Position numbers and translations under genes: made by a program. A stretch of 64,000 nucleotides of DNA from NCBI GenBank assembly GCA_014654705.1, contig JACVZY010000110.1, positions 1 to 64,000 on the forward strand, in the 5' to 3' direction. The first letter of the stretch is position 1. Each line of letters begins with the position of its first letter. The DNA is from Ignavibacteria bacterium. GTDB taxonomy: Bacteria; Bacteroidota; Ignavibacteria; Kapaibacteriales; UBA4661. A model generated the notes under the pieces. That model was not told the origin of the DNA and ran no database searches. It was given only the letters and a program-made list of their open reading frames with translations. Positions 1 through 64,000 of this stretch are shown in pieces.

Positions 1-2
1 AA

Positions 3-776
3 ACACAACGCCTCTTAACCAACGTCAACGACAGCATCCGCTATGCAAAGCGCATCCAAGACGCGATGCTGCCTTCCACCGAAACGCTGAACCGACTCTT
101 GCCAGAACACTTCATCTTCTTCCGACCGAAAGATGTTGTGTCGGGAGATTTTTATTGGTGCAAAGAGGTGGGCGGCAACGTATTTGTGGCGGCAGTGGAC
201 TGTACCGGACATGGCGTGCCGGGCGCATTTATGAGCCTCATCGGAAATTCGTTACTCAACGACATTACCCAACGCCTCGCAGAGCCGCATCCCGATTTGA
301 TATTGAACGAACTGCACCACGACTTGCAGCGCCTCTTACGCCAACGCGAAACGAACAACGATGACGGTATGGATATTTGTTTGTGTATGATTGACCTTGA
401 CACGCGCATCGTGGAGTTTGCTGGCGCGATGAACCCGCTCTATGCGGTTGTTGCGGGCGAATTACGGGAGTTCAAAGGCACACCCGAGGAATTAGGCGGA
501 CGCGAGGAACGCAGCCCAGTGTACGAGCGGCACGTGCTGGATTTGTCGTCTGTTCCACAGGGCGCAACAATGCTCTATTTGACAACCGACGGCTATAAAG
601 ACCAGTTTGACGAAATGCAGCGCCGATTTATGCCCAAACGATTGCGACCGCTATTACACGAGATAGCTGCAAAGGCACTTGTAGAGCAGCCGCGGATTGT
701 AGGTGAAGCGATAGACGCACACAGAGGAGCGATGTTTCAGGTGGACGATATGTTGGTACTAGGTGTGCGATTGTGA
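3..776 (+). CDS. SpoIIE-family PP2C-type serine phosphatase, C-terminal part (5' end outside window)
   Basis: The reading frame is open from the left edge. Codons before the first internal ATG (66) read as the helix NDSIRYAKRIQDAMLPS, which in this family links an upstream sensor or coiled-coil region to the phosphatase domain, so the true start lies outside the window. The visible 257 residues form a SpoIIE/PP2C domain. They contain SGDFYW, VAAVDCTGHGVPGAFMS (metal-binding Asp and Gly-His-Gly) and DGMDICLCMID, and end in the DDMLVLGVRL strand. Such proteins dephosphorylate anti-anti-sigma partners or act as outputs of signalling modules. No partner gene is visible. The next gene runs convergently. 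Family assignment is firm; the substrate is unknown. Confidence 0.9.
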   Translation, partial: TQRLLTNVNDSIRYAKRIQDAMLPSTETLNRLLPEHFIFFRPKDVVSGDFYWCKEVGGNVFVAAVDCTGHGVPGAFMSLIGNSLLNDITQRLAEPHPDLILNELHHDLQRLLRQRETNNDDGMDICLCMIDLDTRIVEFAGAMNPLYAVVAGELREFKGTPEELGGREERSPVYERHVLDLSSVPQGATMLYLTTDGYKDQFDEMQRRFMPKRLRPLLHEIAAKALVEQPRIVGEAIDAHRGAMFQVDDMLVLGVRL

Positions 777-863
777 GTATTACGAGAAAGAAAGAAAGAA
801 GAAAAAGCCGTTTTTACGCTTAGGAAAGCATATAACGGCACAGAGCAAGGAGTATGCGATGGC

Positions 864-1745
864 TTATTGTTCGATAAAATTCCGATATTCTCCGATTCGC
901 CAGCCCGTCAAGCGTTCAATATCGTCAGTAAGCCGCACAAGAAATGGCTTAGGCTTCAGGCGTTCAGCCCTGAAATGCCGAGTCCATTCGCGGTCATGAG
1001 CGATACGCGGCTGCATCAAGGCAGGGTGAGACTGTGTGTACAATTCAACGGCATACGCCGAATCGTAATCAAAGCCATTCGAGGTTTCTTCCTCAACTTC
1101 GGGCGCATCTGGATTATACAATCTGTTAGAATTATTGAGCTTGCGTTGCTGCGTTTTGGGTTCGCGCACCCAGCCATAATGAAAGACGCGCACATCGGTT
1201 TGCCGCGCACGGAGTTTCACAGCATTGCCATCAGCATCGGTTTTGCGAAACCCCTGTGCATCGCGCCAAGAAATGATAGTGGGCAAGCGCCTCAAGGCGC
1301 GTATTTCCCGCCGATACCATTGCCGCCCTGTGCCGACAAAATCGTAGCTTCCGTAAAAATGTAAGTATCGCATTATCAAAGCCTCAAGTCGTGAGTCCTT
1401 GTGTGCGGTGGCGATTTCGTGGCGGAGCAAATCAGCATCTGCTTCATGAAATACTTCGTCCGCTTGAAGATAGATGCACCAGTCACCCGTGCAGTGGTGA
1501 TATGCCACATCGGTTTGCTGCGCAAGTATGCGCCCGCCGCCTAGGTGGCGCTCATCCCACACCGTTGGAATAATACGCAACATCGGCTCATTAAGCGAGT
1601 GAAGGAGTTCAAGCGTACCGTCGTCGGAGTCTCCTACCGCTACGACGACCTCATCGCACAGCGGAAACAATGATTGTAGCGACTCTACGACCGGATAGCC
1701 GTATTTGATAGCATTACGGACAAAAGAGAACCCGGAGATTTTCAT
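864..1745 (-). CDS. Glycosyltransferase family 2 protein
   Basis: A 293-residue GT-A type glycosyltransferase. The N-terminus MKISGFSFVRNA followed by CDEVVVAVGDSDDGT (about 30-44) is the nucleotide-sugar binding start of family 2 enzymes. QADEV (94-98) stands where the metal-binding DxD-like motif is expected, after the typical GDWCIYL strand. There is no signal peptide or transmembrane segment, so it should act in the cytoplasm on a sugar-nucleotide donor. Donor and acceptor cannot be read from the sequence. It is convergent with the upstream phosphatase and is followed on its 5' side by the hydrolase genes, with 120 bases between, so co-transcription is possible. Confidence 0.85.
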   Translation of the reverse strand: MKISGFSFVRNAIKYGYPVVESLQSLFPLCDEVVVAVGDSDDGTLELLHSLNEPMLRIIPTVWDERHLGGGRILAQQTDVAYHHCTGDWCIYLQADEVFHEADADLLRHEIATAHKDSRLEALIMRYLHFYGSYDFVGTGRQWYRREIRALRRLPTIISWRDAQGFRKTDADGNAVKLRARQTDVRVFHYGWVREPKTQQRKLNNSNRLYNPDAPEVEEETSNGFDYDSAYAVELYTQSHPALMQPRIAHDREWTRHFRAERLKPKPFLVRLTDDIERLTGWRIGEYRNFIEQ

Positions 1746-1865
1746 CGGATATCAAATGGAGAAAAATTGATGGTTACAACTTACTTCTTTCGTGCCTTAG
1801 CCTCTTGCATTCACGGCTTTCACTACTTCTCATAATCAAAAACGTTGGTCGATGAGTAGAGTATC

Positions 1866-2852
1866 CTAGCCCAAAAATTTCATTATCGCTTCATTGGTCT
1901 CGAAAGGTTTCTCAAAGGGCACAAAATGTCCACATTTATCAAAAATTTTGTACTCAGCATTGGGAATTTTTTGTGCACTTTCCTTTGCCACCGAATGCAC
2001 CGAGCCGCCGTGCATGAACCAGTTTGGAATAAAATTATCATTTGCTCCGTACATTATCAGCGTCGGCTGCTTCACCGATGAGAGGCGCGGTGCGATAGGC
2101 GAATAGCCCATTGCCAAGAACGACTGCATCACAGCTTTGCAATACAGGTCATAGCCCGAGGCGTGTGCCCACAAAATACGGTCACGCACCATAAAAAACG
2201 CTTCATCGGGCATTTTGTAAAAGTTTGCAGCATATGCAAGAAACACTCCTGCGGGCGAAGCGTACTTAAAGAACGGCACAGGCAAATACGCAAAGGGTTT
2301 GATAAGATTGCGCTCCAATTCGGTGTAGTGCTCCAAGCCCGCCGCCGAAATCAGGATGAGTTTCGTGATAAGTTTCGGATACCGCAAGCCAGCCAAAACT
2401 GCCGTTTGCCCGCCGAGAGAATGTCCACAAAGCGCTATGGTATCAATGTGAAGCGCATCAGCAAACTTTTTCACCACTGCCGCATAGAAATCCAGCGTGA
2501 TTTCGTGGTGCTTTGAGGATTTGCCATAGCCAGGCAAATCAAGTGCAATACAACGGTAGGTCTTGGAAAGCGCAGGCACGTTGCGGCTCCACGCCATCAA
2601 ATAACTTCCCAAACCGTGCAAAAAGACAATCGTGCCCTTTGGTTCTGCGGTGCCTTCATACACGTCAATATAGGCAAGCCGTACCCCACCTTGCAGTTCG
2701 ACGTACTGCGTCGGATAGCCGTAATCCATCGCAGAAAATTCACAGTTCGTACCGGTCGCGACAGGAAGAAAGCCGGCGGGAATAACGTAGGATGCCAGAA
2801 CAGACACCGTGCGGTCTATCTGCTGGGCAAAGGTTTCTTTAGTGGTGGTCAT
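1866..2852 (-). CDS. Alpha/beta hydrolase (tandem copy 1)
   Basis: A 328-residue alpha/beta-hydrolase fold protein. The oxyanion-hole segment FLHGLGS lies near residue 78. The nucleophile elbow is GHSLGG with Ser145. The acid is probably Asp272 in YGANDNFIPN and the base His309 in DKCGHFVPFEKP, so the triad is complete. No signal peptide is evident. The gene directly upstream on the same strand (2916-4001) encodes a clear paralogue: both share YRCIA(L/V)DLPGYG, the motif FYKMP followed by E and an RDR, and the same spacing of triad residues. The pair looks like a tandem duplication and is probably co-transcribed (63 bases between). The substrate is unknown; esterase, lipase or C-C hydrolase are all possible. 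Confidence 0.88.
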   Translation of the reverse strand: MTTTKETFAQQIDRTVSVLASYVIPAGFLPVATGTNCEFSAMDYGYPTQYVELQGGVRLAYIDVYEGTAEPKGTIVFLHGLGSYLMAWSRNVPALSKTYRCIALDLPGYGKSSKHHEITLDFYAAVVKKFADALHIDTIALCGHSLGGQTAVLAGLRYPKLITKLILISAAGLEHYTELERNLIKPFAYLPVPFFKYASPAGVFLAYAANFYKMPDEAFFMVRDRILWAHASGYDLYCKAVMQSFLAMGYSPIAPRLSSVKQPTLIMYGANDNFIPNWFMHGGSVHSVAKESAQKIPNAEYKIFDKCGHFVPFEKPFETNEAIMKFLG

Positions 2853-2915
2853 GGCGTATTGAGAAAATGTTCAACAGTCGTGGTAGTTTCCCCAAAATAC
2901 GACCTCCGCACGAGA

Positions 2916-4001
2916 TTACCTATCCAAAAAATCACGTATCGTTTGGTTCACCGCATCCGGATTATCCCACTGCGCAAGGTGTCCGCACCTATCAATCATT
3001 TGCACGATACATTTACGAATTTTAGCACGTCCCTGCTCTGCTATGTCTTGCGGCTTCTGCATCACGTGAAAAAACTGGTTGGGTATCAACTTATCATTTT
3101 TGCCATAAATGAGCAGCGTCGGCTGGCTCAGTCCCTCCAGCATATCCCACGTGGGAAGTTCTACCATGCCGATAATAGAGCGGGCTACGGTGTGGCAATA
3201 ATAACCATAATCGCTTGCACGGCTCATAGCAAGGCGGTCGCGGAGCATAAATTCTGCTTCCGGCGGCATTTTGTAGAACAATCGTGCAAAATCGGCGCGG
3301 AGAACATCGTCGCTTTTGTCTTTTGTTACGCTTTCATTCACATTATCGAAAAATGCTTGACGCTCCGCCTGCGAAAATGGTTCGATGCCGGTGGAAGAGA
3401 TAAGCATTAGTTTTTTGAACCGATTCGCATAGCGCAAACCCAGATTTACAGCCACTTGCCCGCCCATCGAATGAGCAACGATGTAGGCATCGCGCACACG
3501 CAAGCCGTCCAAAAAACGCACCAGCAAGTCGGCATAAAATATGACGTTGATAGGCAATTCCCCTTTTTCCGAGCGTCCGTAGCCGGGCAAGTCCACCGCG
3601 ATGCAGCGATAATCCTTCGATAAATCCTCTATCGTCTTATCCCAAATCGGGATATAGCCGTTTAGTCCATGAATAAAGAGCAGAACCTCTTTGCTTTTCG
3701 GATCGCCTACGTCAATGTACGCAATTTCGGTTTTGCCTTTCACGCGCACCTTTTTCACCGGATACTTGTAGGGCTTCAACATCTCGCTGATTGGGCGATG
3801 TGGCAATGTATCAAGCTCTTCTTTGGTTGCGCCCTGCGGTAGCGCTACGGCGCTTACTATGGGCTGTGCTTGGATAGTCAAAGAGGTAAAAAGCGCAAAA
3901 GTAAACGCCCCTGTGCAAAACCAAAGAAGCAACGCCGCGCGCACGTGATCGGTGCGCCGGGGTCGTGCGTAAGGGTTTTGTAAAAATAATCGTAGTTTCA
4001 T
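2916..4001 (-). CDS. Secreted or membrane-anchored alpha/beta hydrolase (tandem copy 2)
   Basis: The ATG at 4001 is preferred over longer upstream frames because it gives a 361-residue protein starting MKLRLFLQNP with a basic N-region and a hydrophobic stretch (about 21-44) ending in QAQP, a likely signal peptide. The hydrolase core has FIHGLNG, the nucleophile motif AHSMGG (Ser178), YGKNDKLIPN (Asp303) and DRCGHLAQWDNP (His341). It is a paralogue of the neighbour at 1866-2852, but that copy lacks the export signal, so the two may act on the same kind of substrate in different compartments. The substrate is unknown. Confidence 0.88.
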   Translation of the reverse strand: MKLRLFLQNPYARPRRTDHVRAALLLWFCTGAFTFALFTSLTIQAQPIVSAVALPQGATKEELDTLPHRPISEMLKPYKYPVKKVRVKGKTEIAYIDVGDPKSKEVLLFIHGLNGYIPIWDKTIEDLSKDYRCIAVDLPGYGRSEKGELPINVIFYADLLVRFLDGLRVRDAYIVAHSMGGQVAVNLGLRYANRFKKLMLISSTGIEPFSQAERQAFFDNVNESVTKDKSDDVLRADFARLFYKMPPEAEFMLRDRLAMSRASDYGYYCHTVARSIIGMVELPTWDMLEGLSQPTLLIYGKNDKLIPNQFFHVMQKPQDIAEQGRAKIRKCIVQMIDRCGHLAQWDNPDAVNQTIRDFLDR

Positions 4002-4190
4002 TCGTTCAACTGTTAGTACCAAAAGAGCTTGCGGTATAGTGCAGAACACGACAAAAACTTCACGAAAGAACATGACAAAGCAAGATTCGGAGTGTGCTTG
4101 CCGCACGTTTTTTGTTGTGTTCCGAAGAGAGGTCATACAGACAAAGCCTGCCAATATACGACGCTTGGATTTGCTACGCAACCAAAAATG

Positions 4191-4241
4191 AACACGGCAG
4201 CTTGAGCGTCGCTGTGTGCGCTGCACTCAAACTGCCGTGTT
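4191..4241 (-). terminator. Stem-loop terminator downstream of third hydrolase
   Basis: AACACGGCAG (4191-4200) pairs perfectly with CTGCCGTGTT (4232-4241). An inner TTGAG/CTCAA pair (4202-4206 with 4226-4230) continues the stem past a mismatch. On the minus strand the stem is followed by CATTTTTGG, a short T-run. It lies 28 bases past the stop codon of the hydrolase that ends at 4270. Confidence 0.6.
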
Positions 4242-4269
4242 TATATGATTTTTTGTTCCGTCCAAACGT

Positions 4270-5358
4270 TTAATCGCGCGTCAGAAAATCCATTATCACC
4301 TTATCGCGCTCAGCGTGTTGGGCAAACACAATGGTGTAATGGTTCGTATTCTGCACCGTAAAGGCGGTCGAATCCTTAATTTCGCGCTTCATGGTCATCA
4401 TGCCATCCTCGGTGAGGAACTCATCGCCTGCCTCGCGATTTTTGCCCGGAGCGCGGAGAATGAGCGTCGGAACGGTGATTTGGTCGTATGGGAAATAGCG
4501 GGGGGGCCAGGCTTTCATCAGAAGCCCTAGCGGATCCATAAACGCATTAGCTATTGCCACAAGCGGGTCAATTGCACCACCAAAAGATTGAAACTCTTGG
4601 TCGAGTACCGAAAGCGGGATATTGCACTTCCATCGCCCGTTCACTTCTTCCAATTCATATCGGCAGTGATCTTCAACGACACTATTCCAATTAGCAGCAA
4701 TGTATGGCGCAGACTTGATTGTTTCAATATACCGCTCGGGGCTGCGGAAAGTAGAATTTAAGCGGGCAAGAGAGGGGCGAAGCACAACCATAATTTTCAT
4801 CAGCTGTGCCAGCGTGGGCGCTGCGCCTGCATCCACCATGATAAGATGCGACAGACGGTCGGGGTGCTCGGCAGCAAATGCCATTCCAATCATTGCGCCA
4901 AGAGAATGTCCAATCAAAATTGGTTTTTCAATGTGAATTTCATTTAAGAAGGCATACAAATCTTTCAAATGCCCGAAGACGCCATACCCTTTTTCCGGCT
5001 TGCTCGAAAGTCCGCGACCGCGCAAGTCGTAGCCAATAACGTTGACTCCGCTTTTGACCAACAGTTCAGCGTAGGTTCCCCAGCAGCGATGGTTTGCCGT
5101 CAGACCGTGCACACAGACTGCCGTAGGCGCGCCCACGGCATCGTTACGCTTAGAATACCACCGTCCGTAATGGATGTTAATATCGTTCACAAAGACATCA
5201 AAGTCTTCGTAGAGAATCTCTGTATCATCGCTAACAGCTTCATCGGCAGCAGCAGTGTTCCCAAACATCTGGTGTTTATTGTAAAAACTTGACTGGTTGC
5301 CAATATTGGACATAGTGGACGTTTCGAGAAGCATCGCTTCGGCGGTTGAATCAACCAT
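4270..5358 (-). CDS. Alpha/beta hydrolase (divergent third copy)
   Basis: A 362-residue hydrolase with the oxyanion segment CVHGLTANH, DLRGRGLSS and the nucleophile elbow IGHSLGAM (Ser152). His340 in TNHYTIVF is the probable base. The usual acid position (YGxxD in its neighbours) reads RAPGKNREAGDEF, so which residue supplies the acid is unclear. It is more distant from the two tandem hydrolases and resembles the 2-hydroxymuconate-semialdehyde/haloperoxidase-like branch. The start at 5358 has a GAGG ribosome-binding site eight or nine bases upstream. ATG codons 9 and 16 residues further in are alternatives, and the first 45 residues look disordered. It is flanked by terminators and is probably monocistronic. 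Confidence 0.85.
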   Translation of the reverse strand: MVDSTAEAMLLETSTMSNIGNQSSFYNKHQMFGNTAAADEAVSDDTEILYEDFDVFVNDINIHYGRWYSKRNDAVGAPTAVCVHGLTANHRCWGTYAELLVKSGVNVIGYDLRGRGLSSKPEKGYGVFGHLKDLYAFLNEIHIEKPILIGHSLGAMIGMAFAAEHPDRLSHLIMVDAGAAPTLAQLMKIMVVLRPSLARLNSTFRSPERYIETIKSAPYIAANWNSVVEDHCRYELEEVNGRWKCNIPLSVLDQEFQSFGGAIDPLVAIANAFMDPLGLLMKAWPPRYFPYDQITVPTLILRAPGKNREAGDEFLTEDGMMTMKREIKDSTAFTVQNTNHYTIVFAQHAERDKVIMDFLTRD

Positions 5359-5627
5359 GGTGGTTACCTCGCTGCAAGGATAAATAAAAGTAGATATTGT
5401 TCAATGTTCAGATGACGTTGCTGCGTGTACAGTTCCGCCTTTACGCTCAAAAAAACGACCGCGAAATTGTTTCACAGATTGTGGTAATGGGTTTCGCTAC
5501 CTGCGAAGTTAGCGATTTAATTGACGTATGCAAGAGTTTTTTACGACCCTAGAAAAAAAATTTACACCCCTGCACTTTCACGCTAAGACAGCATCACGCC
5601 TTGATTTGAAGAATCCTACAAAAACAA

Positions 5628-5659
5628 AAAGAGTTCAACAGAAACCTATTGAACTCTTT
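5628..5659. terminator. Bidirectional-looking intrinsic terminator
   Basis: AAAGAGTTCAA (5628-5638) and TTGAACTCTTT (5649-5659) form an 11-bp perfect stem with a 10-base loop. A-rich sequence lies to the left and a T-run (5661-5668) to the right, so it can stop transcription in both directions. It lies 62 bases past the stop of the large DUF4397 gene. The rest of the 363-base gap (5359-5721) shows no gene; it must hold the promoter of the hydrolase, which was not identified. Confidence 0.75.
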
Positions 5660-5721
5660 GTTTTTTTTATTAACCACAAGTAAATACTTGATTTTTTCAA
5701 GCACTTCAAAATCTCCACAAA

Positions 5722-8700
5722 CTATCGTATAACGACTACTTTCACGGTCTTAGTGCGGCTCTGCGTGAGAATACGCGCTTCATAGACACCCGATTGAAGG
5801 GTTTGAGTGTTTAGTTCAAGCGCATATCGTCCGGCGGATTTCATATTTGTCGTTTCCAGCGTTGAAACAAGCTGTCCGTACACATCGAAAAGACTGACAC
5901 CGACAATTTCATCGGACTTCATCGTGTACGAAATTGTTGTGGTCTCCTGAGCAGGATTCGGGAAGACAGAAGCGGTGATGCTCTCCTCAGCATCTGCTTT
6001 ACCACTAATACTGACCGAGGAGCCGAGTGGAGACGACACAGCCGGAAGCATCATCGAAAGCGTTAATGAGCTTGTCGTCGCGAACCAAATCGTCGTCGCG
6101 GTCGTCGTTGTCGTACTCGAACCATTCAGAAGCGAAACAGTCGTTGTGGTAACATCCATTTTCATAGAACTATTCAACGTTGCAGTTACCGTCGTTGTGG
6201 TCGTAACGATGGTCGTGGGTTTTGTTGGGAAGGCAGGAGCACCCGGCTTGATACCGCTTGATGCGGGATTGGGGGTAAAGATATTCTCCGCAATCGTTAT
6301 CGTCGTTGTCGTTTCACCATTCGCCGTTGTGGAAACAGCAATCGCTGTTGTTGTAATCGTCGTGCCCGTCACCGTAATCGCCGAAGCACTCGGTAGAGGG
6401 TCAATGCTTGTGGTCAGCGTCGTGGTGGTGGTGCCGATGATACCAATGGAAGAACTATTCGATGCCGCATATAATCCCAACGGTGGAAACCATTGATTTT
6501 GCGCAGGATTCAAAACACCTGTTGCTGCTATGGACACTCGCTGCCCGCCCATACCCAAATTGCGTAAGGGAGCGCTATATGACGCAAGTACACTTGATTT
6601 GCCCGCAGGCACAATGTCCAGCGTGTAGTCCGCCGACGGAACCGTCACCCACGCGCCCTGCCCGTAACTGAGCGTTGCCAGCGTTACATTTGTTCCATTC
6701 ACAGATGCACCTCGCGCAAAAATATCCACACGTGGCGCATCGCTGACGCTGTGGAAGACAAGCAAGCGCACACTATCCGGCGGAACCGTCCGGACTCTAT
6801 CAACAAATTGGTACATACCGATATTTGTGGCAAGATTGTCTGGATTCGGCGCAAAAAGACTGGGACGCTGAAAGCCGCTTACAAAGACAATATTCGCTCC
6901 CCGCACAAGACTGAAATTATTCTGCTGGTAGAGCGCCGAAACCGCCGAAGCAGCATTTGCTCGCGTCAAAAAGGCAGTTAGATTGATTCCGGCAATATCT
7001 TTCAAAAAGGGAGCAAACGCCCCCAAACCTGTTACGGCGGTGTCCGCTTGGCGAAATGGTAGCGACCGTGTTACGGGTAAAAAAACACCGTTTGTATTGG
7101 CAACAGGCAAGCGAAGAGCCACACCGACAGGATTTAATCCCATATCGGCAGATGCTTGAAGCACTTGCAGCGTGGTCTCTGCTACACCCGCAGGCGCAGG
7201 CGCAGCCTGCAAAAGTGTAATGCGGTCAGTAGTTGAAGGTTGCTCCGGTACCAACATAAGTGCAAGCGGTTGCCCATTGGAATTCTTGGCACCATTCACA
7301 AAGCCCGATGTCATCACCGAAATCCGTCGTCCCGCATAGTCCTGAAGCGGAACGCTGAACGAGCCAATCACATCTGATGTACCAAATGTGGTAAAATCAA
7401 ACGTAAATTGCTGCGCCGGAAGCGTTATGAAGCGCCCTTCCGCATACTTGAGCGAGGCAATTGAGTCGCCGCCGCGAATACTGATATCCAGTTGCTTGGC
7501 ATCGGTTACACCTTGGAAAAGCAGCAAACGGACACTATCGGTTGCAACGGAATCGAACTCGTCCACAAAACGTGTGAATTTTGTGCGTGTGGAAAGCCCA
7601 TCAGGATTCTTGGCATAGTCGGTCGTGTCTATCACACCCGTTGCGATGATGGTATTGGCACCACGAGCAAGAGTTGTCTGCGGAAATGATGCCGGATCAA
7701 TGATGATTGGTCTCCCCGGAAGCGGACGCTGTCGCACGGTAAGAGCGGTAATTTGTGAACCGATAACATTATCAAGCGTGATAACGGACTGCACTGGTAC
7801 ACGCATCATGTTTACAACGACAAACGTCGTAACAGCAGTCGTGCTCACCGTTCGTGATGCCTCGCGGAAGCGCAGCACCTGTCCGATAGGTGCGACAGTC
7901 GTGGTAGTGGCATTGGCAGTGCGCGCTTGAAGAATTGTATTCAATGGCAAGCGATTGGCATCGGCAGAATTATCAATAATTTGAACAGTCGTCGTCGGAT
8001 TGGGCGCTACAAATGGCTTGTCCACTATCGGTAGCATGACAGAAGCGACGGAGGTTACAGAATCTACGAAAACGGGAACGGACGGAGCGGCAACCATTCC
8101 AAGCGCTTGTCCGTCTTGATTCGTCTTCGGATTCAAAAAGCCCGTGAGAACACACGTAACACGTTGTCCGCCAAAATTCAGGGACTGAAGCGGCGCCGCA
8201 AATGAGGCAATAATACTTTGCGAGGTCGAGAACCGCACGTCTATTGTGTAGTCGCCTACGGGTACAGTAGCGAAGCCACTTTGCGCATAATTCAAACTCG
8301 CCAACACGGCACCTGTTTGACGAACAACCACATCCACACGCTGCGCGTCGGTGGCTGCATGAACAAACAGAAGGCGCACGTTATCAGTCGTCGATGTGGT
8401 AACGGTATCAATAATGTGAATGAGCCGCATATCGGTAAAATTCTGTGCTGGATTAGCAGCAAAATTGCGCGGGCGAAGAACGCCGGCGGCAATCACGATG
8501 TTGCTGCCCCGCCCCATGGCAAATGGCAAACTTGTTTGTGCCGGCGTAGCCGATGCGCTATTAGCAGCAGCTATGTTTACCTGCAAAGGCACATTCACCG
8601 CAGCATTCAACGAAGGAATTGCCGAACCAAGACTGGTTTGCACAGAACTTGCCGAACCAAGACCGCCATTTGCAATAAGCTGTGTAAACGAAGCAGACTG

Positions 8701-8880
8701 CCCTGCCCAAAGGCTCACCGAAGAAAGTGCAGGATCAGCAGAAGCATGGATAACTTGAAGTGTTACAGCCTGCTGTACGTTAGCAGTTTGCGCAAAACTT
8801 GTTTGCGGATTAAAAACTGTTAGCAATGAGAGAACAAAAGACAAGAATACCGCGCCAATGGTGGTACGACGAATAAGCAT
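5722..8880 (-). CDS. Large secreted DUF4397-repeat protein with T9SS type A sorting domain
   Basis: The ATG at 8880 is chosen because GGAG lies 8 bases upstream and it begins a clean signal peptide (MLIRRTTIGAVFLSF, cleavage near SFAQT). The 1052-residue product carries at least three DUF4397-like repeats, each with a pattern like VRLLxFHxxTDAxxxDI, LASLxYxQ and a YTLDI strand. A Thr/Val-rich, low-complexity stretch (roughly 820-940) follows. The last 85 residues (VFPNPAQETTTISYTM, then SGVYEARILTQSRTKTVKVVVIR in pieces) are a type A C-terminal domain for export and cell-surface anchoring by T9SS. A surface or adhesive role is inferred; no enzymatic motif is visible. A terminator follows the gene. 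Confidence 0.85.
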   Translation of the reverse strand: MLIRRTTIGAVFLSFVLSLLTVFNPQTSFAQTANVQQAVTLQVIHASADPALSSVSLWAGQSASFTQLIANGGLGSASSVQTSLGSAIPSLNAAVNVPLQVNIAAANSASATPAQTSLPFAMGRGSNIVIAAGVLRPRNFAANPAQNFTDMRLIHIIDTVTTSTTDNVRLLFVHAATDAQRVDVVVRQTGAVLASLNYAQSGFATVPVGDYTIDVRFSTSQSIIASFAAPLQSLNFGGQRVTCVLTGFLNPKTNQDGQALGMVAAPSVPVFVDSVTSVASVMLPIVDKPFVAPNPTTTVQIIDNSADANRLPLNTILQARTANATTTTVAPIGQVLRFREASRTVSTTAVTTFVVVNMMRVPVQSVITLDNVIGSQITALTVRQRPLPGRPIIIDPASFPQTTLARGANTIIATGVIDTTDYAKNPDGLSTRTKFTRFVDEFDSVATDSVRLLLFQGVTDAKQLDISIRGGDSIASLKYAEGRFITLPAQQFTFDFTTFGTSDVIGSFSVPLQDYAGRRISVMTSGFVNGAKNSNGQPLALMLVPEQPSTTDRITLLQAAPAPAGVAETTLQVLQASADMGLNPVGVALRLPVANTNGVFLPVTRSLPFRQADTAVTGLGAFAPFLKDIAGINLTAFLTRANAASAVSALYQQNNFSLVRGANIVFVSGFQRPSLFAPNPDNLATNIGMYQFVDRVRTVPPDSVRLLVFHSVSDAPRVDIFARGASVNGTNVTLATLSYGQGAWVTVPSADYTLDIVPAGKSSVLASYSAPLRNLGMGGQRVSIAATGVLNPAQNQWFPPLGLYAASNSSSIGIIGTTTTTLTTSIDPLPSASAITVTGTTITTTAIAVSTTANGETTTTITIAENIFTPNPASSGIKPGAPAFPTKPTTIVTTTTTVTATLNSSMKMDVTTTTVSLLNGSSTTTTTATTIWFATTSSLTLSMMLPAVSSPLGSSVSISGKADAEESITASVFPNPAQETTTISYTMKSDEIVGVSLFDVYGQLVSTLETTNMKSAGRYALELNTQTLQSGVYEARILTQSRTKTVKVVVIR

Positions 8881-9185
8881 AACATTCTCCAAAATTGAAA
8901 AAGATAAAACGTTGATGGCTTGATGTAGGTATGGCATTTAGACAACTCTGTGCGTGGAAGTATTCGTGCAAAAATTTCCCCCTCGACTCAAGGCGACGCA
9001 AATACAAGGATATACGTACGACACCAGAGAAACAATATCAACTGAAAAAGGTTACAGATCCAAATTATAAATTCTGTACAATCCACTTCAGCACAAATCT
9101 ACGGCACATGGAAAAATCAGTTGTTAAGTGCTTGTTAAGGATTTGTCAAATGGGTGTTAAATTGCGGATTGATGTACAAACACTC

Positions 9186-9216
9186 TTTCAAAAGCCGCTT
9201 TGATACTGTATTTTTG
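9186..9216 (+). promoter_or_regulatory. Bacteroidota-type promoter for the histidine kinase gene
   Basis: A -7 element TATTTTTG (9209-9216) matches TAnnTTTG. TTTC (9186-9189), one base off the TTTG -33 element, lies 19 bases upstream. It is 50 bases before the chosen ATG at 9266. It lies in a 385-base divergent gap (8881-9265) with no other gene; the promoter of the DUF4397 gene on the other strand was not recognised. Inference from consensus only. Confidence 0.4.
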
Positions 9217-9265
9217 TGGCATCAAGATTTCATCACCGTATTCCGAAACGGCATTTCGTCACACC

Positions 9266-11248
9266 ATGGCTCAATTACGCATCAAATCGCCCCTGCTCTT
9301 GCTCTTAGGCTTGCTGCTTTTGCTTATTCCTATTTTTGCGTGGCTTCAATGGCGCTGGATAGGTGAGATTTCCGACCGCGAGGCAGAACGCTTGCGCATC
9401 AATGTCCGCACAACAACCACATATGCGGCGTGGAATTTCAATCAGCGCCTCATGGGGCTTCAGCAAGCATTTACTCTTCCAGCAGAGACAAACGATAGCG
9501 CCATAGCGGAGGAACTAGCGGATGCGTGGAACCTCTGGAAACAGCATAACGACTCGCTCATTGTGGCATCGATATATCTTGTCCGTGCACAAGACCATAA
9601 AGTGTACCGTCTTGACCTGCCCACAAAACAACTTTTACTTGTTCCCGATAGTCACGTGACCTCCATAGGCATTAACCTTGAGAATATGCCACCTTTTAGC
9701 CGCGTTGCCAAAGGTCTTCGGGCACTGATTCTGCCAATGTTTCCGGCGAGCACTGGCAATCGGAATTACTCCGGTTCAGGATATTACAATCCATCCCAAA
9801 GTACCCAAGCAAAAGGAGCGCTTACCCAAAGCAGCTCTCCACCACTCATAGTCCAGGGCGAAATTCGTAAAGGGTTTCCACAACGAGACTCCCAGCGCAA
9901 AGCAAGCCCCTACCATGACAATAAGCGACTTCCATCATACTCAGGCATGGCGTTCCCGCAGCCGGGAAGTTTTGCGATGAATACAATAATTATTGTACCG
10001 GACAGCACCAATCTCCGCAAGCGTATTATCCCCTCAATCATGCACCTTTACTTCCATGAACGAGAATACCGTTGGACAGTCCTGCAAAATGATGACAGCA
10101 CGGTGCTAAGTTCCTCCGAACCGAGACTCTCAGGAAGCGAAAGAATATCGTCAGACTTTACTACGGTTATCGGCTTTATTCCACCTCGTCCCCCCGGGCG
10201 CATGGGGCGCACTATGGCGGCATTAACCTCCAGAATGCCGCTTATTCTTGCGGCAGAGAGCGACTCCCTTTTGCAAAAAAATAATCCGCAGTCCTCGCCG
10301 GTACAAAATCTGGCACGGTCAGCGGGAGCCGATTCTCTCGCGGTCAAAGAATTTTTCGGAACAACCGAGCTGCGCGTCGTGGCAGCGCGGGGTTCGCTGG
10401 CGCGTGAGGTGGAAGCATTTCGCTGGCGAAACGTAGCGGTGAGCTTCGGGGCGCTTCTTGTGATGGCGGGCGGCTTGGTAATTGTCTTTGCATCAGTGGC
10501 ACGCTCAGAGCGGTTGGCGCGTCAGCAGATGCAATTTGTGGCAGGCGTGTCGCACGAACTTCGCACACCACTTGCGGTCTTGAATTCAGCCAGTGAGAAT
10601 TTAGCCGATGGTATCGTCAAAACGCCGGAGCAGGCGCGGCGCTATGGACAGGTGATGAAACGTGAAATCACACGGCTGATGGAAATGGTGGAACAGACCC
10701 TGAATTTTGCCGGGATTCAGTCCGGCAAACGCACTTATGACCGCCAACCGACCGATGTGAAAGCACTTCTTGACGAGTGCTTGGAACGCAATGCTATTTT
10801 TCTGCACGGTGAAAACTGCTCACCAATCATTGAAATTGAGAACAATCTACCGCTCATTCTTGCCGATGCCCGTGCGCTTGGCTCGGTATTGGATAATCTT
10901 CTGGCAAACGCCGTCAAATATAGTGTTGGCAAATGTAATGTACGCTTGAGCGCTTCGGTGCTTGCGGACAAGGAACTCTTACTCACGGTACAAGACTGTG
11001 GGCGTGGCATTGCGCTCAAAGAGCAGAAGCGCATTTTTGAGCCATTTTACCGAACAAGTGAGGTTATTGACGCACAGATTCACGGCAACGGGCTGGGGCT
11101 GGCAATCGTGCAACACATTGTCAAGCAGCACGGCGGCTACGTTACACTGGAAAGCGAGCTTGGTAAAGGCTCAACGTTTGCTGTTCACATACCGCTTCCA
11201 AAACAGAGCGACCTCAAGCAATTTGCCGAACTTCACTCTGCATTGTAA
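9266..11248 (+). CDS. Membrane sensor histidine kinase
   Basis: A 660-residue two-component kinase. Of the possible starts, ATG 9266 (MAQLRIKSP) places the first transmembrane helix (about 9-27, Leu-rich) at the N-terminus. A periplasmic region of about 360 residues, Pro/Ser-rich in its middle, ends at a second helix (around 395-418). The cytoplasmic part has the HisKA dimerisation box GVSHELRTPLAV with phospho-acceptor His430, then an HATPase_c domain (N box LLANAVKYS, G boxes DCGRGIALKEQ and GNGLGLAIV). No HAMP or PAS domain was recognised and the periplasmic sensor is not a familiar family. The response regulator follows 127 bases downstream, so the pair should work together; the signal is unknown. 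Confidence 0.93.
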   Translation: MAQLRIKSPLLLLLGLLLLLIPIFAWLQWRWIGEISDREAERLRINVRTTTTYAAWNFNQRLMGLQQAFTLPAETNDSAIAEELADAWNLWKQHNDSLIVASIYLVRAQDHKVYRLDLPTKQLLLVPDSHVTSIGINLENMPPFSRVAKGLRALILPMFPASTGNRNYSGSGYYNPSQSTQAKGALTQSSSPPLIVQGEIRKGFPQRDSQRKASPYHDNKRLPSYSGMAFPQPGSFAMNTIIIVPDSTNLRKRIIPSIMHLYFHEREYRWTVLQNDDSTVLSSSEPRLSGSERISSDFTTVIGFIPPRPPGRMGRTMAALTSRMPLILAAESDSLLQKNNPQSSPVQNLARSAGADSLAVKEFFGTTELRVVAARGSLAREVEAFRWRNVAVSFGALLVMAGGLVIVFASVARSERLARQQMQFVAGVSHELRTPLAVLNSASENLADGIVKTPEQARRYGQVMKREITRLMEMVEQTLNFAGIQSGKRTYDRQPTDVKALLDECLERNAIFLHGENCSPIIEIENNLPLILADARALGSVLDNLLANAVKYSVGKCNVRLSASVLADKELLLTVQDCGRGIALKEQKRIFEPFYRTSEVIDAQIHGNGLGLAIVQHIVKQHGGYVTLESELGKGSTFAVHIPLPKQSDLKQFAELHSAL

Positions 11249-11375
11249 GTATTGTTGCCATAGACGAATGACAGAGGATTTTTGACACGGATTGAAAAGG
11301 ATTGTACAGATTACACGGATACCAATAGGTACGGCAAGCTCACAATGGTCATACTTTTCAGAAAAAAGCATTGTT

Positions 11376-12095
11376 ATGAAACATTCAGTGATGAAACACT
11401 CACTTCTTCTTATCGAAGACGACGCAGGATTGGTTTTTACTATTACCGACCGACTTCTTGCTGAGGGCTATGACATTGAGACCGCATTGGACGGGCGTTC
11501 CGGCTTGGAACTGGCAATGACAAAAGGTTTTGACCTGATTTTGCTGGATGTAATGCTACCAGAAAAGAATGGTTTCGATGTTTGCCGTGACCTCCGGCGC
11601 GGCGGCATTACCACGCCGATTATCATGCTTACAGCACGTGGGCAGCTGGACGATAAAGTAGCGGGGTTAAAATTAGGCGCCGATGATTACCTCACCAAGC
11701 CCTTTGAAGCGCCCGAACTGATTGCTCGCATCGAAGCACACCTCCGGCGCAGTCAATATGCGGCGGTAAGCGAAACGACAGGCAGCAAAGCACAGGAAAT
11801 TTACGAATTCGGCGACGTGCGCGTGGATGTGCGCGGCATGGAAGCACAACGCGGCGGACAACCGCTAGAGCTTTCGGCAAAAGAGTTTCAACTCTTGCAC
11901 TACCTCCTCGAACATCGTGGCACGATGCTTTCCCGCGATGATATTTTGAACAATGTCTGGGGCTATGACGCCATGCCGACCACACGCACGGTGGACACAC
12001 ACATTGCGTGGCTACGCCAAAAGCTGGAACCAAACCCGCGCCAACCTCAGTATATCCTGACAGCACACGGAATGGGCTATAAATTTGTGGGGTAA
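11376..12095 (+). CDS. OmpR/PhoB-family response regulator
   Basis: A 239-residue response regulator. The receiver domain has the acidic pocket EDD (14-16), phospho-acceptor Asp58 in LILLDVMLP, Thr86 in MLTARG and Lys108 in DYLTKPFE. The C-terminal winged helix has LSAKEFQLLHYLLEHRG, a WGYD segment and TRTVDTHIAWLRQKLE, as in OmpR/PhoB DNA-binding domains. The start at 11376 is chosen over a longer frame; a second ATG at 11391 (MKHSLLLIEDD) is equally possible because the sequence ATGAAACA(T/C)TCA occurs twice, giving a duplicated start. It is the cognate regulator of the kinase just upstream. Confidence 0.92.
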   Translation: MKHSVMKHSLLLIEDDAGLVFTITDRLLAEGYDIETALDGRSGLELAMTKGFDLILLDVMLPEKNGFDVCRDLRRGGITTPIIMLTARGQLDDKVAGLKLGADDYLTKPFEAPELIARIEAHLRRSQYAAVSETTGSKAQEIYEFGDVRVDVRGMEAQRGGQPLELSAKEFQLLHYLLEHRGTMLSRDDILNNVWGYDAMPTTRTVDTHIAWLRQKLEPNPRQPQYILTAHGMGYKFVG

Positions 12096-12131
12096 AAGCA
12101 GAAATGATTACCTAGGAAAGACGGTAACATC

Positions 12132-12485
12132 TTATTTGGACGCTTTATCAGAGGAAAGTAATTCTGATTCTTTTTTCTTTGCCATAGCTTTCGTGCGCTG
12201 CGTGGCGACGGCAATAACGACCGCACCGACAAACAATACCACCGTTGGATAAATGCCAAATTGCGCCGCCGTGCTATATGCTGCTTGCTGATAATAGTTC
12301 CATCCGGTAACAACGCACCAGCCCATCGTAAGCGGCACAGCAAAGCACAACGCCACTGACAGATACACAAGTATCGGTCGGTCGGTGTCGTCAATCACCC
12401 TATACGGCATAAATAGCGCAAGAGGGGCTGTAATAAGGACAGCAAGTGCACCGACGCACAGGAGGAAAAGAGCGAGAAGGTTCAT
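12132..12485 (-). CDS. Small predicted membrane protein
   Basis: A 117-residue protein with three predicted transmembrane helices (about 3-27, 39-62 and 75-95) and a Lys/Ser-rich C-terminal tail (AKKKESELLSSDKASK) that should be cytoplasmic. No known domain was recognised. It is convergent with the response regulator and lies in a minus-strand series that begins further right. There are 123 bases between it and the GPP34 gene, enough for its own promoter. It is kept as a gene because of its hydrophobic periodicity and because the competing overlapping frame (12077-12394) lacks such structure. Confidence 0.65.
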   Translation of the reverse strand: MNLLALFLLCVGALAVLITAPLALFMPYRVIDDTDRPILVYLSVALCFAVPLTMGWCVVTGWNYYQQAAYSTAAQFGIYPTVVLFVGAVVIAVATQRTKAMAKKKESELLSSDKASK

Positions 12486-12608
12486 CTAAAAATGTTGAGT
12501 TTTGAATGGTTCAGTGCTAATTTTTCAGGCTTATGATATTAACCGTTCTTGAATTCAAGGTTGTATAACGGCGGAATGCAGTTCAAAATATACGTGAGCA
12601 ATTTTGCT

Positions 12609-13385
12609 TTAGTGACTGCCACCATCACCACCGCCATCGCCACCATCGCCTCCTGCATCGGCAGAGGCATCAACGGCATCAGCAATTGCATCCATCGCAA
12701 TGGTAAGGGTGTCAAGCGCCACTTCGAGACTTTCCAGCATTTCCTCACGACGTTCTGCATCTTTAATCGCTTCCTCGGTAAAATTCCCGTAGGGCTGTTT
12801 CTTGAGCGCTGCCTGCACGTCATTTTCTAGCCCCGTTGGGTCGTTTTTGTGTCGCTCAGGGAAGACATACGGCAGCAATCGTGCGGACTTCACGAGACTG
12901 AGCAGTATGAGCGCCGCGTATTCCGGTGGTTCTGTGCTCACAACGACCTTTTCTAAACGGCTGACGACTGCTTGCTTCGCGGCAAAATCAATGAGCGGAT
13001 AACGCTTCAAGGTAAAAATTTTCCATTTTTTGCGAAGCTCAAGGCGAATTACACCCTTTGCTATAAGTCCGTCAAGCAATCTCGCGGAGGAGGTGTGATA
13101 GGCGTATAGTATTTGCACCCAATACTTCGCATCCTTAGGCTTTTTCGGCTTGGCAATGCGGCGTTGCACCGCTCCAAGCATAGTATCGGGACAAGACTGT
13201 GGCTGCACGACGCAATTTTTGTCGTGGTCGAACGCAACATACGTGCCCAGAATCAAGTCCATAAGCACTGCGCCCGCGAGAGCATAGCCAACGCGCTGCG
13301 AAAGATTGTAATTGTGCGGCTTCCCGTCCTCATCGCGCATGGAGAGGAGTTGAAGCTGTTCGTAGAGGTAAAGAGTGGTTTCCAT
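12609..13385 (-). CDS. GPP34 (Golgi phosphoprotein 3) family protein
   Basis: The ATG at 13385 (METTLYLYEQLQLL) gives 258 residues. The all-helical GPP34/GOLPH3 fold is indicated by LYEQLQLLSMRDEDG, the hydrophobic helix VGYALAGAVLMDLIL, a following beta-hairpin, the segment SARLLDGLIAKGVIRLE and the later helix AALILLSLVKSARLL. In eukaryotes the family binds phosphatidylinositol 4-phosphate at Golgi membranes. Bacterial members are poorly understood and are usually linked to membranes or stress. A tail rich in Asp, Ala and Gly ends with repeated GDGG units and a final His, which is unusual. The gene starts 25 bases downstream of the P-type ATPase stop codon, so co-expression is likely. Confidence 0.82.
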   Translation of the reverse strand: METTLYLYEQLQLLSMRDEDGKPHNYNLSQRVGYALAGAVLMDLILGTYVAFDHDKNCVVQPQSCPDTMLGAVQRRIAKPKKPKDAKYWVQILYAYHTSSARLLDGLIAKGVIRLELRKKWKIFTLKRYPLIDFAAKQAVVSRLEKVVVSTEPPEYAALILLSLVKSARLLPYVFPERHKNDPTGLENDVQAALKKQPYGNFTEEAIKDAERREEMLESLEVALDTLTIAMDAIADAVDASADAGGDGGDGGGDGGSH

Positions 13386-13410
13386 TCGTGTATGAAGCAA
13401 GGATGTATGG

Positions 13411-16146
13411 TTATTTCTTCACAAACTTGTTTCGCACTGCCAAGAGCAGTTTTTCCAATTCTACAACCACAATAATCGAAAAGGATACGCCCAGCACCCG
13501 CAGCCAATCAGCGGCATCTAAGGAAAACGGCGTATTGAGCAGCCCGTCAATAAAGGTTAGCTCCACAGCCCCAATCTGCATCGCCATTGCAAAAAACATC
13601 ACACCCAGAAGCGGTAAATTGTCTGTAAATTTGATTTTTTCCAGACCTTCGCCCTTTGTGCGTCCGGGCAAATTCCAAAAGATCGACCGCTCCAGCGACC
13701 GTGAGTTCTGCACATTCCAGATTTGGAACAGCGCCAGAGTACAGAATGCGGCAGTCTGCGCTTTGAGAAGAGGCATAGCGAGAACATAAAGGTTAAACCA
13801 AAAAAGCGAAAGCGTGCCAAGCATCATCCATGCGCCACAGAAAATGATATGCCCCACCATACGCGGCGAAAGCAATGCCTCGTTTCGCTTGCGAGGCTTA
13901 TAGCGCATCACATTGCCGTGCTCTCGCTCAAATGCGAGCGGGAAGGTAGATGTGCCATCGGTAACGAGGTTTATCCACAATAGCTGTGCGGGCAAGATAG
14001 GAAGCGGGAATCCGGCAAGAACAGAACTCGCAACGGTCAAAACACCGCCAAGACTGGTGGTCAAAATATAAATCAAAATATGACGCAAATTGCTAAAAAT
14101 AACCCGCCCGCGCCGCACGGCTGCAGCAATACTCACGAAATTATCGTCCGTGATGACCATTCCCGAAACATCTTTCGCCACATCAGTTCCCGACCCCATC
14201 GCAATGCCAATATCAGCCTGCTTCAGAGCCGGAGCATCGTTCACGCCATCGCCCGTCATGGCGACAACAAGATTGTAGCGTTGGAGTTGCTTCACAATGC
14301 GTAATTTATCCGTGGGCGACACTCGGGCATAAACATCGGTTTTTTCCACGCGCTTGTACAATTCTTCGTCGCTCATGGCTTCCAATTCACGCCCCGCGAG
14401 CACGTCCGGCTTTTCTTCTCCCGCCAACCGAAGGTCGTAAGCAATCGCTTGTGCCGTTTTTGCATGGTCGCCGGTAATCATTTTCACACGGATTCCGGCG
14501 CTCCGACATTCAGCAATAGCATCTCTCGCTTCCTCACGTGCTGGGTCAACGATTGCAGCCAAGCCAACAAATGTGAGGTCGTGAACGTGTTCCAATTCTT
14601 CCGGCGATGGAACATCGTGAACCTCTTTGATTGCAAGCGTCAAGACGCGCAAACCTTGTTCAGCAAAATGTTCGGTTCTATTTTGCAATAACGCCGAGTC
14701 AACCGGTACGAGCGAACCGTCTGCTTTCATCATCCCGCCCAAACGAGGCAGAAGGCGTTCCAGCGAACCCTTGAGCAACACATATCGTTTGCCGCTGCTT
14801 GTAGCCGAGACCGCCATAAATTGCCGCTCCGATTCAAACGGCAAATCAATGGAAACTTTCCAGTTTTGGCGCTCTGCGTCCTTGCCTGCTTTATGCGCCA
14901 GCACGAGCAACGCTGCTTCGGTTGGGTCACCAACGACTTCAAACGCAGAAGCATCCTCTCCTGCATCCTTGAGGCTTGTTTCGGTGCAAAGCTGCCCTGT
15001 GCGAATAAGCCATGAGAGCGCTTGATTTTGTTCAAGGTTCACGGCAGCACCATCTGCGCCCGTCAGAACACCTTTTTTGTCGTAGCCGGTGCCGGAAATG
15101 CTGTACACCGCCCCATCGCTAAAGAGCTGCACGGCGGTCATTTGGTTGCGAGTGAGCGTTCCTGTTTTGTCAGAGCAAATCACGTTTGTGCTGCCAAGAG
15201 TCTCAACGGCAATGAGCTTACGAATAACCGCATGGCGCTTTGCCATAAGGCGCATACCTATCGAAAGCGTGATAGTAACAGACATTGGAAGCCCTTCAGG
15301 AATTGCCGAGACCGCCAGACCAATCGCAGTGAGCGCCATCGTCAGCGGCGATTCCCCGCGCAGCCATCCAATGAGGAAAATACCCACAACAATAGCAACA
15401 ATGCCAATACTGAGGTATTTACCAAAATCTGCCAAGCGTTCCTGCAAAGGCGATTCATTTTCTTCGACGTTTTGAATTTCGGTTGAAATTTTGCTAAACT
15501 CTGTTCCCAGTCCTATGCCCGTTACAATCGCCTTTCCACGCCCACGCTGCACAATTGTTCCGGCAAAAAGCATATTCAAGCGGTCGCCCACAGGAGCCGC
15601 CGCATCCAACTGAAGAGCAGGATTTTTTGTTACCGCAAGCGACTCGCCCGTCAGCATGGATTCATCCACCTGCAAGGTAGAAGCCTCGAAAAGGCGTGCA
15701 TCAGCAGCAAGACGTGTACCACTTTCCACAAGCAAAACATCGCCCGGAACAAGTTCCCGTGCAGGTATTTCGACCATTTGCCCGTTTCGCAGCACACGTG
15801 CTGTGGGTGCAGTCAGCTTTTTCAACGACTGTAAAGCACTCTCGGCACGGCGCTCTTGAATAAACCCGACAACGGTGTTCAGAATGACAACGAACGCTAT
15901 GACGAGCGCATCTTTCGGCTCTGCCACGAGCGCATTCACGATGCCCGCCACAATCAGGATGTACATTATCGGGTCGTTGAACTCTTGGAGGAATTGCAAC
16001 CAGACAGGTGTTTCCTTCGGTGGTGGTAGTTCGTTGAAGCCTGATTTTTCGCGGACTTTCAGAACATTTTCATCCGTGAAGCCCTTCGTCGTATTGGCAT
16101 TGAGTTCTTGGACGACGCTTTCAAGAGGCTTTGCGTGGATATTCAT
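13411..16146 (-). CDS. Cation-transporting P-type ATPase (Ca2+ type, P2)
   Basis: The ATG at 16146 (MNIHAKPLES) gives 911 residues, the usual length for bacterial P2 ATPases. An N-terminal cation-ATPase domain leads to the first membrane pair (about 59-95). TGES (166-169) marks the actuator domain, IPEGLP (282-287) the ion-binding helix M4, CSDKTGTLT the phosphorylated Asp326, and MTGDGVNDAPAL the hinge. Six helices follow at the C-terminus. PEGLP in M4 is typical of Ca2+ or Na+/K+-related pumps and excludes the CPx heavy-metal type. A Ca2+ or other divalent cation exporter is the best inference. A universal stress protein gene lies 110 bases upstream and GPP34 directly downstream. Confidence 0.93.
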   Translation of the reverse strand: MNIHAKPLESVVQELNANTTKGFTDENVLKVREKSGFNELPPPKETPVWLQFLQEFNDPIMYILIVAGIVNALVAEPKDALVIAFVVILNTVVGFIQERRAESALQSLKKLTAPTARVLRNGQMVEIPARELVPGDVLLVESGTRLAADARLFEASTLQVDESMLTGESLAVTKNPALQLDAAAPVGDRLNMLFAGTIVQRGRGKAIVTGIGLGTEFSKISTEIQNVEENESPLQERLADFGKYLSIGIVAIVVGIFLIGWLRGESPLTMALTAIGLAVSAIPEGLPMSVTITLSIGMRLMAKRHAVIRKLIAVETLGSTNVICSDKTGTLTRNQMTAVQLFSDGAVYSISGTGYDKKGVLTGADGAAVNLEQNQALSWLIRTGQLCTETSLKDAGEDASAFEVVGDPTEAALLVLAHKAGKDAERQNWKVSIDLPFESERQFMAVSATSSGKRYVLLKGSLERLLPRLGGMMKADGSLVPVDSALLQNRTEHFAEQGLRVLTLAIKEVHDVPSPEELEHVHDLTFVGLAAIVDPAREEARDAIAECRSAGIRVKMITGDHAKTAQAIAYDLRLAGEEKPDVLAGRELEAMSDEELYKRVEKTDVYARVSPTDKLRIVKQLQRYNLVVAMTGDGVNDAPALKQADIGIAMGSGTDVAKDVSGMVITDDNFVSIAAAVRRGRVIFSNLRHILIYILTTSLGGVLTVASSVLAGFPLPILPAQLLWINLVTDGTSTFPLAFEREHGNVMRYKPRKRNEALLSPRMVGHIIFCGAWMMLGTLSLFWFNLYVLAMPLLKAQTAAFCTLALFQIWNVQNSRSLERSIFWNLPGRTKGEGLEKIKFTDNLPLLGVMFFAMAMQIGAVELTFIDGLLNTPFSLDAADWLRVLGVSFSIIVVVELEKLLLAVRNKFVKK

Positions 16147-16256
16147 AGTGCTGTGGGCAAAAAAATGGAAGAGATATTTCTTCGGAAGTGGAATATGTGA
16201 AGGCAAGTTTACAGAGCGCTTACAAACTCGTATTGAAGTATCATAAAGATATTGCG

Positions 16257-16706
16257 CTATTTTTTCTGTCGCACAGCTAAGACTGCGCACGGCGATTTCA
16301 GCAAAAGTCTTTCAGTGGTGCTACCCAAAACAAAATGCTCAACTCCACGTTTGCCGCTTGTACCGATGACAATGAGTGCCACATCATGCTTGCGGGCATA
16401 GTCTTCAAGGGCAAGGTCGGGACGACCATGAGCAATATGGACGGTGCTTGCAATCCCTTTTGTTTTCAGTTCTTCTTGAAGCGCGTGGAGTTTTTCGCTT
16501 GCACGCTGCTCGACAAGGGGTCCGATTTCTTTGAGCTTGGTGTACACATTTCCCCATTCTTCGGTATATTCAATTTCCTGAATGATATGGGCAAGGTGCA
16601 GCGTGGCATTGAAGGCTTTGGCAAGTGTTTCGGCGTACTCCAAAGCGTGAGCAGAGGGCGTGGAAAAATCGGTAGGAACGAGAATATGAGCGTTTTGTGT
16701 GAGCAT
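16257..16706 (-). CDS. Universal stress protein (UspA family)
   Basis: A single-domain UspA protein of 149 residues. It starts ILVPTDFSTPSAHALEYA and has an ATP-binding signature near the C-terminus: GTSGKRGVEHFVLGSTTERLL (written here in part) fits G-2x-G-9x-G-(S/T). It probably binds ATP and modulates stress survival. A strong Shine-Dalgarno GGAG lies 6-7 bases before the ATG. The next gene on the strand is the P-type ATPase (110 bases); such pairings are common and suggest that pump activity is tied to an energy or stress signal. Confidence 0.9.
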   Translation of the reverse strand: MLTQNAHILVPTDFSTPSAHALEYAETLAKAFNATLHLAHIIQEIEYTEEWGNVYTKLKEIGPLVEQRASEKLHALQEELKTKGIASTVHIAHGRPDLALEDYARKHDVALIVIGTSGKRGVEHFVLGSTTERLLLKSPCAVLAVRQKK

Positions 16707-16782
16707 TCGTGTCTCCTTGGAGAAAATAAATGTGAGGTTTGTAATCTAACGATGTGGCGAAATTTTATGTGTGTTTAGTTTT

Positions 16783-17223
16783 TTACCGCCAATACTTTTT
16801 CCCAATCCACAGCAAGCCATATTCTTCACCCGGCTCTTTGTCTGTGTAGGCATGGTGGGCTTTGTGGGCACGGCGAAGGGCTTGAAGATAACGAAGGTTC
16901 GACTTCTCAATCCACCGAAGCCGGCGATGAATAAAGACATCGTGAACGACGAAATATACCAAGCCGTAGGCAATAATACCACATCCCACCCAAAAACGCC
17001 AATCAAATTCCGCAGCGCCCCGAAGAACAAAAGCCGTTGCAATGACTCCAAAGGAAAATGAAAAGAGGTCATTGAGTTCAAAGTAACCTTTGCCTTTTTG
17101 GTGATGTGTCTTGTGAATACGCCAGAGAATACCGTGCATGAGATATTTGTGAAAGAGTCCACTGAAAATTTCCATTGCGACAAAAGCACAGAGCAGAATC
17201 AAGGCATTACCGAAAATGGTCAT
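16783..17223 (-). CDS. crtZ: Beta-carotene hydroxylase-like fatty acid hydroxylase superfamily protein (CrtZ type)
   Basis: The ATG at 17223 (MTIFGNALIL) gives 146 residues. Four membrane helices carry the di-iron histidine clusters in the order expected for CrtZ: HKYLMH (25-30), HKTHH (37-41), HDVFIH (94-99) and HKAHH (120-124). The length and the motif HDxxxHRR match bacterial 3,3'-beta-ionone ring hydroxylases, which turn beta-carotene into zeaxanthin. No other carotenoid gene is in the window, so the symbol rests on motifs only; a related sterol/fatty-acid hydroxylase cannot be excluded. It stands alone between the stress-protein gene and the chemoreceptor gene, all on the minus strand. 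Confidence 0.82.
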   Translation of the reverse strand: MTIFGNALILLCAFVAMEIFSGLFHKYLMHGILWRIHKTHHQKGKGYFELNDLFSFSFGVIATAFVLRGAAEFDWRFWVGCGIIAYGLVYFVVHDVFIHRRLRWIEKSNLRYLQALRRAHKAHHAYTDKEPGEEYGLLWIGKKYWR

Positions 17224-17335
17224 AGTGACATCTGAATTGGTGAAACAACAATATAGCAAAATGCTACCATCGGGCAATGTAGTTACCGCAGCAAAACTCA
17301 TCAGCCCGTTTTACCCAATAGTATGTTTGCCATGT

Positions 17336-19117
17336 TCACATCACGTTCTTCTTATCCTCCGGTACGTATTCCCGCCAATTACGTTCTGTGTGCTTGGGTG
17401 CGGCGGCAATTTGCAGAATAGTGCGATTATCAATACGAAAAGCGCCGACGAGCTTACTCAAATACTCCGCCAAGCGATTCAAATCCATAGCCGCTTCCGC
17501 TACTTGTATTGTACCATTTGCCGTTTCTTGCACTGCTCGGGTTACGCTGCCGATATTATCCGACAATTCGGTCATTTCTTCCGATTGCAACTTATTCGTA
17601 TCGGCAATTTGCGCGTAGGTCTCCGAACTGCGCGATGCAGATTTCATTGCTTCTTCCAGCGCATGACCTGTCTTCGCCACAAGGTCTTTACCTCGCTCCA
17701 CTTCCCCTGTACCTTGACGAATGACCAGAACGGCATCTTGCGTATCTTTTTGGATTTTCTTGATCATTGCTGCGATTTCTTTCGTCGCTTTCGTTGTGCG
17801 CTCGGCGAGTTTGCGCACCTCGTCAGCTACCACCGCAAAACCGCGCCCTTGGTCGCCCGCACGTGCCGCTTCGATAGCTGCGTTCAATGCCAAAAGGTTT
17901 GTTTGGTCGGCAATATCATCAATCACCTGTATAATCTCGCCGATTTGGTTGCTGCTGCGCCCAAGCTCTTCCACCGTAGCAGCAGAGCGCCGCACAACAT
18001 CATCAATTTTGTTCATTCCGTCAATCGTTTGCGCCACAATCACGCCACTTGCTTGCGTAGCGGCGGCAGTTTTCTTGGCGCTGTCGGCAAATTCGGCAGC
18101 ACTTTCGGCGGTAGAACGCATCTGGTCGGCGATGTACTGAATTGCTGATGTTACCGCCATAATCCGTGCTGCCTGCTCCCGCGTCGAAACGGACATCGTT
18201 TCGGTGTTGGCGGAAATCTGCGCACTGGCACTCGCTGTAGCTTCGACGTTCTCCACGACCTTAAAAATTGTTTTGCGCATATTATCTATCGCGCTATTGA
18301 AGGCTATAAAAATGCGACCAATATCGTCTTCTTTTTCCACGTGGAAGCGTACCGTTAAGTCTCCACTGGCAAAGCGATGCACCGCTTCCAGCATATGTTC
18401 CATACTGGAAGCAAGATACTCGTTAATTTTTTCAGAATCATGCACCATTTCTTCGACTTTCACCTTTTCCTTTTCCAAAGCACTCTTCATCAGCACAAGA
18501 CCTTTGTTCAACTCCGCCGCCTCTTGGTTGCGTTTGACGAGATTGCCAAATGCCTCCTGCCGCCCGATTTCAAAAAGGTTAGCAATGAGCGTTTGCACTG
18601 TGAGCAGAATCGCTAGGGCAACAAACTCCGAGCGGGACACGACTGCATCAGGAATTTTATTGATGAACTGATACCCCAGGAGTCCGGCAATATAGTACCC
18701 CAGCGCTGTGCCGATACAGATTCCCAGCCATTGGAACATCTGCCGCCGCCCCAAGAGCAAAGCAGCGAGAAGTGGAATGATTGCTATCCATGGGAGAATC
18801 GTGGAGCGAATACCGTTTGTCGTGAAAGCAATCGCATTCAGCATAAAAAAGATAATGGTATGAAACACCTGTGCCGTAAGAATTTGATTGCCAGTGGCGC
18901 GAAGTAAAAACGGCATCGAAAAATATCCTACGCACGCTGTCATCACGAACACTATTGCCCAATAATGCCCGTAAAAAAGATAGGAAATACCGGCTATCGG
19001 ACACGTAACGGCGGCGACCAGTGCAACGCTGACGGTTAATTTTGCCCGACGGTCGAGATCATTGTCCAACGAAAATTCTTCGGGAATGAATTTGCGAACA
19101 TACTCCTGAAAAGTCAT
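17336..19117 (-). CDS. Methyl-accepting chemotaxis protein with multi-helix membrane sensor
   Basis: The ATG at 19117 ([10 protein letters not shown]) is preferred to a TTG four codons upstream, giving 593 residues. Six hydrophobic helices lie in the first 195 residues, without the large periplasmic sensor of classical receptors. They are followed by a coiled coil, a HAMP region ([10 protein letters not shown], then a conserved glutamate and DDIG) and a long cytoplasmic signalling hairpin. The hairpin tip [19 protein letters not shown] and [16 protein letters not shown] identify the kinase-contact region of MCPs. It should couple a membrane or energy cue to CheA/CheW, but no che genes are in the window. 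It is divergent from the DUF5686 gene. Confidence 0.93.
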
Positions 19118-19525
19118 AGATTCACACAAAGAGGGGTGATAAAATTACTGCGTTGTTACAGGTTCATTTTCATCGTCCATAAGACCACTGCGCCCGTAAT
19201 TTACGCAAGCAAAGATATTCACGCAACTTTTCTGGCATACTTTCCTAGATTTTATGAAAAAAGAAAATGCAATGGAGCATTTACAATGCACTCGTCTGCC
19301 GCAGAGGTGATTATGAGCGCCGTCTATGCCATTTATTCTGCCGTTTGTGCAACAAAATCCATGCAAAAGCGTATTTTTTCGGATATTTGCGAGGCACATT
19401 TCTCAGGTTCTGCAATTTTCAACAAAGCCTACGTGCACCGAAAAATCCATAGTGTTCTTGAAAATGCTCGTACTTCTGTGATTTTTCATCCCAAAACCAC
19501 TTCGTCCAACAACAGCTCTATAAGT
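19118..19525. other. Divergent intergenic region
   Basis: This 408-base gap separates the chemoreceptor and DUF5686 genes, which are transcribed away from each other. An uninterrupted plus-strand frame runs through it in phase with the DUF5686 gene (from 19136), but its translation shows no signal peptide or domain before MLPIFSRF, so it is treated as untranslated leader and promoter DNA. No consensus promoter was recognised. Confidence 0.4.
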
Positions 19526-22375
19526 ATGCTCCCCATTTTTTCTCGCTTTCCTGTGCCTCATGCAAATACCTATCCTGCCTGCTATAAAGCCGTTATCGGC
19601 GTACTTCTCTTTTGTGCATTGGTGCATTTATCTGCCACAACCGCACCAGCCCAAGAAACCGCCCACAGTCAAATTGCCTCAAGTCGAATTATTGAAGGAA
19701 ATATTCTGGACAGCGCCACTGGTGAAGCTATTGTAGGAGCATCCGTGCGCATTATAGGGCGCAATGTGGGCACCTATTCCACAGCAAAAGGTTGGTTTCG
19801 CGTGCCCTTGCAGGAATCGAACGCTGCTCCTGTAACGCTTCGTGTTAGTTCGCTTGGCTACAAGCCTCTTGAATACAGACTTACTGGCGATAGCACTGCC
19901 GTGACGCTCAGACTTTCTACATCCCCCATCACTCTTGGCAGCGTCGAGGTTCGCGCTTTATCGGCGGAGGACATCGTGCGCCGTGCTATTGCTGTGCGGG
20001 CAGAGAATGCGGGTAATCTACTCTCAAGCACCAAAACATTGTACACCAAAATCAACGGCTTCGGTGCGTTCAAACTTCCCTTCCGCGACGAACAGCGTCA
20101 GCAAGCCATCGTCGAGACCATTGCACGAGTGGAGGACAACTACAAACCCACGCGGGAGCAAAAAACAACCATTCTGCAACGCCGCCAAACCGCGAATGTT
20201 CCCGTGCAGGACAATGTTTTTACCTACAACCAGTTTTTTAATTTTCAAGACGACAACATCAAAATTGGCTCGGCACGTCTCGTTACGCCACTTTCCGGTA
20301 CCGCACCAACCGTCTATCAATATGATTTTCTTGGGCAAAAGCCTGACGGGAACGGCGGCTTGGTTTTTCTCATCGGCTTCAAACCACGCTCGGCAGCATT
20401 TCCAGCATTTGAAGGGCAACTTTCCATTTCGGACAAAAATTACGCGCTCGTAGAAGCAAATTTTCGCCTGGTACACGTATCTATCCCCTTCGTTGAGAGC
20501 CTTAGCTATCAGCAAAAATTTACCGAATACACTGCCGCCGGACAAAACATCTGGATTCCAACGTATTTACACTTTCAACTCAAAGCCGCAACCCAAGCCG
20601 CAATGGGAGCAATCAAGGCATTTGGAGAGTTTAGCGCTCAAACGATTGTTCAGGACGTTACGATTAACGCCGCACCCGCGACTCTTTCCAGCGCTGGCGC
20701 TTCTTCTTCACAACATACTTTGCCAAACACTCCACCAAGCGTATCGAACCTTGCCCCGTCCAAAGTCAAAAAACTTTCTCCCAAAGCGACAATGACAGTG
20801 GTGGCAAACAATGCGGATTCCTCAACAGCAGAGTTTTGGGAGAAGAATTCGCTCTATGCCCTCTCTGCGGAAGAACTTGCCACGTATCGACGCGTGGACA
20901 GCGTACAGCTTGTGCAAGACAGCATCAAACGAGTAACACCACCCAAAACCGCCTCAGAACGCCGCTCAGGAACAACAATCAGCTTTAGTCTGTCAGTCGG
21001 TGGTGGCGGCATCGAAAGCGAAGACGACGAAAGTAGCGACCTGAACATCGACGCAAGCACCGGTTCTGGCAACAGCTCACGAAAAAAATCAGGTACAGCA
21101 AACAGCCCCAGTGCGGCAACCACGCCGCCCATGAGCGGTATGCTTCCCTTTTCACCGAATGGATTGTTCCCTATCAGCATCACAACTGGTGCGACACTCG
21201 GAATAAACCCGATTCTGAATTTCACGCGCACCACCAATCTTTTCTATGGCATTGAGCTTTTGCCGCATTTGTACGACACGACGGGACGAAGTATTCTTGC
21301 CGTCAGTCTTCGCGGAGCATTGGATGGGAACACGCCTGAACGTCGTCGTTTTTGGGGTGAAGCGGGAGCTATGCTTGAGGTTTTCCAATGGGAGGACACA
21401 ATGACTGACGGTTCTGTGAACCTGTACGGAAGCGCATACTCACGCCTCAGCGCCATTCAGGAGCGCCGACTCGCTAGCACCCTCGCCCCGTTCAACGTCA
21501 ATCTTGATTATCTTGCGTTTGGTCATCATTTCGATTTCTACCGCGAGGACGGTTGGACAGCAGGTGCAGGGTTGGTTTTGGGCGGTTTACGCCTTTCTGC
21601 TTCGCGCTCGGAGGCACGAAATTTTTCGCTTGAAAATACTCCTGAACGCTCAAACGCTGGAGACCGCACTAATCTTGGCATACAAGCAGGTACGATTCGT
21701 GCCTGGCGCATGGATGCGGATTGGAATTACGGCGCAATTCTTTCCCCATTCACTCCGCTTTCCAGTGAGCGGGTGCAGTTTGGGATAAAAGTTGCCGCCG
21801 AACTTGGTGATGAAAGTACAAGTGCTGTTTCGTACTCCAAAGCCGAAGCAGGCGCATTCCTGCTGCTCCCAACCTTTGCCACCGGATATTCGCCGATGGC
21901 TTTTCTCCTCACACTTTCGAACGGTCTGGCAAGCGCGTCAACGCCCATTCAGAAGCAGTTCGTGGCAATGCGGCGGTATGCCGTTCTGGGCGCAACGCAC
22001 GACCTGATGAGTACTCCTGTCAATGCTTTTGGTGGTACGCAATTTGCTCAAGCGCGGCTGGAACATAACTTCAGCGACCTGTGGTGGCGGGCGTTACGTC
22101 TGCCGCTTATCCGTGAGCGAGGTTTGGAACTCAGCATTTTTGCCAATGCCGCGTGGTACGCCAACACCTCCACAACCGCAGAAATCCTCCGCTCGCCCCC
22201 AAGCGGCAGCGCGTACAGCGAAGTTGGATTTGGCATAGACCGTATTCCGACTTTTGTACTGGATTTCTTATTTCTGAGATTTGATGCCGCTTGGGGACTT
22301 GGCGACCATGCCGTCAATTCTCAGGGGGTTCGGAATTTTGGATTTACCGTTTCTACCCATATTTCGTTGCAATAG
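19526..22375 (+). CDS. DUF5686 outer-membrane protein with carboxypeptidase-like regulatory domain
   Basis: The ATG at 19526 is chosen because it begins a signal peptide (MLPIFSRFPV..., hydrophobic core GVLLFCALVHL, cleavage near APAQE). The 949-residue protein starts with a CarboxypepD_reg-like beta-sandwich (GNILDSATGEAIVGASVRI, YSTAKGWFRVPL, LRVSSLGYKPLEYRL). A DUF5686 region follows (EDIVRRAIAVRAENAGN onward). A Ser/Ala/Pro-rich spacer (about 495-620) precedes a C-terminal beta-barrel-like half with alternating aromatic strands, ending in VSTHISLQ. This domain order is typical of Bacteroidota outer-membrane proteins of unknown role. It is monocistronic as far as can be seen. Confidence 0.85.
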   Translation: MLPIFSRFPVPHANTYPACYKAVIGVLLFCALVHLSATTAPAQETAHSQIASSRIIEGNILDSATGEAIVGASVRIIGRNVGTYSTAKGWFRVPLQESNAAPVTLRVSSLGYKPLEYRLTGDSTAVTLRLSTSPITLGSVEVRALSAEDIVRRAIAVRAENAGNLLSSTKTLYTKINGFGAFKLPFRDEQRQQAIVETIARVEDNYKPTREQKTTILQRRQTANVPVQDNVFTYNQFFNFQDDNIKIGSARLVTPLSGTAPTVYQYDFLGQKPDGNGGLVFLIGFKPRSAAFPAFEGQLSISDKNYALVEANFRLVHVSIPFVESLSYQQKFTEYTAAGQNIWIPTYLHFQLKAATQAAMGAIKAFGEFSAQTIVQDVTINAAPATLSSAGASSSQHTLPNTPPSVSNLAPSKVKKLSPKATMTVVANNADSSTAEFWEKNSLYALSAEELATYRRVDSVQLVQDSIKRVTPPKTASERRSGTTISFSLSVGGGGIESEDDESSDLNIDASTGSGNSSRKKSGTANSPSAATTPPMSGMLPFSPNGLFPISITTGATLGINPILNFTRTTNLFYGIELLPHLYDTTGRSILAVSLRGALDGNTPERRRFWGEAGAMLEVFQWEDTMTDGSVNLYGSAYSRLSAIQERRLASTLAPFNVNLDYLAFGHHFDFYREDGWTAGAGLVLGGLRLSASRSEARNFSLENTPERSNAGDRTNLGIQAGTIRAWRMDADWNYGAILSPFTPLSSERVQFGIKVAAELGDESTSAVSYSKAEAGAFLLLPTFATGYSPMAFLLTLSNGLASASTPIQKQFVAMRRYAVLGATHDLMSTPVNAFGGTQFAQARLEHNFSDLWWRALRLPLIRERGLELSIFANAAWYANTSTTAEILRSPPSGSAYSEVGFGIDRIPTFVLDFLFLRFDAAWGLGDHAVNSQGVRNFGFTVSTHISLQ

Positions 22376-22745
22376 TGAGGCGTTCTTTTTCGATATCGTA
22401 GCTCAATGGTCTTGCCTACAATAGCTCCCGATACATATCAGCCATAATTTCATGCTGCCGCATCAAAATTTCCGTCGGGAGGGTTATTTGAATTATGGCT
22501 TTCGTAAACAAACTAAGGTACTAACGGGGGTCCGTATAAATACTGGCTTCGCCTTGTCAACGGAACTTCCGTTTGAGCTTAAAAGAGTAACTTTTGTGAA
22601 AATTATATGAATCAATGTTCTGCACCAATACTAAGTTCAGCCTCAGAAATGTGCAGATGAAGCCCCGAACTTTTTGTATTTTGCGGACATTCATTCAATG
22701 CCCACTTGAGGGTACTTTCTTTGCACAATTCTGTACGCTTTCCCC
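22376..22745. other. Intergenic region before ldcA
   Basis: A 370-base gap between two plus-strand genes. No frame with convincing protein features, no strong hairpin and no full TAnnTTTG promoter was found. TATTTTGC near 22678 is one base short of that consensus. The promoter of the downstream carboxypeptidase must lie here. Confidence 0.35.
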
Positions 22746-23822
22746 ATGAACCTATCGCGTCGCAATCTTTTCCGCACTGCCGCAGCCACGCTTGCCGCAG
22801 CAACACTCCCCGTTAGTGCTTTTGCTCAATCAAAAAAGAAACCCTCCTCTGCGGCAGCAAAAACGCCCAAGCTCATCAAGCCCAAAGCACTCCAAAGCGG
22901 CATGACGATTGGTCTTGTCTTTCCGGCAGGATGGACGAAAATGGAAGAAGTGGAAGCAGGAAAAGCCTACTTGGAGAAACTCGGCTACAAAGTACAAGTA
23001 GGTTCAAATGCCGGCAAACAGCTTGGATACTTATCCGCAACCGATAAAGAGCGGGCTGCGGAGTTCATGGCAGCCGTCGAAAACAAAGCGGTTGACGCAA
23101 TCATCTGCGCACGAGGTGGCTACGGCACGATGCGAATGCTTTCGCTGCTTGATTACACTTCCATTCGCAAGCACCCAAAAATTATTTCCGGCTATAGCGA
23201 TATTACCGCCCTTATCAATACCATCCACCAACGCACAGGACTCGTTTGTTTCCACGGTCCGGGAGCACTTGCTCCATGGCATGAATTTACTGAGAAAAGT
23301 TTTCTTGCCGTCACAACACCTCCGCAGCCCACTTCTGACGAGAAAAAAACAAAAAAGCAATATGAGCCTATCGTGATGCCACCGACCGAAGGCTGGAAAA
23401 CAATGACGGCGGGCAAAGCGCGTGGGCGCTTGATAGGCGGGAACCTGACGCTGCTTGCCACCACAACAGGTACACCACTCGAAATAGATACCAAAGGCGC
23501 GTTACTCTTTTTTGAAGATGTGACCGAAGAGCCGTACCGTATAGACCGCATGATTACACAACTTCTCTTGGCGGGCAAACTCCAATCCTGCAAAGGCATT
23601 GCCATCGGACAATTTACCAAGTGCGACGCAGAAGACGCGGCACATTCTTTTACCGTACAAGAAGTCTTGACCGACCGTCTGGCAGGGCTGGGTATTCCGA
23701 TTGCTACGGGCTTACAGTTCGGACACGTGCCGCAAAAATATACCTACCCTATTGGTGTTCAGGCGGAATTGGATGCGACGGCGGGAACGCTTACGCTGCT
23801 GGAATCGGCAATCCAGAGTTAG
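22746..23822 (+). CDS. ldcA: Exported LD-carboxypeptidase (muramoyltetrapeptide carboxypeptidase, peptidase S66)
   Basis: A 358-residue S66 serine peptidase. The N-terminus MNLSRRNLFRTAAATLAAAT has a twin-arginine-like SRRNLF motif and ends at SAFAQS, so export to the periplasm is likely, unlike the cytoplasmic E. coli enzyme. The catalytic Ser is Ser151 in SGYSDIT, the Glu is probably Glu257 in LLFFEDV, and the His is His327 in FGHVPQK. RGGYGTMR (123-130) is the usual nucleotide-binding-like turn. It removes the terminal D-Ala from cell-wall tetrapeptides during peptidoglycan recycling. A Lys/Ser/Ala linker (about 29-45) follows the signal. It stands alone, with a large hairpin 38 bases after its stop. 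Confidence 0.9.
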   Translation: MNLSRRNLFRTAAATLAAATLPVSAFAQSKKKPSSAAAKTPKLIKPKALQSGMTIGLVFPAGWTKMEEVEAGKAYLEKLGYKVQVGSNAGKQLGYLSATDKERAAEFMAAVENKAVDAIICARGGYGTMRMLSLLDYTSIRKHPKIISGYSDITALINTIHQRTGLVCFHGPGALAPWHEFTEKSFLAVTTPPQPTSDEKKTKKQYEPIVMPPTEGWKTMTAGKARGRLIGGNLTLLATTTGTPLEIDTKGALLFFEDVTEEPYRIDRMITQLLLAGKLQSCKGIAIGQFTKCDAEDAAHSFTVQEVLTDRLAGLGIPIATGLQFGHVPQKYTYPIGVQAELDATAGTLTLLESAIQS

Positions 23823-23860
23823 TGTCTGTGCGGGAAACGGAATTAAACTTTCAATCTCTT

Positions 23861-23911
23861 CAAACGTTCCAAATATTAATTCGCTTAAAGCGAACTTTTT
23901 TGGAACGTTTG
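23861..23911. repeat. Nested perfect inverted repeat after ldcA
   Basis: CAAACGTTCCAAA (23861-23873) and TTTGGAACGTTTG (23899-23911) are perfect 13-bp complements. Inside them TTCGCTT (23880-23886) pairs with AAGCGAA (23888-23894). On the plus strand it is followed by TTGTTG rather than a clean T-run, so it may be a weak terminator, an mRNA-protecting structure or a small mobile-element remnant. Shortly after, TTAGCATCATG occurs twice (23952-23962 and 23966-23976). Confidence 0.6.
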
Positions 23912-24274
23912 TTGTTGAATACCGTATAAGCATAGTAAGCGCACGACTTTTTTAGCATCATGTTGTTAGCATCATGCTTTCTCAGCGCCGCAACAAATGT
24001 ATCACAATCTCATTTTCAGTATGCAACCCTCAATTTTACTGCCTCACACGCACCACAACGCATCGCTTTTATTGGCAGCACTTGTAGAACCGCAGAAACA
24101 ATGGCTTCTTGAGCATACACCTTTTCAGCCGACCAGCTCACACAACCAGTTCCCGCTTACAATTCACACCCAAGCATCAAATTCTCAGGAAATGCAGTAT
24201 GGACGGGCTTCACAGGGTATTTTTTAAGGTGATTTCAGAGTATTTTTGATATTCTTTTGGGCAATTTCCGCCTC
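23912..24274. other. Intergenic region with a doubtful 76-codon frame
   Basis: The gap between the hairpin and the ABC permease gene contains a plus-strand frame at 23997-24227 (starting MYHNLIFSM). It has no recognisable domain, signal or convincing ribosome-binding site, and it is Gln/His/Ser rich. It is not called a gene. Nothing else was recognised. Confidence 0.25.
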
Positions 24275-25081
24275 TCATTTCACGTGGTCACTCACATTCC
24301 AGTACCACAGCGCCGTTCCATAACCAATACATCCCGTCACGGCAACAATTCCATAGTTCACCGCGCTCAAACCTGCTTTCATTTCGCCCGCCGCTCCACT
24401 GTATAAGCCCGGAATCGCCCACGGAAAGTACGTTCCGAAGCCCATTGCAGCAATAATTTGCGAAAAAACGAGCGTCAGAACGACGAATCCTAGCGGAGCC
24501 ATATAGCCTTTTCCCCACAGAGCACAAAGCGCAATCGGCGTATCCGCCAGCATCGTCAGAAAGACAGTTCCGGTATAAAGGCTTCCGTGCTCAAGCAGCA
24601 CAGCCGCGCTCCAATTCGGTAACTGTAGCACCGCGCCAATTCCTACGCCCAGCAGCACATTTGAGACCGCAAGAGCCACACACCAGAGAACATAGACCCC
24701 AAATTTTGCGCTGATAATAGTGGAGCGCGAAACAGGAAGCGCAAGCAGATCTTTTGCCGTGCCATCGGAGTATTCCCGCCCAAATAGCCATGCAGCGACA
24801 AAACCAAACATCAGCACCCCTCCAACGCCGACAGACTGCGTGAGCATGATAACCATGGACTTCCATTCCGCCGTCATGGACATCGCGGCGGCTTTGTTTT
24901 TCATCATTCCGGCTTGTGGCATCATCTCGGGATGCTGCAAAATTAACATAAAGATACCGCCCATGAGCGGCGCAAGAGCAAAGACGAGAAAGGTTATCCA
25001 CGTGATCGGTGAGCGCTTGTTTTTGAGCACTTCGGCGAGAAATGCTTGCGCGAACTGTTTGGGAAATGAGAGAGAAATCAT
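24275..25081 (-). CDS. ABC-2 type exporter permease
   Basis: The ATG at 25081 (MISLSFPKQF) gives 268 residues with six predicted membrane helices, starting with one at about 30-50 (WITFLVFALAPLMGGIFML). A segment YSDGTAKDLLALPVSR follows the second helix region; it is the typical cytoplasmic coupling turn of ABC-2 permeases. It should pair with the ATPase at 26415-27317 to form a multidrug or lipid exporter. It is the last gene of the operon TetR - ATPase - glycosyltransferase - permease, starting 7 bases after the glycosyltransferase stop. Confidence 0.87.
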   Translation of the reverse strand: MISLSFPKQFAQAFLAEVLKNKRSPITWITFLVFALAPLMGGIFMLILQHPEMMPQAGMMKNKAAAMSMTAEWKSMVIMLTQSVGVGGVLMFGFVAAWLFGREYSDGTAKDLLALPVSRSTIISAKFGVYVLWCVALAVSNVLLGVGIGAVLQLPNWSAAVLLEHGSLYTGTVFLTMLADTPIALCALWGKGYMAPLGFVVLTLVFSQIIAAMGFGTYFPWAIPGLYSGAAGEMKAGLSAVNYGIVAVTGCIGYGTALWYWNVSDHVK

Positions 25082-25088
25082 GGTTATT

Positions 25089-26411
25089 TTACGATAATTG
25101 ATTGATAGAATTGTATTTGAGTACGTTGCTGATAATTTGCACCGCATTCTGAACACCGCTCTCTGCTCGCAGTTTTTCGCCAATTTCTGACGCTTTTGCA
25201 ACCGCAGTAGGCTGAAGCGCCTCGCGCAAAGATGCCTCTAAACCGAGGGCACTCAATTTCTTTTTCGGAATAGGTTTTCCGCCCGCGCCCAGCTCCCATA
25301 CTCGCAGTCCCCATGCAGGTTGGTCGCCGGTATGAGGGATGATGACCGTTGGCTTGCCCGCAAGAAGCCCCGCCGCTGTCGTTCCTGCCCCGCCGTGATG
25401 CACCACCGCCGCCATGCGCGGAAACAGCCACGAATGCGGTGCAGAACTCAGCAAAAACACGTTTTTTGGTAATGTCGCAGATACCCCTTCAGGCAAGCTA
25501 CTCCATCCCAAGGCAATTACTGCCCGCCTTCCAAGACGCTCTACGGCTTGTACAACAATTTCCAGCGTCGTTTTGAATGTCGCGGCATCCTTGATACTAC
25601 CAAAACCCACGTACACTGGCGCTTCGCCATCCTCCAAAAACTGTACAAGGTCTGCGGGCGGCATCCAATCTGGCTCATTGGGAAGCATCCAGTATCCTGT
25701 AAGGGCAACGTTTTCCGACCAATCCGACGGGCGAGGAAATACGTGTCGGCTATACCCCATGAGAGTAAGCATTGTGCACGCGGCGCGGGTGCGGCTTGGT
25801 GGCATGAGTTTGGGAATATGCGATTTGCCCTGCCTTTTCCAAAACTCCTTTGCAGCACCATAGCCGAGCATCCAAAAAAGTTGCTCAAAAAGCGCATGAG
25901 AACTACGGTTCAGGACTCTGCCAACCAAACCATTCCAGCGTAGTTTCCCATAAAAGAGGATTGCGGGAAACTCTCGTGTGGCTGCAAATGGAAACGGACT
26001 TGCCATTATTGCCGGAAGACCTAGCTCCTGCGCCATCAGGAAAGCATTTTGCATTCCGGGATGAAAAATAACTGCTCCGACATTATTTTCCCCATTGCGC
26101 AGTGCGTCCCAGATTTCTTCCTGCACCTGCACCATTGTTTGTTTCAGCGCTTTCGAGCCTTCCAAGTGGCTCTTGGCGAAGGCAAGCGGACTGTCGCCCT
26201 TTGCCATGGCATGAACTTCTTGGTTGTCCATTATTTGTTGAATATCCACATTCAATGCGTGAAAGGGTATGCCGAAACTTTGCACAAACGCTGCTTCGTT
26301 CTTGGCAGAGATGATGAGCGGTTTGTATCCGGCTTGCTGCAAACCTAGCGCCAGTGCAAGAAATGGCTGCACGTCGCCACGTGTGCCAACAGACAGGAGG
26401 GCGATTTTCAT
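25089..26411 (-). CDS. UGT/MGT-type glycosyltransferase (GT1, sterol-glucosyltransferase-like)
   Basis: A 440-residue GT-B enzyme. The N-terminus MKIALLSVGTRGDVQPFLALA is the acceptor-domain start seen in sterol 3-beta-glucosyltransferases and macrolide or rhamnolipid-type enzymes. The C-terminal donor-binding domain has YVGFGSIKD, ALGWSSLPEG and VVHHGGAGTTAAGLLAGKP followed by DQPAWGLRVWELG. It should transfer a sugar from a UDP- or TDP-donor to a lipid, sterol-like or polyketide acceptor. It sits between the ATPase and permease genes of an ABC exporter with gaps of 3 and 7 bases, so glycosylation and export of one compound, or of a toxin to be detoxified, is the natural inference. Confidence 0.9.
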   Translation of the reverse strand: MKIALLSVGTRGDVQPFLALALGLQQAGYKPLIISAKNEAAFVQSFGIPFHALNVDIQQIMDNQEVHAMAKGDSPLAFAKSHLEGSKALKQTMVQVQEEIWDALRNGENNVGAVIFHPGMQNAFLMAQELGLPAIMASPFPFAATREFPAILFYGKLRWNGLVGRVLNRSSHALFEQLFWMLGYGAAKEFWKRQGKSHIPKLMPPSRTRAACTMLTLMGYSRHVFPRPSDWSENVALTGYWMLPNEPDWMPPADLVQFLEDGEAPVYVGFGSIKDAATFKTTLEIVVQAVERLGRRAVIALGWSSLPEGVSATLPKNVFLLSSAPHSWLFPRMAAVVHHGGAGTTAAGLLAGKPTVIIPHTGDQPAWGLRVWELGAGGKPIPKKKLSALGLEASLREALQPTAVAKASEIGEKLRAESGVQNAVQIISNVLKYNSINQLS

Positions 26412-26414
26412 AGC

Positions 26415-27317
26415 TTAATTCTGGTGAATGGTTCGTAAAAAATAATGCTCCAAATCTTCCTCCACAACTGATAGATACTGCGGCGGCAAGTTTGCCGCAA
26501 CACAGAGCGTAGCAATATCTTCGGGATGCTGAAGTGCGCGTTGGTCTTTGGTATGCAAACAATTTTCACCGTTCAAAACGACTTCAAAACCACGCTCCTG
26601 CAGAAGCTTCATAGTTGCTTGATTGTCACCGGTACGAATAAGTAATTCTCGTTCCAACAAATCACTCAAATCTCTCGTAAAGACTTGTTTCAGAAGCCTT
26701 CCCGCGTGAATAATCCCGATGCGTGTGGCGAGTTTTGCCATCTCGCTTAAAATATGGCTCGAAAGAAAAACGGTCGTGCCGCTTCGCGTCAATTCTTGGA
26801 GCATTTCCCGCACCTCCTGTATTCCTGCGGGGTCTAAGCCGTTGATGGGTTCGTCAAGCAGCAGTAATTTTGGTTTGTGCATAAGCGCCTTGGCAAGTCC
26901 CAGACGCTGCACATTGCCAAGGGAGAGATGCTTCACTTGTTTATCGCGGTACTGCGTTAGGTGCAGACGCTCAATCACCTCATTCACGACGTTCTTACTA
27001 AAAATGCCGCGCAGGCGGGCAATGATTTCCAGATTTTCCCACACCGACAAGTCGGGATAAGCGTGCGGGGTTTCGACCATGTATCCCACATCATTCCAGA
27101 TGTCCGACTTACGGGTGAGGTCTTTACCAAAGAGTGTAATCGAGCCGCTTGTGGGGGCAATCATGCCGAGCAGCATACGAATGGTCGTGGTTTTCCCTGC
27201 ACCGTTCAGCCCCAGAAAGCCGTAAATTTCTCCTTCGGCAACCGTGAGCGAAAGCCCTTGGACAGCGCTGGCAGAACCGAATTTTTTGGTGAGATTTTGT
27301 GTTTGGATGATGTTCAT
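26415..27317 (-). CDS. ABC transporter ATP-binding protein (exporter type)
   Basis: A 300-residue ATPase: Walker A GLNGAGKTTT (36-45), Q-loop near GYMVETPHAYPDL, signature LSLGNVQRLGLAKAL, Walker B KLLLLDEPINGLDP, and the H-loop SSHILSEM. The signature has LSLGN in place of LSGGQ, a modest deviation seen in some ABC-2 ATPases. The C-terminal 80 residues are the accessory region of drug/lantibiotic-type exporters. The gene follows the TetR stop codon by 2 bases and is followed by the glycosyltransferase after 3 bases, so all four genes of the run should be translated from one mRNA. Confidence 0.93.
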   Translation of the reverse strand: MNIIQTQNLTKKFGSASAVQGLSLTVAEGEIYGFLGLNGAGKTTTIRMLLGMIAPTSGSITLFGKDLTRKSDIWNDVGYMVETPHAYPDLSVWENLEIIARLRGIFSKNVVNEVIERLHLTQYRDKQVKHLSLGNVQRLGLAKALMHKPKLLLLDEPINGLDPAGIQEVREMLQELTRSGTTVFLSSHILSEMAKLATRIGIIHAGRLLKQVFTRDLSDLLERELLIRTGDNQATMKLLQERGFEVVLNGENCLHTKDQRALQHPEDIATLCVAANLPPQYLSVVEEDLEHYFLRTIHQN

Positions 27318-27319
27318 TC

Positions 27320-28012
27320 TTACGTCCTTTTTCGTTGAGAGTGGGTCTTTTTTGTCTTGGTTATCATACCGTTTTTCAACAAAGAAGCCAGTTCTTTTGC
27401 CACTTTCAGTACTTGATTTTCCCCCAGTTCCAGAATCGGCTTTCGCTCACGGATATTCGCACGAATGTCTATCCCGAAGCGATAGGCGAGATAATCATAC
27501 ATTCCGGCTTGGAGGTGAAAAATGCTGTGTGCCATGAGCTGCGTGTCAATATCAGCGCGAATAACGCCGCGCTTTTGCTCCACCTCAAGCATTTGCACGA
27601 GCACGCTCACAATTTGATTGCGCAGCTCCAATTGCGTTTCACGGACTTCCTCGTGCTGCTCCTGCAACGCCTTGTAGGAAAGCGCACCAAAGAGAGGATA
27701 CTTGAGGTCGAAAGCAAGTTTTTCCTGAAAATTCCTGACGAGTAATTCAAAAAAATCGCCCTGCTCTTCGTGCAAAACAATACCTTCATGCTTGAGGCGA
27801 AGCTGTATGCCGTAGTTCAGCACGTAGCGGTAAAGCGATAGTTTGCTATCGAAGTACCGATAAAAACTGCCCTTGGCGATGCCAATGCGCTTGATAATTT
27901 CCGAAAGCGATGCACTCTCATAATCCTTTAGGGCAAATTCTTCCGCAGCCGCCATCACGACTGTTTCTTGGCGGTCTGGGGGAAGATTGGTAAATGTTGA
28001 TAAAGCTATCAT
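27320..28012 (-). CDS. TetR/AcrR-family transcriptional regulator
   Basis: A 230-residue TetR protein. The helix-turn-helix lies at about 31-52 (SLSEIIKRIGIAKGSFYRYF), preceded by an N-terminal helix (DRQETVVMAAAEEF), with a larger helical ligand domain behind it. It is the first gene of the exporter operon and should repress it until a ligand binds. A GACC-N4-GGTC palindrome lies 47-62 bases upstream of its start and is a good operator candidate, implying autoregulation. Confidence 0.9.
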   Translation of the reverse strand: MIALSTFTNLPPDRQETVVMAAAEEFALKDYESASLSEIIKRIGIAKGSFYRYFDSKLSLYRYVLNYGIQLRLKHEGIVLHEEQGDFFELLVRNFQEKLAFDLKYPLFGALSYKALQEQHEEVRETQLELRNQIVSVLVQMLEVEQKRGVIRADIDTQLMAHSIFHLQAGMYDYLAYRFGIDIRANIRERKPILELGENQVLKVAKELASLLKNGMITKTKKTHSQRKRT

Positions 28013-28058
28013 AACGAGGTTTTTAATATTGCGACTAATTGGTAGCGACTACTTATAC

Positions 28059-28074
28059 GCGACCATACGGTCGC
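28059..28074. promoter_or_regulatory. Candidate TetR operator palindrome
   Basis: GCGACCATACGGTCGC: six-base arms GCGACC/GGTCGC around ATAC. GACC...GGTC is a frequent half-site type of TetR repressors. A weaker related motif GTAGCGACTAC (28042-28052) lies closer to the gene. The position just upstream of the TetR-ABC operon supports the assignment. Confidence 0.5.
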
Positions 28075-28137
28075 AAGTTGCAAAAAAAAATTTGAATTGA
28101 AGCAAATTTTCTTCTGTGTTTGGAGATAAACAAAAAA

Positions 28138-28169
28138 AACGCCCACCAAACCTAGATTTAGTGGGCGTT
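28138..28169 (-). terminator. Intrinsic terminator of the DoxX-like gene
   Basis: AACGCCCAC (28138-28146) pairs with GTGGGCGTT (28161-28169). On the minus strand the stem is followed by a run of T (A-run at 28132-28139 on plus). The loop contains AAACCTAGATTTA, the same core as the terminator at 34958-34991. It is 24 bases past the stop at 28193. Confidence 0.8.
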
Positions 28170-28192
28170 GGCAGCATAAACAACAGATAACT

Positions 28193-28612
28193 TTATCCAA
28201 TAATTGCCTTATCTTTCGCCACAAATCGTGCATAGCCCATCAGCGCCGATGCAACCATGATATTGCGAAAGACATTCAGCATTTCTAATTCCATTTCTCG
28301 TGCAAGATTGCTTGTCATTGCGCCAGCAATCCCTAGTTCATACCCGAATGCACGCGGTAAATGCACTAAAAGTGCCATGAGAAGGACATACAGCGCCATG
28401 AGCGAATATGCCAACTTATCATATTTTCCAATGACCGCACTCACGATAAAAGCCACAATGCAAACGAGCGTGGCGTAATTCCAGAAGTACGGAAATGGTA
28501 AATAATCCGGTACAAACGCCGCTCCAACGTCTGGTTTACCCAAATGCAAAGCAACATAGAGCAAAAAGGAAAGCGGAAAAATCCATTTGCCGAGAATCAA
28601 AATTCTATCCAT
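28193..28612 (-). CDS. DoxX-like membrane protein
   Basis: A 139-residue integral membrane protein with four predicted helices (about 8-24, 45-61, 68-85 and 112-128), length and layout as in the DoxX family. Clear motifs are few, so the assignment is tentative. The charged loop NLAREMELEMLNVFRN before the last helix resembles DoxX proteins. The family is linked to quinone or thiosulfate redox functions and oxidative stress. The 15-bp tandem repeat at 28630-28689 lies directly upstream of its start codon, where the ribosome-binding site or promoter should be. Confidence 0.65.
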   Translation of the reverse strand: MDRILILGKWIFPLSFLLYVALHLGKPDVGAAFVPDYLPFPYFWNYATLVCIVAFIVSAVIGKYDKLAYSLMALYVLLMALLVHLPRAFGYELGIAGAMTSNLAREMELEMLNVFRNIMVASALMGYARFVAKDKAIIG

Positions 28613-28629
28613 GATGATGTATTGTTGAA

Positions 28630-28689
28630 GTGAGTAAAATCAAGGTGAGTAAAATCAAGGTGAGAAAAATCAAGGTGAGTAAAACCGAT
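28630..28689. repeat. 15-bp tandem repeat, four copies
   Basis: GTGAGTAAAATCAAG occurs at 28630-28644 and 28645-28659, with one change at 28660-28674 (GTGAGAAAAATCAAG), and a diverged copy at 28675-28689. There are no unique spacers between units, so it is a minisatellite and not a CRISPR array. It lies between the YciI-like gene and the start of the DoxX-like gene and may vary in copy number between strains. Confidence 0.9.
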
Positions 28690-28710
28690 ATGAATCATAG
28701 CGCCATTGCA

Positions 28711-29064
28711 TTAGTTGATAGAAAACGGTATGAGTGGGCGAATCTCAACGCTGCCGCGTTCATATTTGAGGATAGGACACGTTTTGCACCATTCTTGGAC
28801 TTCTTCCAACGTTTCGGCTTTACAAATCAGATACCCCGCCACGAGCATATTATTTCCACCTTTTTCCGGACCTTCGGCGATTCCGCCGTTATCAACAATA
28901 CTGCCAAAATACTCAATGGGCTGCGTAGAAATGAGCTTGCCTTGCATGGCAATACCTCCAATCCACCGCTCCCATTTGGGCATATCCTCAGCCATATCTT
29001 GAGGCGTGCTGACGTAGTTTCCTTCTCCGCTGATATTGCGGAACAAAAGCAAATACTCTTTCAT
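28711..29064 (-). CDS. YciI-like (YCII-related) domain protein
   Basis: The ATG at 29064 (MKEYLLLFRNISGEG) gives 117 residues, matching the single-domain YCII/DGPF family. Features are the opening strand MKEYLLLFR, the conserved segment WERWIGGIAMQGKLIS, and GGYLICKA-like strand VAGYLICKAETLEEVQEW near the end. The ferredoxin-like fold is often found next to sigma-factor or redox genes. Its biochemical role is unsettled. It follows the Crp/Fnr gene by 121 bases on the same strand and precedes the DoxX-like gene. Confidence 0.8.
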   Translation of the reverse strand: MKEYLLLFRNISGEGNYVSTPQDMAEDMPKWERWIGGIAMQGKLISTQPIEYFGSIVDNGGIAEGPEKGGNNMLVAGYLICKAETLEEVQEWCKTCPILKYERGSVEIRPLIPFSIN

Positions 29065-29185
29065 AGTAACAAAACAAAATGGGTGAAACATCCTTGAATA
29101 ATGCACAAAAATAGGCTTCCGCTCCTTCCTGTGCATTGACAAATGTCAAGACTTTCCACCATTCACTTTTTTAGAACTTGTTTTT

Positions 29186-29755
29186 TCAGAGCTTGCTTTT
29201 TAATCGGGAAAAGGTTTCGGGGGAAATACCCAAGTAGGACGCAATGAGTTTGCTGGAGAGTCGTGTCATCAGGTTGGGACGATATTCCATCAGCCATTTT
29301 ATGCGTTCGAGAGCATTCATAGAGAGAAAACTATTGATACGATAGACGGAATTGACGTAGGAGAACTCCAAAATTTGCTTATACACTTTGTCGAATTGAG
29401 GCACACTCTCGACTAATGCTTGAAAAGAAACTCGGTCAATAGAGAACAATACCGATGGTTCGATGGCGCGAATATTTTCCGTTGCGGGCTGTTGTGAACT
29501 GAAACTCACCAATTCCGAACACCAATTATTTTCAGTAACAATATCCCGCGTGATTTCTGCGCTATCGTGATTATAAACAAACACTTGCAAGCACCCTTTT
29601 GCCACAAAATAGACAGCACTACACGTCTCACCTTCACGCAAGATTATGTCATTGCGTTTCACCTTGACTTGCTTGCATCGCTCCAAAACATCATCAATAT
29701 TTTCAACATCATTGCCCAATCGGTCAATAATATGCTGGCGGAGTATTTCAATCAC
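29186..29755 (-). CDS. Crp/Fnr-family transcriptional regulator
   Basis: A 189-residue regulator starting at a GTG codon (no ATG is available upstream in frame). A cyclic-nucleotide-binding-like beta-barrel spans about 25-115, with ILREGETCSAVYFVAKGCLQVF typical of its glycine turns. A long helix follows, then a short C-terminal HTH ending SKLIASYLGISPETFSRLK. This compact form is common in Bacteroidota. The arginine for phosphate binding of cAMP is not evident, so cAMP need not be the ligand. The YciI-like and DoxX-like genes downstream on the same strand are possible targets. Confidence 0.88.
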   Translation of the reverse strand: MIEILRQHIIDRLGNDVENIDDVLERCKQVKVKRNDIILREGETCSAVYFVAKGCLQVFVYNHDSAEITRDIVTENNWCSELVSFSSQQPATENIRAIEPSVLFSIDRVSFQALVESVPQFDKVYKQILEFSYVNSVYRINSFLSMNALERIKWLMEYRPNLMTRLSSKLIASYLGISPETFSRLKSKL

Positions 29756-29789
29756 ATTCGTTGGGGGAAATGGTGAGACAATTTCTTAT

Positions 29790-30998
29790 TTACCCGTCAC
29801 TGCTTGGCAGCACTTTCGCAGAAGTCCGCCGCAGAAGTTCCTCCGCCAAACCCCGCTCCATCTGCTCCGAACCATTCAGACGAGATTTCTTTTCCAGAAC
29901 CGATAGTGCTTCGGTTGCTTTTTCTTTTGCAGCCTTGATGTCATCTTGAGCAAGCGCAAGCGCTGCTTCTGCGCGAAGGCGAGTTGGAGGCTCAATAAAG
30001 GCGCTCTTCCCTGCTTGACCGAGCCATTTATGAGCTTCTTCAGCATTGTGCCTATGCACGCCTTCCATATAGGCAACTTCAATCGCCACCAACGGGCGAA
30101 ACGCTTCGGGATATGATTCGAGATTCGTAGCGGCATAGTCCAAACAGCGCTGCGCCTCTTCCACATTGCCACTGTCCAACGCCCATTGATAGGCGAGGAC
30201 GTGAGCGCTGAGGTCATCCACGGTTTTATCAGGCAGCGCAAGTGCGCTTTTGAGGTAATCCATATTCAGGTCTCGCGGATGAGTGTCATTCATCATTGCC
30301 CCGGCAAGAATCGCCAAAGCGCACCAGCGCTCACCTTCCTTGTCGCGCTTGCGCAGCATCAGCACTCGTGCGCCGTCGCTGTAAAAATGATTGGCATGGT
30401 ACGGAATAGCAGTACCGACAAAGATGAGGAACGACGCTGCACAGGTTGCGCCCAAAAATAACGCAAGTAAGCCGTGCGGCGCGGCAAAAGAAAAAAACTT
30501 TGCCGTAAGGAACGGTAAGCCCGCACAAAATGCCAGCACAAGCGATGCGACGGGACCACCCGCAACCAAACGCATCATCGCGCCTTGGATATCGCGTTCA
30601 TTGCCAGTCGGAACGGCAGAGGCAACTCCGCCCACCAACGACATATTTTTGTTCAGCCCCACCACGATTCGGTCTCCATCGCGCAATATCTGAAGCGGTC
30701 CCACGACCAACATCGCAAAGCGAAAACCTGATAGCTGCCCGCCCAAAATGTGTCCCCATTCGTGAATACCCAAGACGACATTCATCGCCACGATAGTCAG
30801 AAGCATTGCCAGAACCCCGTCCACCAGCGGCGAGCCGGAACTTGGTCGGGGCGACTGCGACGAGGATTTGAGAAAAAGAGCAATCACACCATAACCAAAG
30901 GCTGCACCCACAATGCCGACCACCGCTACTCCGATGACAGCCCGAAGGGGTGTTTTTCGAGGTGCGGGCGTGGTGGAGGATGGTTGTTGCTGAGTCAT
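29790..30998 (-). CDS. M50-like membrane metallopeptidase with helical-repeat C-terminus
   Basis: The ATG at 30998 (MTQQQPSS) gives 402 residues. A disordered Pro/Thr N-terminus leads to helix 1 (about 19-43). The zinc motif HEWGH (79-83) lies in the second helix, after LTIVAMNVVLGI. More helices follow, then NHFYSDGARVL, which stands where site-2 proteases have N-x-x-P-x(4)-DG but without the proline. The C-terminal 170 residues are Ala-rich paired helices resembling TPR-like repeats. It should cleave substrates in or near the membrane. It is divergent from an ECF sigma/anti-sigma-like pair, which makes a regulated proteolysis role plausible; a general housekeeping role cannot be excluded. 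Confidence 0.82.
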   Translation of the reverse strand: MTQQQPSSTTPAPRKTPLRAVIGVAVVGIVGAAFGYGVIALFLKSSSQSPRPSSGSPLVDGVLAMLLTIVAMNVVLGIHEWGHILGGQLSGFRFAMLVVGPLQILRDGDRIVVGLNKNMSLVGGVASAVPTGNERDIQGAMMRLVAGGPVASLVLAFCAGLPFLTAKFFSFAAPHGLLALFLGATCAASFLIFVGTAIPYHANHFYSDGARVLMLRKRDKEGERWCALAILAGAMMNDTHPRDLNMDYLKSALALPDKTVDDLSAHVLAYQWALDSGNVEEAQRCLDYAATNLESYPEAFRPLVAIEVAYMEGVHRHNAEEAHKWLGQAGKSAFIEPPTRLRAEAALALAQDDIKAAKEKATEALSVLEKKSRLNGSEQMERGLAEELLRRTSAKVLPSSDG

Positions 30999-31410
30999 CT
31001 GTACTTCAGAAATGGTGGTGAAAAATTGATGAATAGTTGCAAAACATTGAACATCAGAACAAAGTCGGCAAGACAAATCGTGGTGACGATTGCTTGCCAT
31101 CATGTGCGCGAAAAAACTACTCGGTTCGTCGTACTTTCTTTTTCTAACCCTGGGGATTATCACCTTACCCCACTCCCATAAACGGACAACACGTTTCAGC
31201 ATTGTGTGGGAGATAAAAATCGAAAGAAAAAAAATCTTCTCCCTCTGCATCCTCACCAAAACTTGCGCCGTACACCTTGTAAAAAATATTTCCGCCAACA
31301 ATGAAACGATTTTGAAACCGTCGGGTTACTCCTTCTAGAAACACAATGATAGAAACGACGGTATTAAATTGCAAGTATTGACTTCATCGTTCAAACGAAC
31401 CAATCGCACT
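30999..31410. other. Divergent intergenic region between M50 protease and ECF sigma genes
   Basis: A 412-base divergent control region. It contains several GAAAC motifs (for example near 31305, 31316 and 31353) of the kind used as -35 elements by ECF sigma factors, but no pair with correct spacing to a matching -10 was settled. A minus-strand frame at 31165-31374 lacks an ATG and known features and is not called. Confidence 0.35.
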
Positions 31411-31977
31411 ATGAGTTACTCCTCGTACTCCGATGCAGACTTATTTTACCGCATTCAAGGCGCGCAAACTCCCGACGCAGAACGTGCTTTCAACGAATTG
31501 TACGCACGGTACTCGCCCCGCATCTATGCGTATTGCTTGCGTGTGCTGGGCGACAGAGATCAAGCGCGGGATGTGTTCCAAGACGCATTTGTACGGTTTT
31601 ACAACAGCGCACAACAAGAACGCTCCATGACGAATGTGGCAGGATTTCTGCTCACCATTGCACGAAATCTCTGCCTCAATCACAAACGCGACACACGTCC
31701 CACAACACCGGTTGAGAGTTTGGAATTGCCTGCACCGCAGCACGGCGTGTCGTATGAAGAAGATGAGTTGCTGCGGCTTATCACGCTTGCGCTTGACCTA
31801 CTCGATGCCGAATATCGCGAGGCATTTGTCCTTCGAGAATACGACGGACTGTCGTTTTCGGAAATCGGCGAACTTACCGACACCAACGAAGCAACCGCTA
31901 AAACACGCGCCTTCCGAGCCAAACAAAAAATACGGCAGATTCTTTCGCCCTATCTGCAAGACTTGGAACGGTCATAA
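31411..31977 (+). CDS. ECF-type RNA polymerase sigma factor
   Basis: The ATG at 31411 (MSYSSYSDAD) gives 188 residues. Region 2 is LYARYSPRIYAYCLRVLGD with the -10-reading helix ARDVFQDAFVRFY. Region 4 is FVLREYDGLSFSEIGELTD followed by NEATAKTRAFRAKQKIR, the -35-reading HTH. The variable linker contains a proline-rich stretch. It should direct a small envelope or stress regulon. The next gene, 65 bases downstream, has an anti-sigma-like N-terminus and a membrane helix and is the probable partner. Confidence 0.93.
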   Translation: MSYSSYSDADLFYRIQGAQTPDAERAFNELYARYSPRIYAYCLRVLGDRDQARDVFQDAFVRFYNSAQQERSMTNVAGFLLTIARNLCLNHKRDTRPTTPVESLELPAPQHGVSYEEDELLRLITLALDLLDAEYREAFVLREYDGLSFSEIGELTDTNEATAKTRAFRAKQKIRQILSPYLQDLERS

Positions 31978-32042
31978 ATGAATACTGACAACTTAAGAAC
32001 CCAACATTCAGCATTCAAAACTCACCATTTCACACTATCGCC

Positions 32043-33368
32043 ATGAATTACTCCGAACTTCTCCACGACTTTCTTGACGGAACGCTGGGAAGCGAACATC
32101 AAGAAGCACTCTTCATCGCGCTGGCGCAAGAGGCAGAACTTCGCTCAGAGATGCAACAGCTCCTGCGCATCAAACGCGCCGTGCAGAACGATACCGAAGC
32201 CTTTATGCCGCCGCCGGAAGCAAGAGACGCAATTTTCGCCCGACTTGGCTTCGGCACGGCGATTCCCACTCCACCTATCCCTGTGCAAGCACCCGCAGCA
32301 GTAAGCGCAATAACAGAAACTGTTACCCGTACAGCACCAACAGCAGGACGATTCTCATGGGGCGAGGTGTTATTGTCGTCCTTGGCAACCTCTCTTTTCA
32401 CAGGACTGCTCTTCTTCTTTTTCTTGCGTCCCTACGGAAGTGGTATAAGTACAGGCTTTTTCGGTGGAAATAGCGGAAACGGCTTAGTACCGCCCACGAC
32501 CAGCTATGCACAGACAAACGGCATGGAATCGCCATCGGGAAGGTATGTGGCGTCTTCCTCAACGCAAGATACTGTGAGGGTTCTCCGTGAAGTGGTGCAT
32601 CATTATCTCCCCGCTTCTCAGGATGCAAATGTGAGCGCACTTCAGCGAGAGTTTGCCAATTTTCAAGCAATGATGCTCGCTTTGACAGGCGAACTCAGAA
32701 ACGCTCTCCACGACGCACAGGCAGAAAACAAACGTCTTACGGTAGAGCGTGCTGCTGCCCGTGATTTGCAAACCTCTGCAACGGAGCGCCCATCGGAGCG
32801 TTTACCGCAAAAACAGCAGCAAAGCCAGACGGAACAGCCCGTTGCAGCTTCTCACGGCACAACACCCAAAGCGGACGAATGGTACAACAACCTCACCTTC
32901 GGCGTTCGCGGAATGCGCTCGCGCTCTGTGCCACAGGCAACGATTGGCTCGAATGCCGCTCTTGCTGTTGCACCGAACACCGCAATAAGCGCACTCTACC
33001 GTCTTACGGCGCAACACGAAATCGGCATCGAAGCCGGACAGGAAGCGTTCTTCCAGACCTTCCGCTCCCACAACAGCGAAGGAATTCCTTTTATCATTGA
33101 GCAGAACCCGACGCTTTCATGGGCGGGCTTGGCATACCGCTACACCCTTTTCCCCGAAAGTATGCTCACGCCTTTTGTTCACACTGTTCTAGGCGGTGCG
33201 GACGTGGGGCTGACGGGACGCGCCATGCTTGGTGTTCGATTTGCACCGGACTCACGAACACAGTTTTTGCTTGGCGCAGAAGCCTCTGCCATCATCTACG
33301 GGCATCAAGGCTCGTGGTACTCATCGCAAAATATTGGTTTCACCTACGGTGTTTCCATTCGCTTCTAA
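32043..33368 (+). CDS. Anti-sigma-like membrane protein with beta-barrel-like C-terminal domain
   Basis: A 441-residue protein of unusual build. Residues 1-70 (LLHDFLDGTLGSEHQEALF, then AELRSEMQQLLRIK) resemble the short, zinc-free anti-sigma domains of Bacteroidota. A Pro/Ala linker leads to one membrane helix (about 108-130, ending FFFFLRPYG). A putative coiled coil follows (about 180-250) and a Gln-rich linker. The last 165 residues have alternating hydrophobic strands (FGVRGMRS, EIGIEAGQE, WAGLAYRY, RFAPDSRTQFLLGAEA) and end in YGVSIRF, a C-terminal Phe like that of outer-membrane barrels. Directly downstream of the ECF sigma gene. Domain naming is from visual pattern only; as a single polypeptide, cytoplasmic sensor plus barrel-like end is not a standard architecture. 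Confidence 0.7.
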   Translation: MNYSELLHDFLDGTLGSEHQEALFIALAQEAELRSEMQQLLRIKRAVQNDTEAFMPPPEARDAIFARLGFGTAIPTPPIPVQAPAAVSAITETVTRTAPTAGRFSWGEVLLSSLATSLFTGLLFFFFLRPYGSGISTGFFGGNSGNGLVPPTTSYAQTNGMESPSGRYVASSSTQDTVRVLREVVHHYLPASQDANVSALQREFANFQAMMLALTGELRNALHDAQAENKRLTVERAAARDLQTSATERPSERLPQKQQQSQTEQPVAASHGTTPKADEWYNNLTFGVRGMRSRSVPQATIGSNAALAVAPNTAISALYRLTAQHEIGIEAGQEAFFQTFRSHNSEGIPFIIEQNPTLSWAGLAYRYTLFPESMLTPFVHTVLGGADVGLTGRAMLGVRFAPDSRTQFLLGAEASAIIYGHQGSWYSSQNIGFTYGVSIRF

Positions 33369-33518
33369 CGCTTTTCACCTATTCGTTTGGTGTGCTTTCC
33401 CTTTTTGGTTGTGATTGTGCAGGGTGCATCGTAGCTACTGCTCCTGGCACAGTTCAGATTACATTTCATTCTCATTTTTATTCGACAAACTTCCTTTCAC
33501 TTTTTCATCAAAACAATC

Positions 33519-34508
33519 ATGAACACGAATCATCAAATCCTCGAAGCGCCGCAATCGGCAATGCTTACCACGAATGTTCGCCGCCAAGCCTTGTGGCAAA
33601 CCTCTCTTATCTTTGCTTTTGCTCTTTCAATCCTTATTGCACTCTTTGCCACTTCATGCCAATCACCCCTAGATATAGTAACACCTAAAACCAGCACCCT
33701 TGATATTACTTGGAATACGGCAATTAACCCTCAAACACAACAAGTTGAAAAGTCGGTTTCTTCATTGAACGGTGTGGAACCTCAGGTCGTATTTACACTT
33801 TCACGAGACATATTTATATCCACGAGCACTACGACTGGTACGCATACAGTCCAAAATGGGCTAGCAAGAGCACAGATTGACCGAGGACTAATCCCTGGCG
33901 ATACCACTTCCCCCCCGTCCATTGCAGCCTCTTTTAACGGATCACCTTTCTATGCTTTATCTCGTTTCAGTAGCAACAACTTTAAGAAAGTAAATTTTCT
34001 GTACCTCCCCGCACTATTATTTCCTAGTAATGTGGCAAACCAAATGCCTGTTATTTCACCTCTTAGTGATTTGACAGCCCAAGTACCCGTTCAAGTTCTT
34101 ATACCAAACTATACCCTCACTGACAATAAAGTCGATTGGTTGGGTAAAGTAGAAATGTTATCGCCCATTAGTAATGGCGACACATGGGTTAAAGACACTC
34201 AACTTCAACGTGGTCAGCCATTGACAGTGCGTTGGTCGAGCAATGTTGCAGATGCAGACGGTGCTGAAATTACTTTGACCTCAAGGGTATTCCAAGATAG
34301 TACCATAGTACCTGTACATATCGAAAAAAACGTTCCCGCTTCAAACTTGGGGGTAAATGAAGCACAATTTACAGCAGAAGAGACTAAAAAGCTTTTGGCA
34401 GGACGTGGAGAGCTTGAAGTTCGGTACTACAAAGTCAAAGCCGTTAATGATGGGAAAGTAGTATTTACTTCAGAAAGCCGATCGGGTTCGCGTATTATTA
34501 TCAAGTAG
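33519..34508 (+). CDS. Predicted lipoprotein of unknown function
   Basis: A 329-residue protein with a long N-region and a lipoprotein signal: hydrophobic core IFAFALSILIALFATSC with the lipobox cysteine at residue 47, followed by QSPLD. The mature part is rich in Thr, Ser, Asn and beta-strand-like sequence. The segment LTVRWSSNVADADGAEITLTSR suggests an immunoglobulin-like fold. The family was not recognised. The codon usage and composition look more A/T-rich than those of its neighbours, which may hint at a different origin. It follows the anti-sigma-like gene by 150 bases on the same strand and could belong to its regulon. Confidence 0.75.
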   Translation: MNTNHQILEAPQSAMLTTNVRRQALWQTSLIFAFALSILIALFATSCQSPLDIVTPKTSTLDITWNTAINPQTQQVEKSVSSLNGVEPQVVFTLSRDIFISTSTTTGTHTVQNGLARAQIDRGLIPGDTTSPPSIAASFNGSPFYALSRFSSNNFKKVNFLYLPALLFPSNVANQMPVISPLSDLTAQVPVQVLIPNYTLTDNKVDWLGKVEMLSPISNGDTWVKDTQLQRGQPLTVRWSSNVADADGAEITLTSRVFQDSTIVPVHIEKNVPASNLGVNEAQFTAEETKKLLAGRGELEVRYYKVKAVNDGKVVFTSESRSGSRIIIK

Positions 34509-34547
34509 TTGAATCGAAAATATTTGGAATACTTCATAGCACTCCAA

Positions 34548-34581
34548 CAGCGCCCGTCAAATCATGCTTTGGCGGGCGCTG
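34548..34581 (+). terminator. Strong hairpin after the lipoprotein gene
   Basis: CAGCGCCCGTCAAA (34548-34561) pairs with TTTGGCGGGCGCTG (34568-34581), 14 bp with one G-U pair. No T-run follows, so termination may be weak or Rho-assisted. Its arms resemble the terminators at 47521 and 34958. Confidence 0.5.
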
Positions 34582-34582
34582 T

Positions 34583-34930
34583 ATGCAAAAGAGATTCCGT
34601 CTTTCTTGGCGTGTCATCGGGATTTTTCGCTTACAAAATGCCACAACGAGTGTACGGAATACTGCTACGGAAACGTCTCCAATACTTGTTACGCCGAATC
34701 CCTTACGCGGAAATGGACATATCACCTACCATCCCTCACAACTCCTACACTTGCGCATTTCGCTCATCAAGGCTTTAGGACAAACCGTCGCCATTCTTCA
34801 CGATGCCACACAAAGTGCGGGCGAACATTCATTTGTACTGGATACCTCGTAGTACGCGATAGACGTGCACACAGTGTGCGTCGAAGCAGGCACGCAAATT
34901 TCTCAAGCGAATGTGGTGCTTTTGCCATAA
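34583..34930 (+). pseudogene. Remnant of a T9SS type A sorting domain, interrupted by a stop
   Basis: From 34583 the frame reads ILVTPNPLRGNGHITYHPS, then LGQTVAILHDATQSAGEHSFVLD, the classic layout of the type A C-terminal domain (Pro-Asn-Pro start, strand, Asp-x-x-Gly-x-x-V loop, AGEH). It reaches a TAG at 34850-34852 and continues in the same frame as YAIDVHTVCVEAGTQISQANVVLLP to a TAA at 34928, which matches the final strands of such domains. The rest of the protein is missing: a hairpin lies directly upstream. It is best read as the tail of a deleted secreted protein. The point stop could also be a sequencing error, but the absent body could not. Confidence 0.75.
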
Positions 34931-34957
34931 GACTGTGAGCCAGATGCAGAAAGCAAC

Positions 34958-34991
34958 AAACGCCAGTCAAACCTAGATTTGACTGGCGTTT
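34958..34991 (+). terminator. Intrinsic terminator
   Basis: AAACGCCAGTCAAA (34958-34971) and TTTGACTGGCGTTT (34978-34991) form a perfect 14-bp stem with loop CCTAGA, followed by a T-run on the plus strand. It lies 27 bases after the end of the sorting-domain remnant and protects the convergent gabT gene from read-through. The core CAAACCTAGATTT is shared with the terminator at 28138. Confidence 0.85.
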
Positions 34992-35050
34992 TTCCTTGTG
35001 TACTTTGAAAATATCAAGTTTATGTTGACGTTGTACGTGCCCTCCTTGTA

Positions 35051-36367
35051 TTACTCTGCCAACATCTTCAACCCCGATTCAATCACATCCAAACCCCGAT
35101 TCAACTGCTCTTCCGGAATCACGAGTGGCGTGAGCGTGCGAATCACATTGCTGTTCACACCCGCCGAAAGCAAGATAACACCACGCTCGGCAGCAAAGTT
35201 CACCAGCTTTTTGCCCGCATCGCCGTCAGGCTTCAGAATATCGCCACCCACCGACAATTCAAACGCCAGCATTGCCCCCAAGCCCCGCACTTCGCTAATA
35301 AGCTGCGGAAATTGCGCCTGAAACTTCTCAAATCGCGCCCGAACAATACCGCCAACTTTTTCACCAAGCGCGTTGATGTTGATGTCTTCCATATATTTGA
35401 TGGTTGCCAGCGCAGCCGCACAGCAGACGGGATTCCCCAAATACGTGCCGCCAATCGTGCCGGGATTGATGCTGTCGAAGATTGAACCCTTCGCCATCAC
35501 GCACCCAATCGGCATTCCCGAACCCATAGACTTTGCCCACGTGGAAATATCGGGCTTGATGCCGTAATGTTCGTATGCCGCCCATTTACCCGTGCGCCCA
35601 AAACCTGATTGCACTTCGTCGATGATAAGCAGAATGCCCGTTTCGTTGCAAATCTCGCGCAATCCTTGCAAATACGCCTTCGGTACGACGTTAAAACCGC
35701 CTTCGCCCTGAACCGGCTCAATGATAATTGCGGCAACGTTACTCGCTGCTACGGTTGTCACAAAATGCTTGCGAAGTTCGTTCAGGTGGAAATTGCAAAA
35801 CACATCTTCGGGAATGGGATGCAACTTGGGATTGTAGTACGGAAACGGAATCCGATAGACTTCGGGCGCAAAAGGTCCGCAGCCTGTTTTGAGTCCGGTT
35901 TTGGAGGTGAGCGACATTGCCATCATGGAGCGTCCGTGGAATGCCCCTGAAAAGCAGATAATCGCTTGCCGTCCGGTGGCTTGTCGGGCTATCTTGATGG
36001 CGTTTTCGACCGCCTCCGCACCGGAATTGGTCAGCATCACTTTTGTAGAATCCTCCGCGCCTGTGTGATGCGGGAAAAGCTCTACTAATTTTTCGGCGAG
36101 TTCCAAATACGGTTCATAAATCGAAACCGGAAAGCACGTGTGAATGAGCTTTGCAGCCTGTTCTTGAATCGCTTTCACCACCGGCGCGGGGCAATGCCCG
36201 GCGTTCAGTACGCCGATACCGCCGCCGAAATCAATGAGTTCGCGCCCGTCGGCATCAATAACCGTTGCACCGTGCGCACTTTCGGCACTGGTGGGAGTAA
36301 AAATACCGAGCGTAATGGGAAGAACGCGCTTGCGGCGTTCGTAGAGGTCGTGGGTTTTGGTGGACAT
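35051..36367 (-). CDS. gabT: 4-aminobutyrate aminotransferase (class III PLP transaminase)
   Basis: A 438-residue fold-type I transaminase. NSGAEAVENAIKIAR (114-128) binds the cofactor phosphate, FSGAFHGRSMM (139-149) stacks on PLP, IIIEPVQGEGG is the conserved Glu segment, and LIIDEVQSGFGRTG carries the PLP-nitrogen Asp250. The Schiff-base lysine is Lys279 in TWAKSMGSGMPIG. It transfers the amino group of 4-aminobutyrate to 2-oxoglutarate, giving succinate semialdehyde, the substrate of GabD encoded 2.1 kb upstream on the same strand. Putrescine or ornithine as alternative amino donors cannot be excluded. Last gene of the long polyamine/GABA run; 20 bases separate it from the methyltransferase gene. 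Confidence 0.9.
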   Translation of the reverse strand: MSTKTHDLYERRKRVLPITLGIFTPTSAESAHGATVIDADGRELIDFGGGIGVLNAGHCPAPVVKAIQEQAAKLIHTCFPVSIYEPYLELAEKLVELFPHHTGAEDSTKVMLTNSGAEAVENAIKIARQATGRQAIICFSGAFHGRSMMAMSLTSKTGLKTGCGPFAPEVYRIPFPYYNPKLHPIPEDVFCNFHLNELRKHFVTTVAASNVAAIIIEPVQGEGGFNVVPKAYLQGLREICNETGILLIIDEVQSGFGRTGKWAAYEHYGIKPDISTWAKSMGSGMPIGCVMAKGSIFDSINPGTIGGTYLGNPVCCAAALATIKYMEDININALGEKVGGIVRARFEKFQAQFPQLISEVRGLGAMLAFELSVGGDILKPDGDAGKKLVNFAAERGVILLSAGVNSNVIRTLTPLVIPEEQLNRGLDVIESGLKMLAE

Positions 36368-36387
36368 AGTTTTTGCTCAAAAAGATA

Positions 36388-37284
36388 TTAAAACAGTGTG
36401 AGTTCGTGAGAATGAAGATAGTGTGAGCCTTCGCGTTCAGAAAGCGGATAATTACTTATCAATAATTCCTTCCCTTTCGCTGCTTTTTCTTGTTTGTAAT
36501 TGTTCATGCCGTATTGCAGTTGCCATTCCATCATCGTGGCAAAAGCGAAGTTTTGTCGGATATTCGGGCTGTCATCGTAGGTCAACAACCATTTTCCAGC
36601 ACATTCTTTCATGGTCTCGGCAAAGCGTGTATGGTCGAACTTCAGATGCAATACGCCTCGTTTACCATACAATCGTGATTCGGTCGCACTCCAATAAGGA
36701 GGGTCGAGAAAGGTAAAAACATCTTCTGAAGCAGGCTCTGAGGACTTGGGTACAACATCAGCATAATCGTAATTCGTAATCGTCACACCTTCCAATAACG
36801 GCTCAATCGCCGAAAGACGACGCATTGCCGAATCAGTGAAGCGGCTTTCAAATGCCTTTTGTGAATAACCGCCGGAATCTACTGTACCGGAAAAGGTAAT
36901 GCGATTCAACACAAAAAAGCGCACAGCACGGTCAAACTCTGAAGCCTCGCTTTCGCGCCATTCTTGGGTCAACTGCCGAAACAATGCTTTGCCATCGCGT
37001 GTGGTATTTTTGATGCCCTGCACTTCACGCACAAGCGCATGATTGCTTGTTTGAGCAAGTTTCCAGAAACAATATACATCCGTATTAAGATCGTTGAGCC
37101 AAAAGTTTGCTTTGGGAAATTGCTGCCGCACAAAAAGAAACATGGAAGCACCACCCGCGAAGGGTTCTCGAAAGTCTTGAATCTCAGGAATAAAACGCCG
37201 AAGAAAACTCATTGCTTTTGCCTTTCCACCCGGGTAGCGCAATGGTGTGGTAACGTGCGTTGAGGAAACTTTGTTTTTAGACAT
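36388..37284 (-). CDS. D12-class (Dam-type) DNA adenine-N6 methyltransferase
   Basis: The ATG at 37284 (MSKNKVSSTH) gives 298 residues. LRYPGGKAKA (15-24) is the SAM-contact start of D12 enzymes, EPFAGGAS (40-47) is motif I, LNDLNTDVYCFW follows, and DPPYWS (194-199) is the catalytic motif IV of N6-adenine methyltransferases. It should protect host DNA from the predicted nuclease encoded just upstream: the start codon lies inside the end of that gene (8-base overlap), which implies translational coupling. The target site is unknown; GATC-like sites are typical of the class. It lies, unexpectedly, between gabD and gabT. Confidence 0.92.
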   Translation of the reverse strand: MSKNKVSSTHVTTPLRYPGGKAKAMSFLRRFIPEIQDFREPFAGGASMFLFVRQQFPKANFWLNDLNTDVYCFWKLAQTSNHALVREVQGIKNTTRDGKALFRQLTQEWRESEASEFDRAVRFFVLNRITFSGTVDSGGYSQKAFESRFTDSAMRRLSAIEPLLEGVTITNYDYADVVPKSSEPASEDVFTFLDPPYWSATESRLYGKRGVLHLKFDHTRFAETMKECAGKWLLTYDDSPNIRQNFAFATMMEWQLQYGMNNYKQEKAAKGKELLISNYPLSEREGSHYLHSHELTLF

Positions 37285-38434
37285 TCTTCTCTCCCACATT
37301 TGAACTGACGACAATCTCAAGTTTATTTGTTGTAGCTTCTTGTTGCAGTTGGTGAAGCAACGTTTTTTGAGTGCTCGTCAATGTCGGGTTTAACGAAAAG
37401 AATGCAGCAAAGTCTTGTTCTGATGCGTTATGCAATGCAATACGACCACGACATTTCCCCGTTAGATACAAACGTGTTATGAATTGTTGATTTTCATTCG
37501 CAAGATTTACAGAATCAAGATTTGAGTATAAAACAAGTTTGAACAACCCATCTTTAATATCAGAAACACTTGGTAGCAATGATTGTCCTGCATTCTTAGA
37601 CTCTTGAATAACGAGGTATTTATTTCCCTGTCGCTCTTCCCAGACGATTTCATCGGCAGTGAGGAAATACTGTCCACCCAAATAATTCTTGATGATGATA
37701 GTACCTTTTGTTGCTGTTTCAAGAAATTCGTTTTTGTGTGTTGTTTGCATTTCGCGGGCACTTGCAGCTTCGGATGCCTGCAAAGAAAGAGTTTTGAATT
37801 TTTGGAAATCTGCTTGAATACGCGCGAGGTAGCGTTCAAGAGGTTTATAGGGATGTAAAACAACTCCTGTTTCTTGTTCAATACGTCTATACGACTCTAA
37901 AGCTCGTTCAAATGTAGTCGTGAAGCGATTTTCAAGCAATGTACGATTCCAATGCAGAGCACTTTGGCGATAGTGCATAATTTCCCGCAACTGTTCGTTT
38001 ACAAATGCAGCGTTGAAGCGCTGACTGGTAATTTTATGCCGATGAGCTTGCTGCGGTGCGAGATTCTTTTCCGCCGAGTCGTAAAAGGCAAGCACGACAT
38101 AGACATTGAGTAAATTCATCCAAGAAAAGGTTGAATACTGGATTTTATCAAGGTCACCGTCTTTTCCTTCATCTTTGATAATCGGAATAATCGTTACTAT
38201 TTTTTGAGCATTGAGTGTGTTGTATATGCGCTCAAACGGGTAGGAGCGTGTTCGTTTTGGAGAAACCCATTTTGAAAACGCAAGTTGTTGTTGCTCATGC
38301 AAGATAACACCTGATGTTGAGGCAGCATTTATGTCAAAATGGGCAAAATCATACTCCTCAAGCCTGTTTGTTAAATGTGCTTGATAGGTAACATCTTTGA
38401 TAAAACCATGTAAAGTAAGGATTTGTGCTGGCAT
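37277..38434 (-). CDS. Predicted type II restriction endonuclease
   Basis: The ATG at 38434 (MPAQILTLHG) with AAGG 6-7 bases upstream gives 385 residues. No domain was firmly recognised. The strongest clue is its 8-base overlap with an adenine methyltransferase gene. Two segments look catalytic or conserved: IIPIIKDEGKDGDLDKIQY (83-101), and a possible PD-(D/E)xK core with DEIVWEE (261-267) followed by YLVIQESKN (273-281), where E278-x-K280 could be the metal-binding pair. Codon use looks more A/T-rich than that of the neighbouring metabolic genes, in line with acquisition by transfer. A modification-dependent nuclease or a non-nuclease partner is possible. Confidence 0.65.
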   Translation of the reverse strand: MPAQILTLHGFIKDVTYQAHLTNRLEEYDFAHFDINAASTSGVILHEQQQLAFSKWVSPKRTRSYPFERIYNTLNAQKIVTIIPIIKDEGKDGDLDKIQYSTFSWMNLLNVYVVLAFYDSAEKNLAPQQAHRHKITSQRFNAAFVNEQLREIMHYRQSALHWNRTLLENRFTTTFERALESYRRIEQETGVVLHPYKPLERYLARIQADFQKFKTLSLQASEAASAREMQTTHKNEFLETATKGTIIIKNYLGGQYFLTADEIVWEERQGNKYLVIQESKNAGQSLLPSVSDIKDGLFKLVLYSNLDSVNLANENQQFITRLYLTGKCRGRIALHNASEQDFAAFFSLNPTLTSTQKTLLHQLQQEATTNKLEIVVSSNVGEKNV

Positions 38435-38460
38435 TTCAACCTTGGGAAGTATTGAACGAA

Positions 38461-38506
38461 CAAAGTTAAACGTGAAAATCAAATGTAAAATTCTGCCACA
38501 AAGTTA
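38461..38506 (-). promoter_or_regulatory. Two candidate -7 promoter elements before the restriction gene
   Basis: Read on the minus strand, TAACTTTG occurs at 38468-38461 and again at 38506-38499. Both match TAnnTTTG. The nearer one is 27 bases from the ATG at 38434. No TTTG at proper -33 spacing was found, so this is tentative. It would give the restriction-modification pair its own transcription inside the GABA run. Confidence 0.35.
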
Positions 38507-39889
38507 CGAATAAATATACACCGTCTTCACGTTCATAAATTCTTTCATCCCAAAATAGGAGAGTTCGCGCCCGTACCCCGACTTTTTGATACCGCCAAAC
38601 GGCAACTGCGGTGTAGATTTCACCAGCCCGTTCACGAACACCGCTCCAGCGTTGATGCGCCGTGCGAGGCGTTCCCCGCGCTCCGTATCCCGCGTCCAGA
38701 CCGACGCGCCTAAGCCGTACTGAGTTGTGTTTGCAAGACGCATCGCTTCTTCTTCGCCGGAAACACGCACCACTGCTGCCACGGGACCAAACGTCTCTTC
38801 GCGGAATGCCGGAGAATCCTGCGGAACATCCACCAAAAGAACAGGTTTGAAGTTTGCTCCGTCTCTCACCGAATCGTGCGAACCGCCCACAAGCATCTTC
38901 CCGCCTGCTTTGTGGGTGGCGTGGACTTGTGCATGAAGTTTTTCCGCCAAATCACGGCGTGCCATCGGCGCAGTTGTGGTACTGCTTTCGAGAGGATTGC
39001 CTTGTTTCAATGCCGCAATATGTTGTTCCAGCAAATGCACAAACTCGTCATGCACTGCCGCGTCCACAAGAAAACGTTTGGACGCAATGCACGACTGCCC
39101 TGCGTTTTGCATCCGCGATTGCACTGCCACTCGCGCTGCTGCCGCCACATCGGCATCTGCCAACACGATGAGCGGGTCGCTGCCACCCAATTCTAATACC
39201 GTGCGCTTGATGTGTTTCCCTGCCAATGCCGCCACGCTCGACCCCGCATATTCGCTACCCGTGAGCGTTACGCCTTGCACCGCCTCATACGCGATAATGC
39301 GTTCCACCACGTCCACGTCCACCACGAGCGATTGGAACACGCCCTCCGGCGCTCCGGCTTCGGCGAAGATTTTTTCTATTGCCCAAGCGCACCCGACCAC
39401 ATTCGGCGCGTGTTTCAAGAGCGCGACGTTCCCCGCCATCAGCGATGGTGCGGCAAAGCGAAATACCTGCCAAAACGGGAAATTCCACGGCATAATGGCA
39501 AAAATTACTCCCAAAGGCTCAAAGACGACCGAACCACGCTGCAAATCCGCAGGTTTGTTGTCCGTGAGAACTTCGTCGCGGATATATTTTACTGCATTTT
39601 CTGCATAAAAATCACAGCACATTGCGCACTTTTCAACCTCAGCACGAGATTCTGACAAAATCTTACCCATTTCAAGCGTAATAATTCGAGCATATTCCTC
39701 ACTATTTGCCCGAAGAACCGCAGCAACACGCTTCAAGAGGTCGGAACGCTCCTCGATGGAGCGGGTACGCCAATGCTCAAATGCCAGCGAAGCACGTTCT
39801 AAGCGGTGTTCAAGCGTTTGTGCGTCCATGACGGGATATTCGGCAATGACGCTTTGGTCGTATGGGTGTAGAGATTGGAACGTTTTCAT
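38504..39889 (-). CDS. gabD: NAD(P)-dependent succinate-semialdehyde dehydrogenase
   Basis: A 461-residue aldehyde dehydrogenase of the short succinate-semialdehyde type. MPWNFPFWQVFR (133-144), catalytic base Glu233 in VLELGGSDP, nucleophile Cys267 in QNAGQSCIASKR, and the ending PQLPFGGIKKSGYGRELS are all present. QNAGQSC(I/T)A-x-KR is the mark of this subgroup. It oxidises succinate semialdehyde, formed by GabT, to succinate. Its place in the same minus-strand run as gabT and the polyamine importer supports this substrate. The two genes are separated by the restriction-modification pair. Confidence 0.9.
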   Translation of the reverse strand: MKTFQSLHPYDQSVIAEYPVMDAQTLEHRLERASLAFEHWRTRSIEERSDLLKRVAAVLRANSEEYARIITLEMGKILSESRAEVEKCAMCCDFYAENAVKYIRDEVLTDNKPADLQRGSVVFEPLGVIFAIMPWNFPFWQVFRFAAPSLMAGNVALLKHAPNVVGCAWAIEKIFAEAGAPEGVFQSLVVDVDVVERIIAYEAVQGVTLTGSEYAGSSVAALAGKHIKRTVLELGGSDPLIVLADADVAAAARVAVQSRMQNAGQSCIASKRFLVDAAVHDEFVHLLEQHIAALKQGNPLESSTTTAPMARRDLAEKLHAQVHATHKAGGKMLVGGSHDSVRDGANFKPVLLVDVPQDSPAFREETFGPVAAVVRVSGEEEAMRLANTTQYGLGASVWTRDTERGERLARRINAGAVFVNGLVKSTPQLPFGGIKKSGYGRELSYFGMKEFMNVKTVYIYS

Positions 39890-39935
39890 GGGTTGTCGTG
39901 GTCGTTGATGATTCGTTAAAATTGCTTGTGATTAC

Positions 39936-40550
39936 CTACATTTCGCGGACGAGTTGAGCAAGATAGTAATAATTCTCGCCTTCGTCGAAATGTTCGTCCA
40001 GTACCGTCAAACCATTTGCCTGCAAAACACTGCGATAACTTTCCGCGCCAAGCGAAAAGTAGGAAAATTCAACATCGTACATCATTCCATGCTGCGTTTC
40101 GGCTTCATTGCCCGAACTGAAGAGAAAATACCCACCGGGCTTCAGTACCGAAGCGATGCTGCGAATTGCGCGTATCTGCTCTTCCACGGACAAATGAAAC
40201 ATCATACCCCACGAAATGACGGCATCGAATTTCCGTCCGAAAAAGTCAAAATCAAGAATTGATGCGTGTTGTACAGGAACATCGGGGAAATTAGCGCGGA
40301 AAAGTTTCACCATTTCCTGTGAACTATCAACGCCGAACAGTCTGACCTCTGCCGAATGCTGAAGGATACATTCACTTATCGGTATTCCCGGACCACAGCC
40401 GACATCTAGTACCGATGCGCCTTCCGGCAATCCGTTGGGTAATCTGTTCGTAGTCAATCTGTCCAAAAGATTGCGAACTTCCTCCAGACCAATCCGGCTG
40501 CGACTTCGCTCATTGGCGTAGTTGTGGGCAATCAGGTTGTAGTTTTCCAT
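39936..40550 (-). CDS. Class I SAM-dependent methyltransferase
   Basis: A 204-residue Rossmann methyltransferase. Motif I VLDVGCGPGIPISE lies at about 47-60, FGVDSSQEMVKLFRANFPD supplies the acidic ribose contact, and the GG(Y)F strand KPGGYFLFSSG is present. The substrate is not evident; the small size suggests a small-molecule acceptor. It starts 46 bases after gabD in gene order and ends 15 bases from the aldehyde dehydrogenase start, so it is likely co-transcribed with the polyamine genes, though a role in that pathway is not obvious. Confidence 0.85.
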   Translation of the reverse strand: MENYNLIAHNYANERSRSRIGLEEVRNLLDRLTTNRLPNGLPEGASVLDVGCGPGIPISECILQHSAEVRLFGVDSSQEMVKLFRANFPDVPVQHASILDFDFFGRKFDAVISWGMMFHLSVEEQIRAIRSIASVLKPGGYFLFSSGNEAETQHGMMYDVEFSYFSLGAESYRSVLQANGLTVLDEHFDEGENYYYLAQLVREM

Positions 40551-40565
40551 GCAAATCTATCCGAA

Positions 40566-42020
40566 TCAATACCAGCCTACGGGCGCAGTATCGAGGTTGA
40601 TGTTGATTTGTTTTGTTTCCAGATATGCCTCAATGCCGTACAAGCCCAGTTCACGCCCCGTGCCGCTTTGTTTGTAGCCGCCCCACGGCATTTCGTTGTA
40701 GGTCGGGTGGTAATAATTTATCCACGTCACGCCGGCGCGAAGCTCACGAATCACGCGGTGCGCACGGGTGATGTCTTGCGTGAAAATACCCGCAGCCAAG
40801 CCGTAATGCGTGTCGTTGGCAAGCGCGACGGCTTCTTCTTCGGTGCTAAATTTCATCACTGCGGCTACGGGTCCGAAAATTTCTTCGCGGACAATCCGCA
40901 TCTGCGGCGTAACATTCGTAAAGACCGTCGGATTGAGGAAATATCCCGTCTTCAAGTGTGCCGGGCGGTCGCCGCCGTAGGCAAGCGTCGCGCCTTCTTC
41001 TTTGCCAAGCGAAATGTAGCCCTCCACTTTTTCGCGGTGATGCTTCGAGACAAGCGGTCCCATTGTTACATCGTCTTCTAAGCCGCTTCCTACCTTGATG
41101 TCGCGGATTTTTGCCAAATACCGTTGCATAAACTCGTCGTAAATGCCTTCTTGCACCAAGAGCCGTGTACCAGCCGAGCACACCTGCCCCGTGCCAGCAA
41201 AGGTCGCAAACAAGCCCCAATCAATCGCCAAATCCATATTGCAATCGTTAAAGAAAATCGCAGGGCTTTTGCCGCCAAGTTCCAACGTCACACGCTTGAG
41301 TTGTTTCGAGGCAAGTTCCATAATCCGTGAACCCGTCACGGTGCCGCCCGTAAAAGCAACTTTATCCACGTCGGGATGCGTTACAATCGCCTCGCCAGCC
41401 GTTTTGCCGTCGCCCGTTACAATGTTCACCACGCCCGCCGGAAAACCGACTTCGTGGATGAGTTTCGCTAATTCTAACGCTGTTAGCGGTGTGAGTTCCG
41501 AAGGCTTCAACACGACGCAATTCCCCGCAGCCAGCGCAGGAGCAAGTTTCCACGTTGCCATGAGTATCGGCAGATTCCACGGCACGATTTGACCACACAC
41601 GCCCAATGGCTCACGAACCACGTAGGAAACAGCGTTTGCCGGCGTGAGCATCGTTTCACCATGTACTTTTGTTGCCAGTCCCGCGTAGAACTCGAAACAC
41701 GCCGCAGCGTCGTCCACATCGCCCTGTGCCTCACGTTTTGCCTTGCCATTGTTCAGAATTTCCAGTTCGGCGAGCATTGCAGCATTCTCAAGAATTTTCC
41801 CAGAAAGGCGCATCAGGAGCCGGCTCCGCTCCAATGCTGTGGTTTTGCTCCATGTGGAAAATGCTTTGCGGGCGGCTTTGACTGCCGCGTCAACGTCTTC
41901 GGCTCCGGCTTCGGGCACAACGGCAAAGGCTTGTTCGGTGGCGGGATTCACGACTTCGCGGGTTTTGCCCGATGCGGCGTTGACGAAAGCGCCGCCAATG
42001 TACATTTGGTAGGATTTCAT
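40566..42020 (-). CDS. Aldehyde dehydrogenase (4-aminobutyraldehyde/betaine-aldehyde type)
   Basis: A 484-residue aldehyde dehydrogenase. NAD-binding is shown by IVPWNLPILMATWKLAPAL and FTGGTVTGSRI. Glu248 in VTLELGGKSP and the nucleophile Cys281 in GTGQVCSAGTR form the active site. WINYYHPTYNEMPWGGYKQSG resembles the substrate region of betaine- and aminobutyraldehyde dehydrogenases. In a cluster with polyamine uptake and gabT/gabD, oxidation of 4-aminobutanal to 4-aminobutyrate is the best inference and would complete the path from putrescine to succinate, with GabT or an outside aminotransferase doing the first step. Confidence 0.88.
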   Translation of the reverse strand: MKSYQMYIGGAFVNAASGKTREVVNPATEQAFAVVPEAGAEDVDAAVKAARKAFSTWSKTTALERSRLLMRLSGKILENAAMLAELEILNNGKAKREAQGDVDDAAACFEFYAGLATKVHGETMLTPANAVSYVVREPLGVCGQIVPWNLPILMATWKLAPALAAGNCVVLKPSELTPLTALELAKLIHEVGFPAGVVNIVTGDGKTAGEAIVTHPDVDKVAFTGGTVTGSRIMELASKQLKRVTLELGGKSPAIFFNDCNMDLAIDWGLFATFAGTGQVCSAGTRLLVQEGIYDEFMQRYLAKIRDIKVGSGLEDDVTMGPLVSKHHREKVEGYISLGKEEGATLAYGGDRPAHLKTGYFLNPTVFTNVTPQMRIVREEIFGPVAAVMKFSTEEEAVALANDTHYGLAAGIFTQDITRAHRVIRELRAGVTWINYYHPTYNEMPWGGYKQSGTGRELGLYGIEAYLETKQININLDTAPVGWY

Positions 42021-42077
42021 GGTTGTTGTTTTTAGTTTTTAGTTTTTATCTATTGGTCTAAAACTATGGATTTTACT

Positions 42078-42503
42078 TTACTTCGACTGATTTTGCTCAT
42101 ATTTCTTCCAAGCACCTAGCATTGCTCCACAGGCAATAGCATTGAGCAAGACTCCACCACTGTTGATAAAACTTAATCCGATAGGACGTAAGGAAAAAAG
42201 GTCAGTCTGGGCAAGTGGAAAAAAGGTATATCCAACCCAAAGCAAAGCTGCAAGCAAGATTCCATCACGAACATTGTCAATATTCAATTTTGTAAAAACC
42301 CATGCTGTAACGTAGCACGAAGCAACTTCGCCAGCAAACGAAACGACGTACGCAAACACCGAAGTTGCTTCAAAATCTATTGCTTGTTTTGCTAAAAGTT
42401 GCATCCATTTATTGCGCAAAAGGCTATACCATGCGACATCTATGCCTTGCTGCAAAAGGATTACTGTCATAACAGCTAGGTGATTGATACGAAGTTTTTT
42501 CAT
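42078..42503 (-). CDS. DUF1761-like membrane protein
   Basis: The ATG at 42503 (MKKLRINHLAVMTVILL) gives 141 residues and four predicted helices (about 10-26, 50-68, 82-100 and 113-130). The pattern of a first helix, AWYSLLRNKWMQL, and the later VGYTFFPLA resembles DUF1761 proteins. Function is unknown. It lies inside the run, 31 bases after potA and 57 bases before the aldehyde dehydrogenase, and could be a membrane partner of the polyamine pathway or a passenger. Confidence 0.65.
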   Translation of the reverse strand: MKKLRINHLAVMTVILLQQGIDVAWYSLLRNKWMQLLAKQAIDFEATSVFAYVVSFAGEVASCYVTAWVFTKLNIDNVRDGILLAALLWVGYTFFPLAQTDLFSLRPIGLSFINSGGVLLNAIACGAMLGAWKKYEQNQSK

Positions 42504-42534
42504 TTGTATTGTGATTTTGAAAAAAAATACTGAG

Positions 42535-43647
42535 CTACAATTCAAAAACGCTGCAATCCTCAGGCTTCCACGAGATGCGTACGTCATCGCCCACAGCGTA
42601 TTGTGGTGTGCCGAGTGTGGTTTCAAGCGCAGTCAGAACAATTTCATTGCCGAGATGAACACGATATTTCCGCGTGGAGCCGACAAAAATTATATCCTCG
42701 ACAAGTCCCTTGAAAGCAGCATCCACACTTGCATTTACGGGATAAAGGCGAATTGCTTCAGGTCGCAAAAAAACCGTTACTGCTTGATTGCTTGTCAAAG
42801 ACGTTTTTTGTAATTCTTTGGGAAAGGCAAACCCAATTTCGCCCGCTTCAATCCAAGCTTCGCCGCGCTCTCGCACGTGCGCGACCGTTGCTTGCATTTT
42901 ATTTGATTCGCCAATAAACTCCGCTACAAACGGCGTTTGGGGATGATAATAAATCTCGCTGCTTGTGCCGACTTGCTCCAACACGCCTGCGTTCATAATC
43001 GCAATGCGGTCACTCATGGTCAATGCTTCCTCTTGGTCGTGCGTGACGTACACAAACGTCTTGCCCAAACGCTTTTGAAGCGATTTGAGTTCGATTTGCA
43101 TTTGTTTTCGCAGCTTCAAATCCAGCGCCCCAAGCGGTTCGTCCAAGAGCAGAATTTCGGGATTATTCGCCACAGCCCGCGCTATGGCTATGCGCTGCTG
43201 CTGCCCGCCCGAAAGCTCTTGGGGCTTGCGCTTGGCAAAATCCGTCATTTGCACCATCTGAAGCATTTCCTCTACACGGCTTTGAATCTGGCTTTTCGAC
43301 ATTTTTTCTGCACCTTTTTTTTGCTTCAATCCAAAGGCAATATTTTCCGCAACATTCATATTCGGAAAAAGCGCGTAGTTCTGAAACACCGTGTTGACGT
43401 GCCGTTTGTACGGCGGAAGCTGCGATATATCCTCGCCTTTCAGTGTGATGGTGCCGCTTGTGGGCAACTCAAAACCGCCAATCATGCGCAGCGTCGTGGT
43501 CTTGCCGCAGCCGGAGGGACCGAGCACCGTGAGAAATTCTCCCGCTTCGATAGCAAGATTCAAATCTTTCACGACGTGCGACGTGCCGTAGTATTTTTCG
43601 ATACCGGAAAGAGTGAGAATGGTCATATTTGCTGGGTTTGAGGTCAT
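42535..43647 (-). CDS. potA: Spermidine/putrescine ABC transporter ATP-binding protein
   Basis: A 370-residue ATPase. Walker A GPSGCGKTT (43-51), Q-loop VFQNYALFPNMNV, signature ELSGGQQQRIAIARA, Walker B ILLLDEPLGALD and H-loop VTHDQEEAL are standard. The C-terminal third is a TOBE domain (FLRPEAIRLYP, IIFVGSTRKYRV) typical of the PotA/CysA/UgpC group. It powers uptake through PotB and PotC. Starts at 43647 (MTSNPANM) and 43626 (MTILTLSG) are both possible; the shorter fits the family better. Short direct repeats of GTTGGTCATT fill the potC-potA junction. Confidence 0.92.
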   Translation of the reverse strand: MTSNPANMTILTLSGIEKYYGTSHVVKDLNLAIEAGEFLTVLGPSGCGKTTTLRMIGGFELPTSGTITLKGEDISQLPPYKRHVNTVFQNYALFPNMNVAENIAFGLKQKKGAEKMSKSQIQSRVEEMLQMVQMTDFAKRKPQELSGGQQQRIAIARAVANNPEILLLDEPLGALDLKLRKQMQIELKSLQKRLGKTFVYVTHDQEEALTMSDRIAIMNAGVLEQVGTSSEIYYHPQTPFVAEFIGESNKMQATVAHVRERGEAWIEAGEIGFAFPKELQKTSLTSNQAVTVFLRPEAIRLYPVNASVDAAFKGLVEDIIFVGSTRKYRVHLGNEIVLTALETTLGTPQYAVGDDVRISWKPEDCSVFEL

Positions 43648-43671
43648 TAGTCGTTGGTCATTGATTGTTGG

Positions 43672-44448
43672 TCATTGGTCGTTGGTATTTCTTGTGAGCC
43701 GGAGCGAAATGATGAGAATAATCACCGTTACAAGAAAAATCAGCGTAGAAATCGCATTCACCTCAGGCGTGATGCCGCGCCGCATCATGCCGTAAATCTC
43801 AATCGGCAGCGTGTTGTCGCGGGAGATGAGGAAAAACGTAACGGGAATTTCGTCCATCGAAAGCACCAGACACAAAAGCGCCGCGCCAATCATTGCCGTG
43901 CGAATATTGGGAATAATCACCGAAAAAAATGCCGAAAGCGGCGTTGCACCTAAGTCGTAGGCGGCTTGCTCCAAATTCGGGTCGAGGCGTTTGAATCGCG
44001 CCAACAGCTGCGTTACCACAATAGCCAGCAAAAACGTAACGTGTCCAATGCCAACGGCAAAAAGCGATAATTCTACGCCGATACGCGGAAAAAAACTCAG
44101 CATCGCCACACCCGTTACAATACCCGGCAGCGTAATCGGCATGAGCACAATGCGTTCCAACAGCTTTTTGCCCGGAAAATCGAATTTATGCAATGCAAAC
44201 GTTGCCGGTGTGCCGATGAGCAGTGCTACTATCGTACTCAACACCGCCACGCGCAGACTCGTCCCCACCGCACGAAGCAAGGATTCATCGGCAGCCATGA
44301 CTCTGTACCATTCCAGCGAATACGCTTTGATGGGAAACGAATTGACTGATTCCGCGCTGAATGAATACCAAACGATTGTCAGAAGCGGAAGGTAAATAAA
44401 TGCCAGCACGAAAGCAGCAGAGCCGGTGGTGAAGATACGTCGGAGCAT
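43672..44448 (-). CDS. potC: Spermidine/putrescine ABC transporter permease PotC
   Basis: A 258-residue permease with six helices. It carries the typical PotC start (AFVLAFIYLPLLTIVWYSF) and the EAA loop EQAAYDLGATPLSAFFSVIIPNI, which docks to the ATPase. The segment SMDEIPVTFFL is a hallmark of polyamine-type permeases. It forms a heterodimer with PotB. The gene follows potB by 21 bases and precedes potA by 24. Confidence 0.92.
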   Translation of the reverse strand: MLRRIFTTGSAAFVLAFIYLPLLTIVWYSFSAESVNSFPIKAYSLEWYRVMAADESLLRAVGTSLRVAVLSTIVALLIGTPATFALHKFDFPGKKLLERIVLMPITLPGIVTGVAMLSFFPRIGVELSLFAVGIGHVTFLLAIVVTQLLARFKRLDPNLEQAAYDLGATPLSAFFSVIIPNIRTAMIGAALLCLVLSMDEIPVTFFLISRDNTLPIEIYGMMRRGITPEVNAISTLIFLVTVIILIISLRLTRNTNDQ

Positions 44449-44469
44449 AATTTTGGGGATTGGTATGGA

Positions 44470-45342
44470 CTACGACTTAAAACTCGAATACTTTTTCTCG
44501 AAAAACGTCGAAACTTCCAGCAGCAGGACAATGAGTGCCAGTATCACGATGCCAAGAGCAGAGCCAAGGGGTTTGTCGTTCGATGTGCCAAAAAGATTTT
44601 GTACAATGTTGGAAATAAAAAGCGTGTTCGGTCCGCCAAGCAATATCGGCGCAAGAAAATCGCCCATCGTCAGCACCAGTGCGAAGGTCGCGCCGGAAAT
44701 AATGCCCGGCAGTGCAAGAGGAATAATCACGCGCAGAAACGTCGTCAGACTGCCCGCGCCGAGGTCTTTCGATGCTTCCACAAGGGACTTCGGGATATGC
44801 TCGAATGCCGTGTAAATCGGTATCGCCACAAAGGGCGTGAAAATATAGACCAAACAAATAATCGTCGCAAAATCGCTGTATAGAATGAACGATAACGGCT
44901 CATGGATAATACCCGCATACATCAAAAATCCATTCAAAATACCAAATTGCCCCAGAATAATTTTCCACGCATATGCGCGAACGATATAACTCACCCAAAA
45001 CGGCAGCACGATAAGCGTATAAAGCATCGTTTTTGAGGAGGCGTTATGGATTTTGAAGGCGATAAAATAGCACAACGGCAGGCTGATAATCACACACAAT
45101 ACGGCAACCAAACAAGACATTACGAGGGTTTTGAGCAAGGTGGCGTAGTAGAGTTTGCTCGTGAAAATTTTCACGTACGAATCCGTATTGAATTGATAAA
45201 CCACGTTGCCAAAGGCATCGGACGCAAGAAAACTCTGAATGAAGATGAAAAAATACGGCAGGAGCAAAAATGCGATGAGCCAAACAATCATTGGCAGAAG
45301 AAGCACTGCTTTTGCGCGGTTTGTGAAGGATGTTGCTGCCAT
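44470..45342 (-). CDS. potB: Spermidine/putrescine ABC transporter permease PotB
   Basis: A 290-residue permease with six helices, the first at about 14-35 (VLLLPMIVWLIAFLLLPYFFI). The EAA loop is VEASKDLGAGSLTTFLRVIIPLALPGI. ALVLTMGDFLAPILLGG near the end matches PotB. It pairs with PotC. Its start codon comes directly after a strong intrinsic terminator (45352-45388, minus strand), leaving only nine bases between the T-run and the ATG and no visible Shine-Dalgarno, so its expression relative to potD is probably reduced or conditional. Confidence 0.92.
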   Translation of the reverse strand: MAATSFTNRAKAVLLLPMIVWLIAFLLLPYFFIFIQSFLASDAFGNVVYQFNTDSYVKIFTSKLYYATLLKTLVMSCLVAVLCVIISLPLCYFIAFKIHNASSKTMLYTLIVLPFWVSYIVRAYAWKIILGQFGILNGFLMYAGIIHEPLSFILYSDFATIICLVYIFTPFVAIPIYTAFEHIPKSLVEASKDLGAGSLTTFLRVIIPLALPGIISGATFALVLTMGDFLAPILLGGPNTLFISNIVQNLFGTSNDKPLGSALGIVILALIVLLLEVSTFFEKKYSSFKS

Positions 45343-45351
45343 TTATGCGAG

Positions 45352-45388
45352 AAAAAACCGCCCGACGGTAAAATAAACCGCCGGACGG
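45352..45388 (-). terminator. Intrinsic terminator/attenuator directly before potB
   Basis: On the minus strand CCGTCCGGCGGT (45388-45377) pairs with ACCGTCGGGCGG (45369-45358) over 12 bp including two G-U pairs. The loop is TTATTTT and a run of six T (45357-45352) follows. The potB ATG is at 45342. There is no room for a promoter after it, so potBCA must be made by read-through from potD or the upstream spacer. Confidence 0.75.
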
Positions 45389-45482
45389 GAGTACAATTCA
45401 TGTTGGGCGCGGTTACTTTATGTGCCCAACGGATTGATGAAAACTTAGGAATTGTTCAAAAATAAGTGTGTAAATCTTCCGT

Positions 45483-45575
45483 GGTGGCACAGACATTCTT
45501 GTCTGTGTAGTCTCCTGAGCGCACGACGCTCAGAACATCGCTTCAAACCTCACAGACAAGAATGTCTGTGCCACC
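45483..45575. repeat. Nested palindromic element between potD and potB
   Basis: A 25-bp arm (45483-45507: GGTGGCACAGACATTC, then TTGTCTGTG) has a perfect inverted copy at 45551-45575. Each arm is itself a hairpin (CACAGAC/GTCTGTG with loop ATTCTT or its complement). In the centre CTGAGCG (45515-45521) pairs with CGCTCAG (45527-45533). Such three-hairpin layouts resemble REP/BIME or MITE elements. It fills the unusually long potD-potB gap (274 bases). A further 7-bp pair (GTTGGGC 45402-45408 with GCCCAAC 45424-45430) lies between it and potB. Confidence 0.85.
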
Positions 45576-45616
45576 GAAGCCCAGAAAAATTTGACTCCTT
45601 ATTTTTTGTCTAATCC

Positions 45617-46735
45617 TTACTGAACGCCGGATTTTACTTCGTTCCAGAGTTCGTTATATTTCTTGCGCTCTTTGACGTATTGCCAGAAATTCAAGCGTTC
45701 GTGGTAATAGGTCATGTTGTTGATATAGGTCAGTTCTTGCAGTTCCGGAGTCATAAACTGTTTTGCGCCTCCATGAGCAATGCTGTACGTCGTTACTTCT
45801 GCTACTTTTGCCATATTTTCGGGTTTGGAAATGAAATCCAAATACAGCATAGCAAGGTCTTTATTGGGCGAATTTTTGGTAATCATCAGACGGTCAATCC
45901 AGCCCGTAGCGCCTTCTTGAGGAATAACGGCTTTCAGATTCATACCTTGTTTGTTGAGCGTCGCCGGCGTGATGGGCCAACCCACAGCCGCAACCACTTC
46001 TTTGTTTTTGAAAAGATTATCCAGTTCGCCCGCCGTTGCCCAGAACTTACGGATTTGCGGCTTCAATTTCATCAATTTTTCTTTCACTTGCTTCAGTTGC
46101 TCGTCGTTCATGTTGTAGAGGGCAGCTTTGTCTGTTTTGTCGAAACCGAGAATTTGTCCCATGAGATAGATATTCGAGATGTCGTCCCAGACGCTGATTT
46201 TGCCTTTGTATTTTGCATCAAAAAAGAGGTTCCATGATTTAGGTTCTTCCTTAATTTCGTCGGCATTGTAAACCAAATAATCTGGTCCCCACGTAAACGG
46301 CATACCATAGACATCATTGCCACGCTTCACGTCGCTCATATTGCGCAGAAGTTCGGAAAGATTATTGAACTCTGAGATTTTTGTCGGGTCAATCGGTTGC
46401 ACCAAACCTGCGTCCACGATATAACTTGCCACATCGCACGACGGCGAAATAATATCGTAGCTCGCCCCGCCGCCGCCTTGCAGCTTGGAGACAAGCTCAT
46501 CGGACGAACCAAAATACGTGCCTTTCACTGTTACGCCGTATTTATCGGCAAATGCTTTGGTAAATTTTTCATCGGCATAGCCTTCCCAACAGAGAATGTT
46601 GAGGGTTGCACCTTTGTACTTGAGCGAATCGGGCTTATTGGCGACCTCGGCAGCATCGTTTTTTTTCTCTGAGCTGCACGCAAAGAGCACAAATGCCGGA
46701 ATTGCCAAGAGCGAGAAAAGGAAGTTTCTCCGCAT
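45617..46735 (-). CDS. potD: Spermidine/putrescine-binding lipoprotein PotD
   Basis: A 372-residue periplasmic binding lipoprotein: signal MRRNFLFSLLAIPAFVLFAC with the lipid-modified Cys20, followed by SSEKKNDAA. LNILCWEGYADEKFTKAF and YDIISPSCDVASYIV are conserved ligand-domain segments of PotD. VAAVGWPITPATLNK and TGWIDRLMITKNSPN match the second lobe. It captures polyamines and hands them to PotB/PotC. First structural gene after the Lrp-type regulator (47 bases). A palindromic element and a terminator separate it from potB, an arrangement that would give more binding protein than permease. Confidence 0.93.
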   Translation of the reverse strand: MRRNFLFSLLAIPAFVLFACSSEKKNDAAEVANKPDSLKYKGATLNILCWEGYADEKFTKAFADKYGVTVKGTYFGSSDELVSKLQGGGGASYDIISPSCDVASYIVDAGLVQPIDPTKISEFNNLSELLRNMSDVKRGNDVYGMPFTWGPDYLVYNADEIKEEPKSWNLFFDAKYKGKISVWDDISNIYLMGQILGFDKTDKAALYNMNDEQLKQVKEKLMKLKPQIRKFWATAGELDNLFKNKEVVAAVGWPITPATLNKQGMNLKAVIPQEGATGWIDRLMITKNSPNKDLAMLYLDFISKPENMAKVAEVTTYSIAHGGAKQFMTPELQELTYINNMTYYHERLNFWQYVKERKKYNELWNEVKSGVQ

Positions 46736-46782
46736 AGTATTTGATGGATTGGTTAAAAAAAAGGGATTACGGGATTTTCATT

Positions 46783-47277
46783 TTACTTTGCGTTTGGCTG
46801 GCGGACAAGCAGCGCGAGGTCTGGTTGTGCGAGTTTGAAGACCTTCAAATACATATCACTACTGGTGGTAAAAACGCCTTTCATCGCGTGAATTTGCCCC
46901 AGAAGCTCTGTCAAATGGTTGTTGTCACGGCACATCACATTGACCTCCAAACTATGTTCGCCACTTGTCATGGCTAGAAAACTGACTTCTTTCAACTTAG
47001 CAATCTTCATAGCAACGCCATTCACCTCCGCCACAGGGCGCACTGCTACACCTATGCGGGCGTACACGTGAAATCCAACCCGCTCCGGCTCGACGCGCCC
47101 GATAATCTGAATCACCTTGCTGTCAATAAGCCGCATCAGGCGATTCCGTACCGTCGAAACAGCAAGCCTCGTTTCGGTGGCAATGTCCGTAAAAGACTTT
47201 CGCCCGTCGTGCTGCAAGTGGCTCAAAAGCTGAATATCCAGCTCGTCAAGATGGTCGGAAGGGGTATCGGTAAGCAT
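46783..47277 (-). CDS. Lrp/AsnC-family transcriptional regulator
   Basis: The ATG at 47277 (MLTDTPSDHLDELD) gives 164 residues, the family norm; a longer frame would add a hydrophobic stretch that does not belong. The N-terminal HTH contains LDIQLLSHLQHDGRKSF and VSTVRNRLMRL. The C-terminal RAM/AsnC ligand domain runs from about 65 to the end (VGFHVYARIGVAV, LAMTSGEHSLEVNVMC). It is the first gene of the polyamine/GABA run and should control it in response to an amino acid, polyamine or GABA. Confidence 0.9.
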   Translation of the reverse strand: MLTDTPSDHLDELDIQLLSHLQHDGRKSFTDIATETRLAVSTVRNRLMRLIDSKVIQIIGRVEPERVGFHVYARIGVAVRPVAEVNGVAMKIAKLKEVSFLAMTSGEHSLEVNVMCRDNNHLTELLGQIHAMKGVFTTSSDMYLKVFKLAQPDLALLVRQPNAK

Positions 47278-47520
47278 ATCTTTCAGCAAGAACGCAGAAT
47301 ACAAAAGTGAGGAGAGAACAAATAACACAGAAACTAAAATTTGCAGATAACGAACGGATATCTGCATTTTTTTTCATAAAAAACGAAAATAGAAAAAATT
47401 CTTTTGAAGTCAAGGAAATATTACGCTTGAAGCGAAAATAATAGAAGACCATAGTTCTTTCGGTGGTTCGGAAAACAGATAAAACTCATGGTAACAACAA
47501 ACCGTACGGTATGCGAACAA

Positions 47521-47552
47521 AACGCCCGTCAATGTGTGCTTTGACGGGCGTT
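47521..47552 (-). terminator. Intrinsic terminator after the CotH gene
   Basis: AACGCCCGTCAA (47521-47532) and TTGACGGGCGTT (47541-47552) form a perfect 12-bp stem with an 8-base loop. On the minus strand TTTTGTT follows. It is 34 bases past the stop at 47586. The rest of the 308-base gap (47278-47585) should hold the lrp promoter; no consensus was found. Confidence 0.75.
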
Positions 47553-47585
47553 GTCATAAATAGCGATTGCTCGCAATCTGTCCGT

Positions 47586-50015
47586 TTAGTTCTTCACAAA
47601 TCGTTTCCCCACGCCGCCGCAGCGCAGGTAATACACGCCTTGCGGCAGATACTCTACGTTGATGGTGGTGGTGCTTTCGGCGTACACTTGCACAATTTGC
47701 TGCCCGTAAGCATTGTAGATTTCTATGGTCTTGCCCTTGACATTTCCGCCAAATTGCACGGTCAATAAACCAGAAGTCGGCACGGGATAGACGGACATAT
47801 CGTTTGTGCCGGAAGAAAGGTCACTGCTCACACTCGTGGATGTTAGCCCGTTATTGGCGCGAGGCGACGGCGTTTGAATCACAAAACCGCCCGTGCCGTT
47901 TGGCACTCGTGCGTAACTCATATTCGCAGTTTGCGCCGGAAAGGTAACTTGGTCAATGATGGTGGACGTGGAATCCGATAAAATCACCGATTCCCCGCTT
48001 GCCGAAAGTTTGAAACTTGCGTGCAAAGCACCTTCATTCGCCTCTTCGTCTGCCCAAATAATCAAATACCCGTTTGCCGGAATGGTCGTGCCTGTCGGAA
48101 TTTTCCATTTCAAAAGATTGGTCGGCGTGTCGGTCATGTAGAGACCGCTCAAATCCACCGTATATGTGTTGGTGTTGTACAACTCAATCCAATCCTCGAA
48201 ATCACCTGCTTCGTCGGTCGCACCGTTGGTATTGCTTGCCACAAGTTCATTCACCACCACCCCTTTTGCCGGAGATGTGGCGTTGGCAGCAGCACTCACC
48301 GTATAGACAAACACATCATGCTCTGCTCCGGCAGGCATATACGATGCGGACAACGCCGTATTATTTGCCACTGCCTCCACGTAGTAGCGCACAAACGTTC
48401 CTGCCGACATACCCGGAATGGTGCCGCCGTATACGCCGTCATTTGCAGCACCGTCGCTGTGTGCGCCGTCGTCGAACATCGTTGTTACCGAAAAATTACC
48501 CACAACGCCCGAGGCATAGTACAAATTTACTTTGTTAATGCCGCTTGCGGAACTCACCTTTGCTCGCACCGTTACGGCTTCGTTGGGCGTTGGAGCGGTA
48601 TATTCTTTTCCGGCGCTGTTGGAATACGGCGCAGAGGCAATCGTCGGTGCGGTTTGCGCCACTTCTGCGTTCGAGAGTAAAAATGCCCTGCGTGATGCAA
48701 CGAACGTTTTCAATGCCGGAACACCGCTTGTATATTGGGCTGTGGGATAGAGTTTTTTCGTATCCGATGCCACTTCTGGCGCAATGAGCGTATTCAGTTC
48801 GTCAATAATGGCGTTGGCATTGGCTTCGGTGAAGGTTTCTTGCAAAATTGTCCGATAATGCGCCAAATAACGCTGGCGATATTCGGGAATACTGAGAAGT
48901 TTTTGCAATAACGGGTAATTCGTGTTGGTGGCATTTTTGAAGGGAGTCCAAGCGGTGCTTGTGGCAGCGGCAGATTGGAACGAAGAATTGCCGTCGTACT
49001 CAATCGGCATGGTACGCCCGGTTTCCGGTTCGTAATAAACGTAATAGTCCATTTTGCCCTTCATCACGTAGCTGTCGTCGTCGGTAAAGATATTTTCCAC
49101 CGCCAAAAACCATAATGCTTTGTCAACGTCAATCGTCGTTTTCAGAGTGCTCATCGTCGCGGCGGTGGCGGTGCTGAGAGCCTGACAAGCAGTTATCAGC
49201 TTTTGCCACGAACCCGTAATATCGCTGGACTTGAGGTCGTAATAACGCTGATAGACTGCCGAATCAGTGCCGAGATAATTCATTCCAGCCGTGCCGTCGC
49301 CCCAACCGCCCGGCATGGGCGTTGTGCCCGGAGTGCCGCCTGTGGGTGGTCGAACGGTATTGGTTAGCGACTCCACCGTTGCACGGAAACGTGCGCCGTC
49401 GTTGCTCATGAACCATTCTTTGAGAAACGTTTTGTCAACGGCTTGGACATTACTATAAATGCCCCAGTCTTCGTTATTGATGTACAACCGCACATAATTC
49501 GCTTTGGCAATGGGTGTGTGGCGGCTTGCCATGCGATTGTACAAGACCTCACGCATAAAAGTCGGGTCCTGGTGGGCGTTATTGAATTTGAGATTTTTAT
49601 AGCCCATAAACGTCTGGTCAGCATTGACAAAATCGGTCTCGATGGCAAAAGATTTTTTTTGTGATGTTCCTGTCCCGGTATAGGATGTATTGCCGCGAAA
49701 GCGAACACCTACGCCGGGGTAAGATGCTCCTTCAGCCGTCATATTTGCATGAATGTTTCCTTCAGTGGCGTAGTTCGCTGTCAAAAGCGACCAATAATTC
49801 GGCTGCGTAAAATTGAGATACACCTTGCGGATTGTCGCCCGCTCGTATAAGCCAGTTGGCGCTTTTCCACCGGAATAGAGAGTTGTACCGTCGGACGAAT
49901 AATACATCTCGGCAGGAACTTTTTGACTTTGTGCTGAAGCAGGAATCAATGCACACTGTAAAAAAAACAGCACAAACGATAGCATTGATGCGGCAATGAG
50001 CTTGAACGTATTCAT
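47586..50015 (-). CDS. Secreted CotH-kinase protein with lamin-tail and T9SS sorting domains
   Basis: An 809-residue exported protein. The signal peptide has the core LIAASMLSFVLFFLQC and ends near PASAQSQ. A CotH kinase domain spans about 45-440: GVRFRGNTSY, KKSFAIETDF, DNxEDWGIY-like INNEDWGIYSNVQ, FTDDDSYVMKG and IEYDGNSSF, the last two carrying conserved acidic residues. Residues about 600-700 form a lamin-tail domain (VVNELVASN, DWIELYN, TIPANGYLIIWAD). The last 75 residues are a T9SS type A domain (MSVYPVPTSGLLTVQFGG to VGKRFVKN). CotH domains are protein kinases of spore coats; surface versions in Bacteroidota are uncharacterised. Single gene with its own terminator. Confidence 0.9.
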   Translation of the reverse strand: MNTFKLIAASMLSFVLFFLQCALIPASAQSQKVPAEMYYSSDGTTLYSGGKAPTGLYERATIRKVYLNFTQPNYWSLLTANYATEGNIHANMTAEGASYPGVGVRFRGNTSYTGTGTSQKKSFAIETDFVNADQTFMGYKNLKFNNAHQDPTFMREVLYNRMASRHTPIAKANYVRLYINNEDWGIYSNVQAVDKTFLKEWFMSNDGARFRATVESLTNTVRPPTGGTPGTTPMPGGWGDGTAGMNYLGTDSAVYQRYYDLKSSDITGSWQKLITACQALSTATAATMSTLKTTIDVDKALWFLAVENIFTDDDSYVMKGKMDYYVYYEPETGRTMPIEYDGNSSFQSAAATSTAWTPFKNATNTNYPLLQKLLSIPEYRQRYLAHYRTILQETFTEANANAIIDELNTLIAPEVASDTKKLYPTAQYTSGVPALKTFVASRRAFLLSNAEVAQTAPTIASAPYSNSAGKEYTAPTPNEAVTVRAKVSSASGINKVNLYYASGVVGNFSVTTMFDDGAHSDGAANDGVYGGTIPGMSAGTFVRYYVEAVANNTALSASYMPAGAEHDVFVYTVSAAANATSPAKGVVVNELVASNTNGATDEAGDFEDWIELYNTNTYTVDLSGLYMTDTPTNLLKWKIPTGTTIPANGYLIIWADEEANEGALHASFKLSASGESVILSDSTSTIIDQVTFPAQTANMSYARVPNGTGGFVIQTPSPRANNGLTSTSVSSDLSSGTNDMSVYPVPTSGLLTVQFGGNVKGKTIEIYNAYGQQIVQVYAESTTTINVEYLPQGVYYLRCGGVGKRFVKN

Positions 50016-50505
50016 AACTACCCTAAAAAATGAATCAGTGAAAAAATGGTAATCGCTATGGTAAAACCATTGTGTACACAGGAACGTGTATGCAAAAGAT
50101 ATGTAGAGCGCCGCATTGGTTACAAACTGGAGCTACAAATACACGCACCATTTTGGGGAGAGCATATTTGTCGCGGTTTTCATTGGCGCAAGCATCGGTA
50201 ACACTGCAATCTTCTACATTTGCACCAAATTTATGTAGCTTTGCGGCATGAAATACCGCAGCAACGAGATATACGTTCCACCGGACGAATTACCGATAAA
50301 CAGCTATTCGCCTTCAAAAAACGCATCGTTGAAATGCTATTGGAACGGCAATATGAATTTTCGATGTTTTCAAAGAGCTTTCACCCCAGATTGAACCTTG
50401 CCTAACGATTGAACGCCGCAACACCAAAAACACTGGCAAATGAATATTCCACTTGCTATCTTTGTCAAATGTGCTCACCACTTTTTCCACCAACGTTCAT
50501 TTGCT
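50016..50505. other. Divergent intergenic region with possible short gene remnants
   Basis: A 490-base gap between the CotH gene (minus) and a lipoprotein gene (plus). TAGCTTTGC (50236-50244), a good -7 element, stands 5 bases before an ATG (50250) that opens a 48-codon frame starting MKYRSNEIYVPPDEL. An overlapping frame (50220-50405) ends with DKQLFAFKKRIVEMLLERQ, which looks more protein-like, so a frameshifted remnant is possible. Neither is called as a gene. Confidence 0.3.
50457..50464 (+). promoter_or_regulatory. Candidate -7 promoter element for the lipoprotein gene
   Basis: TATCTTTG matches TAnnTTTG and is followed by T. It lies 42 bases upstream of the ATG at 50506. A -33 TTTG is not evident. 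Confidence 0.35.
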
Positions 50506-51645
50506 ATGACTTCTCAAGGCACACATCGGTTCGCGCATTACAGCAGTCGCTTTCCTGCGCATTGGCTGCGCTTCAGCTTACTTCTCTGCTTTTGTATTGG
50601 CACTTTTGCACTGACAGCCTGCCCCCAGCAACAACCACCCCAGATGACCAAATGCACGACCGAACCACAAAAGGTTACGCTTGGTCTGAACGCCATCCAT
50701 CAAGCGATTGGTCTTGAGAATATACGCCGCTTGGCACTGGCAAATCAACCGAACTCGTCGGGCGCACTTTCGCGTAATATCCCTGCATATTTCAACGTGC
50801 GCTTTCAGATGAGTATTTCTACGCTCACCTTATACGCCATACTTGCGCAAAACACTCTGGAACTGGAAAAAGCAGTTAAAACGATGGAATACTCTTTCTC
50901 CTATCAAACGCCTGACGGTGGTTTTCAGATTATCGTTCCTGCTTCCCTTGCAAATATGCCACCTGCCAGCGAAACAGACTTAGCAAGCGGAACCGCATTT
51001 TTCCTCTCGTCGGTGGGGATTGGGCTTGCCTCAATGCAAGAATCGTCATGGTTTCTCACATCCGCTGAAGCCCGCCCCTACCGTGAGCGCATCGAACGAT
51101 TGAAGCCACAATTTGATGCTGCCCTGCGGTATTTGATGAGCAAGAGCGAGTTACTCCAACGCGGCGACGCCGAAGCTCCCAATAGACTTTTTTTCGACGC
51201 ACTTGCCCTCCAAACGTTGGGAGCGTATCTGAGCAATGCACAAGCACAGGCTCTTGCTGAGACGTTTACTCGGAGTGCGATGGCATTACAACAAGAAGCG
51301 GGTTACTTCAAAGAAGGTACCGGCTACGATTCCAGTTATCAAGGAGTGGGGTTGTCGGTGGGGATGAATTTGTTTTTGGTGCTGCCCGCCCAAAGCAGCC
51401 TCCGCTCTCAACTTTGGTCGGTTCTCTCTTGCGGTATGAGTTGGCAGCGTTCACGTGTGTCGGCAGGAGGCGAAATTTCTACACAAGGAAATGCTCGTGT
51501 TTATGCCGGTGGCGAAAAGTTTTTGGGTGAAGAAAAAGTCATTGCGTGGAAGGACACAATGTTTGCATTTTGGTATTTTTTTCACCTCACTCAAAATGCT
51601 GATTACAAAGCACTTGGCGATGCAGTGCTGAATTTCTATAACTGA
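50506..51645 (+). CDS. Predicted lipoprotein, helical, function unknown
   Basis: The ATG at 50506 (MTSQGTHRFAH) gives 379 residues; an earlier ATG at 50440 only adds a non-signal N-terminus. The signal core LRFSLLLCFCIGTFALTAC ends at lipobox Cys39, followed by PQQQPP. The mature part is helix-rich and aromatic (YQTPDGGFQIIVPAS, GYFKEGTGYDSSYQGVG, WKDTMFAFWYFFHL). The spacing of helices with Gly/Asp/Tyr turns suggests an alpha/alpha-toroid fold of the kind found in polysaccharide lyases and hydrolases, but no catalytic motif was recognised. It is convergent with the monooxygenase gene. Confidence 0.75.
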   Translation: MTSQGTHRFAHYSSRFPAHWLRFSLLLCFCIGTFALTACPQQQPPQMTKCTTEPQKVTLGLNAIHQAIGLENIRRLALANQPNSSGALSRNIPAYFNVRFQMSISTLTLYAILAQNTLELEKAVKTMEYSFSYQTPDGGFQIIVPASLANMPPASETDLASGTAFFLSSVGIGLASMQESSWFLTSAEARPYRERIERLKPQFDAALRYLMSKSELLQRGDAEAPNRLFFDALALQTLGAYLSNAQAQALAETFTRSAMALQQEAGYFKEGTGYDSSYQGVGLSVGMNLFLVLPAQSSLRSQLWSVLSCGMSWQRSRVSAGGEISTQGNARVYAGGEKFLGEEKVIAWKDTMFAFWYFFHLTQNADYKALGDAVLNFYN

Positions 51646-51675
51646 TAATACTTTGTAAGAATCCATCGTACACTT

Positions 51676-53154
51676 TCACGTTGTTGAAGATAAAACCCTT
51701 ATCGTATAATCCGCCGGATGCAACACACGAACAGCGTTACGAAAATGCTTATTGAGCTGCGGGTAAATGGTCGTATTTTTCCCTTGTGCGTTGTGATACC
51801 AGCTTTTGCAGCCCGACGACCACACCGTGCCATGAAACATCGTCTGCAAACGCTGATTGTATGCGCTCTGTACGTCGGCACGAAGGTCGAGAAACGCCGT
51901 TGGCACTTGGGTTTCGAGTAAGCGAATGTACTCCGCCACATAGCCCATTTGCGATTCCATTGTGTCCAGCACCGAATTATGACCGCCGCCGGTGTTCGGT
52001 CCCAGCACCAGCGCGAGGTTCGGGAATCCTGAGACAGTCGTGCCCAAATACGCTTCCGCGCCATTGTGCTTCCATTCGTCCATCAAATTTCGCCCTTGCA
52101 AACCCGTGATTTCGATTCCCCAATCAATATCCGCCGCGATGAAGCCGGTTGCGAGAACAATCACATCAAAAATCTGCTCTGTGCCGCCCTCGCATCGAAG
52201 ACCGTTTTCGGTGAACTCCTGAATGGGTGCGGTCTCCAAGCGGACGTGCGGAAGATTGAACGTTGGGTAAAAATCGTCGGACACCAGAACACGCTTGCAA
52301 CCCAGTTCATATGCGGGCGTGAATGCACGGCGCAAAGCGGGGTCTTTGATGTGCCTCTTCAGATGCCATTGGGCAAAAAGCTCAGGAATGAGTCGCAGCC
52401 TTGTGTCGTGGACAAACGTATAGCCGCTGAGTTCATTTGCCCAGAAAATGCGCTTCCGCACAAAACGCTGCAATGCCGGAAAGCGCCGAAAGAGATTCTT
52501 GCGAAAGGCGGATACTGCCTTGTCGAATCGGGGAACAATCCACGCAGGCGTGCGCTGGAAGACGCTTAATTGCTTGACTACCGGAGCCACTGCCGGGACA
52601 ATCTGAATGGCACTTGCACCAGTGCCAATCACCGCTACACGTTTTCCCCGAAGGTCAATATCGGTGCGCCATTCAGCCGAATGAACAATCTCTCCTCGAA
52701 AACGCTCCATGCCTGCGAAGTGAGGCGTATTCGGACGATTGAGCAGTCCCATTGCCAGAAGGAGCATTCGCACTCGCGTTTCGCGCCCGTGATGGTCTCG
52801 CAGAAGCCAAACAGCCTCTTTCTCAAGGAAATGTGCGGCTGTAACCGTTGTATTCAACCGGATATGCGGCGCAAGGTGATTCTTTGCAATGACATTTTTC
52901 ATGTACTGCCAGATTTCGGGCTGCGTGGAGAATGTGTGCGACCATGCGGGATTGGGCTGGGACTCAATCGAATAGAGATTGGATTGCACGTCGCAGGCAC
53001 AGCCCGGATAGACGTTATCACGCCATGTGCCCCCGATTTCGGACGCACGCTCGAACATCACGAAGGAATTTTTGCCAAGCGCTTGCAGCTTCAAAGCAGC
53101 AATTAAACCGCCAAAGCCAGTTCCGACAATGCCAAATTCGTAGTCTGCCGTCAT
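51676..53154 (-). CDS. Flavin monooxygenase (Baeyer-Villiger type)
   Basis: A 492-residue FAD/NADPH monooxygenase. GTGFGG (11-16) is the FAD-binding Rossmann motif and GGTWRDNVYPGCACD follows. FRGEIVHSAEW (152-162) fits the Baeyer-Villiger fingerprint F-x-G-x3-H-x3-W. GTGASA (177-182) is the NADPH-binding motif. FQRTPAWIVPR and a final LATGFIAADI-like strand are also typical. It should insert oxygen into ketones or cyclic ketones. It overlaps the SDR gene by four bases (ATGA), so the two are translated together and may oxidise an alcohol to a ketone, then to an ester. Confidence 0.92.
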   Translation of the reverse strand: MTADYEFGIVGTGFGGLIAALKLQALGKNSFVMFERASEIGGTWRDNVYPGCACDVQSNLYSIESQPNPAWSHTFSTQPEIWQYMKNVIAKNHLAPHIRLNTTVTAAHFLEKEAVWLLRDHHGRETRVRMLLLAMGLLNRPNTPHFAGMERFRGEIVHSAEWRTDIDLRGKRVAVIGTGASAIQIVPAVAPVVKQLSVFQRTPAWIVPRFDKAVSAFRKNLFRRFPALQRFVRKRIFWANELSGYTFVHDTRLRLIPELFAQWHLKRHIKDPALRRAFTPAYELGCKRVLVSDDFYPTFNLPHVRLETAPIQEFTENGLRCEGGTEQIFDVIVLATGFIAADIDWGIEITGLQGRNLMDEWKHNGAEAYLGTTVSGFPNLALVLGPNTGGGHNSVLDTMESQMGYVAEYIRLLETQVPTAFLDLRADVQSAYNQRLQTMFHGTVWSSGCKSWYHNAQGKNTTIYPQLNKHFRNAVRVLHPADYTIRVLSSTT

Positions 53155-54017
53155 TGATGTAGTCTTTTTCGTTGCTGGTAGGGATTTTCAAAAAAACGAT
53201 TCATCACAAACGCAATGATGCTTGTATAGCGCACAGGAAAGAGCCTTGCGAGCGCATCAAAACCCCACGCATCAGCACCAATCAGCAAGCGACGCTTCCG
53301 CTTTTCTACCGCGCGGACGATTTGCCCAGCAGCACTGGCGGCGGTGGTGAAAGCATTACGCGTAAATTCTTCGTGTGACGCGCTCACCATTTGTTCGGTG
53401 AAAAGCTCTCCGCTCCGGCGGGCGTTATTCGTCACATTTGTTTTGATGCCACCCGGATGGACACACGTGGTTTCGATATTGGTGGTCAGAAGTTCCATTC
53501 TGAGCGCTTCAGTGAAGCCGCGCACGGCAAACTTTGATGTGCAATACGCCAAATGCTGCGCCATCCCCGCAAGCCCGAACACGCTAGAAATGTTCACGAT
53601 ATGCCCGTCATTTTGTGCGAGCATAGACGGCAGAAACGCCCTCGTCATGCGGATTACGCCCATTTGGTTTATGCTCAAGAGCCACTCCGTATCCTCAAGC
53701 GTCATGTCCCACCAGTGCCCACCCAAGAGCGCGACACCAGCGTTGTTCACCAAAATCAGCCGTCCACCATTCATTGTGGGAAGAATTTTTTGTGCAAAGG
53801 CTTCGATTTCATCAGGCTTAGAAACATCCACTACGTGCGTTTCCAGAGACAGACCGTGCGTGGCAGCAAGCGTGGCGGTTTCTTGCAATGCCGTTGGATT
53901 GATGTCCGTTGCAATCACCCGCGCGCCCCTAGCGGCAGCTTGCAATGCTAGTTCCCTGCCAATGCCTGAGGCAGCGCCGGTGATGATGGTTGTGGAATTG
54001 TAGAACCGTGAGGGCAT
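53151..54017 (-). CDS. Short-chain dehydrogenase/reductase
   Basis: A 288-residue classical SDR. TGAASGIG (13-20) binds the cofactor; the acidic ATDIN (36-40) after the second strand suggests NAD preference. NNAG (91-94), the serine pair of VNISSV (142-145) and Tyr158-x3-Lys162 in AYCTSKFA form the active site. The C-terminal extension (KRKRRLLIGADAWGFDALARLFP) is common in SDRs partnered with flavin monooxygenases. First gene of a two-gene operon; its stop overlaps the monooxygenase start. Confidence 0.92.
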   Translation of the reverse strand: MPSRFYNSTTIITGAASGIGRELALQAAARGARVIATDINPTALQETATLAATHGLSLETHVVDVSKPDEIEAFAQKILPTMNGGRLILVNNAGVALLGGHWWDMTLEDTEWLLSINQMGVIRMTRAFLPSMLAQNDGHIVNISSVFGLAGMAQHLAYCTSKFAVRGFTEALRMELLTTNIETTCVHPGGIKTNVTNNARRSGELFTEQMVSASHEEFTRNAFTTAASAAGQIVRAVEKRKRRLLIGADAWGFDALARLFPVRYTSIIAFVMNRFFENPYQQRKRLHQ

Positions 54018-54076
54018 TACCGTGAGGACATTATTAGGGGAAATATTGTGGTTATTGCTTACGGTGCTTCTTTACA

Positions 54077-54114
54077 AAAAAGCCCGAATCCTTACAACAA
54101 GATTCAGGCTTTTT
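54077..54114 (-). terminator. Intrinsic terminator after kgd
   Basis: AAAAAGCCCGAATC (54077-54090) faces GATTCAGGCTTTTT (54101-54114). The single imperfect pair is a G-U on the minus-strand RNA, so it works best in that direction. A T-run follows on the minus strand. It is 28 bases past the kgd stop; read from the plus strand it would also give a U-rich tail. Confidence 0.75.
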
Positions 54115-54142
54115 ATTCAAAATGTGTGCAGGCTATTTGTGC

Positions 54143-57100
54143 TTAAAACTGCCCAAATGCCGCATCCAGCAATGCTTCTTGCTCAAGATTATGCACCGTA
54201 GCAAATCCCGTTGCGGGGCTGGCGCTTGCCTTGCGTCCGGCATAACGGAGGTTTTGACTGATGAGCAAAAGCTCGGCAAAAAGTGGCGCTACAAACGACC
54301 ATGCGCCCATATTTTTCGGCTCTTCCTGCACCCAGACCACATTTTTTGCGCGTTCATACTTTTGCAAAATCTGACGAACGCGGGCTTCGTGGAAGGGATA
54401 CAACTGCTCCATCCGCACAATCGCTACATCTTCAGCACCAAGTTTTGTGCGCTTGGCAATGAGGTCGTAATAAACTTTGCCCGAACAGAAGAGCACTCGC
54501 TGTACGTTTTCTGCTTTCACGGCAGTATCGTCAATTACTTCTTGGAACGTACCGTTGGTAAATTCCTCAATCTTCGAGACGGCAAGCGGACTGCGGAGCA
54601 TACTTTTGGGTGTCATCAGCACAAGCGGCTTTTTGAACTCGCGCTTGACCTGACGGCGAAGAGCATGGAAAAGCTGCGCAGGCGTGGTGAAATTGCCAAC
54701 AATCATATTATCTTCCGCGCACATCTGCAAGAACCGCTCCAAGCGAGCACTGGAGTGCTCCGGTCCCTGCCCTTCGTATCCGTGCGGAAGCAGCAGCACG
54801 AGGCTGGAAGTCTGCGCCCACTTGGTTTCGCCGGAAACGAGGAACTGGTCAATAATCGTTTGCGCACCGTTCATAAAGTCGCCGAATTGCCCTTCCCAAA
54901 TCGTCAGTCCTTGCGGGCGCTGGACGCTGTACCCGTACTCAAAGCCCATCACACCAAATTCCGACAGCGCCGAATCGTAGATGTAGAACGGGTGCTGACC
55001 TTGCTTCACGCGGTCGAGCAAGATAAGTTCGCTTTCGGTCATAAAGTCCGTCAGCACTGCGTGGCGGTGGCTGAACGTGCCACGCGCCGCGTCCTCACCC
55101 GTTATCCGCACAGGATAGCCTTCCACAAGCAATGAGCCGAATGCGAGCGCTTCGCCCATACCCCAATCCAAGCCTTTGTCCTGCGAAACCATCTCTCCAC
55201 GCCGCTTCAGCAAATCTGCCAGTTTCGGGTGAACGGTGAAATGTCCCTGAACGGTACTGAGTTTTTCGCCGAGGTCGCGCACAAGATCAGCGCTGATGCG
55301 GGTATCAGACGGCGTGAACATATCTACTTGCGGCGGACGAGGCAATTCCTTTGGCTTAGCTTCTTTGCTTGCCGTAAAAGCATCATCCCAGCGCTTTTGC
55401 ACCTCAGCATAGATGGCATCAGCCTCTTCGCGGGAAATTAGTTTTTCCTCCAAAAGATGGTCGCGGTAGAGTTCGGATGCAGCGGGAAGCATCTTGATTT
55501 TTTTATAGAGCAAAGGCTGTGTGTATGCGGGTTCGTCGGTTTCGTTGTGTCCGTATTTGCGGTAGCACATCAGGTCAATAATCACATCTTCGCCAAATTC
55601 TTGGCGGTACTCAATCGCAAATGCGGCTGTTGTCAGTACAGCCTCAGGGTCGCCGCCGTTCACGTGCAGGATGGGTACTTGCAGCATTTTACCGATATCG
55701 GAGCAGTATATCGTGGAACGTGCGTCCTCCGGCATCGTCGTAAAGCCGATTTGGTTATTGATGATAATATGAATCGTGCCGCCGGTCTTGTACCCGCGCA
55801 AGCGAGCCAAGTTCAGCGTTTCTTGCACTATTCCCAAGCCTGCCATTGCGGAGTCGCCGTGCACAAGAATAGGCAGCACTTTTGAGAATGTTTTATCATT
55901 GATCTCATCAATCCGACCACGCGCCATGCCTTCCACAACAGGGTTTACTGCCTCCAAATGGCTTGGATTTGGCGCGAGAACAACATCCACTTCCACACCG
56001 GTTCGCGGATGTTTGTATTTGCCCTGTGCGCCGAGGTGATACTTCACGTCGCCGGAGCCTTGATAATTCGGGTCAAGCTCGTTTTGGAATTTCTTGAACA
56101 TTGCCGCAGCTGACTTACCCATGATGTTGATGAGCGTATTTAAGCGCCCTCTGTGCGCCATGCCCATATACACATCGGTTACGCCTCTGTCGGCAGCAAA
56201 TTCCAAGATTTTGTCAATCGCAGGCACGAACACTTCGCCGCCTTCGACCGAAAAACGCTTTGAGCCGACAAACTTCGTGTGGATGTATTTCTCAAAGGAT
56301 TCCGCTTCGACGAGCTTTGCCAAAATGCGGATTTTTTCGTCGCGGGTGTATTTGGCGTGGTTATAGACTTCCTCGAATTTATCACGAACCCACGCTTTTT
56401 TGTCCAGTTCGGGGATGTGCATAAATTCCACACCGATTTTGCTGCAATACGTATCGCGCAAAAGCGTGAGAATATCGCGGAGGGGAGCACGTTTGATGCC
56501 GCCCAAGCCGCCGGTATCATACTCACGGCTCAAATCCCAAATGGTCAGCCCATAATGGCTAATGTCCAATTCGGGGTAGTAATAGCCCTGCAAACCAAGC
56601 GGGTTCACGTCTGCGTAGAGATGCCCACGCACGCGATAGGCATTGATAAGCTGCACAACTTTTGTTTCTTGCTCCAGCACTTCTGCCGTGTCGCCGTTGA
56701 AAAAAGGATTATTGTTCAGGTCAACCGTCCATTTGAACGGCTCGAAAGGGATGTGAAGGCTGGCAAAAATTTGGTCGTAGAAATTATCCTCACCTTTCAG
56801 CAATTCTTCGATGTAATTCAAGAACTCACCCGACTCCGCGCCTTGAATAATGCGGTGGTCATAGGTATTCGTCAATGTCATTACTTTGCTGACCGCCATC
56901 GTCGCCAGCATTTGCGGCGCAAACGCCTTCATTTCTGCGGGATAGTCAATCGAGCCTGCCGCCACAATCAAGCCCATGCCTTCCATAAGGCGCGGAATAG
57001 AAGCATTCGTGCCGAGCATACCCGGATTGGTCAGCGAAGCCGTTGTGCCGGAAAGGTCGTTCACATCAAGTTTATTGACGCGAGACTTTGCAATCAGGTT

Positions 57101-57859
57101 ATCATATTCAGCAATGAACTCCGCAAACGTCATGTTTTGTGCGTTCTTCACGCTTGGCACAACCAGACCGCGAGAGCCGTCCTTGCGCACCGCATCCACA
57201 GCCAAACCCATGTTCACCGAGCCGCGTTTCACACGCACAGGCTTTCCTTCTTGGCGCGCAAAAGCATCGTTCATGCCCGGATATTTCATCAGTGCTCGCA
57301 CAATAGCCCACGCGAGAATATGAGTGAAGCTAATTTTCTTCTTGCGGCGGCGCGCGAGAATACCGTTAATCACATTGCGATTTTCTTCCAGTGCTTTAAT
57401 CGGCATCGTGCGCACGGTCGTAGCGACAGGCACATTCAAACTAGATTCCATGTTCGTTACAACGCGCTCCGCTACGCCACTTATCGGCACAATAGAATCC
57501 AGCGGACCAAGAAAGATCTTGGGTTCAGCCTTCGCCGGAGCGGGAGCGCTTGCGGGAGCTGCTTGTGCAGGTATTGCTTGAACAGGCGTAGGGGTAGGAG
57601 CCGACGACGCGCCATTAGCAGCGCCGTTTGAATGACCGTTTGCGCCGTTGGTGTAGCTTGCGGCTGCGCTGCTTGGCGGTGTGGGCGTGGCATACTGAGC
57701 CACGGCTGCGGGAAGCGCATTTGCCGGTACGCCCAATTCAGTAGCAATTTCGGCACGATTGGCATCAAAATACTCACGCCAATCAGGTGCAACCGCGTCC
57801 GGAGAGCGCAAATACTCGAAAAATAAGTCTTCCACAAAAGCGGAATTCATGGTAAGCAT
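54143..57859 (-). CDS. kgd: Multifunctional 2-oxoglutarate decarboxylase/dehydrogenase E1-E2 fusion
   Basis: A 1238-residue fusion of the size of mycobacterial Kgd. Residues 5-35 (AFVEDLFFEYLRSPDAV) are the N-terminal E1-docking segment. An Ala/Pro/Asn linker (50-112) replaces any lipoyl domain. Residues 130-355 are the E2 acyltransferase core with NTYDHRIIQGAESGEF (331-346) carrying the catalytic His. The rest is a ThDP-dependent E1o: VRGHLYADVNPLGL, GMAHRGRLN, VHGDSAMAGLGIVQETLN, INNQIGFTT, YRKYGHNETDEP, GQGPEHSS. It decarboxylates 2-oxoglutarate in the TCA cycle and passes succinyl groups to an external lipoyl carrier. Start at 57859 or at 57850 (MNSAF). It also links to GabT, which uses 2-oxoglutarate. 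Confidence 0.95.
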   Translation of the reverse strand: MLTMNSAFVEDLFFEYLRSPDAVAPDWREYFDANRAEIATELGVPANALPAAVAQYATPTPPSSAAASYTNGANGHSNGAANGASSAPTPTPVQAIPAQAAPASAPAPAKAEPKIFLGPLDSIVPISGVAERVVTNMESSLNVPVATTVRTMPIKALEENRNVINGILARRRKKKISFTHILAWAIVRALMKYPGMNDAFARQEGKPVRVKRGSVNMGLAVDAVRKDGSRGLVVPSVKNAQNMTFAEFIAEYDNLIAKSRVNKLDVNDLSGTTASLTNPGMLGTNASIPRLMEGMGLIVAAGSIDYPAEMKAFAPQMLATMAVSKVMTLTNTYDHRIIQGAESGEFLNYIEELLKGEDNFYDQIFASLHIPFEPFKWTVDLNNNPFFNGDTAEVLEQETKVVQLINAYRVRGHLYADVNPLGLQGYYYPELDISHYGLTIWDLSREYDTGGLGGIKRAPLRDILTLLRDTYCSKIGVEFMHIPELDKKAWVRDKFEEVYNHAKYTRDEKIRILAKLVEAESFEKYIHTKFVGSKRFSVEGGEVFVPAIDKILEFAADRGVTDVYMGMAHRGRLNTLINIMGKSAAAMFKKFQNELDPNYQGSGDVKYHLGAQGKYKHPRTGVEVDVVLAPNPSHLEAVNPVVEGMARGRIDEINDKTFSKVLPILVHGDSAMAGLGIVQETLNLARLRGYKTGGTIHIIINNQIGFTTMPEDARSTIYCSDIGKMLQVPILHVNGGDPEAVLTTAAFAIEYRQEFGEDVIIDLMCYRKYGHNETDEPAYTQPLLYKKIKMLPAASELYRDHLLEEKLISREEADAIYAEVQKRWDDAFTASKEAKPKELPRPPQVDMFTPSDTRISADLVRDLGEKLSTVQGHFTVHPKLADLLKRRGEMVSQDKGLDWGMGEALAFGSLLVEGYPVRITGEDAARGTFSHRHAVLTDFMTESELILLDRVKQGQHPFYIYDSALSEFGVMGFEYGYSVQRPQGLTIWEGQFGDFMNGAQTIIDQFLVSGETKWAQTSSLVLLLPHGYEGQGPEHSSARLERFLQMCAEDNMIVGNFTTPAQLFHALRRQVKREFKKPLVLMTPKSMLRSPLAVSKIEEFTNGTFQEVIDDTAVKAENVQRVLFCSGKVYYDLIAKRTKLGAEDVAIVRMEQLYPFHEARVRQILQKYERAKNVVWVQEEPKNMGAWSFVAPLFAELLLISQNLRYAGRKASASPATGFATVHNLEQEALLDAAFGQF

Positions 57860-58111
57860 AATAACAAACCTTTGTGTGATAAAGTAAGAAAGATAAAATC
57901 GTTTTTGCTAGGTTTTGCGGGGTGTTTCAGTCAATTTTTGCTTTTGTACAAGCAAGTATCACAACTTAGGAAAACCTGCGAGATTTTCCACAATGTTTTT
58001 CGTTCTGAGACGGCGAATCTGTTGATTTTTGCGAAAAAAAAACGCAATTTGTTATTGAACTTTGTACACGTTCTGGACTCAACTATTTCGTTCTTCTTCT
58101 TTTATCCAATC

Positions 58112-58744
58112 ATGGCTACTATTACAGCAAAACGAACACCTCGTGCTATTCCGTTACTCAAGGGTACGGCGCGTATTCGCAAGGATGTGGTGCATCTCTC
58201 ACGCCCCAAATATGACGGATTGAAGATGTCGCTGCGTGATTTTCTGGACTGGGAGCGCGAACCGGACGGTTGGAAATACGAATGGAATAATGGAATTATC
58301 GAAATTAACGAGGTTTCTATGAGAAATACAGAACGCAATATAGCTGACAACATCCTGTTCGCATTTGAACAGACCCCTTTTCGCAAACAGCGCCATGCAC
58401 TTCTCCCTGAAACCGACTGCCTTTTGCCAAGCGGTCAAGTTCGCAGACCCGATATTGCCTATTTCACTTACGAACAGATTCAAGCCTCCGCACGTGGAGA
58501 GCAGCCCGTTCCGCCTTTTACGATTGAACTCATCTCCAAAAATGACCGTGTCGGCAAGGTAGATGAAAAACTTGCGGAATACTTTGCTTCGGGTGTGCTC
58601 TGCGTGTGGCATATTCTACCGGAATCTCGCCGCGTGATGGTTTATACCTCGCTGAAAGATGTGCAGATTTGCAGCGATGAAGATGTCTGCTCTGCCCGTC
58701 CGGCACTGGATTTCACGATAACGGCTGAGGAAATTTTTGCATAA
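58112..58744 (+). CDS. Uma2-family (DUF820) putative endonuclease
   Basis: The ATG at 58112 (MATITAKRTP) gives 210 residues. MSLRDFLDWEREPDGWKYEW and NGIIEINEVSM are the family start, VRRPDIAYFTYEQI holds the Asp of a PD-(D/E)xK-like core, FTIELISKNDRVGKV gives the E-x-x-S-x-x-D pattern, and DEKLAEYFASGVLCVWHILPE ends it. The usual E-V-x-S-P segment reads ELISKND here. Uma2 proteins are restriction-endonuclease-like and mostly uncharacterised; they are abundant in cyanobacteria and some Bacteroidota. It is divergent from kgd and ends two bases from the moaC stop. Confidence 0.88.
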   Translation: MATITAKRTPRAIPLLKGTARIRKDVVHLSRPKYDGLKMSLRDFLDWEREPDGWKYEWNNGIIEINEVSMRNTERNIADNILFAFEQTPFRKQRHALLPETDCLLPSGQVRRPDIAYFTYEQIQASARGEQPVPPFTIELISKNDRVGKVDEKLAEYFASGVLCVWHILPESRRVMVYTSLKDVQICSDEDVCSARPALDFTITAEEIFA

Positions 58745-58746
58745 TT

Positions 58747-59226
58747 TTACTCTCTCACAAAATCACTCTTCCCGCCGCGTTTTTCCATCAATTTCACTTC
58801 CCGAATCACGATGTCGTGCGAAAGCGCCTTGCACATATCGTACACCGTCAGCGCTGCCACGCTTGCACCTGTTAATGCTTCCATTTCAATACCGGTTTTC
58901 GCAATGATACTTGCTGTGCAGTCAATCACGATTTCTCGTGCTTCGCTGACAGTAATCTCAATTTGGCAATGCCCCAAAGGAAGCGGATGGCAGAGCGGAA
59001 TGAGATCACCTGTCTTTTTGGCTGCCATGATGCCCGCTATAACGGCTGTTTGAAAGACCGCACCCTTCGCAGTATGAAGCTCTTTACCGCCTGTTTCGTC
59101 TAAGAGTCGTAGAATCTTCTCGCCGACCGCGACGACAGCACGAGCGCGTGCAATGCGCTTTGTGGCTTGCTTCTCAGTAACATTCACCATTTGAGGCGTG
59201 TTTTCGGCGGTAAGGTGCGAAAGCAT
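58747..59226 (-). CDS. moaC: Cyclic pyranopterin monophosphate synthase
   Basis: A 159-residue MoaC. MVNVTEKQATKRIARARA, IAGIMAAKKTGDLIPLCHPLPL and KTGIEMEALTGASVAALTVYDMCKA are the conserved blocks, with the metal/substrate residues of LCHPL and the catalytic Lys in the last block. With MoaA it makes cyclic pyranopterin monophosphate, the first molybdenum-cofactor intermediate. No other moa gene is near. It follows the SufU-like gene by 39 bases, a gap filled by short AATTAC repeats, and may share its transcript. Confidence 0.95.
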   Translation of the reverse strand: MLSHLTAENTPQMVNVTEKQATKRIARARAVVAVGEKILRLLDETGGKELHTAKGAVFQTAVIAGIMAAKKTGDLIPLCHPLPLGHCQIEITVSEAREIVIDCTASIIAKTGIEMEALTGASVAALTVYDMCKALSHDIVIREVKLMEKRGGKSDFVRE

Positions 59227-59265
59227 TGCGGGGGAAATTATGAATTACAAATTACGAATGAGGAA

Positions 59266-59733
59266 TTACGAGCGCGGGTCTTCAGCAAGGGCGCTATGGA
59301 GGGCTTGAAATGGTAGTAAAGCACATTTGATGCGGGAAGTAAATCCGCGAACTCCCGCCAAAGAACGAAGAGATGAATTTGCAGCAAGAGCGCCGTCGTC
59401 GCCATTCACAAAATCTGTCATTTGCGAAACCATTCTGAGCACACCTTCACGGGTTTGTTCCCGCACGGCTTCAGTCATCAGCGAAGCCGAGGCTTTCATA
59501 ATTGCGCACCCCGTTCCTGTGAACGAGACTTCTTCCAGCATTTCCCCTCGGAAACGGCAATAGACAGTTACTTCATCGCCACAAAGCATATTACTTTTTG
59601 TCGCCGAGGCATTGTATGATTCAAGAGCAAAGAAATGGTGAGGCTTTGCACTATGCTCAAGAATGATGGACTTGTACAAACTTTCTGCTGATGCGGCAGC
59701 GACGAGTGTCTCTCTCTTCCCTTCATCCTTCAT
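59266..59733 (-). CDS. sufU: SufU/IscU-like iron-sulfur scaffold protein
   Basis: A 155-residue scaffold of the SufU type. LYKSIILEHSAKPHHF starts the fold after an extra 17-residue N-terminus. The ligand cysteines are in LCGDEV (with Asp), TGCAIMKASASLM and KCALLPFQAL. Unlike housekeeping SufU, the partner SufS is not nearby. It assembles or relays Fe-S clusters or sulfur, perhaps for molybdenum-cofactor synthesis with the adjacent moaC. The start region is triplicated by a 14-bp repeat, so several SD-ATG units precede the true start codon at 59733. Confidence 0.88.
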   Translation of the reverse strand: MKDEGKRETLVAAASAESLYKSIILEHSAKPHHFFALESYNASATKSNMLCGDEVTVYCRFRGEMLEEVSFTGTGCAIMKASASLMTEAVREQTREGVLRMVSQMTDFVNGDDGALAANSSLRSLAGVRGFTSRIKCALLPFQALHSALAEDPRS

Positions 59734-59778
59734 AGTCTATCCTTCATAGTCTATCCTTCATAGTCTATCCTTCATACT
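59725..59778 (-). repeat. 14-bp tandem repeat that copies the sufU translation start
   Basis: On the plus strand ATCCTTCATAGTCT occurs three times in full and once in part (59725-59778). On the minus strand each unit reads ATGAAGGATAGACT, so an AAGGA Shine-Dalgarno precedes an ATG by 7 bases. Each upstream ATG opens MKDRL and stops at a TGA that overlaps the next ATG. The last ATG is that of sufU. Confidence 0.9.
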
Positions 59779-59781
59779 TTC

Positions 59782-60180
59782 TCATAGTTCATCGTCGTCA
59801 ATGCCGCCTTCTAAGCCACCAATGCCGAGGTGATACTTCACACACTCAACGACTTCCTTCATTTGAAAGGGCTTCGTGATATAATCCACCGCTCCCAGTT
59901 GCATCCCTTTTTCGCGGTCGGGCACAGTGCTGAGGAAAATGACCGGAAGCTGCGGGGCCATGATTTTAAGCACTTGACAGGTTTTGTAGCCGTTCAATCC
60001 TTCCAAGATAATATCCAGCAAAATCAAGTCCGGCTTGAAATCTTGCACCAACTTCAACGCCTGCTCGCCGGAGTGCGCAGAAAATACGTCAAAGCCTGCA
60101 TCACTGAGGATTTGGCGGAGGAGTTTAACGCTCATTTCGTGGTCGTCCACAACGAGAATTGATTTACCGAATTTTTTCAT
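59782..60180 (-). CDS. Single-domain response regulator (CheY-like)
   Basis: A 132-residue stand-alone receiver. Asp12/Asp13, phospho-acceptor Asp56 in LILLDIILEG and Lys103 in YITKPFQ are in place. The switch residue is Ser84 (FLSTV) in place of Thr. A short acidic tail (GIDDDEL) follows. No kinase or output domain is adjacent. Its stop codon TGA overlaps an ATG and is followed at once by the sufU start repeat, so transcription and perhaps translation are coupled to sufU and moaC. Confidence 0.9.
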   Translation of the reverse strand: MKKFGKSILVVDDHEMSVKLLRQILSDAGFDVFSAHSGEQALKLVQDFKPDLILLDIILEGLNGYKTCQVLKIMAPQLPVIFLSTVPDREKGMQLGAVDYITKPFQMKEVVECVKYHLGIGGLEGGIDDDEL

Positions 60181-60308
60181 GGTCTCTTTATAGCGCGAAT
60201 GGTAAGAGGAAAATTGTGTTGTGCGAACCTCAATATCGTAAAAAATTCACTTTTAGTGAAAGAGATTTCAGGGAAAACGTACTTTTATGACAAATTTTAT
60301 GACAAAAA

Positions 60309-60343
60309 AAGACCACCGCACAATATCCTCGTACGATGGTCTT
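60309..60343 (-). terminator. Intrinsic terminator after the SusD gene
   Basis: AAGACCACC (60309-60317) faces GATGGTCTT (60335-60343), nine bases with one imperfect pair that is a G-U on the minus RNA. The minus strand has a run of T (A-run 60304-60310). It is 23 bases past the SusD stop. Confidence 0.65.
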
Positions 60344-60366
60344 CAAACATTAATACTAAAAAACGC

Positions 60367-61713
60367 TTAAATCGGCGGATTCGCGGGAGTATTTGCCGGA
60401 TTGTTATCACGCTCTAACGACGGATAGGGATAAAAATTCCGATTCCGCTCGGATTGGAACGACGACGGGCTTGGCGGTGCAGGACGACCGAAGCGTCGCT
60501 GGTCTTCCATACGCATTCCGGTCAGAAACAGTTCTACACAACGTTGGGCGTAAATCTCGGTCAATATAGCATCTTGCGTCATTGCACCGGAATACGCGGG
60601 CAAGTTTGCACCGATGCCGTGCGGGTCGGCAGTGGCACGTTTGGTGCGAATAGCGTTGATTTCCGTAACGGCTGCCGTGAGATTATTCTGGCGTGCTTGT
60701 GCTTCTGCGCGAATGAGTGCCATTTCGCCCATACGGAAGACAGGCGTAGCAGCGTCCGCACTAGCAAAGAATGTTGCAGCAAGGTCATCTACATTGAAAG
60801 CAGCTGGTGGCGTACCACGGCGTGTATTCGCCCGCATGAAGAATCGCAAACGCGCGTCGGATGTATCGGTGAAGACAGGCGTTCCAAAGAGGTCTCGCGG
60901 CGCGTAATTGTTACCTTGAATAATACTCAAAAAAATCGGATTACGGTTCAACTGTGCGTCGTAGCGAAAAACCGAAAGCCCAGCAGCTGCTGTATTGACG
61001 GCATTTGCTGCCACGATAGCGTCCGCATTGCGTCCTGCCATCAGCAAGAAACGCGCCCGCATTGCTTGAATGGTATTGCTCAGATTAAACCCACCCGCAA
61101 TAACGGTCGTGGTGAAGTTTGGATCGGGAGCGTTGGTAGCAATTTGCTGCGCGGCATTGTCCAGAAGGCGAATTACTTCGGTCAAGACTTCTGCACGAGG
61201 GCGATAGGTAGCACCCGCCGAAGGAGTGCCGACCCTAAGCGGTGCTTGCTCGAAATACATTGCCAAATGCCCCAGACTCATCGCTTTATAAAGCGAAGCA
61301 AGTGCTATCAAACCCGACCGCGAGCCGGCAGGCATGAGAATTGACGTATTGGGAGCATTGGCAAGAATGTTGTCCGCCATACCGATGACGCGGTAGGAAC
61401 GCTGCCAAATAGCGAGCACATCGCCACTTTCTGTCGGTAACTCTGCCCCGCCAAGCTCCAAATCAAGCGGATTCTGGAAGGTCGTTGTTACGCCAAGTTC
61501 GCGCGTCGTTACACCTGTGCGCGTGATGTATGCTTCTACGCTTGAGGTAGCGTAAAATTGCTGCATACCGACTGCCAGCGTAAATAAGCCTTCGCGCGTG
61601 GTCAGCACTTGGTTTTCAGCTGCCGCATTCGGATTCACGTAGTCCAAAGAGCAACTGCTTATTCCAAAAGCAAGGAATAGCGCCGCAAGGACGTGAAAAA
61701 ATCGTGTTTTCAT
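60367..61713 (-). CDS. RagB/SusD-family nutrient-uptake outer-membrane lipoprotein
   Basis: A 448-residue SusD-like protein. The lipoprotein signal MKTRFFHVLAALFLAFGISS ends at Cys21. LASLYKAMSLGHLAMYFEQ and the TPR-like helices, RMGEMALIRAEAQARQNN, AVTEINAIRTKRA and ILTEIYAQRCVELFLTGMRMEDQRRF are typical SusD blocks. It caps the TonB-dependent channel encoded directly upstream (33 bases) and binds the incoming nutrient at the surface. The substrate is unknown: no polysaccharide enzyme is adjacent within the window. The last part (SLERDNNPANTPANPPI) is Pro/Asn-rich. Confidence 0.93.
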   Translation of the reverse strand: MKTRFFHVLAALFLAFGISSCSLDYVNPNAAAENQVLTTREGLFTLAVGMQQFYATSSVEAYITRTGVTTRELGVTTTFQNPLDLELGGAELPTESGDVLAIWQRSYRVIGMADNILANAPNTSILMPAGSRSGLIALASLYKAMSLGHLAMYFEQAPLRVGTPSAGATYRPRAEVLTEVIRLLDNAAQQIATNAPDPNFTTTVIAGGFNLSNTIQAMRARFLLMAGRNADAIVAANAVNTAAAGLSVFRYDAQLNRNPIFLSIIQGNNYAPRDLFGTPVFTDTSDARLRFFMRANTRRGTPPAAFNVDDLAATFFASADAATPVFRMGEMALIRAEAQARQNNLTAAVTEINAIRTKRATADPHGIGANLPAYSGAMTQDAILTEIYAQRCVELFLTGMRMEDQRRFGRPAPPSPSSFQSERNRNFYPYPSLERDNNPANTPANPPI

Positions 61714-61746
61714 GGTTATGAAGATAATAGTTTTTTGTTCGGTGGA

Positions 61747-64000
61747 TTAAAACGTAAGCGTAAGACCAAGCGAGAAACTGCGCGGAAGTGGCACCTCCAC
61801 AAAGTCAAAACCGCGAACAGCAGTGCGCTGACCGCCCGCATTCACTTCCGGATCCCAGCCTGAGTATTGCGTCAGAACAAGCAAGTTACGCCCCGTGAGC
61901 GTGAGGCGTGCCGCACGAATACTAATAAAATTCTCAGGATTGATTTCGTAGGAAAGCGCAACTTCGCGTAAGCGGGTAAAAGATGCGTCTTCTACCCAGT
62001 CGCCCAAGAGTCCGAATTTTGCTTGATTCCACCCAAGCGGCAGACCACCTTGGCGGCGCGTTGGGAAGTTATCGCGCAGCTCTACGCCGTACTCCGGCAA
62101 ACCGCCGTAGTTGGAGCTAACACCCACGCGGCGCGTGAAATTGAAGACATCTTGCCCGTACATTCCGTCCACCTGCACACGAAGCGAGAGCTTACCGAGC
62201 ACAAATTCATTGATGAAGGACAAGGTAAAATCAGGGTTTGGATCGCCAACAACTTTTTGCAACTGTACGCCCGTCGGCTGCCCGTTTGCATCACGCTGCG
62301 GCGTACCGATGCCGTTTCTGTCCACCGTACCGCGCTCACGTTGAGGTAAACCTGCCGGAGTAAGCAAATACGAACCGTCCGGATTACGCGCACCATAGAA
62401 TGTACGGAACACGCCAAGCTGCTGCCCGTTCACCACAGCCACCTGACCAAAGCCGTCGGTAATTTGCAAAAAGCCGCCTTCTATTCCATTGATGACGCTA
62501 CGGTTTTGGTTGTAAATACCCGTAAGTGTCCACTTGAAATCGTCGGTCTGCACCGGAACAACGCGCACGAGAAGTTCAATACCATTACTTGTAAGCGTTC
62601 CTACGTTTGCCAGAAGATTGGAAAAGCCCGTCGTCGGTGCAAGAGTACGATTCAAAAGAAGATCGGCTGTTACTTTGTTGTAATAGCTAAATTCAACACC
62701 GACGCGGTTTTCCAAGAGTGCAAAGTCTGTTCCGATTTCTAATTCCGTTTGACGCTCAGGCTTTACATCCACCGAGCCAAGCACCGTTGAAGGCAACAAG
62801 CCCGATAAACCCGTAAAAGCAGCAGGATTATAGTTCGTGAAACGTGTGTAAGCGCCGATTGCGGTAAGCCCACCCGATTGCCCCCAGGCAGCACGGAGTT
62901 TTGCAGTCGGCAGGATTTTCGCCAACTCACTCTCTTTCCAGAACTCCGATATCAACGCCGAACCGCTCACTTTGGGGAAAAATTGAAAACGATTCGCCGC
63001 ACCGAATACCGACGAAGCATCCATGCGGAGTGCACCCGTCACAAAAAATGTGTTGTTGATTTCAAAACTTTGCTGCACAAATGCACCGTAGATGGCAAAC
63101 TCTTCGCGGCTATCGCCCAATGCCTGCCCCACAGCACCGCTTGAGGCAACAACAGCCACAGGAGCAAGTTGCTCGGACTGAGCGGTAAGCTGTTCGCGGC
63201 GCTCGTACTGAAGCGTACCACCAAGTTGGGTGATTGATTTAATATCATCGCTGAGGTCGCCTCGGTAGGTGATGTTGAGGTCGTTATTAATAGCCGCAAC
63301 GTTGTACGTGCTGCGACGGGAGAAACCGCCTGCCAAGCCGGGTGTTGTCGTGCCCCGCGGAATAAAGGCACTGCCGATTTGGGAGTACGTATCGAAGCCA
63401 AACACGTAATTCACACTCAGCCCTGTGACGGGAATATAGTTCAACTGAAAATCCCCCGTCAAACGGCTTGTATTGTTGCTAAAGTCAAAGCGGTCAATCG
63501 CCTCAATGGGATTGGTACGGGTAACAATCGCCGGTGGGCTGAGTTGAGGATACACGCCGTCCACAGGGCGCGGGTCAATGTAGTTTTGAGCAAAGATAAA
63601 TCCTGTTAACGAACCGTAGGCATTATTCAAGCCGCCGTTTGGGATTTCTTTGCTGCTGGAATTCACATAATTCAAGCCCACCGAAGCGGTGAGATTATCA
63701 CTCAAGACCTGCTCTACTCTAGCACGAGCGCCGGCACGATTAAAACTTGAGCCGCCGACAATACCTTGATTTCCCGTTTGGTTGACCGAGAGAAAATACT
63801 TTGTACCACCGGAACCACCTTGCGCCGAAAGATAGTTGTCAATACCCCACGCACGACGGAAGATATAATCTTGCAAGTCATAGCGTTTAATGGCGGAGCC
63901 GTCGGGGTTTTTATCAACCACCACACCGCCTATCAAGCGCAGAGGCTCAAGGTTCACAGGCATTTTTTGCCGCAAGTCGTCCGTATTGACGCGAGTTGAG
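61747..64000 (-). CDS. SusC/RagA-family TonB-linked outer-membrane channel, C-terminal part (start outside window)
   Basis: The frame stays open to the right edge, so only the last 750 or so residues are seen. They are a TonB-dependent beta-barrel: GGTKYFLSVNQTGNQGIVGGS, VSLNYVNSS-like GLNYVNSSS, GAFVQQSFEINNTFFVTGALRMD, AWGQSGGL, KPERQTELEIGTDF, and the last strand PLPRSFSLGLTLTF with C-terminal Phe. The barrel strands and the SusC-type insert WDPEVN(A)GGQRTAVRG are present. The plug and TonB box lie outside. It imports a ligand caught by the SusD partner encoded 33 bases downstream. Confidence 0.93.
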   Translation of the reverse strand, partial: STRVNTDDLRQKMPVNLEPLRLIGGVVVDKNPDGSAIKRYDLQDYIFRRAWGIDNYLSAQGGSGGTKYFLSVNQTGNQGIVGGSSFNRAGARARVEQVLSDNLTASVGLNYVNSSSKEIPNGGLNNAYGSLTGFIFAQNYIDPRPVDGVYPQLSPPAIVTRTNPIEAIDRFDFSNNTSRLTGDFQLNYIPVTGLSVNYVFGFDTYSQIGSAFIPRGTTTPGLAGGFSRRSTYNVAAINNDLNITYRGDLSDDIKSITQLGGTLQYERREQLTAQSEQLAPVAVVASSGAVGQALGDSREEFAIYGAFVQQSFEINNTFFVTGALRMDASSVFGAANRFQFFPKVSGSALISEFWKESELAKILPTAKLRAAWGQSGGLTAIGAYTRFTNYNPAAFTGLSGLLPSTVLGSVDVKPERQTELEIGTDFALLENRVGVEFSYYNKVTADLLLNRTLAPTTGFSNLLANVGTLTSNGIELLVRVVPVQTDDFKWTLTGIYNQNRSVINGIEGGFLQITDGFGQVAVVNGQQLGVFRTFYGARNPDGSYLLTPAGLPQRERGTVDRNGIGTPQRDANGQPTGVQLQKVVGDPNPDFTLSFINEFVLGKLSLRVQVDGMYGQDVFNFTRRVGVSSNYGGLPEYGVELRDNFPTRRQGGLPLGWNQAKFGLLGDWVEDASFTRLREVALSYEINPENFISIRAARLTLTGRNLLVLTQYSGWDPEVNAGGQRTAVRGFDFVEVPLPRSFSLGLTLTF

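Follow-up and report, generated by a model that had tools for sequence, protein, structure and literature searches.

A putative single-chain anti-sigma factor with a C-terminal outer membrane beta-barrel in Kapabacteria

We analyzed a 64,000-nucleotide stretch of DNA (the window) in which an ECF sigma factor gene is followed by the gene for a 441-residue protein. This protein is probably a single-chain anti-sigma factor that reaches across both membranes and has an outer membrane beta-barrel as its sensor, which is our best explanation of the locus. Its domain makeup, its pairing with a sigma factor, its linker length, its barrel fold, and its beta-signal are supported by prediction and comparison. 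A one-polypeptide design running from the outer membrane to a sigma factor is already known from Bacteroides, where the Dma (dual membrane-spanning anti-sigma) proteins Dma1 to Dma3 of Bacteroides thetaiotaomicron have been described (PMC13088901), and the window version seems to be built from different parts. A one-polypeptide link from outer membrane to transcription, described to date for the Bacteroides-type Dma/ECF21 systems, thus seems to occur in an apparently separate sigma lineage as well. In the window, this link uses a class I anti-sigma domain, and it is nearly universal in another, little-studied order.

The window's genome comprises 5.7 Mb in 118 contigs. Its closest named relatives are MAGs labeled "Candidatus Kapaibacterium" and "Ignavibacteria bacterium", and NCBI places Kapaibacterium in Bacteroidota. 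Three genes lie in the region, with the protease gene on the minus strand and the sigma and 441-residue protein genes on the plus strand. Their features are as follows.

29790..30998, minus strand: M50-like membrane protease, 402 aa from ATG 30998, a divergent neighbor (Pfam M50 E of 6e-5, below cutoff)
30999..31410: intergenic region between the protease and sigma genes
31411..31977, plus strand: ECF sigma factor of the "K1" lineage, 188 aa from its ATG (Pfam Sigma70_r2/r4_2; sigma trees)
32043..33368, plus strand: putative outer-membrane-tethered anti-sigma factor, 441 aa
32043..32243, plus strand: predicted N-terminal four-helix class I anti-sigma domain, residues 1 to 67 (AlphaFold2; PDB fold matches; NCBIfam in 5 of 17 relatives)
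32358..32423, plus strand: predicted single membrane helix and signal anchor, residues 106 to 127 (hydropathy; AlphaFold2)
32424..32891, plus strand: predicted periplasmic tether, 156 residues, poorly conserved (AlphaFold2 pLDDT mostly under 50)
32631..32780, plus strand: coiled-coil-like helix within the tether, residues 197 to 246 (pLDDT of ~67)
32892..33365, plus strand: predicted C-terminal 8-stranded outer membrane beta-barrel with a BAM-type beta-signal, residues 284 to 441 (AlphaFold2; fold search)

The sigma protein matched the Pfam models Sigma70_r2 (E = 8e-15) and r4_2 (E = 5e-14). Its open reading frame extends back to a TTG at 31369, and aligned relatives favor the ATG at 31411 as the likely start. 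The 441-residue protein gene follows after 65 bp. An earlier note on this DNA had read the two as an ECF sigma gene and a protein with an anti-sigma-like N terminus, and the Sigma70 matches, together with the class I fold matches below, agree with that reading.

The AlphaFold2 model of the 441-residue protein, built with 16 aligned sequences, gave a confident four-helix N-terminal end and a confident 8-stranded barrel. Residues 3 to 67 are modeled as helical with a pLDDT of ~90, falling to ~60 to 70 in the fourth helix. When the domain was predicted alone, its helices covered residues 3 to 12, 17 to 29, 31 to 54, and 58 to 67. The model has the three-helix bundle and separate fourth helix that are a feature of class I anti-sigma domains (ASDI). 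A fold search returned only ten PDB matches, eight of which show class I anti-sigma domains in complex with their sigma factors, with Z scores of 7.4 for RsiW, 6.2 for MucA, and 5.4 for RslA, all below 8 and accompanied by weak Foldseek E-values (best, 0.27). Modest scores are normal for small helical domains, and for this predicted fold the identity of the matches appears telling.

The window protein reached just an E of 0.02, to PRK13920, among anti-sigma sequence models, and 5 of 17 relatives matched the NCBIfam anti-sigma model NF052375 (best E, 1.4e-6). The K1 N-domain matched anti-sigma proteins encoded elsewhere in its own genome with Prob values of 92 to 94, and one of those proteins matches RseA_N. 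Searches of PDB sequences found nothing useful with the family profile and only RseA (E = 1.3) with the N-domain. The 441-residue protein is without Cys and hence has no zinc motif. The class I proteins RsiW, MucA, RseA, and RslA likewise have a four-helix N-domain and an adjacent sigma gene (PMC7406223), whereas the window chain continues via a long tether into a predicted outer membrane barrel.

Both hydropathy and AlphaFold2 indicated a single membrane helix at residues 106 to 127, as the earlier note had claimed; its positive-inside bias is weak. Conservation is 0.59 and 0.61 at the two ends of the protein and 0.26 to 0.37 in the linker between them. The coiled coil of the earlier note is present in the model as the helix at residues 197 to 246, but this helix shows the lowest conservation anywhere in the protein, and we therefore rejected it as a family feature. 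The linker measures at least 123 residues, enough to cross the periplasm, in all 48 full-length barrel-bearing family members; a 49th entry (L132) consists of the N-domain only.

The strand-rich C-terminal end with its terminal Phe, also remarked on previously, was modeled as a barrel from residue ~284 to 440 with pLDDT values mostly of 88 to 96. It matched solved outer membrane barrels (OprF, NspA, PagL, and OmpA) with Z scores of 14 to 16, and the match to OprF (PDB 4rlc) had a Z of 14.6 over 116 residues at 2.3 Å. Pfam and NCBIfam searches of the barrel gave zero matches. The window protein ends in the beta-signal TYGVSIRF, its last residue being Phe, and such a signal closes 39 of 48 family members versus 4 of 535 control open reading frames. 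The predicted structure is thus that of an 8-stranded OmpA/OprF/NspA barrel with a C-terminal beta-signal. The fusion might couple synthesis only, with the barrel being cut free as an outer membrane protein and the N-domain left as a conventional inner membrane anti-sigma factor. We consider this very unlikely: a poorly conserved linker would tolerate cutting, but none of the 48 members has a linker of fewer than 123 residues, our searches met the barrel family only as part of sigma-linked fusions, and Dma1 reportedly extends between the outer membrane and the cytosol (PMC13088901).

From the single-chain arrangement, we infer a membrane location, sigma binding, a kind of signal, and a release step. 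The N-terminal class I domain would hold the sigma factor in the cytoplasm, helix 106 to 127 would span the inner membrane as a signal anchor, the 156-residue tether would bridge the periplasm, and the C-terminal barrel would be inserted into the outer membrane by BAM. The barrel would act as a sensor, either of an altered outer membrane or of failed or lost barrel insertion, and its disturbance would be passed down the one chain so that the sigma factor is freed. Release may involve proteolysis; a general site-1/RseP-type pathway is our guess, and the neighboring M50 protein would not be needed.

In FecA-FecR-FecI-type signaling, an outer membrane barrel also informs an inner membrane anti-sigma factor. 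The barrel in that case is a separate 22-stranded transporter, whereas the window barrel has 8 strands and is fused to the anti-sigma domain. The field of TonB-dependent cell-surface signaling is listed in PMC11637429.

Within the single-chain reading, it is possible, if doubtful, that the barrel serves on the cell surface as the receptor of a specific ligand, such as a glycan, siderophore, or toxin, and not as a monitor of the state of the outer membrane. Many paralogues occur per genome and their barrels differ, which would suit receptors, and the authors who described Dma2 propose an unknown glycan as its cue (PMC13088901). However, the barrel is small (8 strands, OmpA/OprF-like), and the similarly designed Phocaeicola protein described below responds to envelope damage (PMC9308784). 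The paralogues may serve different signals.

Protein searches blind to the sigma gene found relatives of the anti-sigma/barrel protein in 10 of 10 genomes of the family, and a protein search of a 296-genome sample found them in all 25 genomes of the same order. Across the order (Kapabacteria relatives), 120 of 123 genomes carry the protein family, some genomes having as many as 14 matches. An ECF sigma gene lies directly upstream, at a median gap of 33 bp, in every relative for which upstream DNA was available; the five exceptions are all cut by contig ends, a few members of this set were taken from loci selected on the sigma gene, and certain loci are represented twice. In the window's own genome, 7 of 33 sigma loci are barrel-tethered pairs of the window's kind.

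Distance matrices for the sigma factors and N-domains correlated at r = 0.92 over 49 pairs and at 0.80 over the 37 pairs of the window class, versus at most 0.31 in 2000 shuffles. Known cognate pairs of ECF sigma factors and class I anti-sigma factors have a matrix correlation of 0.82 (PMC7406223). Part of our correlation reflects shared descent, since barrel distances correlate as well (0.77 within the window class). Judged from sequence comparison, the sigma and anti-sigma genes are a conserved pair and not a trio with the protease.

To place the window pair among known systems, we used two sigma trees that took in named Bacteroidia pairs from Parabacteroides, Bacteroides, Phocaeicola, Emticicia, Bernardetia, Fibrella, and Spirosoma. 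Three sigma lineages have barrel-tethered partners: Das/Dma, K1 (that of the window), and K2. Eight Das-type sigma factors form a clade with support of 100/97. The K1 clade has support of 98/92 and 100/96 in the two trees, although two or three divergent K1 members do not join its core. K2 (95/92 and 96/94) sits in a far-removed sigma group (100/100). Constraining K1 and K2 together gave an AU p of 0.0001, and constraining K1 and Das together cost 19.7 log units with an AU p of 0.045, a borderline rejection.

The domains on either side of the tether differ in what they share among these lineages. Pairwise comparison of the K1, K2, and Dma N-domains gave no match among them (Prob of 0.1 for K1 and Dma). 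The K1 and K2 barrels are plainly homologous (HHalign Prob of 99.9, E = 4e-32); 12 further barrel proteins from the genome gave Prob values of 0.1 to 61 with the K1 barrel. The K1 and Dma barrels gave a Prob of 54.5, which is inside that background, and homology between them is therefore not shown. Because the K2 type, which occurs in the same genomes, has a homologous barrel on an unrelated N terminus, it appears from these alignments that sigma modules have exchanged the barrel sensor. We favor, with modest confidence, a portable barrel that was joined in this order to at least two unrelated modules (the class I module of K1 and, in K2, another N terminus with a distant sigma factor), with Dma of Bacteroidia as a third; dual-membrane anti-sigma factors would then have more than one origin and be a main route from outer membrane to genes in this order. 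Since the homologous barrel sits on two unrelated N termini, these natural swaps split sensor from output, making the barrel's cue and the release of the sigma factor directly testable.

The Dma proteins and the window protein have the same order of parts, namely an anti-sigma domain, a membrane helix, a long disordered tether, and a C-terminal barrel (PMC13088901), and in both the sigma gene is directly upstream. Das/Dma systems control outer membrane vesicle output and glycan loci (PMC13088901). As a further difference from the Dma family, NigD genes, considered as regulon members, were absent from all 148 genomes searched in the GTDB phylum group. Phocaeicola vulgatus M0N98_03761/03760, like the window pair, consists of a sigma factor and an anti-sigma factor whose predicted chain crosses the periplasm and carries an outer membrane barrel; it is induced by the envelope-active toxin BcpT, the sigma gene by 33-fold (PMC9308784). 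That paper also cites B. fragilis EcfO and its partner. From its description and host, we group the Phocaeicola pair with the Das/Dma pairs compared above. The earlier note had called the architecture nonstandard, which is out of date, because the Dma and Phocaeicola proteins share it.

The 441-residue protein could be an ordinary Dma orthologue with an ECF21 (Das-type) sigma factor. The shared domain order and gene order (PMC13088901; fetched Bacteroidia pairs) and the HHalign match between barrels point that way. However, other sigma factors lie between the window's sigma clade (100/96) and the Das clade, outside which the window sigma factor falls with the borderline AU value given above; the class I N-domain lacks a match to that of Dma; and the barrel match is no better than that to an ordinary outer membrane protein of the same genome (Prob of 61). 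The hosts also differ, being Kapabacteria for the window and Bacteroidia for Dma. We therefore regard orthology to Dma as unlikely. The window system would work like Dma; membership in Dma/ECF21 is not established, and the sequences lean against it.

The divergent gene does encode a membrane protease with HEWGH, as described earlier, along with a second M50 motif, YSDGAR; both are intact, as they mostly are in relatives. Homology starts near residue 94 to 104 of the long open reading frame, which puts the likely start at ATG 30998, 412 bp from the likely sigma start at ATG 31411. The earlier note had made the three genes one system, in which this protein would be a dedicated site-2 protease cutting the 441-residue anti-sigma factor. 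Its divergent position and intact motifs fit such a role, but we find it highly improbable given the 412-bp gap and the distribution of the gene. Of the 123 genomes of the order, just 5 have homologues of the protease, whereas 120 have the anti-sigma family, and none of the protease homologues is beside another sigma/barrel pair; in one of the five (G006), the match is intergenic sequence and not a protease. A search around 47 other pair loci turned up no multi-helix HExxH protein, and conservation of an M50 gene with the pair was seen neither there nor across the order genomes. The genome also has four further M50 proteins, one of them RseP-like. For these reasons of rarity, position, and available alternatives, we judge the M50 protease to be a neighbor outside the system. 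What stands of the proposed envelope circuit is the sigma factor with an anti-sigma domain, helix, and predicted outer membrane barrel in one polypeptide; of the three-gene neighborhood, the sigma/anti-sigma pair is kept in other genomes and the protease is not.

Within the intergenic region between the protease and sigma genes, positions 31021 to 31211 are an element that recurs, with 84% identity, at an unrelated site of a related genome. Rfam gave zero matches within the window, and no convincing sigma-dependent promoter was found upstream of the window's sigma gene. Some relatives have in common a motif, TGCAACA-N14-GTGT, ~70 to 120 bp 5' of their sigma genes (0 to 1 mismatches in 6). We rejected this motif for the window, where the best fit, at 31302, has 3 mismatches and is at chance level; the sole exact copy in the genome is a paralogue's own. 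Downstream of the pair, a lipoprotein gene at 33519 to 34508, a candidate for a conserved third gene, has only very weak matches (E = 0.005) 3' of two or three other pairs.

The long proteins encoded directly behind sigma genes of K2's sister lineage (K2 being the distant sigma lineage whose partners join a homologous barrel to an unrelated N-terminus) are a further expanded anti-sigma-like group. Four such proteins come from the window's own genome (G000):

C6:77157 (L142), long protein, 1099 aa
C71:269605 (L147), long protein, 684 aa
C22:37899 (L150), long protein, 508 aa
C5:8557 (L151), long protein, 576 aa

Most have one membrane helix, and no barrel was recognised in these four proteins. 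In Parabacteroides distasonis (L173), two genes come after a Das-like sigma gene, first one for a one-helix protein of 182 aa and then one for a protein of 361 aa that carries YGN repeats; they occupy the place of the gene for Dma, the dual membrane-spanning anti-sigma partner.

The sensor domain of the K1 proteins, the anti-sigma factors of the window's own sigma lineage, may have come from L192 (G000:C51:247539-248099), an ordinary outer-membrane barrel protein; a paralogous pair (C51:242264/242761) is encoded 3.5 kb away. When the K1 barrel was compared with 12 other barrel proteins from the window's genome, L192 scored highest (Prob 61).

Downstream of the window's pair lies this gene:

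33519-34508, probable lipoprotein gene, 329 aa, LFATSC lipobox

Its product shows only very weak similarity (E 0.005) to genes that follow a few other pairs.

The motif TGCAACA-N14-GTGTYATT, which lies ~70-120 bp ahead of certain K1 sigma genes, is common to locus L178 and its relatives, and is a candidate autoregulatory promoter. The own genome holds a single exact copy, at C79:11435, upstream of the paralogue's sigma gene.

Intergenic window positions 31021-31211, upstream of the sigma gene, share 84% identity over 190 bp with an intergenic segment of a related genome (G006:C427:2094-2284, L058), where the flanking genes differ. The window stretch is interrupted by in-frame stops, holds a hairpin (GGCAAG...CTTGCC) that is conserved, and had no match in Rfam; it is either a small non-coding RNA or a mobile element.
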